From positions 1 to 36,646 of the forward strand of contig JALSHB010000223.1 of assembly GCA_026982475.1 (NCBI GenBank): 36,646 nucleotides of DNA. Reading direction: 5' to 3'. Shown here one piece after another: positions 1 through 36,646 of this stretch. Numbering within the stretch: the stretch's first letter is position 1; each line of letters opens with the position of its first letter. Origin of the DNA: Chromatiales bacterium. Lineage in GTDB: Bacteria; Pseudomonadota; Gammaproteobacteria; SZUA-152. The position numbers and the translations under genes were made by a program. The notes under the pieces were generated by a model. It saw only the letters and a program-made list of their open reading frames with translations. It was not told the DNA's origin and searched no databases.

Positions 1-8
1 GAAATTTG

Positions 9-2005
9 GTTCTCCGCAGCAAATTGCTGCGGCCTCATTGAAGCACGCCCACGTCGCGCATGCGGTCCGTCATAAAGGTGGGTTCTCCGCAGCAAATTGC
101 TGCGGCCTCATTGAAGCTAGAAATCGGCGTTGACTGAGACAGATCAGCAGACGTTCTCCGCAGCAAATTGCTGCGGCCTCATTGAAGCTCGAAATCGGCA
201 AACTTGTTGCAGTTAGCGCATAGCGGTTCTCCGCAGCAAATTGCTGCGGCCTCATTGAAGCCTCAAGGCCGTGCTGGCGGCCGCGCCCGCCGGCACCGTT
301 CTCCGCAGCAAATTGCTGCGGCCTCATTGAAGCGGGATGTCCTCGCCTGAGGCCTGTGCGCGCTGAATAAGTTCTCCGCAGCAAATTGCTGCGGCCTCAT
401 TGAAGCCCTGGGTATCAAAGCGGCGTGGTGACAAATCAGTCAAGTTCTCCGCAGCAAATTGCTGCGGCCTCATTGAAGCTGACATGAGCCTGGCAAATGT
501 CCACGCACAGCTAAAGGTTCTCCGCAGCAAATTGCTGCGGCCTCATTGAAGCCTGATCATCATTGTTCGTGCGCCGGCCGGCCACCCTGGTTCTCCGCAG
601 CAAATTGCTGCGGCCTCATTGAAGCGAAGCGTCTCACATCGATGCCGAGTGGGTGTTGATGTTCTCCGCAGCAAATTGCTGCGGCCTCATTGAAGCAGGA
701 TATCAAGGTCAGGATAGGCGCGCTGTGATATGGTTCTCCGCAGCAAATTGCTGCAGCCTCATTGAAGCATGAACAGTATCGAAAGCAAGCAACTGACGAC
801 AAGGAGGTTCTCCGCAGCAAATTGCTGCGGCCTCATTGAAGCAGGGCATCGGCCAGCCGGCCGCAACGGGCAGCCAGCCGGTTCTCCGCAGCAAATTGCT
901 GCGGCCTCATTGAAGCGCAGGTGGCGTTCAGTTCGGCCTCGTTCTCGGCCATGTTCTCCGCAGCAAATTGCTGCGGCCTCATTGAAGCTCCAAGAAGAAG
1001 ATCCTGCTCACCTGCTAATTGCTTAGGGTTCTCCGCAGCAAATTGCTGCGGCCTCATTGAAGCGACGCCGCCTTGGTGCGCTTTGCCTCCCGCATGCTTG
1101 GTTCTCCGCAGCAAATTGCTGCGGCCTCATTGAAGCGCGGCGAAGTTGTTACGGATGTTCTCGGCATAGGTCGGTTCTCCGCAGCAAATTGCTGCGGCCT
1201 CATTGAAGCTGGCCGGGCTGTGGCGGGCGGACGGGCTCAAGGCCGGTTCTCCGCAGCAAATTGCTGCGGCCTCATTGAAGCTGAGAACGTTATCTGGTGT
1301 AAACCGTACACAATCGGGGGTTCTCCGCAGCAAATTGCTGCGGCCTCATTGAAGCGCAGCCAACCGCACGAGTACTTGTACTTTCCCACATGGTTCTCCG
1401 CAGCAAATTGCTGCGGCCTCATTGAAGCAGGGAGGCTGGCCTTAAGTGTCTGGGCGATTTCGTTGGTTCTCCGCAGCAAATTGCTGCGGCCTCATTGAAG
1501 CAAACCTACTTGCTTTTAGTCGGTAAGCCGGACTAGGTTCTCCGCAGCAAATTGCTGCGGCCTCATTGAAGCTCAGCTTCGAAGTCAGGCCTGTTGCCGA
1601 ATTGCTGGTTCTCCGCAGCAAATTGCTGCGGCCTCATTGAAGCGTACGAATCCAGCGCATAATGGCCTCCTGAGGCGGCGGTTCTCCGCAGCAAATTGCT
1701 GCGGCCTCATTGAAGCAAGGTCACAAACGGCACCGGCACCGACAATATCTGGGTTCTCCGCAGCAAATTGCTGCGGCCTCATTGAAGCGGTGGCATTCCC
1801 CAAGTACCGCACCGCCTATGAGGAGGTTCTCCGCAGCAAATTGCTGCGGCCTCATTGAAGCTTGGTCTGCTCGAGTCGTATGCGGCCGATTCGGAATGTT
1901 CTCCGCAGCAAATTGCTGCGGCCTCATTGAAGCGCATCGTCGCGGTAAGCGTCACGACTACTTTACTTCGTTCTCCGCAGCAAATTGCTGCGGCCTCATT
2001 GAAGC
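9..2005 (+). CRISPR. CRISPR array, 28 repeats and 27 spacers (left end cut)
   Basis: Twenty-eight copies of a 36-nt repeat start at 9, 82, 153, 226, 298 and so on to 1970. The repeat starts GTTCTCCGCAGC and ends CCTCATTGAAGC. Spacers are 35-39 nt. The repeat holds a perfect palindrome (CCGCAGCA, AAT, TGCTGCGG), which would give an 8-bp crRNA hairpin followed by an ATTGAAGC end of the length of a Cas6-type 5' handle. All copies are identical except the one at 733-768, which has A instead of G at 755. The ATTGAA-type end and a degenerate repeat after 2005 suggest transcription left to right with the leader off the left edge. No cas gene is in the window, so the subtype cannot be assigned. Short open frames through the array are artefacts of the 36+36-nt periodicity. 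Confidence 0.99.
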
Positions 2006-2043
2006 CGCCAAGTCTTGGCGCCGAACACGAAAGGCTTGACCAG

Positions 2044-2065
2044 GTTCTCCGTGATGCACATGAAG
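2044..2065 (+). repeat. degenerate terminal CRISPR repeat stub
   Basis: Thirty-eight bases after the last perfect repeat the sequence returns to GTTCTCCG (2044-2051) and then diverges; TGAAG at 2061-2065 resembles the repeat's 3' end, but the middle is lost. The 38-bp gap matches the spacer length range. This is the usual look of a decayed leader-distal repeat and supports a leader on the left. An eight-base match alone could be chance; the correct spacing makes it more credible. Confidence 0.55.
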
Positions 2066-2119
2066 TGGGTATCGTGATTCGGTGTTGCCCAAAGGTGGAA
2101 ATAAGCTACCATTCGTAGA

Positions 2120-2249
2120 AGCCGTGCCGCCGTGACGACAGAAAATCGCCGGGCTGTTCGCGTGGACTGTGATCCATACATGAGGGATGCCAGGTGAGAG
2201 TCCTGGATGGCGCCCCTCCACGGTGGTCACGGCTTCCTCTTTATTTTTT
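2120..2249 (+). ncRNA. candidate structured RNA with terminator-like end
   Basis: A long-range stem pairs 2120-2134 with 2219-2234: seven base pairs, one bulged T at 2227, then eight more pairs including one G-T. It encloses about 84 nt. Inside, GAGGG (2182-2186) can pair with CCCTC (2214-2218) and CCAGG (2190-2194) with CCTGG (2202-2206). A CGACAG/CTGTTCG pair near the 5' side could form a further hairpin. The outer stem is followed by a T-rich run (2234-2249). Together this resembles a small multibranched RNA with its own terminator, or an elaborate terminator for the CRISPR transcript. It matches no RNA family I can recognise. It could also act as a leader of the HD-GYP gene, though the T-run argues that transcription stops before it. 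Confidence 0.4.
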
Positions 2250-2353
2250 CGCTCCGCTCGTTCGAGCCATCGGGGCGCGCTCTCGCCAGCTCAAGTTAAT
2301 TGCCTTTCCGGCCGCTCTATGAAGGGTCTGTTGGCGGCTGCCGGGGTTTGTGT

Positions 2354-3613
2354 GTGAGCAACAAAATCAGGGTCTATACCTGTGATCTGGAACTCGGGAT
2401 GTATGTTGCCGAGCTGGATCGTCCGTGGACGGATACCCCTTTTTTGTTTCAGGGATTTGTCCTGCGTGAGGCGGATGAGATCGCGGTGCTCTGTGAGCAT
2501 TGTGAGTATGTCTATGTGGACCGGGAGCAGTCACGGCCGGATGTGGCGGCCAGGCTGGTTTCGCTGCGGTCTGTGTCCGAGGCGCGGCCACCCAGGGCGG
2601 GAGTGTCCAGAAAATCGGGGTTTCGTGAGGTGGAGTTCCGCCGTTCGCTGACCCGCTCCCATGCCATCTATCGTGATGCCCGCGGCTGGATCGATCAGAT
2701 GCTGGAGGACAGCCGCCTGGGCAACAGCGTCGATACGGATCAGGCCCGCGCCCTGGTGACCCAGCTCGCCGACGAGGTGATTCGCAATCCCGATGCGCTG
2801 GTGTGGCTGACCTATCTGAAGTCGCGTGATGAATACACGGCCACTCATTGCATGAATGTCTGCATCCTGGCGTTGACCTTCGGTCGCTGCCTGGCGCTGG
2901 AGGAGGAGGCGCTGCATCAGTTGGGCCTGGGCGCGCTGTTGCACGACCTGGGCAAGATGCAGGTGCCCGATGAGGTGCTGAACAAGCCGGGGCGGCTGAC
3001 GGAGGAAGAGTTCGCCATCATGAAAAGGCACCCGGGCCTGGGCTTTGCCATGCTGCGCGATGACAAGAATATCGACAAGGCCAGCCTGCACATCGTGCTG
3101 CATCACCATGAACGCCTCGATGGCCGTGGTTATCCCCGCGGGCTGGATGAGAAGAGGATTCCCCTGCTGACGCGAATTTCCTCCATCGTCGATGTCTATG
3201 ACGCCATTACCTCCGACCGTTGCTATCACGATGGCGTTGCCCCGGCGCAGGCGCTGGAAAACCTGTTCAAGTGGGCGCCGGGCAATTTCGATGTGACCCT
3301 GCTGGAAGGTTTCATCAAGTGCATCGGTATCTATCCCATCGGCAGTGTGGTGCGTCTCAGCACTGGCGAGGTGGGCATCATCGTTGCCTCGGACGAGTGC
3401 AACCGTCTCAAGCCCATTCTGCTCATCGTGCAGAATGCCGAGGGCAAGCCCATGGAACAGCGCCGCCTGATCAACATGGCGAGCGCCTCCTGGGAGAAGG
3501 GCGAAGCGCCCCTGACCATCGAGCAGGTGCTGGAGCCCAAGGCCGTCGGCGTCGATATCAAGGCCGTGTTGTTGGAAGAGCTGAATCTGGCCAAAAATCT
3601 CCCCCCGTCCTGA
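2354..3613 (+). CDS. HD-GYP domain protein, probable c-di-GMP phosphodiesterase
   Basis: A 419-residue cytoplasmic protein expected to hydrolyse the second messenger c-di-GMP. The N-terminus (residues about 3-60) matches the DUF3391 domain that precedes HD-GYP in many proteobacteria (KIRVYTCDLELGMYV, DTPFLFQGF). The HD-GYP core is intact: HD at 197-198 in LLHDLGK, and HHERLDGRGYP at 251-261, so the metal ligands and the GYP signature are present. I chose GTG at 2354 because homologous DUF3391 proteins start just before this motif. An upstream in-frame TTG at 2300 would add 18 residues unlike the family. It has no partner GGDEF or receiver domain, and no transmembrane segment is evident. It stands alone between the CRISPR trailer and the DsrC-like operon. 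The activity is inferred from motifs. Confidence 0.93.
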   Translation: MSNKIRVYTCDLELGMYVAELDRPWTDTPFLFQGFVLREADEIAVLCEHCEYVYVDREQSRPDVAARLVSLRSVSEARPPRAGVSRKSGFREVEFRRSLTRSHAIYRDARGWIDQMLEDSRLGNSVDTDQARALVTQLADEVIRNPDALVWLTYLKSRDEYTATHCMNVCILALTFGRCLALEEEALHQLGLGALLHDLGKMQVPDEVLNKPGRLTEEEFAIMKRHPGLGFAMLRDDKNIDKASLHIVLHHHERLDGRGYPRGLDEKRIPLLTRISSIVDVYDAITSDRCYHDGVAPAQALENLFKWAPGNFDVTLLEGFIKCIGIYPIGSVVRLSTGEVGIIVASDECNRLKPILLIVQNAEGKPMEQRRLINMASASWEKGEAPLTIEQVLEPKAVGVDIKAVLLEELNLAKNLPPS

Positions 3614-3692
3614 GCGCGGGTTCTCTCGTCGTCTCTTGCCGTCTTTCCTCATGCCCCTTCGTGGCAGTGTGCGGATAAAGCCGCGCGTTGCA

Positions 3693-3721
3693 TTGAATTC
3701 GTCTCCGTTCCCCCTTATTTC
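3693..3721 (+). promoter_or_regulatory. weak candidate promoter before the DsrC-like gene
   Basis: TTGAAT (3693-3698) and TATTTC (3716-3721) are separated by 17 bases and lie about 50 bp upstream of the first gene of the five-gene cluster. The match to the sigma-70 consensus is only partial (4/6 and 3/6). Because the operon carries its own sigma-like gene, a non-consensus promoter is also possible. A strong ribosome site (AAGGAG, 3757-3762) precedes the start at 3771. Confidence 0.2.
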
Positions 3722-3770
3722 TGCTGTAAGCAAGAAAGATGCATCAGCCAGCGCATAAGGAGACAAGGCC

Positions 3771-4121
3771 ATGAACGACAATGTCGTCACGATCAATGTG
3801 AAGATGGATGAAGAGGGCTTTTTGCTCGACCCCAACGACTGGAGCCCCTGTGTGGCGGAGGCCATCGCCGAGCGCGAGGGCATCGAGCTGACCGACCTGC
3901 ACTGGGCCCTGATCAACTATTTCCGCACCTTCTATGAGGACCACATGCGCCACCCCACCATGCACGAGTGGGTGACCACCCTGGGCCGCTTTCACGGCAA
4001 GCCCTTCCGGGAGGCCAAGGCGTATCGGGACTTTCTCTACCAGCTGTTTCCCAAGGGGCCGATCCCGACCCTGTGCAAGCTGGCCGGACTGCCCAAGCCG
4101 GTGGAAGACGTCGAGGAATGA
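3771..4121 (+). CDS. DsrC/TusE-family sulfur-relay-like protein lacking the penultimate cysteine
   Basis: This 116-residue protein is a clear DsrC/TusE/DsvC homologue: GFLLDPNDW at 16-24, the LHWALINYFRTFYEDH helix, and the C-terminal FPKGP...C...GLPKP arm. DsrC proteins carry substrate sulfur on two arm cysteines (CysB, and the penultimate CysA), while TusE keeps only CysA and delivers sulfur to tRNA thiolation. Here C102 corresponds to CysB, but the CysA position is acidic and the arm ends KPVEDVEE. The protein therefore cannot form the usual intramolecular trisulfide or act like TusE. Members without CysA have been grouped separately and suggested to be regulatory. AAGGAG lies eight bases before the ATG. 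It is the first gene of a co-directional cluster, and no dsrAB or tusBCD genes lie nearby. A redox-sensing or regulatory role is inference. Confidence 0.9.
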   Translation: MNDNVVTINVKMDEEGFLLDPNDWSPCVAEAIAEREGIELTDLHWALINYFRTFYEDHMRHPTMHEWVTTLGRFHGKPFREAKAYRDFLYQLFPKGPIPTLCKLAGLPKPVEDVEE

Positions 4122-4217
4122 GGCGCGCCCGCGTGAAGCGGGGCGTCATCGACAAGATCGACGACCCGACAACGACAAGCCACTTTCAAAACAACATTCA
4201 ATAAAAGGAGTCAAGCC

Positions 4218-4664
4218 ATGGTAATGGCCGTTTCCCAATTCGAGCGCCTGTTCCGTGAAGCCGCGTCACTGGATATCGACAAGAACGACATCAAGCGCAC
4301 CACGGATTTCATCAACCGGCGCCTGTACGACCTGCTGTTGCTGGCCCAGGCCACCGCCCGGGCCAACGGCCGCGACATCATCGAGGCCCACGACCTGCCG
4401 CTGACCAAGGGCCTGCAGGCCAGCCTGCACGCCTTCAAGGCGCTCAACGAAGAGCTGGCCCTGGCGCCCATCCTCGAACAGCTGGCCAGGCTGCCCACGC
4501 TGGACCTGGACTACAGCGAGGAACTGGCGCAGCGCCTGCCCGAACTGGCCGGCGCCATCACGGTGAGCCTGGCGCGGGTGTTCCGCGCCGTGTACCCCAA
4601 GCTGAAGAACCCCGGCAGCGCCGAGTGGCAGACCATCGACGAGATCTACGAGGTGCTGCTGTGA
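4218..4664 (+). CDS. DUF1931 family doublet histone-fold protein
   Basis: A 148-residue protein of the DUF1931 family. The family's structurally characterised member, from Aquifex, is two histone folds in one chain. The first half shows the pattern: a short helix (FERLFREAASLDI), a long helix (DIKRTTDFINRRLYDLLLLA...ARANGR) and a third helix beginning IIEAHDLPLTKG, close to the archaeal histone layout. The second half (about 80-148) repeats it more loosely. Such proteins are expected to act as a pseudodimer and may bind DNA, but DNA binding for this one is not shown by sequence. The start is well supported by AAGGAG (4205-4210) seven bases before ATG 4218; an internal ATG at 4224 is also possible. 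It lies between the DsrC-like gene and the HPF-sigma fusion and is probably co-transcribed with them. Confidence 0.85.
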   Translation: MVMAVSQFERLFREAASLDIDKNDIKRTTDFINRRLYDLLLLAQATARANGRDIIEAHDLPLTKGLQASLHAFKALNEELALAPILEQLARLPTLDLDYSEELAQRLPELAGAITVSLARVFRAVYPKLKNPGSAEWQTIDEIYEVLL

Positions 4665-4707
4665 GCACTGTGACAACCGCCGACCGAAGCAAGGGGAGAA
4701 ACCCACG

Positions 4708-5823
4708 ATGAGCAACGCCACGATGACCAGCAACGTGACTTACCGCCACCTCGACAAGGCCGAAAAGGCCAAGGCCCGCCAGGCCATCACGACCCATGTG
4801 GACAAGGACCTGGCGCCACTGCTGCAGCACTTCGACAACGAGCTGGTGCGCCTGCATGGCCTGGTGGAACGGCATACCAAGCGGCGTCTGTACCGCACCT
4901 CGCTGCGGCTCCAGCTGCCGCGCAAGGTACTGGCGGCGCAGGAGGAAGGGGAAGACATCGAGCTGGTGCTGCGCGATGCCTTCGCCGAACTGGCGCGTCA
5001 GCTGAAGAAGTACAAGAGCCGGCTCAACAACGAGCCCCTCTGGCAGCGCCCGGCGCGGCGGCGCCAGCTCCGCGAGCTTGTCAAGGGCGGAGACCGCACG
5101 GCGGAACAGCAGGCCCTGTTCCGCGACCTCATCAAATCCCACCTCAAGGGACTGTACAACTTCGTGCGCCGCGAGATCGCCTATCTCACCGCCTCCGGCG
5201 AACTCCTGCCCGGCCAGGTGACGCCGGACGATGTGGTCGACGACGTGGTGGTGCGCGCCTACGCGCAGCAGTCGCAACAGCCGGCCAGCCTGGCCCTGGA
5301 ACACTGGTTGCGCAAACTGGCCCTGGAGGTGCTGGACGAACAGGTCGCCCGCCGCCTGCCGTCGGCGTGCCTGGTGTCGCTGGAGACCCCGGTGGAGAGC
5401 GAGATCGAGGAAGACGACGAACAGCTCTACGAGTATTACCAGCCCGACGAGGCCCTGCGCCTGGAAGACCTCATCGTCTCCCCCGAGGCCAGCGCGCCGG
5501 AAAGCGCCCTGGCGCGCTATGAGCTGGCCCTGCGCAGCCAGCAGCTGCTGGCCTGGCTGCCGCGACCGTGGCGACAGGTGGTGGTGCTGGCGGACGTCGA
5601 CGGACTCAGCGATGAAGAGATCGCCGCCGTGCTGGGTATCCCCGTCGCCATGGTGGCCAGCCTGCGTCAGTTCGCCGAGGCCTACCTGCGCACCAAACTG
5701 CGCGACGGCGGCTATGCGGCACCGGAAGAGGGCGAGGCGCCCGAGGCCGGCTGGGTGCTGGACCCGCTGACCATCGACCTGCCGGGCGAGGTGGAGGAGG
5801 AGATCCTCGCCAAGTTTGCCTGA
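4708..5823 (+). CDS. fusion of HPF/RaiA ribosome-hibernation domain with sigma-70-like regions 2 and 4
   Basis: A 371-residue chimera. Residues about 8-110 resemble the hibernation promoting factor fold, which binds the 30S decoding region in stationary phase. The segment around 64-106, ending FAELARQLKKYKSRL (92-106), aligns with the HPF strand-helix end (LARQLTKHKDKL in E. coli). Residues about 132-215 look like a sigma region 2 (LYNFVRREIAYL at 149, DDVVDDVVVRAY at 174-185) with an insert. After an acidic linker (about 228-265), residues 281-332 look like ECF region 4 (WLPRPWRQVVVLADVDG, then GLSDEEIAAVLGIPV at 299-313). The recognition helix (AMVASLRQFAEAYLR) lacks the usual basic GTVKSR-type contacts, so promoter binding may be altered or lost. 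AGGGGAG precedes the ATG. The function is inferred: it could link ribosome silencing to transcription. Confidence 0.8.
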   Translation: MSNATMTSNVTYRHLDKAEKAKARQAITTHVDKDLAPLLQHFDNELVRLHGLVERHTKRRLYRTSLRLQLPRKVLAAQEEGEDIELVLRDAFAELARQLKKYKSRLNNEPLWQRPARRRQLRELVKGGDRTAEQQALFRDLIKSHLKGLYNFVRREIAYLTASGELLPGQVTPDDVVDDVVVRAYAQQSQQPASLALEHWLRKLALEVLDEQVARRLPSACLVSLETPVESEIEEDDEQLYEYYQPDEALRLEDLIVSPEASAPESALARYELALRSQQLLAWLPRPWRQVVVLADVDGLSDEEIAAVLGIPVAMVASLRQFAEAYLRTKLRDGGYAAPEEGEAPEAGWVLDPLTIDLPGEVEEEILAKFA

Positions 5824-5864
5824 CTGGTCCCTGCACCTGCGGATTCAGCTGGCCCGGGACCACA

Positions 5865-5892
5865 GGGGCCGGTAAGCTGCATCACCGGCCCC
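5865..5892. other. perfect 9-bp hairpin in the gap of the DsrC-HPF cluster
   Basis: GGGGCCGGT (5865-5873) and ACCGGCCCC (5884-5892) form a perfect 9-bp stem with a 10-nt loop in the 98-bp gap between the HPF-sigma fusion and the next gene. There is no T-run after it, so it is not a classical intrinsic terminator. It could attenuate transcription, stabilise the upstream mRNA 3' end or be a processing site. It may split the cluster into two expression units. Confidence 0.5.
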
Positions 5893-5921
5893 ATCCACAT
5901 TCCCCGGAGAGAAAACCCGCC

Positions 5922-6308
5922 ATGACCGGCAACAACACCCTCGGCGTGCTGCTCAACGGCATCGCCCAACTGGAATACCACCGCAACAAGCCCCTGCCGC
6001 CGCACCAGGGCGCCTATCTGGAAAAGATGGACCGCAAGATGCGCGAGGAGGGCATCGACCTGGGCGGCGAACAGATCCATGCGCCATCGCTGGAACAGTG
6101 CGCGCAGTTCGTCGCCGCCAATCTGGCCAACGCCATCACCCACGACGACGAGGCCGTGGCCGCCGCCATGTGCAGCTGGCTGGCCAACCGTCTGCCGGAA
6201 CTCCGGCAGGTGAAGATCGAGGCGCAGGGTGACGAGTGCACCATCAACCTGGTCTTCGATGAGGACTACCAGAAACAGGTCGCCATCCCCCTATCGCAGA
6301 TCCACTGA
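5922..6308 (+). CDS. conserved-looking small protein of unknown function
   Basis: A 128-residue acidic, soluble protein that I cannot assign to a named family with confidence. It has no signal peptide or membrane segment. It begins LGVLLNGIAQLEYHRNKPLP, has a central helical part (AQFVAANLANAITHDDEAVAAAMCSWLANRLP) and ends in a predicted beta pair (VKIEAQGDECTINLVFDEDY). Its two cysteines, near residues 87 and 107, form no CxxC motif. GGAGAG lies upstream of the ATG. Its stop overlaps the start of the thioredoxin-HEAT gene by one base (TGATG), so the two are very probably translationally coupled, suggesting the proteins act together. Base composition matches its neighbours. Confidence 0.8.
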   Translation: MTGNNTLGVLLNGIAQLEYHRNKPLPPHQGAYLEKMDRKMREEGIDLGGEQIHAPSLEQCAQFVAANLANAITHDDEAVAAAMCSWLANRLPELRQVKIEAQGDECTINLVFDEDYQKQVAIPLSQIH

Positions 6309-6952
6309 TGACCGAGGCCACCGACAGTCCCGAGGCCCTGCTGCTGGTGGGCAGCGGCTGCCCGCATTGCGCGGCGGTGCTGCAGGCCCTCGGCGAACTG
6401 GTCAAGGGTGGCGAGATCGCCCGCCTGGAGGTGGTGAACATCGGCCGCCGGCCAGAGGTGGCGCAACGGCTGGGGGTGCGCTCCGTGCCCTGGCTGCGCC
6501 TCGGCCCCTTCGAGTTGCAGGGCCAATACAGCCTCACGGAACTGCGCCAGTGGCTGGCCCGCGCCGGCACCCGCGAGGGCATGTCGGCCTGGTTCAGCGA
6601 ACTGCTGGCCAGTGGCCGCCTGGGTCGCGCCGAGGCCCTCCTGCGCCGTGACCCTTTGCTGTTCACGGCCCTCTTCGACCTGCTTGCCGACCCTGCCACC
6701 GAGCTGCAGGTGCGCATCGGCATCGGCGCGCTGGCGGAGGACTTCGCCGGCGATCCGGCCTTGCAGGCACAGGCGCCGCGCCTGTGCGCGCTGAGCCGTC
6801 ACGACGACCCGCGCGTGCGCCTCGATGCCTGCCATTACCTCGGCCTCAGCGGTGCCGCCGAGGCCGCCGAGTGCCTGCGTGCGCGCCTCGACGACGAGGA
6901 TGCAGAGGTGCGCGAGGAGGCCCGCGAAGCCTTGTCGGCGATCGGGGCGTAG
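6308..6952 (+). CDS. thioredoxin-fold and HEAT-repeat fusion protein
   Basis: A 214-residue cytoplasmic protein with two parts. Residues about 8-85 form a thioredoxin/glutaredoxin-like domain with a redox motif CPHC (C18, C21) and the expected cis-proline at P61 (SVPWL). Residues about 115-214 show HEAT/PBS-lyase-like repeats, for example HDDPRVRLDACHYLGLSG and DDEDAEVREEAREALSAIG, which usually serve as protein-binding scaffolds. There is no signal peptide. The gene overlaps the previous one by one base and closes the five-gene cluster. A reasonable reading is a dithiol oxidoreductase held by its HEAT part to a partner such as the DsrC-like protein or the HPF-sigma fusion, but the substrate is unknown. 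Confidence 0.85.
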   Translation: MTEATDSPEALLLVGSGCPHCAAVLQALGELVKGGEIARLEVVNIGRRPEVAQRLGVRSVPWLRLGPFELQGQYSLTELRQWLARAGTREGMSAWFSELLASGRLGRAEALLRRDPLLFTALFDLLADPATELQVRIGIGALAEDFAGDPALQAQAPRLCALSRHDDPRVRLDACHYLGLSGAAEAAECLRARLDDEDAEVREEAREALSAIGA

Positions 6953-7194
6953 CTTCCCCGTGCCTGTCGATACGGGGTGTCGCGCACCATGGCGTCCCGC
7001 CGGTTTGCGCCAGCCTGGCATGAATCCAGCGCGGACAAGGCTAGGAAAACGTTGCGCCCTTTGCGTCTTTGTGCCTTTGCGTTGAAACGCCAGGCCCTCC
7101 CGTAGCGGCAGAATGATTGGCGCTCATTCGCGGACTGAATTCCACGCCTGTCAAGTCTTGAAGTTCACCCGCCGAGGGCGGAAACTCCCCCTCC
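6953..7194. other. spacer before dnaE with half of a dispersed repeat
   Basis: This 242-bp gap holds no gene. Around 7046-7086 it has a single arm of the GCAAAG/CTTTGCG repeat family (TTGCGCCCTTTGCGTCTTTG then TGCCTTTGCGTTG), which occurs as an inverted pair at 14689-14855. The dnaE promoter is presumably here, but no convincing -35/-10 pair is seen, and dnaE has only a poor Shine-Dalgarno sequence. Confidence 0.5.
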
Positions 7195-10647
<3,453 letters not shown>

Positions 10648-10663
10648 GCCGCCTTCGGTAGGA

Positions 10664-10740
10664 GCGGGCCATGCCCGCGATAAAGTCCACCCAGATGAGA
10701 AAGTCAGTAATAAATAGACTGTGCGGCTTCAGCCGCGAAG
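10664..10740. repeat. two REP-like palindromes after dnaE
   Basis: Just after the dnaE stop, GCGGGCCATGCCCGC (10664-10678) and GCGGCTTCAGCCGC (10723-10736) are short palindromes of the kind seen in dispersed REP elements; related copies occur at 22712-22754 and 30604-30617. Neither is followed by a T-run, so mRNA stabilisation or a weak stop is more likely than classical termination. Confidence 0.6.
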
Positions 10741-10752
10741 GATAAGCCAACC

Positions 10753-11053
10753 GTAACTATTCAGCTCACCACAGAGACACGGAGGCTCAGAGAAAAGCTC
10801 TTCAGGTTCATGCCGTGAATGGAATGAAACGCAGAGGCCGCAAAGGAAATCCTTTCAGAAAACCTTTGCGCCCTTTGCGTTGGATATCATGGTCCGACCT
10901 CCGGTGCCAACGTCCCCTGATTCACCACAGAGACACGGCGTTCACGGAGAAGTGAAATTCCAGGCCGTCGGGGCAGGCCACATCGCCACCCGGGGCATTG
11001 CCTCCCACTGATGCATTCTCTGTGTTCTCTGTGCCTCTGTGGTGAATAGATAC
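10753..11053. repeat. 300-bp dispersed repeat, copy 1
   Basis: This block is nearly identical to 22812-23129, the main difference being a 17-bp stretch missing here in the GCAAAGG-rich part. Its ends are inverted relative to each other (CACCACAGAGACACGGAGG at the left, CTCTGTGCCTCTGTGGTG at the right), and it has an internal CACCACAGAGACACGGCG motif, so it looks like a composite MITE-like element. It has no coding capacity; open frames across it are not genes. Confidence 0.85.
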
Positions 11054-11083
11054 AGATTGCTTTGGTATTTCTTTTGGTATTTC

Positions 11084-11180
11084 GTATCTACCGACGCCCC
11101 TGGATACCCGTCATTCCGGCATGTTTTTAGCCGGAATCCATGTCGGTAAAACCACTGGACTCCCGCTGACACCCTGCGGG
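11084..11180. repeat. palindromic repeat, copy of 19930-20024 in inverted orientation
   Basis: The stretch with CCCGTCATTCCGGC (from 11107), the hairpin TTCCGGC/GCCGGAA (about 11113-11136) and a CCCGC/GCGGG pair near the end is closely similar to the reverse complement of 19930-20024. A shorter version of the central hairpin recurs at 23894-23941. It is a dispersed non-coding palindrome family. Confidence 0.75.
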
Positions 11181-11223
11181 AATGGCGTATGGTGACTATT
11201 CTGCCCGTCGCCGCTTCATCTGC

Positions 11224-11243
11224 CCTGAACCTACGGGCTCAGG
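11224..11243. repeat. 20-bp CCTGAA hairpin, copy 1
   Basis: CCTGAACCTACGGGCTCAGG is one of four copies of a dispersed short hairpin; the others are 14729-14748, 19756-19775 and 26216-26235. It is about 80 bp upstream of accA. This copy is less symmetric (GGGCTCAGG instead of GGATTCAGG). Confidence 0.55.
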
Positions 11244-11323
11244 TTGAGGTAAAACTGAGGCACCTGCCCGCTAAAACAGGTAAAATCGTCACATTTCCGT
11301 AACATGACCGGGCCACGCATCCC

Positions 11324-12283
11324 ATGAACATGAATTTCCTCGAATTTGAACAACCCATCGCCGAGCTGGAAGCCAAGATCGAAGAGCTTCGCTACGTGGG
11401 TTCCGATGCCGAAATCAACATCACCGAAGAGATCTCGCGGCTGCAGACCAAGAGCCGCGAGCTGACCGAGTCCATCTTCTCCAAACTCGATGCCTGGCAG
11501 GTGTCGCAGCTGGCGCGCCACCCCCAGCGACCCTACACGCTGGACTACATCGAGCGCATGTTCACCGACTTCGAGGAGCTGCACGGTGACCGCGCCTTCG
11601 CCGATGACGCCGCCATCGTCGGCGGCGTGGCGCGTCTCGACGGCCGGCCGGTGATGGTCATCGGTCAGCAGAAGGGCCGCGGCACCACGGAAAAGCTCAA
11701 GCGCAATTTCGCCATGCCGCGGCCCGAGGGCTACCGCAAGGCCAAGCGCCTGATGGAGATGGCCGAGCGCTTCAAGATGCCCATCCTCACCTTCATCGAC
11801 ACCCCCGGCGCCTATCCCGGCATCGACGCCGAGGAGCGTGGCCAGAGCGAGGCCATCGCCCGCAATCTGTTCGTCATGGCCCAGCTCAAGACGCCCATCA
11901 TCTGCACCGTGATCGGCGAGGGCGGTTCCGGCGGCGCGCTGGCCATCGGCGTTGGCGACCGCCTGCTGATGCTGGAATACGGCACCTATGCGGTGATCTC
12001 CCCCGAGGGCTGTTCCACCATCCTGTGGAAGAGCGCGGAGAAGGCCTCCGTCGCCGCCGAGGCCATGGGCATCACCTCGGCGCGGCTGAAAGAGCTGGAG
12101 CTGGTGGACGAGATCGTCAAGGAACCCCTGGGCGGCGCCCACCGCGATCCCGACGGCATGGCCAGCAACCTGAAGACCGCGCTGCTGGAAAATCTCGATG
12201 TGCTCGACAGCATCCCCCTCGACAAGCTGCTGGAGAACCGTTATCAGCGCCTGATGCAGTACGGCAACTTCAGCGAACGATAG
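11324..12283 (+). CDS. accA: acetyl-CoA carboxylase carboxyltransferase subunit alpha
   Basis: This 319-residue protein is one half of the carboxyltransferase that moves CO2 from biotin to acetyl-CoA, the first step of fatty acid synthesis. The N-terminal segment ([18 protein letters not shown]) and the crotonase-like core ([74 protein letters not shown]) are all as expected, and the length is standard. ATG 11324 is the conserved start. It is followed 32 bp later by tilS, a common gammaproteobacterial arrangement suggesting co-transcription. The partner accD and the biotin-handling subunits are not in the window. Confidence 0.99.
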
Positions 12284-12315
12284 GCGGCGGTCCTCGATAA
12301 TCACGACTTCCCGTT

Positions 12316-13644
12316 ATGCGTTTCACGGTCGAGGCACTGCGCGACGCACTTCCCACGGACATCGCACCCCGTCGTTACTGGATCGCTTACAGTGGCGGGG
12401 TGGATTCACTGGTGCTGTTGCATGCCCTGGCCGCGTTGCGCGAGCATCTCGGCGCAAGCCGGCTTTGCGTCGCCCACGTCAATCATGGCCTCAGTGAAAA
12501 GGCCGCACAGTGGGCCGAACACTGCGCCCAGCGGTGCGCCGGGCTGGGCCTGCCTTTCACCCTGCGCACGGTAAGCGCTGCGCCGGCCGCTGGTGAGAGC
12601 CCGGAGGCGGCGGCGCGCAACGCCCGTTATCGCGTCCTCGCCGAACTGGTTCAGAGCGGCGATTGCCTGCTCACCGCCCATCATCAGGACGACCAGGCCG
12701 AGACCCTCCTTTTGCAGTTATTGCGTGGCGCCGGTCCCAGGGGGCTGGCCGCCATGCCGGTCCTGTCGGAATTCTCCCGGGGTTGGCACGCGCGTCCCCT
12801 GCTGGGCTTCCGGCGCGAGGACCTGATTGCCTACGCCGAGGCCAGTGGCCTTTCGTGGCTGGAGGATGAAAGCAATTTCGACACCCGCCTGGAACGCAAT
12901 TTTCTGCGTCATGAAATCCTGCCCCGGCTGAAGTCGCACTTCCCGGGCCTGGCCAGCACCCTGTCCCGCAGTGCGCGGCGCTGCGCCGAGGCGGCGGAAA
13001 TTATGCAGGCGCAGGCGCAGGCCGATCTCGCGGCCCTGCAACTGTCGGCGGACGCCCTCTCCGTGAGCGGCCTGCGCGAGCTGGGCGAAGTGCGGGCGCG
13101 CAATGCGTTGCATCACTGGATTCACGCGCGGGCGTTGCCGGCGCCCGCCGAGGCGCAGTTGCTGTTGTTGTGGCGCAGCGTGATCTGCGCCGCGGAGGAT
13201 GCGCAGCCGCTGCTGCAATGGCCGGGCGCGGAGGCGCGGCGTTACCGCGATGCGCTGTATGTCATGCCGCCCTTGCCGGACGTCGAGGCCAGCGTGGACG
13301 ATGCCTGGGATCCGTCCGCGCCGCTGGTCCTGGCGGGGCTCGGCCGCCTGCGGGCGCGGGCGGTGAGGGGGACGGGGGTGGCCGCTGATCGCCTGCGGGG
13401 GAAGACGCTTCGCGTGCGTTTCCGCCGCGGCGGCGAGAGGCTTTGCGTGGCGGGCCGCGCGGGTCATCATGCGCTGAAGAAGCTGTTTCAGGAGGCGGGC
13501 GTACCGCCCTGGTGGCGGGCGCGGACGCCGCTGCTGTTTATCGACGATGAGCTGGTGGCGGTCGTCGGCCACTGGGTGGCCTGTGAATTTGCCGCGCAGG
13601 CCGGGCAGGAGGGTGTCTTGTTTGAGTTAGAGGGCGGTGCATGA
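12316..13644 (+). CDS. tilS: tRNA(Ile)-lysidine synthase
   Basis: This 442-residue PP-loop ATPase attaches lysine to C34 of the CAU-anticodon tRNA-Ile, changing its identity to isoleucine. The ATP-binding loop SGGVDS is at about 29-34 (WIAYSGGVDSLVLLHAL), HVNHGL follows, and TAHHQDDQAETLLLQLLRG is the second signature. The middle domain and the C-terminal substrate-binding domain (LRVRFRRGGERL, ALKKLFQEAGVPPWWR) are present, so it is a full-length long-form TilS like that of E. coli. Its last four bases overlap the start of the cytochrome-SUMF1 gene (ATGA), implying translational coupling with it. Confidence 0.97.
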   Translation: MRFTVEALRDALPTDIAPRRYWIAYSGGVDSLVLLHALAALREHLGASRLCVAHVNHGLSEKAAQWAEHCAQRCAGLGLPFTLRTVSAAPAAGESPEAAARNARYRVLAELVQSGDCLLTAHHQDDQAETLLLQLLRGAGPRGLAAMPVLSEFSRGWHARPLLGFRREDLIAYAEASGLSWLEDESNFDTRLERNFLRHEILPRLKSHFPGLASTLSRSARRCAEAAEIMQAQAQADLAALQLSADALSVSGLRELGEVRARNALHHWIHARALPAPAEAQLLLLWRSVICAAEDAQPLLQWPGAEARRYRDALYVMPPLPDVEASVDDAWDPSAPLVLAGLGRLRARAVRGTGVAADRLRGKTLRVRFRRGGERLCVAGRAGHHALKKLFQEAGVPPWWRARTPLLFIDDELVAVVGHWVACEFAAQAGQEGVLFELEGGA

Positions 13645-14663
13645 ACGGTTTTGCCCGGGTTCTTTTTCTTCTTCTCGTGGGGCTTGCCGTGTCGTGGCAG
13701 GCGCAGGCCGCGGAGGAGGGCTACACCCATTCCGACAGCCAGTGCCTGCGCTGCCACGAGAACAAGCAGGAATTGCAGACGATACTGTTTTCCACCCTCG
13801 ACAGCTGCAACGACTGCCACGGCCAGGGCAAGGCCCTGGGCACGCATCAGGGCGTGGAACTGAAGGCGGTGCAGTCGGCCGTGCCGCGGCCCGACAAGCC
13901 CGTGGCGGCCGATATCGGCATGCAGCTGCCCATGTACCCGCGCTTTTCCCGCCTCGGTGATGCACCCAACGCGATGGTGTTGATTCCCGCCGGCGAGTTT
14001 CTCATGGGCAGCGACGACCGCCTGCCCGACGAGGGGCCGCAGCATCGCGTGTGGCTGGACAGTTATTACATCGACAAATACGAAGTGACCAATCTGCAAT
14101 ACAAGAAATTCAACGATGCGACCCGCCGCCGCTCACCGGCCCACTGGCGCAATCGCACCTTTCCCCGCGGCAAGGCGGATCACCCGGTGACCAATGTCAG
14201 CTGGAACGATGCACGGGCCTATTGCCAATGGGCCGGCAAGCGGCTGCCCACCGATGCCGAATGGGAGAAGGCCGCGCGCGGCACCGATGGCCGCACCTAT
14301 CCCTGGGGCAACGAATTCGACATCGCCCGCGCCAACACCCCGCTGCGCTGGTCGGCCATCGGCAAGCCTGGCGATACCACGCCGGTGGGCGCCTTCGAGG
14401 GCGGCAAGAGCCCCTATGGCGTCTACGACATGTCGGGCAATGTCTGGGAATGGACCGCATCGTGGTATCTTCCCTACCCGGGCAATACCCATGCCTCCGA
14501 GAGTTATGGCGAACGCTACAAGGTGTTGAAGGGCGGCTCCTGGTTCGATTGTTCCTTTTATCGCTGCGGCCTTTCCGCGCCGGTGTTCAATCGTTCCTTC
14601 TTTGCCAAGAACGTCAAGAACGACAGCTTTGGCTTTCGCTGCGCAAAGGACGCTGGCAGGTGA
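13641..14663 (+). CDS. secreted diheme cytochrome c-SUMF1 (FGE-sulfatase) fusion protein
   Basis: A 340-residue exported protein. A signal peptide (residues 1-23, ending AQA) is followed by two c-type heme sites, CLRCH (35-39) and CNDCH (56-60). From about residue 110 a formylglycine-generating-enzyme-like domain follows: IPAGEFLMGSDD, DKYEVTNLQYKKF, PVTNVSWNDARAYCQWAGK, RLPTDAEWEKAARG, YPWGN, VYDMSGNVWEWT, GGSWFDCSFYRCG, GFRCAKD. C304 and C309 keep the Cx4C spacing of the copper-binding pair of aerobic FGE, but lie one residue later after GGS. Many SUMF1 proteins are not formylglycine enzymes, so periplasmic oxidation chemistry or a heme-coupled oxidase role is inference. It overlaps tilS by four bases, which may simply reflect dense packing. 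Confidence 0.9.
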   Translation: MNGFARVLFLLLVGLAVSWQAQAAEEGYTHSDSQCLRCHENKQELQTILFSTLDSCNDCHGQGKALGTHQGVELKAVQSAVPRPDKPVAADIGMQLPMYPRFSRLGDAPNAMVLIPAGEFLMGSDDRLPDEGPQHRVWLDSYYIDKYEVTNLQYKKFNDATRRRSPAHWRNRTFPRGKADHPVTNVSWNDARAYCQWAGKRLPTDAEWEKAARGTDGRTYPWGNEFDIARANTPLRWSAIGKPGDTTPVGAFEGGKSPYGVYDMSGNVWEWTASWYLPYPGNTHASESYGERYKVLKGGSWFDCSFYRCGLSAPVFNRSFFAKNVKNDSFGFRCAKDAGR

Positions 14664-14688
14664 AGAGGATTGAGTTGACATGGGTTTT

Positions 14689-14855
14689 CAACGCAAAGGC
14701 GCGAAGGCGCAAAGGGCGCAAAGTAATACCTGAACCTACGGATTCAGGAGAATATCAAAATACCAGGCGCGGGGTGTGGTTTCGCAGTGAGCAGGTGATT
14801 TCGTTCCATCACTGAAACAACTTTGCGCGCTTTGCGTCTTCGCGTCTTTGCGTTG
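14689..14855. repeat. MITE-like element with 35-bp imperfect inverted ends
   Basis: The left end (14689-14723, starting CAACGCAAAGGCGCGAAGG) and right end (14821-14855, ending CTTCGCGTCTTTGCGTTG) match as inverted repeats at about 32 of 35 positions. The interior carries the 20-bp hairpin CCTGAACCTACGGATTCAGG (14729-14748). There is no coding capacity. The element fills most of the gap between the cytochrome fusion gene and the SlyD-like gene, whose promoter must lie in or after it. Confidence 0.8.
14729..14748. repeat. 20-bp CCTGAA hairpin, copy 2
   Basis: CCTGAACCTACGGATTCAGG sits inside the inverted-repeat element 14689-14855. The arms CCTGAA(C)C and G(G)ATTCAGG can fold with a TACG-centred loop. 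The same hairpin occurs at 19756-19775 in opposite orientation and at 26216-26235. Confidence 0.7.
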
Positions 14856-14931
14856 GAAAGGATGGTTGTCGAGAGGGCCGCGGAACCCATCCGGACCGAA
14901 TCATGACAATAATCAGCAACGGGAAAAACAG

Positions 14932-15423
14932 ATGACCGATACAGTGAAGAAGAACAAGGTGGTTTCCGTGACCTACAGCATCGTCGATGAGCAGGGGGAG
15001 GTGCTGGAGCAGTCCGATATCCCCGTGGACTACCTGCACGGTGTCGACGGCAAGCTGTTTCCGAAGGTGGAGCAGGCCCTGGAGGGCAGGGCGGTCGGTG
15101 ACAGTGTCGAGGTAACGCTGCCGCCAGACGAGGCCTTCGGCCAGCCCGATCCGGCGCTGATCTTCGTCGACGACCTGCACAATGCGCCGCCGGAATTTCG
15201 AGTCGTGGGTGCAAAACCCAGCTTTGAAAACGCCCAGGGCGAGGCCATCGAGATGACCGTGACCCGGATCGAGGATGGCAAGATCACCATCGACGGCAAC
15301 CATCCCTTCGCCGGCAAGACCCTCACCTTTCACGTCACGGTGATGGCGGTCCGTGACGCCCTGGCCGAAGAGCTTGCCCGGGGCGAGGTGATGCCGGCCT
15401 CGGCGCCGGACGTGATGCACTGA
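14932..15423 (+). CDS. SlyD-like FKBP-type peptidyl-prolyl isomerase
   Basis: A 163-residue cytoplasmic prolyl isomerase/chaperone of the SlyD group. The FKBP half-domain (NKVVSVTYSIVDEQGEVLEQS, YLHGVDGKLFPKVEQALEG, GDSVEVTLPPDEAFGQPD) is interrupted by the insert-in-flap domain (PPEFRVVGAKPSFENAQGEAIEMTVTRI), and the FKBP fold resumes at HPFAGKTLTFHVTVMAVR. The C-terminus is short and lacks the histidine/cysteine-rich metal tail of E. coli SlyD, so a nickel-supply role is less likely. I chose ATG 14932 because the family begins just before this point; a longer frame from 14848 would run into the upstream repeat element. Confidence 0.93.
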   Translation: MTDTVKKNKVVSVTYSIVDEQGEVLEQSDIPVDYLHGVDGKLFPKVEQALEGRAVGDSVEVTLPPDEAFGQPDPALIFVDDLHNAPPEFRVVGAKPSFENAQGEAIEMTVTRIEDGKITIDGNHPFAGKTLTFHVTVMAVRDALAEELARGEVMPASAPDVMH

Positions 15424-15465
15424 TTGCCAGCGCCGCAAGGCGGGATAGTGCGCCATGTTTTCCGG

Positions 15466-15672
15466 TCACAACTCGCTTTCATCAATCCCGGCGAGCTTCA
15501 TGAGATGTTTCTGCAGGCCGATCTTCAATGGGCTGTTCCCATGGATGGGCACGGATATGCGAGCTGGGTTTTCGTCTTTCGTGTAGATGTGATGGCTGCC
15601 TTTTGTTCTCCGTAACTTCCAGCCTCTCTTTTCAAGCAGTCTTGCAAAGTTCTTCCCTGATATGGCTTTCAC
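15466..15672 (-). CDS. hicA: HicA family mRNA interferase toxin
   Basis: A 68-residue YcfA/HicA toxin. It has the expected dsRBD-like layout: MKAISGKNFARLLEKRGWKL, then RTKGSHHIYTK with the catalytic histidine in GSHH, then a strand ending ISVPIHGNSPLKIGLQKHLMK. HicA toxins cleave mRNA and halt growth when the antitoxin is lost. The gene is downstream of hicB and overlaps it by four bases. The active-site histidine is intact, so the toxin is probably functional. Confidence 0.93.
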   Translation of the reverse strand: MKAISGKNFARLLEKRGWKLRRTKGSHHIYTKDENPARISVPIHGNSPLKIGLQKHLMKLAGIDESEL

Positions 15673-15872
15673 ACGGCAATCTCCAGGACCTTGTCTTTTC
15701 CGCTCAGCTCAATGTCTTTGATGTCTATGGACAGGCATCCTTCGACGGCTTCATAGATGTTGCCGAGGAGTTCATCGAATGTCTCTCCCTGAGTCGCACA
15801 GCCTGGAATGGCTGGCACTTCGGCCCAGTAGCCACCTTCTTCTGCTTCATGAATAATGACTTTTAGTTTCAT
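15669..15872 (-). CDS. hicB: HicB family antitoxin, short form
   Basis: A 67-residue HicB antitoxin with the partial RNase-H-like fold seen in the family (MKLKVIIHEAEEGGYWAEVPAIPGC, GETFDELLGNIYEAVEGCL). It neutralises the HicA toxin encoded by the next gene. It ends soon after the fold and lacks the C-terminal ribbon-helix-helix or HTH DNA-binding domain of longer HicB proteins, so autoregulation by direct DNA binding is doubtful. GAGGCG lies a few bases upstream of its ATG. The order is antitoxin then toxin. Confidence 0.92.
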   Translation of the reverse strand: MKLKVIIHEAEEGGYWAEVPAIPGCATQGETFDELLGNIYEAVEGCLSIDIKDIELSGKDKVLEIAV

Positions 15873-15964
15873 GATATCGCCTCATGTTTTTGCGCGGCTG
15901 CATGCCAGCAACCGCGGATTTCCTTTGAATGGCCCGTCTTCGGCAATGTCGCGTGTCGCTGCCA

Positions 15965-17929
<1,965 letters not shown>

Positions 17930-18006
17930 GACGTCCCTCGGCTGCGGTGGATTTCGGGTTCGTAATGCCGCCGATGGTAGCAGCCGCGCCGGGGGTGCTC
18001 CAGCAC

Positions 18007-18450
18007 TCAGTTGGCGAACAGCCGCTGCCACCAGCGCCGGCGGTTGCCCGCGGGGGGCAGGGCGGCGGGCAGGTCGCAGGGGGGGATCAGCGACAGGGTC
18101 CAGCCGGGCAGGGGCGGGGCCTCGCTGAAGCCGCAACTCACGCCGAGGTTGTTGGGATCGAAGATCTTGACGAAGGTGGGTTTGTCGATGTCGTCGACGT
18201 AGACGATGCCGCAGTAGTCTTCGTCGTGCTCGCTGCGCAGCAGGGCGTCTATTTCGCGCAGAAAGGTGTCGAGCCGGGCCGCGTCCACGGGGCTGTCGGG
18301 CGGCGTCTCTCCCACGGCGTAGAGATACCAGCCGGCGTCGCCGCGCCGGCGCAGGGCCTCCCACAGGGTGTCCAGTTGTGGCCAGCGCAGCACGCCGGCA
18401 AAGGAGCCGCGAAAGGCCTGCAGGAAGGGATGGGTGTCGGTTTCACTCAT
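18007..18450 (-). CDS. small soluble protein of unknown function next to gluQ
   Basis: A 147-residue protein I do not recognise. It has an alternating strand-helix look ([58 protein letters not shown]), a proline-rich segment near residues 113-131 and a basic tail ([11 protein letters not shown]). There is no signal peptide or transmembrane stretch. Its start overlaps the end of gluQ by four bases (ATGA), so the two are translationally coupled. Codon use matches the neighbours. Confidence 0.75.
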
Positions 18451-19373
18451 GCCTCGTCTCCCGGGGTGTGTGCGGCCACGGCGAGGGTCTTGCGGGCCGG
18501 CAGGTTTTCATGGCGCCAGTGATCGATGCCCCAGTCGAGCAGCTCGACGGGCGGCGCGCCGTGCAACTCGGCGGGCGGCGGGTGGCCGAGAAAGGCGAGG
18601 GCGCGGCTCAGCGTCTCGCCGGGGTCGCCGTCGTCGATGGCCGGGGCGCGGGTCTGCTTGCTGAGTTTCTTGCCCTCGCGGGTGACGGCCACCGGGAGGT
18701 GCAGATAGTCGGGCCGTGGCAGGCCCAGCAGCCCTTGCAGGTGCAGCTGGGGAAAGGTGGCGTCGAGCAGATCCGCGCCGCGGACGATTTCGCTGACCCG
18801 CTGGAAGGCGTCGTCCAACGCGGTGGCGAGGTGGTAGGCGTAGAAGCCGTCGGCGCGCTTGACGATGAAGTCGCCGACTTCATGGCCCGGCCGCCGGCAC
18901 TGGCGGCCCTGCAGGCGGTCGTCGAAGCAGAGCGCTTGCCCGTCGCAGTACACGCGCAGCGCTCGCGCCTGGCGGCCCGGCGGCAGGCCGTTGCGGCAGG
19001 TGCCGGGGTAGAGGTGGCCGGGACTGGCGGCGCTGATCTCGCGGCGGGTGCAGCCGCAGGGGTAGCTGTGGCCGTCGGCGGCCAGTCGCGCCAGGGCGGC
19101 CTCGTAGGCCTCGAAGCGCTGGCGCTGGTAGAGCACCGGGCCGTCCCACAGCAAGTAGTGATTTTCCAGGGTGCGCAGGATGCCATCGCTGGCGCCGGGA
19201 ACCTCTCGCGGCGGATCGACGTTATCAATACGCAGCAGCCATTCGCCGCCCTGGGCGCGCGCCGAGAGGAAGCTGCCCAGCGCCGCCACCAACGAGCCGA
19301 AGTGCAGCGGGCCGCTGGGGGAGGGGGCGAAGCGGCCACGCACGGCCACGGCAGTGTCGGTGGATACATCCAT
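18447..19373 (-). CDS. gluQ: glutamyl-Q tRNA(Asp) synthetase
   Basis: A 308-residue GluRS paralogue without an anticodon-binding domain, which glutamylates the queuosine in the tRNA-Asp anticodon. The class I signature is RFAPSPSGPLHFGSLVAALG (HIGH reads HFGS) and the KMSKS equivalent is KLSKQ. A zinc-binding cluster is visible (CGCTRRE and YPGTC). The length is right for the family. It is the first gene of a minus-strand group with the small unknown gene and possibly acs. dksA is nearby but separate and is not fused here. A queuosine-pathway gene, queF, is also in the window. Confidence 0.96.
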   Translation of the reverse strand: MDVSTDTAVAVRGRFAPSPSGPLHFGSLVAALGSFLSARAQGGEWLLRIDNVDPPREVPGASDGILRTLENHYLLWDGPVLYQRQRFEAYEAALARLAADGHSYPCGCTRREISAASPGHLYPGTCRNGLPPGRQARALRVYCDGQALCFDDRLQGRQCRRPGHEVGDFIVKRADGFYAYHLATALDDAFQRVSEIVRGADLLDATFPQLHLQGLLGLPRPDYLHLPVAVTREGKKLSKQTRAPAIDDGDPGETLSRALAFLGHPPPAELHGAPPVELLDWGIDHWRHENLPARKTLAVAAHTPGDEA

Positions 19374-19471
19374 TGGCGCATTTTAACCGGGAATAAAAAG
19401 TTTCACCGTAAAGCTTTCCAGTCCCCGGACGATGCAGCGGGTAGCACATTCAATCACGCGGGTAACGATCA

Positions 19472-19750
19472 ATGATCACGAGCTGGATAATCGAGGGCAT
19501 CATGGAAGACGGTCGCAAGTTTCGTCCCAGCGACTGGGTGGAGCGCCTGTCGACGGCGTTGGCATCCTTCGGTCCGGATCACCGGCTGCGCTATGCCGAT
19601 GGCGTGCAGCCCTGTTTCATCGACGGGCAGAAGTGCCTGCGGGTGGAGGGGTCGCTGGCGGAGGAGAACCCGGCGGCCTATCAGTATGTGTGTGATTTTG
19701 CCCGCAGCAACGGGCTGCGCATTACCGAGATAAACGACGACGCGAATTAG
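19472..19750 (+). CDS. DUF3579 family protein
   Basis: A 92-residue protein of the DUF3579 family, found mostly in beta- and gammaproteobacteria. The conserved N-terminal block is IIEGIMEDGRKFRPSDWVERL, followed by GPDHRLRYADGVQPCFIDGQKCLRVEGSL and a C-terminal helix-strand (AYQYVCDFARSNGLRITEIN). The function is unknown. There is no signal or membrane segment. The start at 19472 gives the usual family N-terminus, although no strong Shine-Dalgarno sequence is seen. A terminator-like hairpin lies about 70 bp downstream. Confidence 0.85.
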   Translation: MITSWIIEGIMEDGRKFRPSDWVERLSTALASFGPDHRLRYADGVQPCFIDGQKCLRVEGSLAEENPAAYQYVCDFARSNGLRITEINDDAN

Positions 19751-19755
19751 GGCCA

Positions 19756-19775
19756 CCTGAATCCGTAGGTTCAGG
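19756..19775. repeat. 20-bp CCTGAA hairpin, copy 3 (inverted)
   Basis: CCTGAATCCGTAGGTTCAGG is the exact reverse complement of the copy at 14729-14748. It lies six bases after the stop codon of the DUF3579 gene. Confidence 0.7.
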
Positions 19776-19820
19776 GAGCAGTCAACAGGCCCTGGCAGGC
19801 TTACCGTAGGGGGTAACAGC

Positions 19821-19866
19821 AGAACCCGTAGTGGCCGCGATGGCTGCTACGGGTTCTTCTTTTGCT
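19821..19866 (+). terminator. probable intrinsic terminator after the DUF3579 gene
   Basis: AGAACCCGTAG (19821-19831) pairs perfectly with CTACGGGTTCT, and the inner TGGCC/GGCTG extends the stem with wobble pairs to about 16 bp around a GCGAT loop. The stem is followed by TCTTCTTTT. This is a convincing rho-independent terminator for the plus-strand gene. Confidence 0.75.
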
Positions 19867-19929
19867 GCCGGGAAACTACTTATCCCTCCGATGTCCCTCC
19901 GACGGCGGAAAAGTAGCCATACGTCCTTC

Positions 19930-20024
19930 CCACTGGTGTAAGCGGGAATCCTGCGGTTTCAACGGCAGGGATTCCGGCAGAAAATGCGCCGGAATGACGG
20001 GCATCCAGGGGTGTGAGTAGATAC
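19930..20024. repeat. palindromic repeat, inverted copy of 11084-11180
   Basis: The block contains GGATTCCGGC (19969 on) and GCCGGAATGACGGGCATCCA, the reverse complement of the pattern at 11084-11180. It lies just past the 3' end of dksA (minus strand) and may serve as a shared transcription-end structure. Confidence 0.75.
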
Positions 20025-20052
20025 GCTGCCGGAAAAAACAGTGACGGCGGTG

Positions 20053-20508
20053 TTATTTGCCGAACTGCTTTTCGCGGATTTCGTTGAGGGTCTTGCAGTC
20101 GATGCACTGGGTGGCGGTGGGGCGCGCCTCGAGGCGGCGGATGCCGATCTCGACGCCGCAGGACTCACAGTAACCGTAGTCGTCGTTGTCCAGATTGGTC
20201 AGCGATTCATCGATCTTCTTGATCAACTTGCGCTCGCGGTCGCGGGTGCGCAGCTCCATGGCGAACTCGGATTCCTGACTGGCCCGGTCGTTGGGGTCCG
20301 GGAAGTTGGACGCGTCGTCCTGCATGTGGTGAACGGTCTCGTCCACCTTGTCCATCAGCTGCTTCTTCCACCCTTCCAGAATGGCGCGAAAGTGCTCGAC
20401 CTGCTTGGGGTTCATGTACTCCTCGCCCTTCTTTTCCTTGTAGGGCGTGAAGTTGGTGTAACCCAGGTCTTCCTTTGCTTTGGCCTTAGCCTTCTTTTTA
20501 ACAGCCAT
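20053..20508 (-). CDS. dksA: RNA polymerase-binding transcription factor DksA
   Basis: This 151-residue protein binds the RNA polymerase secondary channel and works with ppGpp to reset transcription in starvation, lowering rRNA synthesis. The coiled-coil tip motif [14 protein letters not shown] is present with the key acidic and DRA-type residues. The C4 zinc finger is complete (CESCG, then CIDC). The N-terminus is basic and lysine/alanine-rich ([14 protein letters not shown]). Length is typical. It is encoded separately from gluQ, which lies about 680 bp downstream in its own direction of transcription. It is functionally related to the theme of the 3771-6952 cluster, but not linked to it. 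Confidence 0.97.
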
Positions 20509-20747
20509 TAGACTGTGCTCCTAATTGCAGGTGCCGAAAAACAGGGCGCATCTTATATCAGAGATACCGGGGCGACGCAAATCCGTCACCCCGCGCTCAA
20601 GTCCCCTCGTAGCGGCCGAGGCCTGCCCGGCTTGGGTCATCAAGGGGTGCATCCGTGTGGCCAATTGGGTAGGCTACGCCGTTTCGTTTTCATTTTCCCG
20701 GCCTCGCGCCCGTCGCCGGGCGTACAGCAATCGAAGGTTTTAGAGAT

Positions 20748-21509
20748 ATGTCAGAACTGCAAGCCCTGTTATTCGACGTGGATGGCACCCTCGCCGATAC
20801 GGAAAAAGACGGCCACCGGGTGGCCTTCAACCGCGCCTTTGCCGATGCCGGCCTGGACTGGGACTGGACGCCCGAACTGTACGGCCAACTGCTGGCGGTG
20901 ACCGGCGGCAAGGAGCGCATGCGCTATTACCTGTCGGATTTCAACCGCGGCTTCCAGGCCCCCGCGGACCTGGATGAATTCGTTCGCGGCCTGCACGCCG
21001 CCAAGACCGAACACTACACCCGCATGCTGGAAGAGGGCGCCATCCCCCTGCGCCCCGGCGTGCGCCGCCTGCTGGAAGAGGCGCGTGAGGCCGGCCTGCG
21101 CATGGCCGTGGTTACCACCACCACCCCGGCCAATGTGGAGGCGCTGCTGACCCATGCCATCGATCCCGGCGCCATGGACTGGTTCGAAGTCATCGCCGCC
21201 GGCGACATCGTGCCGGCGAAGAAGCCGGCGCCGGACATCTACACCTGGGCGATGAAGGCGATGAACCTGACGCCGGCGGACTGCATCGCCTTCGAGGATT
21301 CGCGCAACGGCATCCTGTCCTCGCGCGGCGCCGGTCTGAAGACCATCATCACCACCAACGACTACACCCACGACGACGACTTCAGCGAGGCAGTGATCGT
21401 GCTCGATCAGATGGGCGAGCCGGACCAGCCCTTCGAGGTACTGGCCGGCGACGCCGGTGGCGCCACACATCTCGACCTCGACCTGGTGCGGCGCCTGCAC
21501 GCCGGCTGA
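20748..21509 (+). CDS. HAD-superfamily phosphatase, CbbY-like
   Basis: A 253-residue HAD hydrolase of the CbbY/beta-phosphoglucomutase group. Motif I is LLFDVDGTLADTEKDGHRVAFN with the two catalytic aspartates, motif II is VVTTTTPANVEALL, the motif III lysine is in PAKKPAPDIY and motif IV is CIAFEDSRNGILSS. An alpha-helical cap lies between motifs I and II. CbbY in autotrophs removes xylulose-1,5-bisphosphate, a Rubisco inhibitor. That substrate is likely if the organism fixes CO2, but Rubisco is not in the window. The start ATG 20748 has only a weak ribosome site. Confidence 0.88.
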   Translation: MSELQALLFDVDGTLADTEKDGHRVAFNRAFADAGLDWDWTPELYGQLLAVTGGKERMRYYLSDFNRGFQAPADLDEFVRGLHAAKTEHYTRMLEEGAIPLRPGVRRLLEEAREAGLRMAVVTTTTPANVEALLTHAIDPGAMDWFEVIAAGDIVPAKKPAPDIYTWAMKAMNLTPADCIAFEDSRNGILSSRGAGLKTIITTNDYTHDDDFSEAVIVLDQMGEPDQPFEVLAGDAGGATHLDLDLVRRLHAG

Positions 21510-21516
21510 GACACGC

Positions 21517-22692
21517 ATGGCCGCGCCCCACATCGCCCGCCGCATGGCGGACATCCAGCCCTTCCACGTCATGGACCTGCTGGCGCGGGCGCGGGTGCTG
21601 GAGGCGCAGGGGCGCGACATCGTGCACATGGAGATCGGCGAGCCGGACTTCGTCACCCCGCAGCCGATCCGCGCGGCGGCGAAGCGGGCGCTGGACGCCG
21701 GCCGTACCCACTACACGCCGGCCCTCGGCCTGCCCGCCCTGCGCGAGGCCATCAGCGCCTTCTACCGCAGCGACCACGGTGTCGAGGTGCCGGCCGAGCG
21801 CATCATCGTCACCCCCGGCGCCTCCGGGGCGCTGCTGCTGACCCTCGGCGTGCTGGTGAACCCGGACGACGAGGTGCTGATGGCCGATCCCGGCTATCCC
21901 TGCAACCGCCACTTCACCCGCCTGCTGGAGGGCAAGGCCGTGGGCGTGGCGGTGGGGGCGGAGACGGACTACCAGCTGACGGCTGAGCTGCTGGACGCGA
22001 ACTGGGGCGAACGCAGCATCGCCGCCCTGCTGGCCTCGCCCTCCAACCCCACCGGCACCCTGATACCGGACGACAGCCTGCGCGCCATGCAGGCCGTGGC
22101 GGATGAACGCGGCGGACGCCTCATCGTCGACGAGATCTATCACGGCCTTGTTTACGAGGGGCATGAGGGCCACAGCCACACCGCCCTGGCGGCCTCGGAC
22201 CAGCTGTTCGTCATCAACAGCTTCTCCAAGTATTTCTGCATGACCGGCATGCGCCTCGGCTGGCTGGTGGCGCCGGAAGACTACGTGCGGGAAATCGACA
22301 AGCTGGCGCAGAACATCTTCCTCGCCGCGCCGACCCTCTCCCAGCATGCCGCCCTGGCTGCCTTCGCGCCAGAAACCCGCGCCATCCTCGACGAACAGCG
22401 CGAGGCCTTCCGCGCCCGCCGCGACTTCCTGCTGCCGGCCCTGCGCGCGCTGGGCTTCGATATCCCCGTCACCCCCCAGGGCGCCTTTTATCTCTATGCC
22501 GGCTGCTCGCGCTTCACGGACGACAGCAGCGCCTTCGCCGACGAGCTGCTGTCCCAGGCCGGCGTCTGCGTCACCCCCGGCAAGGACTTCGGCGCCAACG
22601 CCCCTGGGCGCCACCTGCGCTTCGCCTACACCACCGCCATGAGCGAGCTGGAAAAGGGCGTCGAGCGGCTGGCAAGCTACTTGTCCGCATAA
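21517..22692 (+). CDS. class I/II PLP-dependent aminotransferase
   Basis: A 391-residue fold-type I aminotransferase. It shows MEIGEPDFVTP, HYTPALGLPALREAI, TPGASGALLLTLG, LASPSNPTG, VDEIYHGLVYEG and the PLP lysine region SFSKYFCMTGMRLGW. The sequence is of the AspC/AlaT/DapL-like family; the exact donor and acceptor cannot be read from it. I place the start at ATG 21517, seven bases after the stop of the HAD gene. An upstream in-frame start at 21457 would overlap that gene and adds unconserved residues. An internal Met (RRMADIQPF) is a further alternative. It is probably co-transcribed with the HAD gene. Confidence 0.92.
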   Translation: MAAPHIARRMADIQPFHVMDLLARARVLEAQGRDIVHMEIGEPDFVTPQPIRAAAKRALDAGRTHYTPALGLPALREAISAFYRSDHGVEVPAERIIVTPGASGALLLTLGVLVNPDDEVLMADPGYPCNRHFTRLLEGKAVGVAVGAETDYQLTAELLDANWGERSIAALLASPSNPTGTLIPDDSLRAMQAVADERGGRLIVDEIYHGLVYEGHEGHSHTALAASDQLFVINSFSKYFCMTGMRLGWLVAPEDYVREIDKLAQNIFLAAPTLSQHAALAAFAPETRAILDEQREAFRARRDFLLPALRALGFDIPVTPQGAFYLYAGCSRFTDDSSAFADELLSQAGVCVTPGKDFGANAPGRHLRFAYTTAMSELEKGVERLASYLSA

Positions 22693-22711
22693 GCCCCATC
22701 ACGCTGTGGGA

Positions 22712-22754
22712 CTTCAGCCGCGAAGAGCATCCCTGATATTGTTCGCGGCTGAAG
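22712..22754. repeat. REP-like inverted repeat
   Basis: CTTCAGCCGCGAA (22712-22724) and TTCGCGGCTGAAG (22742-22754) form a perfect 13-bp inverted repeat around a 17-nt loop, 20 bp after the aminotransferase stop. The same core (GCGGCTTCAGCCGCGAAG) occurs at 10723-10740. There is no T-run. This is a dispersed palindrome that may end or protect the upstream transcript. Confidence 0.75.
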
Positions 22755-22811
22755 CCGCTCCCGCAAGATCGATATTCAGTTAGCTTTGCGACATCGACGC
22801 CAAAAAATCTG

Positions 22812-23129
22812 GTAACTGTTCAGCTCACCACAGAGACACGGAGGCGCAGAGAAAGGCTCTTCAGGTTCATGCCGGGAATGGAATGAAACGCAGAGGCCGC
22901 AAAGGCACAGAGGGCGCAAAGGAAATCCTTTCAGAAAACCTTTGCGCCCGTTGCGTTGGATATCGTGGGCCGGCCTCCGGTGCCAACGTCCCCTGATTCA
23001 CCACAGAGACACGGCGTTCACGGAGAAATGAAATGCCAGGCCGTCGGGCAGGCCACATCGCCACCCGGGGCATTGCCTCTCACTGATGCATTCTCTGTGT
23101 TCTCTGTGCCTCTGTGGTGAATAGATACA
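22812..23129. repeat. 300-bp dispersed repeat, copy 2
   Basis: This block is nearly identical over its whole length to 10753-11053, with an extra 17 bp in the GCAAAGG-rich part. It starts GTAACTGTTCAGCTCACC and ends TCTGTGGTGAATAGATAC. No gene is supported inside it. Together with the REP hairpin it fills the gap between the aminotransferase and signal peptidase genes. Confidence 0.85.
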
Positions 23130-23175
23130 AAATCTGAACTTTACCGGGCAACCAGGCTCTTACTACCTGTTCACG

Positions 23176-23874
23176 ATGACAGCTCGGTGGGGACGAGAAG
23201 ACATGACCAATGACCCCCTACGTTGGATCAAGGGGCTTCCGTGGTACACGCTCGGTCTCGTATTGCTACTCCGAATCGGCGTGGCGGAAGCCAACTTCGT
23301 CCCCACCGGCTCCATGCAGCCAACCATCGGCGTGATCGATGTGTTGGCCGTGGACAAAACCGCCTTTGGTCTCAAGCTGCCGCTGAACGACCGCCTGCTG
23401 TACCAGTGGGGTGTCCCGAAGCGCGGCGATATCGTCACCTTCGATCCCTCCCACACGGATGACACGCTGATCAAGCGCGTGATCGGTCTGCCCGGTGACG
23501 TGATCGAGACCCGGGGCGGTTTCCTGTTTCTGAATGGCCAACGGCTGGGCCAGCTGCGCGGCGATGGCCTGATCGCGGAGACCCTCGATGGCCACCATTA
23601 CCTGACCACCCGCGCCCGGCCGCGTGATTTCGCGCCGGTGCGCGTGCCGGCCGGCCATCTCTTCGTGATGGGCGACAACCGCGCCAACAGCGCCGATTCC
23701 CGCTATTTTGGCTTTCTGCCCATGAATCGCCTGCGCGGTCGCGCCGTGGCGCGCCTGTTCAGCACCGAGTGGTTTTCGCATCCACGCGCCGCATTGAGCC
23801 GCTTCGGCGCGCTCGATCGATGGACACCGGAAGAAGTGGTGGCTCCAGGAGACGGTGAATCGCCTCGGATTTGA
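23176..23874 (+). CDS. lepB: signal peptidase I
   Basis: A 232-residue S26 signal peptidase that removes signal peptides at the outer face of the inner membrane. One N-terminal transmembrane helix (about residues 21-36) is followed by the catalytic serine S46 in PTGSMQPT and the general-base lysine K100 in DTLIKRVIGLPGD. Box E (GDNRANSADSRYFGFLP) is also present. It is shorter than E. coli LepB, which has two membrane helices. The start could be ATG 23176 or the internal ATG at 23203 (MTNDPLRW); the choice does not affect the catalytic part. It is not next to lepA or rnc, so it may be a second copy. Confidence 0.93.
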   Translation: MTARWGREDMTNDPLRWIKGLPWYTLGLVLLLRIGVAEANFVPTGSMQPTIGVIDVLAVDKTAFGLKLPLNDRLLYQWGVPKRGDIVTFDPSHTDDTLIKRVIGLPGDVIETRGGFLFLNGQRLGQLRGDGLIAETLDGHHYLTTRARPRDFAPVRVPAGHLFVMGDNRANSADSRYFGFLPMNRLRGRAVARLFSTEWFSHPRAALSRFGALDRWTPEEVVAPGDGESPRI

Positions 23875-23893
23875 TTTCCCGCCGTTTGTTGCC

Positions 23894-23941
23894 AATACCG
23901 TCAGTCCGGCATGTTTCTGGCCGGAGTGGCGTGATGGTATT
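23894..23941. terminator. bidirectional hairpin between convergent lepB and cysZ
   Basis: AATACC (23894-23899) pairs with GGTATT (23936-23941), and inner CCGGC/GCCGG arms surround ATGTTTCTG. The core (GTCAGTCCGGC...GCCGGAGTGGCG) is a member of the same repeat family as 11107-11140 and 19969-20001. It sits between the converging signal peptidase and cysZ genes and could end both transcripts, but it lacks a clear T-run. Confidence 0.45.
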
Positions 23942-23986
23942 CATCCCCCCGCTTTCGCGTAGTGAAACGGCTTGCCGCGGCTAGGT

Positions 23987-24739
23987 TCATTCCTCCAGCA
24001 ACTCTCCCGTCTGCCCCTGAAACTGCTCCACCCACATCGCCGTGGCGCCCGCCACGGCGGCCGGCATGACCAGGAAATTCAGCACCGGGATCATGGTCGC
24101 CACGCTCACGGCGCCGCCAAAGCCCAGTGACATCAGACGCTTCTTGCGCAGGCACAGCTTCTGCTCGTCGGCGCGCAGGCCGTGATTGCCCATGGGGTAA
24201 TCGGCATATTCCAGCACCAGCATCCAGGCCATGAAGGCGAACCAGGCGAAGGGGGCGATGATGTTGATGCCGGGAATCAGGAACAGGATCAGGAACGGAA
24301 TGGTCCAGGCCAGCAGGTAGAGCAGCTTGCGCAGTTCGTCGATGAGGGTGGGCGCCAGTTCGGCCAGCATCTTTTTCCAGCCGCTGTCGCCATCCAGCTG
24401 CTCGCCGGTGAGGTGCACCTCCACGGCCTCGGCCAGCAGGCCGTTGAAGGGCGCGGCGACGATGTTGGCCAGCAGGGAAAAGGCGAAGAACAGCACCAGC
24501 AGGGCGGATACCCCGAACAGCAGCCAGAACAGCCACTCGGCCCATTGCAGCCAGTCGGGCAGTTCGGGCATGACGCTGTTCAGCAGGGCCTCGAACTGGC
24601 TGGCGCCGAACCAGATCAGGCCGGCGAACAGCACCAGGTTGATGGCCAGCGGGATGGCCACGAAGCGACGCAGCCCCGGCTGGATGATGAGTTTCAGGCC
24701 GCGCAGGAAATAGCCGGCGCCGGTGATGGGGTTGCTCAT
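23987..24739 (-). CDS. cysZ: CysZ/EI24 family membrane protein, probable sulfate permease
   Basis: This 250-residue inner-membrane protein matches the CysZ family, which takes up sulfate for cysteine synthesis. It starts MSNPITGAGYFLRGLKLIIQ and has hydrophobic segments near residues 26-45, 72-105 and 145-175 plus a last one around 210-230. The conserved LLANIVAAPFNGLLAEAVE and PGINIIAPFAWFAFMAWMLVLEYADYPMGN blocks are clear. I start at ATG 24739, the family N-terminus; the open frame extends far upstream only as a shadow of the kinase gene. The start overlaps the kinase stop by four bases (ATGA). Confidence 0.92.
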   Translation of the reverse strand: MSNPITGAGYFLRGLKLIIQPGLRRFVAIPLAINLVLFAGLIWFGASQFEALLNSVMPELPDWLQWAEWLFWLLFGVSALLVLFFAFSLLANIVAAPFNGLLAEAVEVHLTGEQLDGDSGWKKMLAELAPTLIDELRKLLYLLAWTIPFLILFLIPGINIIAPFAWFAFMAWMLVLEYADYPMGNHGLRADEQKLCLRKKRLMSLGFGGAVSVATMIPVLNFLVMPAAVAGATAMWVEQFQGQTGELLEE

Positions 24740-26046
24740 GGGGTACCTCGATCGGTTTGTCGGGCGCTGCGGGCCAGCAGGGCGGCGCCCATGGCGGCCT
24801 CGCTGTGCCTGGCGGCGAGTAGGGGCACGCCGAGCAGTGACTGGCGGATTGTCGTCCAGGCCGGGTTCCGCGCCCCGCCACCGGTGCTGCGCACGCTGAC
24901 AGGATAGGGCGCACCCAGCCCGGCAAGCAAGTCGTAACCGCGTTTTTCGATGCGGCCGATGCCTTCCAGCAGGGCCTGAAAAAAGCGCGTGTCGTCGCGC
25001 GGGCGCGGTGTCATGCGCGGCGCCAGCTGCGGGTCGTTGACGGGGAAGCGCTCGCCGGGGGTGGGGAGGGGATAGTAATGGAGACACAGGCGCCGGGTGG
25101 GGCGCAGGTGGGGCGTCATCTCGTCCATCCGGGCGTCGGTGAAGAACTGCCGCAGCACCGCGCCGCCGCTGTTGGAGGCGCCGCCCACCAGCCAGCGCCG
25201 CTGGCCGCCGACCACCAGCGGCTGGCTGTAGACGCCATGGCGGGCATCGAACACGGGCCTTTCGGCGATGACCTTCAACACCAGCGTCGAGCCCAGGCTG
25301 GTGACCGCCTCGCCGGGCCGCGAGGCACCGGTGGCGAGAAAGGCGGCGGTGCTGTCGGTGGTGCCGGCCACCACCAGGGTGTCCTTGGGCAGGCCGAAGC
25401 GCCGCGCGATGTCCGCGCTCAGCGGCGCCAGCGGGGTGCCGGGGGCGACCACCCCGGGCAACAGTGAGCGCGGAATGCGCAGGGCGTCCAGCCAGTCCGG
25501 CCATTCATTGCGCCGCGCATCGAAGCCCAGCTTGAGGGCATTGTTGACGTCGCTGACGCCGAGCCGGCCGCTGAGCCGCGCGGCGATCCAGTCGGCCTGA
25601 TGCAGGGCGTAACGGGCCGCCCGGGTGAGCCCCGCGTCTTGCAGCCACAGCAGCTTGGCGAGGGCGGACGCGGGGCCCTGGGCGGCGGTGTCGGCCGGGG
25701 CGACCTCGGCGATGCGCGTGGCCTGCGCCGTGGCGCGGCCGTCGTTGTACATCAGCGCCGGGCCCAACGGCCGGCCGTCGGCGTCGGCGAGCAGCAGGGT
25801 GGCGGAGGTGCCGTCGACGGCGATGCTGGCGACGTCACTGGCCGGGATCTGTGTCAGCAGGCGTTGGAGGCAATCCGTGACGGCCTGCCACCACAGTGCC
25901 GGGTCTTGCTCGCAGCGTGCGCCGTCGCGTTGCGGGGCGGGCAGGCCGACGCTGGCCTCGCCATGTGGGTGGCCGCTGTCGTCGATGACAATGGCGCGAA
26001 CGCCGGAGGTGCCGAGATCGATGCCGATGTGCAGTGACGTGGGCAA
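24736..26046 (-). CDS. FGGY-family carbohydrate kinase
   Basis: A 436-residue sugar kinase of the FGGY/ribulokinase-xylulokinase-like superfamily. The ATP-binding start is IGIDLGTSGVRAIVID, and further motifs are SIAVDGTSATLLLAD, MYNDGRA, VVAGTTDSTAAFLATG and STGGGARNPAWTTIRQSLLG near the C-terminus. The substrate cannot be told from sequence. The only nearby ATGs are far upstream inside a dispersed repeat, so I place the start at TTG 26046, with an AGGA eight bases before it. Its stop overlaps the cysZ start by four bases. Proximity of the 222-bp repeat element just upstream may influence its expression. Confidence 0.85.
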   Translation of the reverse strand: MPTSLHIGIDLGTSGVRAIVIDDSGHPHGEASVGLPAPQRDGARCEQDPALWWQAVTDCLQRLLTQIPASDVASIAVDGTSATLLLADADGRPLGPALMYNDGRATAQATRIAEVAPADTAAQGPASALAKLLWLQDAGLTRAARYALHQADWIAARLSGRLGVSDVNNALKLGFDARRNEWPDWLDALRIPRSLLPGVVAPGTPLAPLSADIARRFGLPKDTLVVAGTTDSTAAFLATGASRPGEAVTSLGSTLVLKVIAERPVFDARHGVYSQPLVVGGQRRWLVGGASNSGGAVLRQFFTDARMDEMTPHLRPTRRLCLHYYPLPTPGERFPVNDPQLAPRMTPRPRDDTRFFQALLEGIGRIEKRGYDLLAGLGAPYPVSVRSTGGGARNPAWTTIRQSLLGVPLLAARHSEAAMGAALLARSARQTDRGTP

Positions 26047-26117
26047 TGTTCCTTCCTGTATTGCTGATGGATTCACCACAGAGGCACGGAGGCACAGAGA
26101 AAAACACCGGGGAAAGG

Positions 26118-26210
26118 CAAAAGTATTCATCCGCCAATGAACGCGAATGCACGCCAATAAAAAACCTTTAATCGCTTTTATTTGCGGATTTTGCGTTCAT
26201 TTGCGGACAA
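26118..26210. repeat. 93-bp palindromic element, copy A
   Basis: This segment (from CAAAAGTATTCATCCGCC to ATTTGCGGACAA) is closely similar to the reverse complement of 26795-26887. Its ends are also partly inverted relative to each other (CCGC...GCGG). Together with copy B it flanks queF in inverted orientation. Confidence 0.85.
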
Positions 26211-26215
26211 CTTGT

Positions 26216-26235
26216 CCTGAACCTGCGGATTCAGG
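26216..26235. repeat. 20-bp CCTGAA hairpin, copy 4
   Basis: CCTGAACCTGCGGATTCAGG lies inside the 222-bp element, in the same orientation as the 14729 copy and with one base changed in the loop. Confidence 0.7.
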
Positions 26236-26303
26236 CATGCCTTAACCGCCTTTTGTATTTTCTCTGTGCCTCCGTGCCTCTGTGGTGAATCGCTGTTGGG
26301 CGG

Positions 26304-26693
26304 TCAGGGCAGCGTCACCACCTCCGGCGCTACCCAGCCCGCTTTGCGATGCTCAACCACCACAGAGGTGTAAATGCCGCCGCGCACGTTGAACTTGCCC
26401 GTCAGACGCATGAAGCGGGGCGCGCAGGCGGCCACCAGGTCGCCGAGGATCTGGTTGGTCACGGCCTCGTGGAAGGCCCCTTCCTCGCGGAAGGACCACA
26501 TGTACAACTTCAGGGATTTCAATTCGATACAGTGCATGTCTGCGATGTATTCGATGTGAAAGGTGGCGAAGTCCGGCTGCCCGGTCTTGGGGCACAGGCA
26601 GGTGAATTCCGGCACGTCGATGCGGATGGTGTAGTCGCGCTCGGGGTGCGGGTTGTCGAAGGTTTCGAGATCTTTGCTTGGCTGGCTGGACAT
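26304..26693 (-). CDS. queF: NADPH-dependent preQ0 reductase (short QueF)
   Basis: This 129-residue QueF reduces the nitrile of 7-cyano-7-deazaguanine to preQ1 in queuosine synthesis. The catalytic cysteine is C34 in [13 protein letters not shown] with D41, and the family signature ELKSLKLY (57-64) is intact. The length fits the unimodular Bacillus type rather than the long E. coli type. The product feeds tRNA queuosine, which GluQ (also in this window) can modify further. The gene is bracketed by inverted copies of a dispersed element (26118-26210 and 26795-26887). Confidence 0.97.
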
Positions 26694-26794
26694 GGCTGGG
26701 TTTACTCGTCTGTTGGAATAAAATAGGTGTGGCCTTTGCTCGAACCCTGGTTAGCGCTTTGGCGCCATTTGGCATAATAAAAGCCAAAGGCATT

Positions 26795-26887
26795 TTGTCC
26801 GCAAATGAACGCAAAATCCGCAAATAGAAGTCATTAACAGGTTTTTATTGGCGCGCATTGGCGTAAATTTGCGGACGAATGCTTTTG
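26795..26887. repeat. 93-bp palindromic element, copy B (inverted)
   Basis: This segment (from TTGTCCGCAAATGAACGC to GCTTTTG) is the inverted partner of 26118-26210. It lies upstream of queF on the minus strand and upstream of smc on the plus strand. Confidence 0.85.
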
Positions 26888-26903
26888 GTTTTATGAATTC
26901 GCC

Positions 26904-26941
26904 ACTGGGCATAAGGTCTCTGACTGGGCATAAGGTCTCTG
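26904..26941. repeat. perfect tandem duplication of 19 bp
   Basis: ACTGGGCATAAGGTCTCTG is repeated exactly, head to tail. A second tandem duplication of 10 bp (CCGCCGTTAT) is at 27011-27030, close to the smc start. Both lie in the queF-smc divergent spacer and may alter operator or promoter spacing. Confidence 0.85.
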
Positions 26942-27069
26942 GGTGAAAAACGATCAGGCGCGTACGATACCGAAATGGCGTACATTTCTCACCTGTCGCG
27001 GCGGATTTACCCGCCGTTATCCGCCGTTATCTTGATGCCCCATCGGCGCTTCTGTAACCTTGCGCCCCT

Positions 27070-30000
27070 ATGCGCCTATCCAAGATAAAGCTCGCGGGTT
27101 TCAAGTCCTTCGTCGATCCCACCACCATTCCTTTGCCGTCGAATCTCATCGGTGTGGTGGGGCCGAACGGCTGCGGAAAATCCAATGTCATCGACGCCGT
27201 GCGCTGGGTGATGGGCGAGTCCTCGGCCAAGAACCTGCGCGGCGATTCCATGGCCGACGTGATCTTCAACGGCTCCACCTCGCGCAAGCCGGTTGGCCAG
27301 GCCTCCATCGAGCTGGTGTTCGACAACAGCGACGGCACCATCCGGGGCGAGTACGCCCACTACAACGAGATCTCCGTGCGCCGCACCGTGTCGCGCGATG
27401 GTCAGTCGCAGTACTACCTCAACGGCACCCGCTGCCGCCGCCGCGACATCACCGACATCTTCCTCGGCACCGGCCTCGGCCCGCGCAGTTATTCCATCAT
27501 CGAGCAGGGCATGATCTCGCGCCTCATCGAGGCCAAGCCGGAGGACCTGCGCGTGTTCCTGGAAGAGGCCGCGGGCATCTCCAAATACAAGGAGCGCCGC
27601 CGCGAGACGGAGAACCGCATCCGCCACACGCGCGACAACATGGAGCGCCTCACCGACCTGCGCGACGAACTGGGCAAACAGTTGGAGCGTCTCAACCGGC
27701 AGGCGCGCACGGCGGAAAAATACAAGGAACTCAAGGAGGAAGAGCGACTTCTTCAAGGACAACTTGCAGCCCTGCGCTGGCGCGCGCTGGATCAACAGGT
27801 GCACGCCCGCGAGACCCTGATCCGCGAAAAGGAGTTGGGCGTCGAGGCCTCGGTGATGCGTCAGCGCGCCATCGAGTCCGAGATCGAAAAGCTGCGCGAG
27901 CAGAACGTCGAGGTGGGCGAGGTCTTCAACGAGGTGCAGGGCCGCTTCTATGCCGTGGGCGGCGACATCGCCCGCGTCGAACAGTCCATCCAGCACAGCC
28001 GCGAGCGTCGTCTGCAACAGGAGCGCGATCTGGCCGAGGCGGAGCGCGCGCTGGCGGAATCACAGGCCCATCAGCAGGGCGACCGGCAGAAGATCGCCGA
28101 GCTGGAGCAGCAGCTGGAGAGCCTGCGCCCACAGCTGGACGCGGCGCGGGAGCGCCAGGAGATCTCCGCCGCGGCCCTGGCCGAGGCCGAGCAGGCGATG
28201 CACGAATGGCAGTCGGCGTGGGCCGAGTTCAACCAGAACGCCGCCGAGCCGGCGCGCAGCGCGGAGGTGGAGCGCACCCGCCTGCAGAGTCTGGAGCAGC
28301 AGCACATCCAGCAGGAGCAGCGCATCCTGCGCCTGCAGGAAGAGAAGAAGCATCTCTCCAACACGGCGCTGGAGGAGGAGATCGCCCAGCGTCAGGCGCA
28401 GCTCGAAGAATACGCCCTGCAGGCCGAGGCGTTGCAGGAGCGGCTGCAGAACCAGCTTGCCGCCATTGCCGAGGCGCGCGACGGCAACCATCGGCTGAGC
28501 GCGGCGCTGGACGAACAGCGCGGCCGCCTGCAGGCCATGCAGGGGCGGCATTCCTCGCTGGAGGCCCTGCAGCAGGCGGCGCTGGGCAAGACCGGTGGCG
28601 AGGTGGCGCAGTGGCTGGCCGGCAACGGCCTGGCCGATGCCGGGCGCCTGGCGCAGGAATTGACGGTGGCGGAGGACTGGGAGCGCGCCGTGGAATGCGT
28701 GCTCGGCCAGCACCTGGAGGCGGTGTGCGTCGATGGTCTGGACCCGGTGGCCGGCCTGCTGGACGGGCTGGCGCACGGCTCGCTGGCGCTGTTCGATACC
28801 GCGCGCGGCGAGGTGACGGCCACGGCCGGCGACCTCGCCCCGGCGCTCGCCGACAAGGTTACTGCCCCCTGGCCGCTGCCCATGCTGGCGGGGGTCTATA
28901 CCGCCGAGGACCTGCCGCAGGCCCTGGCGCTGCGCCCGCGGCTGGCGGCGCACGAATCCGTGATCACCCGCGACGGCGTATGGCTGGGCCCCAACTGGCT
29001 GCGCGTGGCGCGCGACGCCGACGAAAAGGCCGGCGTGATCCACCGCGAGCAGGAACTGAAGGAACTGAGCGCCGGCATCGAACAGCTGCGCGCACAGGTG
29101 GACGAGGGTCAGGCGCAACTGGCCGAGGGCCGCGAGCGCATCCAGCGCCTGGAGGAAGAGCGCGAGGCGGTGCAGCGTGAGCTGCACCAGGCCAGCCGCC
29201 AGCAGGCCGAGGTGCAGGCCCAGCTCAGCGGCCGTCAGGCGCGACTCGAACAGATGCGCAACCGCGGCCAGAACATCGAGCGCGAGATTGCCGAGCTGCA
29301 GCAGCAGTCCCGGGAAAACGAGGAAGAGACCAAGCTGGCGCGCGGCCGCCTGGCCGCGGCGATGGAACAGATGGAGCTGCTGGCGACCCGCCGCGAGGCG
29401 CTGGAGCAGCAGCGCGAGTCCCTGCGCGAACGCCTCGACATGGCGCGCGAACAGGCGCGAAGCGAGCGCGATCAGAGCCACGAACTGAGCCTGCGGGTGC
29501 AGACCATGAGCACCGAGCTGGAGGCAACGCGCAACAGCCTGACACGCATGGAACAGCAGCTGGAACAGGTGGCGGCGCGCCGCGAGATGCTCAGCGCGGC
29601 GCTGGCGGAGAGCGAGGCGCCCATCGAGGCGCTGCAGGAAGAGCTGGCGCGGCTGCTGGAAACACGCGCCTCGGTGGAGCAGGAGCTGAGCGAGGCGCGC
29701 AAGCGTGTGGAGGAGGTGGATCACGCCCTGCGCGAGCACGACCAGCAGCGCCACACGGTGGAGCGCGAGTTGCAGGAGCTGCGCAGCGGCCTGGAACAGG
29801 CGCGCATGGCCTGGCAGGAATTACAGGTGCGCCGTCAGACCCTCAGCGAGCAGCTGGAGGCGTCCGACCATTCGCTGGACGCGCTGTTCGACAACATGCC
29901 CGCGGAGGCCGAGGAGGCCGACTGGGCGCGGCGCGTGGAACAGATCGCCCAGCGCATCCAGCGCCTCGGCCCCATCAATCTCGCCGCCATCGAGGAATAC

Positions 30001-30576
30001 AAGAGCGAATCCGAGCGCAAGGAATACCTCGACGCCCAGCACGCGGATCTCACCGAGGCCCTGGAGACCCTGGAAGGCGCCATCCGCAAGATCGACCGCG
30101 AGACCCGCACCCGCTTCAAGGAGACCTTCGAGCGCGTCAATAGCGGCTTCAAGACCATGTTCCCGCGCCTGTTCGGCGGCGGCCACGCCTACCTGGAGCT
30201 GACCGGCGACGACCTGCTGGACACCGGCGTGACGGTGATGGCGCGCCCGCCGGGCAAGCGCAACAGCACCATCCATTTGCTCTCCGGCGGCGAAAAGGCG
30301 CTCACCGCCGTGGCCCTGGTGTTCGCCATCTTCCAGCTCAACCCGGCGCCCTTCTGCATGCTCGACGAGGTGGACGCGCCGCTGGACGATGCCAACGTCG
30401 GCCGTTTCTGCGCCATGGTCAAGGAGATGTCCGAGCACGTGCAGTTTATCTTCATCACCCACAACAAGATCACCATGGAGTTGGCACACCAGCTCAACGG
30501 CGTCACCATGCACGAACCAGGCGTGTCGCGCCTGGTGTCCGTGGACGTGGACGAGGCGGCGGAGCTGGTGGGGTAA
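27070..30576 (+). CDS. smc: chromosome segregation ATPase SMC
   Basis: A 1168-residue structural maintenance of chromosomes protein that compacts and resolves the chromosome with ScpAB. The N-terminal ATPase half has Walker A GPNGCGKSN (31-39) and QGMISRLIEAKPEDLR. Two long coiled coils (about 170-500 and 670-1000) rich in Q, E, R and L flank a hinge (about 510-660). The C-terminal half has the signature LSGGEKALTAVAL (from 1071) and Walker B FCMLDEVDAPLDD with D1099 and E1100. The protein is complete. It is an SMC rather than the MukB condensin of enterics. scpA and scpB are not adjacent. Confidence 0.98.
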   Translation: MRLSKIKLAGFKSFVDPTTIPLPSNLIGVVGPNGCGKSNVIDAVRWVMGESSAKNLRGDSMADVIFNGSTSRKPVGQASIELVFDNSDGTIRGEYAHYNEISVRRTVSRDGQSQYYLNGTRCRRRDITDIFLGTGLGPRSYSIIEQGMISRLIEAKPEDLRVFLEEAAGISKYKERRRETENRIRHTRDNMERLTDLRDELGKQLERLNRQARTAEKYKELKEEERLLQGQLAALRWRALDQQVHARETLIREKELGVEASVMRQRAIESEIEKLREQNVEVGEVFNEVQGRFYAVGGDIARVEQSIQHSRERRLQQERDLAEAERALAESQAHQQGDRQKIAELEQQLESLRPQLDAARERQEISAAALAEAEQAMHEWQSAWAEFNQNAAEPARSAEVERTRLQSLEQQHIQQEQRILRLQEEKKHLSNTALEEEIAQRQAQLEEYALQAEALQERLQNQLAAIAEARDGNHRLSAALDEQRGRLQAMQGRHSSLEALQQAALGKTGGEVAQWLAGNGLADAGRLAQELTVAEDWERAVECVLGQHLEAVCVDGLDPVAGLLDGLAHGSLALFDTARGEVTATAGDLAPALADKVTAPWPLPMLAGVYTAEDLPQALALRPRLAAHESVITRDGVWLGPNWLRVARDADEKAGVIHREQELKELSAGIEQLRAQVDEGQAQLAEGRERIQRLEEEREAVQRELHQASRQQAEVQAQLSGRQARLEQMRNRGQNIEREIAELQQQSRENEEETKLARGRLAAAMEQMELLATRREALEQQRESLRERLDMAREQARSERDQSHELSLRVQTMSTELEATRNSLTRMEQQLEQVAARREMLSAALAESEAPIEALQEELARLLETRASVEQELSEARKRVEEVDHALREHDQQRHTVERELQELRSGLEQARMAWQELQVRRQTLSEQLEASDHSLDALFDNMPAEAEEADWARRVEQIAQRIQRLGPINLAAIEEYKSESERKEYLDAQHADLTEALETLEGAIRKIDRETRTRFKETFERVNSGFKTMFPRLFGGGHAYLELTGDDLLDTGVTVMARPPGKRNSTIHLLSGGEKALTAVALVFAIFQLNPAPFCMLDEVDAPLDDANVGRFCAMVKEMSEHVQFIFITHNKITMELAHQLNGVTMHEPGVSRLVSVDVDEAAELVG

Positions 30577-30603
30577 GTGTCATGCAAGCCCGCGACTGTG
30601 GGA

Positions 30604-30617
30604 GTGACTTCAGTCAC
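30604..30617. repeat. short REP-like palindrome after smc
   Basis: GTGACTTCAGTCAC is a 14-bp palindrome in the context TGGGAGTGACTTCAGTCACG, the same pattern as the GCGGCTTCAGCCGC copies at 10723 and 22712-22754 with changed arm bases. It lies 27 bp after the smc stop. Confidence 0.5.
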
Positions 30618-30724
30618 GAAGACCGAAAACACTTTTCATGCGGCATCAGATTGGTCTGGGGTTGTGTGACGATTGCTACTGCCCCCTGCCTTGGGCCTGG
30701 GCGGCGGTGTTCTGTTTCTGACGC

Positions 30725-31237
30725 TCAATATTCAGTACTTACGTGCTCATCCGGCGGCAGAAAGATGCGCTGCGGTTCGCTGATGGCGGCCATGTCCACC
30801 AGGTCCCACTGGCCGCCGTTGCGGTAGATCCGCTTGCCTTTGTCCGGGTAGTCGGCCACGTCCTGTTCGAGGCGCTGGCCCATCACCAGGCACACCAGCG
30901 CTTCGTCACCGTCGTTGACGATGTTGTGCGCCGCGCGGCCGGCCGGCAGGCCGAGGAAGTCACCGGGGCCGATGGGGAAGCGTTCGCCATCGATGATCGC
31001 GGTGCCCTTTCCCGTCAGTACGTAGATGCATTCTTCCTCGTAATAGTGCTTGTGGGTCTCGGTGCTGTCGCGGCCGGGCTGTACGGTGATGATGTGTACG
31101 CCGATCCGGGTCAGTCCCACGGCGTCGCCGAGGGACTTGTTGAGGCGCACGGCGTTGGGGTTGAGAAAGTGGATGCGCTTGTCGCCGGGCATGGCGGCGA
31201 TGTCGGTGGCCTTGAGTAGCAGTGGGTGTTTATCCAT
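30725..31237 (-). CDS. cupin-domain protein
   Basis: A 170-residue single-domain cupin. The first cupin motif reads THKHYYEEECIYVLTGKG, with the H-x-H and glutamate metal ligands, and the second includes GPGDFLGLPAGRAAHNIVNDG with its histidine. Metal binding is therefore likely. Cupins of this size act as isomerases, dioxygenases or sugar-binding proteins, and the substrate cannot be told. There is no signal peptide. It stands alone between convergent smc and a divergent SIMPL-domain gene. Confidence 0.88.
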   Translation of the reverse strand: MDKHPLLLKATDIAAMPGDKRIHFLNPNAVRLNKSLGDAVGLTRIGVHIITVQPGRDSTETHKHYYEEECIYVLTGKGTAIIDGERFPIGPGDFLGLPAGRAAHNIVNDGDEALVCLVMGQRLEQDVADYPDKGKRIYRNGGQWDLVDMAAISEPQRIFLPPDEHVSTEY

Positions 31238-31324
31238 TTGGGGTTATTTCCTTGTCGTGGCAATGGCTTGCATGATGCCGTAAGTCAACGCCGTCGGTCT
31301 ATGCGCCGGCACCGGGAGAATGCC

Positions 31325-32029
31325 ATGCTGCGAATCCGTCCGTTATGTCCGTTGTCTCTCTGGCTCCTCGTGGGCCTCCTGTCCCCGTTGCCGGCGGTTG
31401 CCGAAGAAAGGGGGCACTATGACCGCGTCAGCCTGCGGGCCACGGCCTCCGCCGAGGTTGAAAACGACATCCTCGTGGCGACGCTGGCGGCGCACCGCGA
31501 GGGCAGCAATCCGGCCCTGCTCTCGGAGGCGGTGAATGCGGATATCCGCTGGGCCATCGAGAAGGCGAAAAAGGTCAGCGCGGTCAGCGTGCAGACCCTG
31601 GGCTACCAGACCCGTCCCCTCTACTGGCAGCAGCGCCTGTCGGGGTGGCGAGTGCGGCAGGGCCTGCGTCTGGAAAGCAGGGACATTGCCGGCTTGAGCC
31701 AGCTGATCGGCAAGCTGCAGGAGCGTCTGGCGGTGGGACAGGTTGGCTACCGGATCTCGCCACAACGCCGCAATGCGGTGGAGGAGGCGCTGATCGTCGA
31801 GGCCATCACCCGCTTTCAGCAGCGTGCGACACTGGTGGCCAAGCAGATGGGACGCAGCCGCTACCGGGTGGTGAACATGAACATCGATACCCACGGTGGG
31901 CCGCCCCGACCACTGGCGCGCGCCGAGATGTCGGCAATCGCCGAGGCGCGCCCCGCGCCCCGCTTCGAGGCCGGCGTGCAAACCTTGCAGGTGTCCATCG
32001 ACGGGATCGTCGAACTGCAGTCGGACTGA
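31325..32029 (+). CDS. exported SIMPL-domain (DUF541) protein
   Basis: A 234-residue protein with a signal peptide (LRIRPLCPLSLWLLVGLLSPLPAVAEE) and a SIMPL/DUF541 domain. The domain shows RVSLRATASAEVENDILVATLAAHREG, an odd-even strand pattern, and the conserved LQTLGYQTRP-like SVQTLGYQTRPLY followed by GWRVRQGLRLESRD. Bacterial SIMPL proteins are periplasmic or outer-membrane-associated oligomers implicated in stress tolerance. I chose ATG 31325 because it directly precedes the signal peptide; earlier in-frame starts give an unrelated N-terminus. The function here is not known. Confidence 0.88.
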   Translation: MLRIRPLCPLSLWLLVGLLSPLPAVAEERGHYDRVSLRATASAEVENDILVATLAAHREGSNPALLSEAVNADIRWAIEKAKKVSAVSVQTLGYQTRPLYWQQRLSGWRVRQGLRLESRDIAGLSQLIGKLQERLAVGQVGYRISPQRRNAVEEALIVEAITRFQQRATLVAKQMGRSRYRVVNMNIDTHGGPPRPLARAEMSAIAEARPAPRFEAGVQTLQVSIDGIVELQSD

Positions 32030-32605
32030 TCCCGAACCCACGATCCTTGCGATCCATGCCATTCCCGGTGACAACCTCGGATTTCGCTTCTCCTCACTCC
32101 GGTCCATGCGGCTGGATCACACTATCTATGGAAGGTCTGCTAAAAGGGGGCCACCTGCACTAACGCCTGACAGTATTGCCAGGAAATGCCGGGATGTGCG
32201 CGATTCTTGACCTGTTTTTTTGCAACTACTAACGGGTCAACGGTCTTGTGGGCGCTCTTGGAGCCAGGTTGAGAATTCGTTCAAGTTTTGTTCTGTGCTG
32301 TCGCTAGTGGCTATATCTAGCCTGGCTTGAGGGTGACGAGATTCTAAAGTGACTGGTGTTGTTGGCAGGGAGACGCCGATGTTGCGCTTAGCGCCGAGTG
32401 GGATTCATGCGCGGAGATTCGAGTTGCTCGGGGCTGTCTGGTGAAGAGATGCTGTCATGGTCTTCAGCGGCCTTTATGTCCCCTTGAGCCGGCGGACCCG
32501 GCGGACAGGGTAGTGCGAGTTTCTTGAGGGAAAGGATATGCGGGTGGCATGCCAGTTTGTGTTGAGTTCTGAGGAAAAAGTTGTCTTGGGCGCAAGGAGT
32601 TGAAC
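32030..32605. other. 576-bp spacer without a recognised gene
   Basis: I see no supported coding region between the SIMPL gene and the chemotaxis receptor. A T-run (about 32214-32220) follows a weakly structured region. Base composition is more AT-rich than in the flanking genes, suggesting regulatory sequence for the receptor. No convincing sigma-28 or sigma-54 promoter match was found. AAGGAG at 32594-32599 is the receptor's ribosome site. Confidence 0.5.
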
Positions 32606-34225
32606 ATGCAGTGGGTAACGGATCTGTCGATTCGTCACAAGTTGTTGCTGGTAGCGGCGGTCAGCTGTCTTGGCTTCATTGTATTTCTAGCGCTCAACTA
32701 CAGCGTGACGGAAGATAACTCCGAACGGTTACGCGACGTCAAGGATATCTATTTCCCGTTGCTCGAGAGAACGGATGCCAATCTCGTGCGTCTGGACAAG
32801 ATCAAGGAGAACTTGTCCAGCGCTGTCAGCAGTGGCGAGGAGGAACTGCTGGAAGCCACGGACGGGCTGGCCCGGGACATGACGCAGGTATTGCAGGAAA
32901 TGGTGGCGCTGGATGCCGGCCTGGCGGACGATGTTGCGGAACTGCAGCGGCTGTTCGAAGACTACTACGCCAGCGCCCGCTCCATGACCAGCGGCATGCT
33001 CAACGACACTCTGGCGATGGAAGACATACAGGGCAGGGCCGATGCCATGGGCAAGGCGCTGGAGGCCTTCGATTCACGTCTCAACGCATTCCGTGACAGC
33101 CGCTACAGCCAGTTTCGCGATACCCTTGAACGGGCCGACCAGGCCGCCCAGGATGCGCTGGTGACGGGGCTGGTGACGGGGGTGGTGATCATCGTCGTGC
33201 TGCTGGGCGCCATCTTCCTGGTTTCTTGCCTGATCACGAAGAATCTCACTACCCTCATCGATTCCCTGAAGGAGCTGGCGGAAGGCCGGGGTGACCTGAC
33301 CCGGCGCCTGCAGAGTAACAGTGCCGATGAAACGGGCACGGTGGTGAAATACTTCAACGACTTCCTGCAGAAACTGCACGACCTGATCAAGGAAGTGGTC
33401 GATGCCACCACCCAACTCGGCGCCAATGCCTCGCAGTTGTCCGAGATTACCCAGATGACCGCCAGCGGCGCCCAACAGCAGCAGACAGAGGTCGACCAGT
33501 TGAGCACCGCCATGAACGAGATGGCGAGCACGGTGCAGGAGGTGGCGAACAATGCCGGTGAGGCGGCAGGCGCCGCGCGCGACGCGGATGAGGCCTCCCG
33601 GAACGGGCAGGCGATCGTCGCCGATACGGTGAACGTCATCACCACCCTGGCCGACAGCATCGAAGGTGGCGCGCGGGTGATTACCGCCTTGCAGGTGGAA
33701 AGTGAAAACATCGGCGGTGTGCTGGACGTCATCCGCACCATTGCGGAACAGACCAATCTGCTGGCCCTGAATGCCGCCATCGAGGCGGCGCGGGCGGGTG
33801 AGCAGGGACGGGGCTTTGCCGTGGTGGCCGATGAAGTGCGCACCCTGGCCAGCCGCACCCAGGAATCCACGCGGGAAATCCAGACCATGATCGAGCGCCT
33901 GCAGTCGGGTGTCGGCGAGGCGGTCGGCGTGATGGGGCAGAGCCGGGAACAGGCGCAGAAGAGCGTGGAGCAGGTCGCCGAGGCGGGCGGGTCACTGGAT
34001 GCCATCACCCAGGCGGTGAAAAAGATCCACGCCATGAACGATGAAATCGCCAACGCGGCGAGGGAGCAGAGTGGCGTTGCCGAGTCGATGAACGAAAGCA
34101 TCGTCAACATCAGCCAGGTGGCGGATCAGACCAACAACAGCGCCCAGGTGACCTTTGGCGCCAGCGACGAGCTGGGCCAGGTCTCCACGCGTCTGATCGA
34201 TCTGGTCAGCCGCTTCAAGGTGTGA
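32606..34225 (+). CDS. methyl-accepting chemotaxis protein
   Basis: A 539-residue transmembrane chemoreceptor. A membrane helix near residues 12-30 and a second near 188-210 enclose a helical periplasmic sensor of about 155 residues with no recognisable PAS or Cache motif, most like a four-helix bundle. A HAMP domain follows (about 211-262), then the signalling domain with the highly conserved tip [20 protein letters not shown] and [15 protein letters not shown]. There is no C-terminal CheR-binding pentapeptide (it ends SRFKV). I chose ATG 32606, six bases after AAGGAG; the in-frame TTG at 32600 directly abuts that site and is unlikely. The ligand is unknown and no che genes are in the window. 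Confidence 0.96.
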
Positions 34226-34361
34226 ACCGCGGCCTTGTCGGATGAGGCGGGTTGCCCGGCCATTCGCCTTCCGAATCCTCGACGGCCGAGGCGACAGGCT
34301 ATGGGGTTTGCCCCGCGTTTGACGTAAACTGGCCGGCCTTCGAGCCGTTTCAGGAATCTCC

Positions 34362-35300
34362 ATGTCCGCCGTCGATGAGCCGACCGAATCACTGTCCACC
34401 CTGGGGGATTTCGTGCGGTGGGGCGCGAGCCGCTTCAACGAGGCCGGCCTGAGCTTCGGCCACGGCACCGACAATGCCCTCGACGAGGCCTATGCCCTGG
34501 TGCTGCACGCGCTGCACCTGCCGCATGATATCCCCGCCTACATGACCCAGACCCGGCTCACGCCGACGGAGCGCCGCGAGGTCGTGGCCCTGCTGCAGCG
34601 GCGCATCGACACCCGCCTGCCGGCCCCCTACCTGACCCACGAGGCCTGGTTCGCCGGCCTGCCGTTCTACGTCGACGAGCGCGTGCTGGTGCCGCGTTCC
34701 CCCATCGCCGAGCTGATCGAGAGCGGCTTTGCGCCGTGGATCGACCCCGAGCAGGTGCGCGACGTGCTGGACCTCTGCACCGGCAGCGGCTGCATCGCCA
34801 TCGCCTGCGCGCTGGTCTTCCAGCAGGCCCAGGTGGATGCCACTGACCTGTCGGCGGATGCGCTGGCGGTGGCCGAGAAGAATCTCGAACGCCACGGCCT
34901 CGAAGACCACCTGGCCCTCTACCAGGGTGACCTGTTCGCGCCGCTGGCCGGGCGTCGCTACGACATCATCGTCAGCAACCCGCCCTACGTGGACGCCGAG
35001 GACATGGCGGCCCTGCCGGAGGAATACCACCGCGAGCCCGCCCTGGCGCTGGCCGCCGGCAGAGACGGCCTGGACATCGTGCGCCGCATCCTCCTTGAGG
35101 CCGTGGACTACCTCAAGCCCGGCGGCATCCTGGTGGTGGAGGTGGGCAACAGCCAGCTGGCGCTGGCCGAGCAATACCCCGAGGTGCCCTTCAACTGGCT
35201 GGAATTCCAGCGCGGCGGCCACGGCGTGTTCCTGCTCGGCGAGGCCGAGCTGCGCAACTATCACCCCCAGTTCGCGGCCGCCTTGCCGGCAGGGGACTGA
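34362..35300 (+). CDS. prmB: 50S ribosomal protein L3 N5-glutamine methyltransferase
   Basis: A 312-residue SAM-dependent methyltransferase that methylates a glutamine side chain of ribosomal protein L3. The N-terminal helical domain ([34 protein letters not shown]) is typical of PrmB rather than PrmC. The SAM site is [14 protein letters not shown], and the catalytic NPPY motif is in [21 protein letters not shown] followed by [14 protein letters not shown]. The length is right. hemN follows about 70 bp later in the same direction. Confidence 0.95.
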
Positions 35301-35322
35301 GGCCCGGGCCTCGGGCTATAAT
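35299..35322 (+). promoter_or_regulatory. palindrome and TATAAT box before hemN
   Basis: A perfect 14-bp palindrome GAGGCCCGGGCCTC (35299-35312) overlaps the prmB stop codon, and a perfect -10-like TATAAT (35317-35322) lies four bases after it. No -35 hexamer is found at the right distance; the palindrome occupies part of the spacer. This may be an activator-dependent hemN promoter or a coincidence. Confidence 0.35.
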
Positions 35323-35369
35323 CTCCACCATTCCTTCACCAACCCGTCTACCGAACCGTGAGTCCCGCT

Positions 35370-36646
35370 ATGCAACCGATGGACCAGAAACTCGTCATCG
35401 ATCTCGACATGATCCGCCGCCACGACAAGTCCGGCCCCCGTTACACCTCGTACCCTACCGCGGTGCAGTTCCATGAGGGCTTTGGCGAGGCGCAATACAA
35501 GGCCTGGGCCGAGCGCACCAACGAGATCAGCCGCGCCGCCGACAGCCCCACGCCGCTGTCGTTGTATTTCCACATTCCCTTCTGCGACACCGTGTGCTTC
35601 TTCTGCGGCTGCAACAAGGTTTCCACCAAGGACCGCAGCCGCGCCGCGCCGTACCTCGAACGGGTGCACAAGGAGCTGGCCCTGCAGTCGGCGCTGTTCG
35701 ACGACGATCGCAAGGTCGATCAGCTGCACTGGGGCGGCGGCACCCCCACCTTCATCAGCCACGACGAGATGCGCGAACTGATGCGCGTGACGCGTGAGCA
35801 ATTCCCCCTGCACGACGACGACACGGGCGAATACTCCATCGAGATCGACCCGCGCGAGGCCACCGCCGAGACCATCGACGTGCTGCACGAGATCGGTTTC
35901 AACCGCATGAGCCTGGGGGCCCAGGACTTCGATCCCAGGGTGCAGATCGCCGTCAACCGCATCCAGAGCGAAGAGGAGACCTTCGCCACCCTCAACGAGG
36001 CGCGCAAGGTGGGTTTCAAGTCCATCAGCATCGACCTCATCTACGGCCTGCCGCATCAGACGGTGAAGAGCTTCGCCGCCACCGTGGACAAGATCATCGC
36101 CGCCGAGCCGGACCGCCTGTCGGTGTTCAACTACGCCCACCTGCCGGAGATGTTCAAACCACAGCGCCGCATCAACGAGGCCGACCTGCCCTCGGCGGCG
36201 GAAAAGCTGGAGATCCTGCAGAACACCAACGAACAGCTGTCCAAGGCCGGTTATGTCTACATCGGCATGGACCACTTCGCCAAGCCCGACGACGAGCTGG
36301 CCGTGGCCCAGCGCGAGCGCACCCTGTACCGCAACTTCCAGGGCTACTCCACCCATGCCGATTGCGACCTGATCGGCCTTGGCATCACCTCCATCGGCAA
36401 GGTGGGCGCCACCTATGGCCAGAACCTCAAGGGCCTGGACGACTACTACGCCGCCATCGACGCCGGCCGCCTGGCCATCTTCCGCGGCCTGGAACTGGAT
36501 GCCGACGACCTGCTGCGGCGCGAGGTGATCAGCCAGCTCATCTGCCACTTCTCGCTCATCGAGGCCGACATCGAAAAACAGTTCGGTATCGATTTCCGCG
36601 AGTATTTCGCGCCGGAGATGAAACAGCTGGAGGGCTTGCAGGAAGA
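35370..36646 (+). CDS. hemN: oxygen-independent coproporphyrinogen III dehydrogenase (3' end cut)
   Basis: A radical-SAM enzyme that converts coproporphyrinogen III to protoporphyrinogen IX without oxygen in heme synthesis. About 425 residues are visible of an expected ~455, the rest lying beyond the window. GPRYTSYPTAVQF begins the fold. The iron-sulfur motif is FHIPFCDTVCFFCGC (Cx3Cx2C), followed by LHWGGGTPTF, SIEIDPRE, RMSLGAQDF and DLIYGLPHQT. The FCGC cysteine is the extra HemN-type residue, which favours true HemN over HemW. ATG 35370 gives the family N-terminus; a GTG at 35358 is an in-frame alternative. It lies downstream of prmB. Confidence 0.97.
   Translation, partial: MQPMDQKLVIDLDMIRRHDKSGPRYTSYPTAVQFHEGFGEAQYKAWAERTNEISRAADSPTPLSLYFHIPFCDTVCFFCGCNKVSTKDRSRAAPYLERVHKELALQSALFDDDRKVDQLHWGGGTPTFISHDEMRELMRVTREQFPLHDDDTGEYSIEIDPREATAETIDVLHEIGFNRMSLGAQDFDPRVQIAVNRIQSEEETFATLNEARKVGFKSISIDLIYGLPHQTVKSFAATVDKIIAAEPDRLSVFNYAHLPEMFKPQRRINEADLPSAAEKLEILQNTNEQLSKAGYVYIGMDHFAKPDDELAVAQRERTLYRNFQGYSTHADCDLIGLGITSIGKVGATYGQNLKGLDDYYAAIDAGRLAIFRGLELDADDLLRREVISQLICHFSLIEADIEKQFGIDFREYFAPEMKQLEGLQE

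Follow-up and report, generated by a model that had tools for sequence, protein, structure and literature searches.

What a histone-fold protein may do in a bacterium is the question raised by the gene at 4218-4664 of this stretch of DNA. DUF1931, to which its product belongs, is one of the two main bacterial histone-fold families, and to our knowledge it has no known role, a point on which the original prediction was right. That prediction went further and placed the gene in a putative dormancy operon, in which nucleoid compaction would be coupled to translational shutdown by an adjacent ribosome-hibernation gene. Based on the analysis of the whole 36,646-nucleotide stretch (the window), related genomes and plasmid records, we propose with moderate confidence that DUF1931 is a doublet histone fold that was reused as an accessory factor in gene sets for heat and oxidative stress and for protein quality control. 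A role in protein stress is more likely for it than DNA packaging.

The DUF1931 gene and its gene run in the window

The gene lies in a run on one strand, the features of which are as follows:

2300-3613, plus strand: DUF3391-HD-GYP protein (c-di-GMP phosphodiesterase type; PF11871, PF13487), first gene of the same-strand run, kept upstream in the congener
3693-3718, plus strand: candidate sigma-32 (heat-shock) promoter, TTGAAT-N12-CCCCCTTAT, 52 nt before dsrC; the only match in the window, with conserved boxes
3771-4121, plus strand: DsrC/TusE-like protein, 116 aa (PF04358, E 5e-29), upstream neighbour of DUF1931
4218-4664, plus strand: DUF1931 doublet histone-fold protein, 148 aa, net charge -5, pI 5.1 (PF09123, 1wwi match)
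4708-5823, plus strand: fusion of S30AE (HPF/RaiA-like) and ECF-sigma-like regions 2 and 4, 371 aa; homologue of the tLST/LHR orf11 (Pfam/NCBIfam, identity to island genes, C-terminal fold matches)
5922-6308, plus strand: conserved 128-aa protein with no assigned family, conserved in the congener; overlaps the start of the Trx-HEAT gene
6308-6952, plus strand: thioredoxin-like domain fused to HEAT repeats (PF13192, PF13646); overlaps the preceding stop

The DUF1931 ORF is preceded by a Shine-Dalgarno-like AAAAGGAG, and its product matched PF09123 over residues 8-143 (E 1.2e-50, 171.8 bits against a cut-off of 21.8). When phmmer was run against the PDB, residues 1-148 aligned with residues 1-148 of TTHA1479 (1wwi/1wws; E 1.2e-42), and Aq_328 (1r4v) was a less close match (E 2.5e-9). 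Judged from its sequence, i.e., from the full-length match, the curated cut-off that was passed and the solved member that was matched, the protein is a member of DUF1931, and the identification of a doublet histone-fold gene in the original prediction was borne out. The fold is taken from homology because the single-sequence AlphaFold model, which was all-helical (mean pLDDT 49.5), was too poor to use. The gene is the only copy in its 3.0-Mb gammaproteobacterial assembly and is 89% identical to the copy in a congener, in which the gene order is the same. In this congener, HyVt-583, the HD-GYP, DsrC-like, DUF1931, S30AE-sigma and 128-aa proteins are found in the same order with 84-90% identity, which indicates that the DUF1931 ORF is real and constrained at the protein level; the mean column identity of the DUF1931 alignment is 66%. 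High expression and a low tolerance of insertions were described for the Thermus gene (PMC10627809, PMC13140390), and a housekeeping role would be equally consistent with them.

The DsrC-like protein ends in ...CKLAGLPKPVEDVEE, in which the upstream cysteine is present and the C-terminal cysteine of DsrC/TusE is absent, and therefore ordinary sulfur transfer is doubtful. The 128-aa protein had no match in Pfam, NCBIfam or PADLOC. The pattern TTGAA-N11-16-CCCCWTNT matched the window once, with 0.05 matches expected, and the 3-Mb genome five times, compared to none for the reversed pattern, and the congener retains both boxes of the candidate promoter, although the intergenic stretch around them has diverged. 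In this genome neither dnaK nor groES is preceded by the motif; a DEAD-box helicase gene and an ApaG-like gene follow other matches, or no clear gene does. As these other four matches are not before dnaK or groES, the reading of 3693-3718 as a sigma-32 promoter is suggestive only. None of Hsp20, ClpK, YfdX, HdeD or DnaK was found in the 36-kb window, and the tie of this locus to proteostasis therefore runs via the orf11 homologue, the Trx-HEAT protein and the promoter motif.

Of the 57 relatives, G000 and G005 (the latter 74% complete) are the only ones with DUF1931 and also the only ones with the orf11 homologue. Upstream of dnaE, the DNA of three congeners becomes homologous only at window position 7148, and in two of the three an ExbB/ExbD-type gene run (identified by eye) occupies the place instead. 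Positions 1-7147 therefore form a lineage-specific block, for which a rearrangement may be an alternative account. At the contig start (6-2015) there is a CRISPR-type array with 28 copies of GTTCTCCGCAGCAAATTGCTGCGGCCTCATTGAAGC at a spacing of 71-75 nt.

The downstream gene and orf11 of the heat-resistance islands

The gene at 4708-5823 starts 43 bp downstream of the DUF1931 gene. In its product, S30AE was matched over residues 22-107 (E 4.1e-8, 34.3 bits, which passed the Pfam cut-off of 23.7) and Sigma70_r4_2 was matched in Pfam with E 5.9e-8, and the ECF-type match (TIGR02937) over residues 137-331 reached 42.6 bits, just below the NCBIfam cut-off of 42.9. The hibernation-factor equivalog TIGR00741 scored 29.8 bits against a cut-off of 40.9. 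A model based on three sequences had a mean pLDDT of 55.6 and was best in the sigma-like part, and a Foldseek search with this medium-confidence model returned SigW (best E 8e-6), CnrH, RpoE-NepR and PhyR-NepR among the PDB matches. The ribosome-hibernation gene of the original prediction can thus be retained in so far as an S30AE domain is present, but the domain is fused to an ECF-sigma-like part and the canonical genes are located on other contigs. The assignment of 4708-5823 as the canonical hpf was rejected because two S30AE genes on those contigs are stronger (105 and 68 bits against 38).

According to sequence comparison, the product of 4708-5823 is homologous along its full length to that of orf11 in the tLST/LHR heat-resistance island. 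A tblastn search with its product found 298 plasmid records, 269 of which covered most of its length. The homologue in Klebsiella pneumoniae pKPN-332 (30% identity over 89%) is a ‘hypothetical protein’ between hdeD-GI and trx-GI, and identity to the homologues in the Sphingobium, Roseomonas, Shinella and Burkholderia islands was 35-36%. The gene order is Hsp20(x3)-MarR-FtsH-AAA ATPase (ClpK type)-orf11-(HdeD) in Roseomonas and Shinella, ATPase-orf11-HdeD in Caulobacter and orf11-HdeD-YfdX in Sphingobium; the Burkholderia region holds Hsp20, orf11, GroESL and DnaK, and a remote homologue from another genus is found in the order YfdX-Hsp20-orf11-CbpA-CbpM. Transketolase and transaldolase genes were also observed near orf11 in Sphingobium (L068). 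The alignment of the orf11 homologues is co-linear along its length, and signals for S30AE and sigma are seen in them again, mostly under the Pfam cut-offs, with only the sigma signal in the Klebsiella copy and a weak PhyR_sigma match in one homologue. Reviews of tLST describe orf11 as less than 30% identical to anything with a known function (PMC8290217), and its deletion left lipid oxidation unchanged (PMC8407380). No description of orf11 as an S30AE-sigma fusion was found in the open papers searched.

Charge, DNA-contact residues and neighbours of DUF1931

Residue and charge statistics from an alignment of 22 DUF1931 proteins were used in place of a surface electrostatics map. The positions of the canonical HMfB contacts were carried over by a weak hhalign comparison, with the HMfB sequence checked against the PDB. 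This alignment recovers the expected L2 register, AGRKTIKAEDIEL / NGRDIIEAHDLPL (AGRKT-IKAEDIEL / NGRDI-IEAHDLPL). The position of K53 is occupied by D in 19 of the 22 proteins and that of T54 by V, I or L in all 22; at the L1 position R19, which we transferred by ungapped register, D is found in 20/22. R52 is kept in 20/22 and the R10 position is largely kept. The net charge ranges from -2 to -10 across all 22 proteins, and the pI of the window protein is 5.1 compared to 9.6 for HMfB. The second fold is acidic (mean -5.5) and almost without conserved basic residues. The surface-charge check suggested with the original prediction, which was made here by residues, thus gave a net acidic protein but did not establish one that is acidic throughout, as the first, N-terminal fold is approximately neutral and has the invariant basic residues R13, K/R22, R27 and K/R48.

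Neither the window protein nor the 22-protein alignment has the features of a DNA-packaging histone, i.e., a basic protein with the L1/L2 contacts R19, K53 and T54. These findings agree with published statements that DUF1931 is without DNA-binding residues (PMC11390915, PMC12701072). The residue pattern and the acidic charge argue against nucleosome-like DNA binding, and they are compatible with a partner that binds the first fold at its basic face. Nucleoid compaction is therefore not supported, given the acidic charge (-5; -2 to -10 in the family) and the replacement of R19, K53 and T54 by D, D and V/I/L.

The distribution of DUF1931 is sparse, with 2/57 relatives, 10/369 genomes in the class and 3/398 in the phylum sample (one of the three below the cut-off), and a single-protein query of the genome contigs returned two close relatives only. 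It was not found in viral contigs by an alignment scan or in phage records. The neighbours were compared at 17 Pseudomonadota chromosomal loci, using as markers general heat-shock chaperones and the genes listed for tLST in PMC8290217 in a leave-one-out search, in which the references never came from the same lineage as the locus; 80 stretches of approximately 10 kb from four DUF1931-bearing genomes served as controls. A marker was present within 5 kb of DUF1931 at 12 of the 17 loci, representing 10/12 genus-level groups, compared to 5/80 controls (one-sided Fisher p ~2e-8 to 4e-8), with the reservation that the markers were chosen when some loci were already known and that several contigs were short. 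The remaining five of the 17 loci had no marker within 5 kb. YfdX-HdeD-DUF1931 on one strand was found in L050 and L058 and HdeD-DUF1931 in L057 and L059; Cls (cardiolipin synthase) adjoins DUF1931 in L051, L078, L081 and L082. GroESL is near it in L052, Trx in L080, and PsiE and DsrC in L033. DsrC-like genes are direct neighbours of DUF1931 in three genera (the window, L033 and L078).

The plasmid copies, which were found in 23 records, extend this association. In Rhodococcus and Nocardia plasmids, GSP-DnaK-GrpE-DnaJ-CbpM-ClpB-Trx-ZnF-oxidoreductase is followed on the same strand by DUF1931 (variants were also seen), which starts 13 bp after the oxidoreductase gene. DUF1931 is by GroESL, Hsp20, Trx and DnaK in Trichormus/Nostoc, by two Hsp20 genes in Aquicella, on a contig that also encodes HPF/RaiA separately, and within 9 kb of DnaK/GrpE/GSP in Streptomyces. 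Two Azospirillum plasmids carry DnaK-ClpB-DUF1269 clusters and a degenerate DUF1931, with Hsp20 also at the Azospirillum locus. No marker was found near the R. jostii pRHL1 copy (37% identical). Thus, DUF1931 is associated with stress genes in several phyla, both statistically and at the operon level, and its neighbours are non-random and fit protein quality control and heat resistance better than dormancy. The expectation of non-random neighbours was confirmed in this way, but the partners are chaperones and heat-resistance genes (HdeD, YfdX, Cls, PsiE, Trx, DnaK, ClpB, GroEL, Hsp20). Ribosome-hibernation genes were rare beside DUF1931: apart from the pair in the window, one is carried on the Aquicella contig and a weaker orf11-like gene is found in Azospirillum. 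A stress-tolerance or proteostasis cluster is a better description than ‘dormancy operon’. No report of a link between DUF1931 and heat-resistance islands was found in the open papers searched.

Several other observations were made at these loci. A SET-domain gene (L033 6513-6821; PF00856, E 2.5e-13), a possible methyltransferase, lies directly 3' of DUF1931 in a Chromatiales assembly, and one genome, G918 (L081 and L082), has two DUF1931 copies, each beside cardiolipin-synthase-like genes. The pentose-phosphate genes zwf and gnd are near DUF1931 in Trichormus, and zwf was identified by eye in a gammaproteobacterial genus (L048 12769-15257; L053 9994-11481). In Aquicella lusitana plasmid 4 (L062 3869-9324), a Tn3-family element splits DUF1931 into halves of residues 1-43 and 41-148.

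Explanations and comparison with known systems

Among the alternatives, it is unlikely that DUF1931 is a passenger of mobile stress islands that is functionally unlinked to its neighbours. Its patchy spread in the class, the plasmid copies, the Tn3-split Aquicella copy and the degenerate Azospirillum copy would be expected of a passenger, but the same kind of neighbours recurs in different arrangements at chromosomal loci of many genera, a same-strand, closely spaced order is repeated and the protein is well conserved. We consider it rather improbable that DUF1931 is a regulatory partner of the orf11-type protein, controlling its sigma-like part by PhyR/NepR-like switching. The islands that carry most of the orf11 homologues (298 plasmid records) showed no DUF1931 and orf11 is absent from most DUF1931 loci, even though the two genes are 43 bp apart, are adjacent in two species and occur in only the same 2/57 relatives, and even though the sigma part resembles ECF sigma factors that were crystallised with anti-sigma factors and PhyR and one homologue has the weak PhyR_sigma match.

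A nucleoid-compacting histone, which condenses DNA while its neighbour silences the ribosomes, is similarly improbable. The histone fold (by homology), the S30AE neighbour, the largely kept R52 and R10 positions, the invariant basic residues of the first fold and the high expression of the Thermus homologue (PMC10627809) speak for it; set against these are the net acidic charge of all of the relatives and the low pI, the conserved Asp in place of R19 and K53, the loss of T54, the near absence of conserved basic residues from the second fold, the published reports (PMC11390915, PMC12701072) and the rarity of S30AE genes among the neighbours. A role as a sulfur-relay or redox partner of the DsrC-like protein is very unlikely: the adjacent DsrC-like gene in three genera and the thioredoxins that recur nearby favour it, but no such gene was seen beside the other DUF1931 loci and the window copy is without the C-terminal cysteine.

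In the preferred reading, that of a protein-stress accessory factor, DUF1931 would probably be co-transcribed with the DsrC-like protein and the orf11 homologue, possibly from a heat-shock-type promoter, and the cluster would be induced by stress. The basic face of the first fold and the acidic second fold may bind a protein (or RNA-protein) partner, by analogy with TAF- or Sos-type histone folds, and this binding could stabilise a client or complex during stress. Meanwhile, the orf11 protein may act on ribosomes and/or on the use of sigma factors. More tentatively, and with some doubt, a doublet histone fold could have become a proteostasis factor for heat and oxidative stress that moves together with chaperone islands and in this lineage is linked to an S30AE-ECF-sigma protein (orf11) that could sense the state of the ribosome and redirect transcription.

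Compared to tLST/LHR, the window has a full-length orf11 homologue, and the order orf11-trx is matched (orf11 4708-5823, Trx-HEAT 6308-6952) with one gene between; elsewhere, DUF1931 adjoins HdeD, YfdX, Cls and PsiE. However, the window is without the hsp20-clpK core, YfdX, HdeD and KefB, and the tLST islands examined showed no DUF1931. Membership of the locus in tLST was rejected because the core dna-hsp20-clpK(clpG) is absent, with no Hsp20 or ClpK match in the 36 kb. A hibernation-type domain with a sigma-like region would be a first handle on orf11, a gene of a widespread plasmid-borne heat-resistance island. With HPF/RaiA, the 4708-5823 product shares the S30AE domain, which in this case is weak-scoring and fused to an ECF-sigma-like region, whereas the canonical genes are elsewhere in the genome. 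With HMfB (1A7W), DUF1931 has the histone fold in common, and the L2 register was recovered by the weak profile alignment, but DUF1931 is a fused doublet, is acidic and has D for R19, D for K53 and V/I/L for T54. The closest known systems are TTHA1479 (1WWI, Thermus thermophilus) and Aq_328 (1R4V, Aquifex aeolicus), which are of the same family and length as the window protein, align with it along the full length and likewise have no histone DNA contacts. The window DUF1931 has a stress-gene neighbourhood, and a consistent link to chaperones and heat resistance gives DUF1931 a specific, testable role.

Follow-up and report, generated by a model that had tools for sequence, protein, structure and literature searches.

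The gene at positions 4708 to 5823 (plus strand) of the window, the 36,646-nt stretch of DNA from a Chromatiales bacterium analyzed here, starts with ATG and encodes a 371-aa protein that joins an HPF/RaiA-type domain to a half resembling regions 2 and 4 of ECF sigma factors. It belongs to a family with the same two-domain organization, and sequence comparisons make it almost certain that orf11 of tLST/LHR, a transmissible island for heat and chlorine resistance, is a member. Both halves are of known kinds, and their fusion is apparently undescribed: the open-access literature searched contained no description of an HPF-sigma fusion, in agreement with the initial annotation, which knew of no characterized protein of this kind.

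The reading frame, homologous along its whole length to proteins from plasmids and other genomes, is preceded by a good ribosome-binding site, a Shine-Dalgarno-like GGGGAGA at 4693 to 4699 (plus strand), with the ATG 8 bases further on. The N-terminal half matches the Ribosomal_S30AE domain (Pfam ID PF02482) at residues 22 to 107 (4771 to 5028, plus strand) with 34.3 bits for the full protein and 38.5 bits for this half alone, the Pfam cut-off being 23.7. It also matches TIGR00741 (yfiA) at residues 25 to 108 with an E value of 6e-7, which is under the cut-off set for that model in NCBIfam. In profile-profile comparisons with a set of HPF proteins (hhalign), probabilities were 97 to 98 and scores 62 to 75, and 20 column-shuffled controls scored no more than 12.5, which excludes a chance match. 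The domain includes the LARQL-KKYK helix (residues 95 to 103). The initial assignment of HPF/RaiA to residues of about 8 to 110 is borne out. The host genome encodes two ordinary S30AE proteins besides the fusion.

When compared by profile with 58 ECF sigma factors, the C-terminal half aligns over the sigma2 and the sigma4 domain alike (hhalign probability 99.2, E value 2.9e-19). The region 2-like domain, with its DDVVDD helix, covers residues 135 to 217 (5110 to 5358, plus strand), and the region 4-like domain covers residues 278 to 331 (5539 to 5700, plus strand). Sigma70_r4_2 (PF08281) matches residues 278 to 323 with 32.7 bits against a Pfam cut-off of 25.7, and the sigma70-ECF model TIGR02937 matches residues 137 to 331 with 42.6 bits, 0.3 under its NCBIfam cut-off of 42.9. 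The Pfam model of region 2 (PF04542) matches 11 places in the host genome, and the fusion is absent among them. The sigma-type helices earlier proposed for residues of about 132 to 332 were thus recovered by profile searches, which matched S30AE and sigma-70 region 4 but not the Pfam region 2 model. An AlphaFold2 (AF2) model of this half (pLDDT of about 70 to 88) has the SigW structure 5wuq as its best match in the PDB (Foldseek probability 1.00, TM score 0.69 by target length). Structure prediction thus agrees with the expected fold in the sigma-like half, whereas for the HPF half two AF2 runs from 3 sequences gave only low-confidence models (pLDDT of about 50) with helix-strand-strand-helix in part, and a fold search with such a model returned no E value below 0.18. 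A single-sequence search of the PDB matched the sigma-like half to ECF sigma factors and, less strongly, the HPF half to HPF structures.

The fusion is genuine and ancient. It is found in a sister genome at 89% identity with the gene order unchanged, and the same fusion occurs in hundreds of independent records, which excludes an assembly artifact or a chimera. A plasmid search with the window protein returned 298 records, 269 of them with a single match that spans 80% or more of the query; in all, full-length homologues are present on about 270 plasmids, whose hosts are alpha-, beta-, and gammaproteobacteria, and in at least 16 other genomes. The profile search of gammaproteobacteria gave long matches (E < 1e-50) in 15 of 369 genomes, the window's own counted, and a phylum sample yielded further members. 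A scan of genome contigs produced a match in the sister genome only. In public annotation, most members are hypothetical proteins and some are sigma-70 family sigma factors.

An alignment of 31 extracted full-length proteins shows one layout in all of them: HPF, an arginine-rich linker, a sigma2-like domain, an acidic linker, and a sigma4-like domain. Residues R114, D178 (in the DDVVDD helix), Q245, D247, R289, and A323 are invariant. The first linker, WxRxxRRxxLR at residues 111 to 125 (5038 to 5082, plus strand), has a mean net charge of +6, with R117 and R118 found in 30 of the 31 proteins. The sigma2-sigma4 linker at residues 226 to 268 (5383 to 5511, plus strand) has a mean net charge of about -14. 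The N-terminal half and the linker that follows it are thus basic, and the linker between the sigma-like domains is acidic. The latter contains the most conserved block of the family, E-[FY]-x-Q-P-D-x-x-L-x-x-E-D, represented in the window protein by EYYQPDEALRLED at residues 242 to 254. Sigma-like relatives without an HPF domain, found in G476, Azospirillum, and Phenylobacterium, also have an EWYQPDE-type linker, so that this linker may be independent of ribosome docking.

The stand-alone genes of Azospirillum and Phenylobacterium lie in similar stress islands. In both, an annotated DUF5335 gene (L130, 6585 to 6965, and L131, 6594 to 6965) directly precedes and overlaps the sigma-like gene, and the host, too, has a DUF5335-like gene close to its other HPF protein, at the HPF-cold-shock locus (L133). 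DUF5335 is a possible further link of hibernation factors with the sigma-like family; the idea that it is the split HPF partner of the stand-alone proteins was set aside after reading the DUF5335 sequence by eye. On the Phenylobacterium zucineum plasmid, a stop interrupts the linker motif of the stand-alone gene (L131, 6962 to 7606), which is annotated as a shorter hypothetical protein.

At the tLST loci of E. coli, Klebsiella, and Pseudomonas fragi, a "hypothetical protein" matches the family; its gene is flanked by hdeD-GI (or its DUF308 equivalent) and by trx-GI. In the loci that we read, this gene directly follows hdeD-GI in all cases and precedes trx-GI in all but one. In the published tLST1 gene order, the protein in that place is orf11 (PMC8290217), which the original LHR paper leaves unnamed in its main text and which is otherwise described as hypothetical or as less than 30% identical to known proteins (PMC8290217, PMC5383660). 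It shares 28 to 29% identity with the family along its length and, in a maximum-likelihood tree, falls inside the family, near the members from G032, G294, G322, and G710. By itself, orf11 has no Pfam match to S30AE and a profile-profile probability of only 0.4. Its N-terminal half, however, matches that of the rest of the family with a probability of 98.9, and the rest of the family, with the window protein and tLST sequences left out, matches HPF with a probability of 98.1. The HPF homology of orf11 thus emerges only through a two-step chain, and so it was overlooked before; because its HPF half has diverged below Pfam detection, the protein appears as "unknown" in reviews of the tLST/LHR/TLPQC island. 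Among 5,426 complete E. coli genomes, 152 (about 3%) have the gene, which is nearly whole in 144 of them; it also occurs on many Klebsiella plasmids. The assignment gives a testable identity to an unexplained gene of the island that confers heat and chlorine survival on E. coli, Klebsiella, and Cronobacter. The window itself lacks the tLST/LHR gene set sHSP20-clpK-...-hdeD-orf11-trx-kefB; it contains a different gene cluster, with only the gene family in common.

In this family, neither of the two surfaces with which a sigma factor contacts promoter DNA remains positively charged. In comparisons of representatives less than 50% identical to each other, which are descriptive only because their p-values ignore the ancestry shared within each set, the recognition helix has a mean net charge of -1.31 in the family (n = 16) and +3.96 in ordinary ECF sigma factors (n = 28), and the helix of regions 2.3 and 2.4 has -0.62 versus +3.57 (16 and 28 representatives, respectively). 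The region 2.2-type helix is acidic in both sets (-2.25 in the family and -1.29 in the ECF proteins). The SRxxRAR signature of most ECF sigma factors is missing in every aligned family member (the recognition helix of the window protein is at residues 311 to 331). As positive charge is gone from both surfaces, the sigma-like half probably no longer recognizes promoters and is not a promoter-reading sigma factor. The initial proposal that the fusion releases a sigma factor when ribosomes are inactive is therefore poorly supported.

Most members of the family are encoded among genes of protein quality control. They adjoin genes for Hsp20, FtsH, a ClpK-like ATPase, DnaJ, HtpX, DnaK, or GroES-GroEL, and such chaperone or protease genes lie beside the fusion gene in most of the plasmid loci that we read. 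Core chaperone and AAA-protease genes (Hsp20/ClpK/FtsH/DnaJ/DnaK/GroEL class) occurred in the vicinity of 9 of the 17 chromosomal loci of the family and of 0 of 20 control regions, and the density of quality-control genes was 2.65 versus 0.07 per 10 kb, in a test that drew part of its reference proteins from a test locus (L031) and its controls from only six of the genomes, and in which several test contigs were short. In G032 (L031, 7201 to 8226) and G294 (L108, 6382 to 7458), genes for DnaJ and for an HtpX-like protease of the M48 type come after the fusion gene, and Hsp20 or YfdX genes flank its other side; these chromosomal clusters resemble tLST, with a different gene order.

The subclade of the window protein (window, G102, G259, and G088) is the exception, being without chaperone neighbors. 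In the window, the fusion gene is preceded by co-directional genes for a TusE/DsrC-like protein (3771 to 4121, plus strand; PF04358, TIGR03342) and a DUF1931 protein (4218 to 4664, plus strand; PF09123, 171.8 bits), the latter 43 bases upstream. It is followed by a gene for a 128-aa protein (5922 to 6308, plus strand), which has no Pfam or NCBIfam match above cut-off, and a gene for a protein with a thioredoxin fold and HEAT repeats (6308 to 6952, plus strand; PF13192, PF13646). The TusE/DsrC-like, DUF1931, and 128-aa protein genes keep this order in the sister genome. In G102 (L116), a homologue of the thioredoxin-HEAT protein (51%) is encoded directly after the fusion; it is the only one of these neighbors to recur next to the gene there. 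DUF1931 was seen beside the fusion in the window and its sister genome and not at the other family loci.

We propose that the protein may be a stress-survival factor made alongside chaperones. Its HPF domain and basic linker would dock in the decoding region of idle 30S or 70S ribosomes. The sigma-like half, with promoter reading lost, would keep its protein-binding face, formed by the region 2.2-type acidic helix and the acidic EF[YW]QPDE-L-LED linker, and could hold core RNA polymerase in an unproductive state (or, alternatively, bind an anti-sigma factor). Under heat or oxidative shock, the translation and transcription machines would be parked together and later released. In sigma factors, the region 2.2-type helix contacts the polymerase clamp, and in ECF sigma factors, the sigma2-sigma4 linker passes through the polymerase cleft, so that the conserved acidic linker of the family could block this cleft. 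Binding of RNA polymerase by the sigma-like half is a tentative prediction. The complete scheme of dual hibernation by a single protein, with HPF on idle ribosomes, the sigma-like half on core polymerase, the acidic linker filling the cleft, and orf11 working likewise, is more doubtful. The proposed role comes close to the possible tethering of polymerase to idle ribosomes that the initial annotation had offered as its other option. In E. coli, polymerase hibernation by Rsd and ribosome hibernation by RMF/HPF are co-regulated (PMC6904343), which makes their physical linkage in one protein plausible; transcription and translation are silenced together there by separate proteins, whereas the fusion would possibly do so as one. 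The fusion is a candidate for the physical coupling, within one protein, of ribosome hibernation to RNA polymerase silencing, and whether the two shut-downs are directly linked or only co-regulated could be addressed with this protein in purified form.

Among known systems, HPF/RaiA factors (long HPF and the HPF-cold-shock type among them) share with the fusion the N-terminal S30AE domain with its RQLxxxK helix, but they continue into a dimerization or cold-shock-like C-terminal domain where the fusion has an ECF-sigma-like fold and the extra arginine-rich linker. The group 4 (ECF) sigma factors SigW, SigE, and CnrH have the same sigma2/sigma4 order and fold; unlike them, the fusion has an HPF domain, has lost the DNA-contact charges, and has the long acidic EF[YW]QPDE linker.

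The main alternatives to dual hibernation are an exapted sigma fold and a PhyR-like mimic, with a genuine sigma factor less likely. In the first of these, the sigma fold would have been recruited for a partner outside transcription, such as a chaperone of the island (ClpK, Hsp20, or Trx), or would join ribosomes in place of the C-terminal domain of HPF. The strong linkage to genes for disaggregases, chaperones, and proteases is consistent with such a role, as are the 11-base overlap of the orf11 3' end with the start of trx-GI and the presence of the HPF-less relatives in the same kind of island. However, unless there is a sigma-type partner, it is difficult to account for a region 2.2-type acidic helix and an interdomain linker that are nearly invariant, and we regard this reading as rather unlikely.

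A PhyR-like mimic is also unlikely; here, the sigma-like half would set a true stress sigma factor free by binding an anti-sigma factor, and the HPF domain, instead of a receiver, would signal the state of the ribosome. PhyR, which combines a signaling domain with a sigma-like domain, is itself no promoter-reading sigma factor, and it provides a precedent for a receiver and a sigma-like domain acting on an anti-sigma factor. The loss of DNA contacts fits this reading, and the top fold matches of the sigma-like half include the ECF/anti-sigma complexes SigW-RsiW, CnrH-CnrY, and RpoE-NepR. The best score of any member against the PhyR sigma-like domain, 25.6 bits for a Burkholderia protein, is under the cut-off of 27, and the window protein scores 13.4 bits. 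A Pfam search found no receiver domain in the fusion, which has HPF in that place, and no NepR-type partner was seen. Further, no Pfam-recognizable anti-sigma gene adjoins the fusion in the window and none is annotated in the plasmid loci read, and PhyR/NepR has been described from alphaproteobacteria, whereas the fusion family spans three classes.

Quite unlikely is a genuine promoter-reading ECF sigma factor that the HPF domain restrains on ribosomes or releases when they are idle, as the initial annotation had it. The sigma2 and sigma4 folds are complete, the window copy, one of the least degenerate, exceeds the Sigma70_r4_2 cut-off, and some members carry a sigma-70 annotation. Yet the basic residues of both DNA-contacting helices are lost family-wide, region 2 of the window protein goes undetected by PF04542, and tLST orf11 and the G032 member score below the sigma cut-offs.

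Two published observations weigh against all functional readings: orf11 is disrupted by insertions in the LHR2 variant (PMC5383660), and its deletion in MG1655 lacZ::LHR did not belong to the 7 of 13 deletions that lowered heat or chlorine resistance, nor did the orf11 deletion alter lipid oxidation (PMC8407380). Kill assays, however, would not necessarily reveal the phenotype of a dormancy or recovery protein. A decaying, nonfunctional cargo gene, to which the same two observations point, is very improbable given that 269 plasmid records and 144 E. coli genomes contain the gene nearly whole, that the frames stay intact across deep divergence with invariant residues, and that one "hypothetical" LHR protein, by elimination perhaps Orf11, is expressed in E. 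coli (PMC7010813).

A phage origin found no support, with 0 matches in 50,697 phage records; neither tLST orf11 nor the gammaproteobacterial alignment gave a match when used to scan viral sequences. One IMG/VR record classed as viral, 3300045950_000267 (L128/L129), contains a family member by genes for FtsH, a ClpK-like protein, and Hsp20, with phage-type genes downstream. In the window, positions 6 to 2015 are occupied by a CRISPR array that reaches its left end and in which the 36-bp repeat GTTCTCCGCAGCAAATTGCTGCGGCCTCATTGAAGC occurs 28 times at a spacing of about 73 bases.

Follow-up and report, generated by a model that had tools for sequence, protein, structure and literature searches.

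Why would a protein apparently destined for export carry two heme-binding motifs on the same chain as a complete formylglycine-generating enzyme (FGE) domain, and what might the hemes do for such a domain? This question is raised by a gene, here called A, on the contig JALSHB010000223.1 of a Chromatiales bacterium (assembly GCA_026982475.1), whose 36,646 nucleotides are referred to below as the window. A preliminary description of the window had proposed a diheme cytochrome c fused to an FGE-like domain, with hemes that could supply or remove electrons. Part of that interpretation is supported here, namely the fusion, the fold and the placement of the cysteine loop; the partner gene B and the link to an oxidase cluster, both described below, had been missed.

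A predicted exported diheme protein with a complete SUMF1 domain

Gene A (13641..14663, + strand) translates into 340 amino acids with no internal stop. Its N-terminus (MNGFARVLFLLLVGLAVSWQAQA), read by eye, resembles a Sec signal peptide of residues 1-23 (13641..13709, +), with predicted cleavage between AQA and AEE. This is followed by a first CxxCH heme site (C35-H39; 13743..13757, +), a second one (C56-H60; 13806..13820, +), a linker, and a SUMF1/FGE domain at residues 110-336 (13968..14648, +), which matches PF03781 over profile positions 3-255 of 255 (E 1.3e-64), that is, the whole domain. The combination of two CxxCH motifs and a complete SUMF1 domain, as first proposed, is thus borne out by the reading frame. 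The minus-strand frames over gene A appear to be simple mirror ORFs that do not constitute a separate family.

The best-scoring cytochrome family for A is Cytochrome_C7, a weak match (E 0.0065, 16.7 bits against a cut-off of 24.8), and the claim of heme binding is therefore based on the conservation of the CxxCH motifs. The export signal and the retention of these motifs in relatives are features of c-type cytochromes. At least two further histidines, putative axial ligands at variable positions, lie ahead of the SUMF1 domain in 67 of the 73 non-redundant A rows among the matches listed.

Gene A belongs to a conserved family

In the window's family, 19 of 24 genomes hold A at E 1e-60 or better. 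The five without it at that threshold (G001, G004, G011, G013 and G019) include two, G001 and G019, that are at least 90% complete, indicating that A can be lost. Across 19 aligned members the residues of both heme sites (C35, C38, H39, C56, C59, H60) and the pair C304/C309 are invariant, and C195 and C334 are likewise invariant.

A wider scan of 84,980 species genomes for DNA encoding GGSW[FW][DN]CSFYxCG yielded at least 117 motif ORFs in at least 115 loci, revealing many further cytochrome-SUMF1 fusions. Among the matches listed, all 100 ORFs with at least 230 amino acids upstream of the motif have exactly two CxxCH motifs, and close homologues devoid of them, which the preliminary description had named as evidence against its proposal, were found neither here nor among the 19 aligned members. 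Fourteen of the remaining 17 listed motif ORFs end at a locus or contig end; in L129, L138 and L150 both CxxCH motifs occur upstream but are separated from the loop by a frame change or a run of N. CxxCH is absent from all 162 other SUMF1 frames of the listed loci, some of them repeated by overlapping loci. Between the heme sites and the loop there are 230 to 280 residues in the matches listed, and the conservation of both implies that the two ends of the protein are maintained together. These data confirm that A is a real conserved family and not an accident. Among the matches listed, 114 loci belong to Pseudomonadota and one to Nitrospinota; most are Gammaproteobacteria metagenome-assembled genomes, with five Nitrosomonadales (including Gallionella) and one Candidatus Tenderia.

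In three loci (L026, L027 and L028, from G010, G007 and G009) A is doubled in tandem, in the order A-B-A-B in G010 and G009. One of the tandem copies has a GGSWF loop and the other a GGSWW loop, as if subfunctions had been split.

The cysteine loop and the predicted fold

The hallmark loop of the family, GGSWFDCSFYRCG, spans residues 298-310 (14532..14570, +) and contains C304 (14550-14552) and C309 (14565-14567). The preliminary description had noted that this Cx4C pair has the spacing of the FGE copper site, shifted by one residue. The pair does lie, invariant, in the loop that holds the copper cysteines of FGE, and the shift depends on where counting begins. From GGS, the cysteines of A stand at +7 and +12 and those of human FGE at +6 and +11, so that the pair is one residue late as proposed. 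GFRC, in turn, is found at +34 from GGS in 115 of the 117 A ORFs among the matches listed (two being not scorable) and at +32 in FGE, and counted from there the pair is one residue early. The loop of A is thus two residues longer than that of human FGE, with the cysteine pair in mid-loop, and a profile alignment of the two loops places the gap arbitrarily. The residue ahead of the second cysteine is R, K, Q or N in A and Tyr in FGE.

W269, S300, C304 and C309 are each present in 73 of 73 non-redundant A rows among the matches listed; these rows were chosen partly by their Cys and Ser letters, and W269 played no part in the choice. In the non-A rows listed, Trp occurs at position 269 in 26 of 76 and Ser at position 300 in 16 of 76. 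By counting, W269 and S300 correspond to human W299 and S333, which we take to be active-site residues of FGE.

An AlphaFold2 model of A, built from 149 rows, reached a pLDDT of 88.5 and a pTM of 0.82. The input comprised the window's mature protein and 148 of the 150 non-redundant rows from the loci, leaving out the partial rows L087:4283-4996 and L162:1-669; cut copies of A without exactly two CxxCH motifs had been removed before this row list was made, whereas the 100/100 census given above is unfiltered. An earlier model, based on 19 rows, was of low quality (pLDDT 58.9) and was discarded. Compared with human Cu(I)-FGE (5ssz), the model gives a Z score of 26.8 and 3.0 A over 224 residues, which supports an FGE fold for the SUMF1 domain of A. 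The weak part of the model is the cysteine loop itself, with a mean pLDDT of about 63 over model residues 281-290 (precursor 304-313). The Foldseek and VIA match lists for A are filled by the SUMF1 domain and therefore bear on that domain rather than on residues 24-85.

A second SUMF1 gene accompanies gene A

In the 90 loci compared among the matches listed, the only constant neighbour of A is gene B, a second exported SUMF1 gene that has no CxxCH and no cysteine pair and whose corresponding loop bears a GHY motif. Of the listed A genes, 89 are followed by 1,200 or more bases of sequence, and in 84 of these a non-A SUMF1 gene in the same orientation lies downstream, no more than 1,600 bases from A and mostly touching it; three of the five without an adjacent B (L057, L096 and L132) resemble the window's own family or genus. 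Among the matches listed, GH[YF] is found in 73 of 74 B rows, where A has its cysteines, and 36 of the 74 have a lipobox-like site, others having a plain signal peptide. A FastTree tree, in which long branches were flagged, places A on one side of a branch and B nearly so, three rows scored as 'other' being GHY variants of B.

Of 274 genomes of the class, 19 contain A (E 1e-95) and 19 contain B (E 1e-80), the two sets being identical. The window's genome itself contains exactly two PF03781 genes, A on contig C223 and B on contig C54. Since A and B occur together in all 19 genomes even when they are not adjacent, they are very probably partners, and we infer physical contact between them.

Genomic setting and co-occurring genes

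Upstream of A in the window lies tilS (12316..13644, +), whose stop overlaps the start of A by 4 bases, an order that is kept in relatives. Downstream is an FKBP-type (SlyD-like) isomerase gene (14932..15423, +), and in most relatives B stands between A and this gene. The arrangement with accA-tilS upstream and slyD downstream is restricted to the window's family, and a conserved operon context for A was rejected, there being no constant neighbour except B. A monoheme cytochrome cluster lies near A in 9 of 90 loci among the matches listed. Downstream of the A-B pair in one locus (L062:1671-3479) we noticed a monoheme cytochrome and an ORF that, judged by eye, encodes a NirK-like copper protein.

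Associations of A with several lifestyle markers were considered and rejected. Reverse dsrA exceeded the cut-off in 87 of the 274 genomes overall and in 4 of the 19 with A, where G056 had a further fragment; cytochrome cd1 gave no match better than 1e-60 in the 19 A genomes (best 7.0e-11); and MtrB/PioB exceeded the cut-off in 3 of 19 A genomes against 2 of 19 chosen without A. The 19 comparison genomes in this last test and in that for ccoN were picked in list order and are not a random sample.

The ccoN search showed that most A genomes hold a divergent CcoN-like gene. With the G263 sequence as query, this divergent cbb3-like oxidase gene was found in 23 of 274 genomes, comprising 17 of the 19 with A and 6 of the 255 without it (Fisher p 3.5e-20, related genomes not being independent). 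Counted by family, it is present in 10 of 11 A families, the family total being taken as about 171. The window's genome and G098 carry A and B in the absence of this gene; in the window's genome canonical ccoN and dsrA are present and the divergent oxidase cluster is absent, and the link to the oxidase is thus not obligatory.

The oxidase cluster of G263 (L212:1291-11396) encodes a two-domain cytochrome c, CcoN-like and FixO-like proteins, small cytochromes, a redoxin and a SUMF1 protein, the latter being a third, membrane-anchored one. Clusters of this type (L212, L213 and L214) are conserved across families. Passages of Eddie et al. 2017 (PMC5371394) describe in Ca. Tenderia electrophaga a Cyc1 region together with complex IV genes of high expression; the L212 cluster resembles these, and the two are presumably the same system.

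The preliminary description had suggested looking for sulfatases; the PF00884 sulfatase family has no match in the window's genome (G000, 100% complete), in its congeners G003 and G006, or in G093 and G098. A PF00884 protein does occur in 21 of 26 A-bearing genomes examined. This family also includes enzymes that need no formylglycine.

Possible function

We propose, with a probability of about 0.4, that A and B form a two-protein periplasmic redox module in which an FGE-type thiolate site, probably occupied by copper, is wired to hemes. According to this reading, A would be exported and would carry two c-type hemes near its N-terminus, and C304 and C309 would provide two thiolates for a metal, most likely Cu(I), where FGE has its copper site. 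B, exported as well and a lipoprotein in about half of cases, would be expected to pair with A. Electrons may then pass, in whichever direction, between the copper-thiolate site and the hemes of A, which would in turn exchange them with the cytochrome c pool that serves a chemolithotrophic respiratory chain in the periplasm. An FGE-like thiol oxidation would be the probable reaction, acting on a substrate other than a PF00884 sulfatase.

In the FGE cycle, as passages of PMC12123546 describe it, a Cu(I) thiolate activates O2, and two oxidising equivalents are kept as a protein Cys sulfenate that must undergo a two-electron reduction in each turnover; the same passages give the physiological reductant as unidentified. 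An attached diheme such as that of A would fill this gap. Because the FGE cycle needs electrons and A combines an FGE-like site with two heme sites in a single polypeptide, a coupling of thiol chemistry to the cytochrome pool is favoured. The proposed module is further supported by the locking together of the two CxxCH motifs with the Cx4C loop, by the strict retention of W269, S300, C304 and C309, by the FGE fold, and by the linkage and co-occurrence of A with B and with the oxidase gene. Against it stand the cysteine pair, one residue out of the FGE register in a longer loop on which the model is least sure, the replacement of the FGE Tyr ahead of the second cysteine, the lack of the oxidase in the window's genome and of A in five family genomes, and the lack of a constant neighbour apart from B. 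The five genomes devoid of PF00884 argue against sulfatases as the client.

A bolder version of the proposed module makes A a self-sufficient FGE-type copper enzyme, in which the hemes supply the two electrons of the cycle and B is a dedicated non-catalytic partner. The pair would then act as a thiol oxygenase linked to O2 and to cytochrome c, serving a non-sulfatase client in iron-/electrode-oxidising and sulfur-oxidising bacteria. We regard this version as unlikely.

The main rival to the redox module is that the SUMF1 domain merely docks a diheme shuttle, whether to B or to a respiratory complex, with C304 and C309 forming a structural disulfide. This non-catalytic role is a serious contender, although we would not quite expect it: the fold hits of A include SUMF1-fold proteins with no redox role (PorK, the major tropism determinant and a Treponema variable protein), A is found with the cbb3-like oxidase cluster, and B is as strictly kept as A with no catalytic-looking residues, yet the retention of the FGE-site Trp, Ser and both cysteines in every listed A row goes beyond what docking would need. 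It is also conceivable that C304 and C309, together with the GHY histidine of B, hold Cu(I) and deliver it to the cbb3-like oxidase, while the hemes maintain the metal in its reduced state. According to passages of PMC12123546, Cu(I) sites with linear bis-thiolate coordination do resemble those of copper chaperones. Copper delivery would suit both the co-occurrence of the oxidase with A and the near-universal GH[YF] of B, but the window's genome and G098 carry A and B without that oxidase. We moreover know of no FGE-type fold that serves as a copper carrier, and consider this role improbable. Lower still do we rate the reading of A as a genuine FGE that serves sulfatases and draws its electrons from its own hemes, which we think very improbable: the fold, the site and the PF00884 proteins of most A-bearing genomes examined would fit it, but the family's absence from five genomes including the complete one of the window, and its inclusion of enzymes independent of formylglycine, speak against it.

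Relation to known systems

A shares with FGE (SUMF1) the fold (Z 26-27), the PF03781 match, the Cx4C pair in the GGS loop, the site Trp and Ser, and a disulfide-type pair (C195/C334). It differs from FGE in its two c-type heme sites, in its longer loop with cysteines out of register, and in the absence of a sulfatase from the window's genome. The best PDB sequence match of A is SUMF2 (pFGE), the human FGE paralogue that lacks catalytic activity, and B may be to A as SUMF2 is to SUMF1: both have the same fold, have lost the site residues and are found beside, or kept with, an active-looking copy. Unlike SUMF2, B has a strict GHY motif of its own, and its pairing with A is putative. The sulfoxide/selenoxide synthases EgtB, SenA and OvoA also have a SUMF1-type C-terminal domain, but this is joined to an iron-binding N-terminal domain where A has its diheme segment, and A scores far below the cut-offs of the full-length EgtB and SenA equivalogs (118.8 of 360 and 111.4 of 420 bits). 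The membrane-anchored SUMF1 protein of the oxidase cluster (L212:10323-11396) resembles A in its PF03781 match, its tie to cytochromes and its occurrence in the same genomes; it differs as a separate family with neither CxxCH nor the Cx4C loop, encoded inside the cluster.

The PMC literature searched gave no description of a fusion between SUMF1/FGE and a c-type cytochrome. The fold and the heme motif are of known kinds, but their fusion, like the A-B unit and the pattern in which it co-occurs with other genes, appears to be undescribed in that literature. With an FGE-like site and two heme motifs on one chain in over 100 copies from at least two phyla, the A family offers a direct place to study how such a site may be wired to a respiratory chain. 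In its strict partnership with B it offers a counterpart, in bacteria, of the SUMF1/SUMF2 pair, and its association with the Cyc1/cbb3-like oxidase cluster suggests a new candidate part in chemolithotrophic electron uptake.

Elsewhere in the window, an ORF of 371 amino acids (4708-5823, +) shows an unusual pairing of an S30AE domain of the ribosome hibernation factor type (residues 22-107) with sigma-70 region 4 (residues 278-323).
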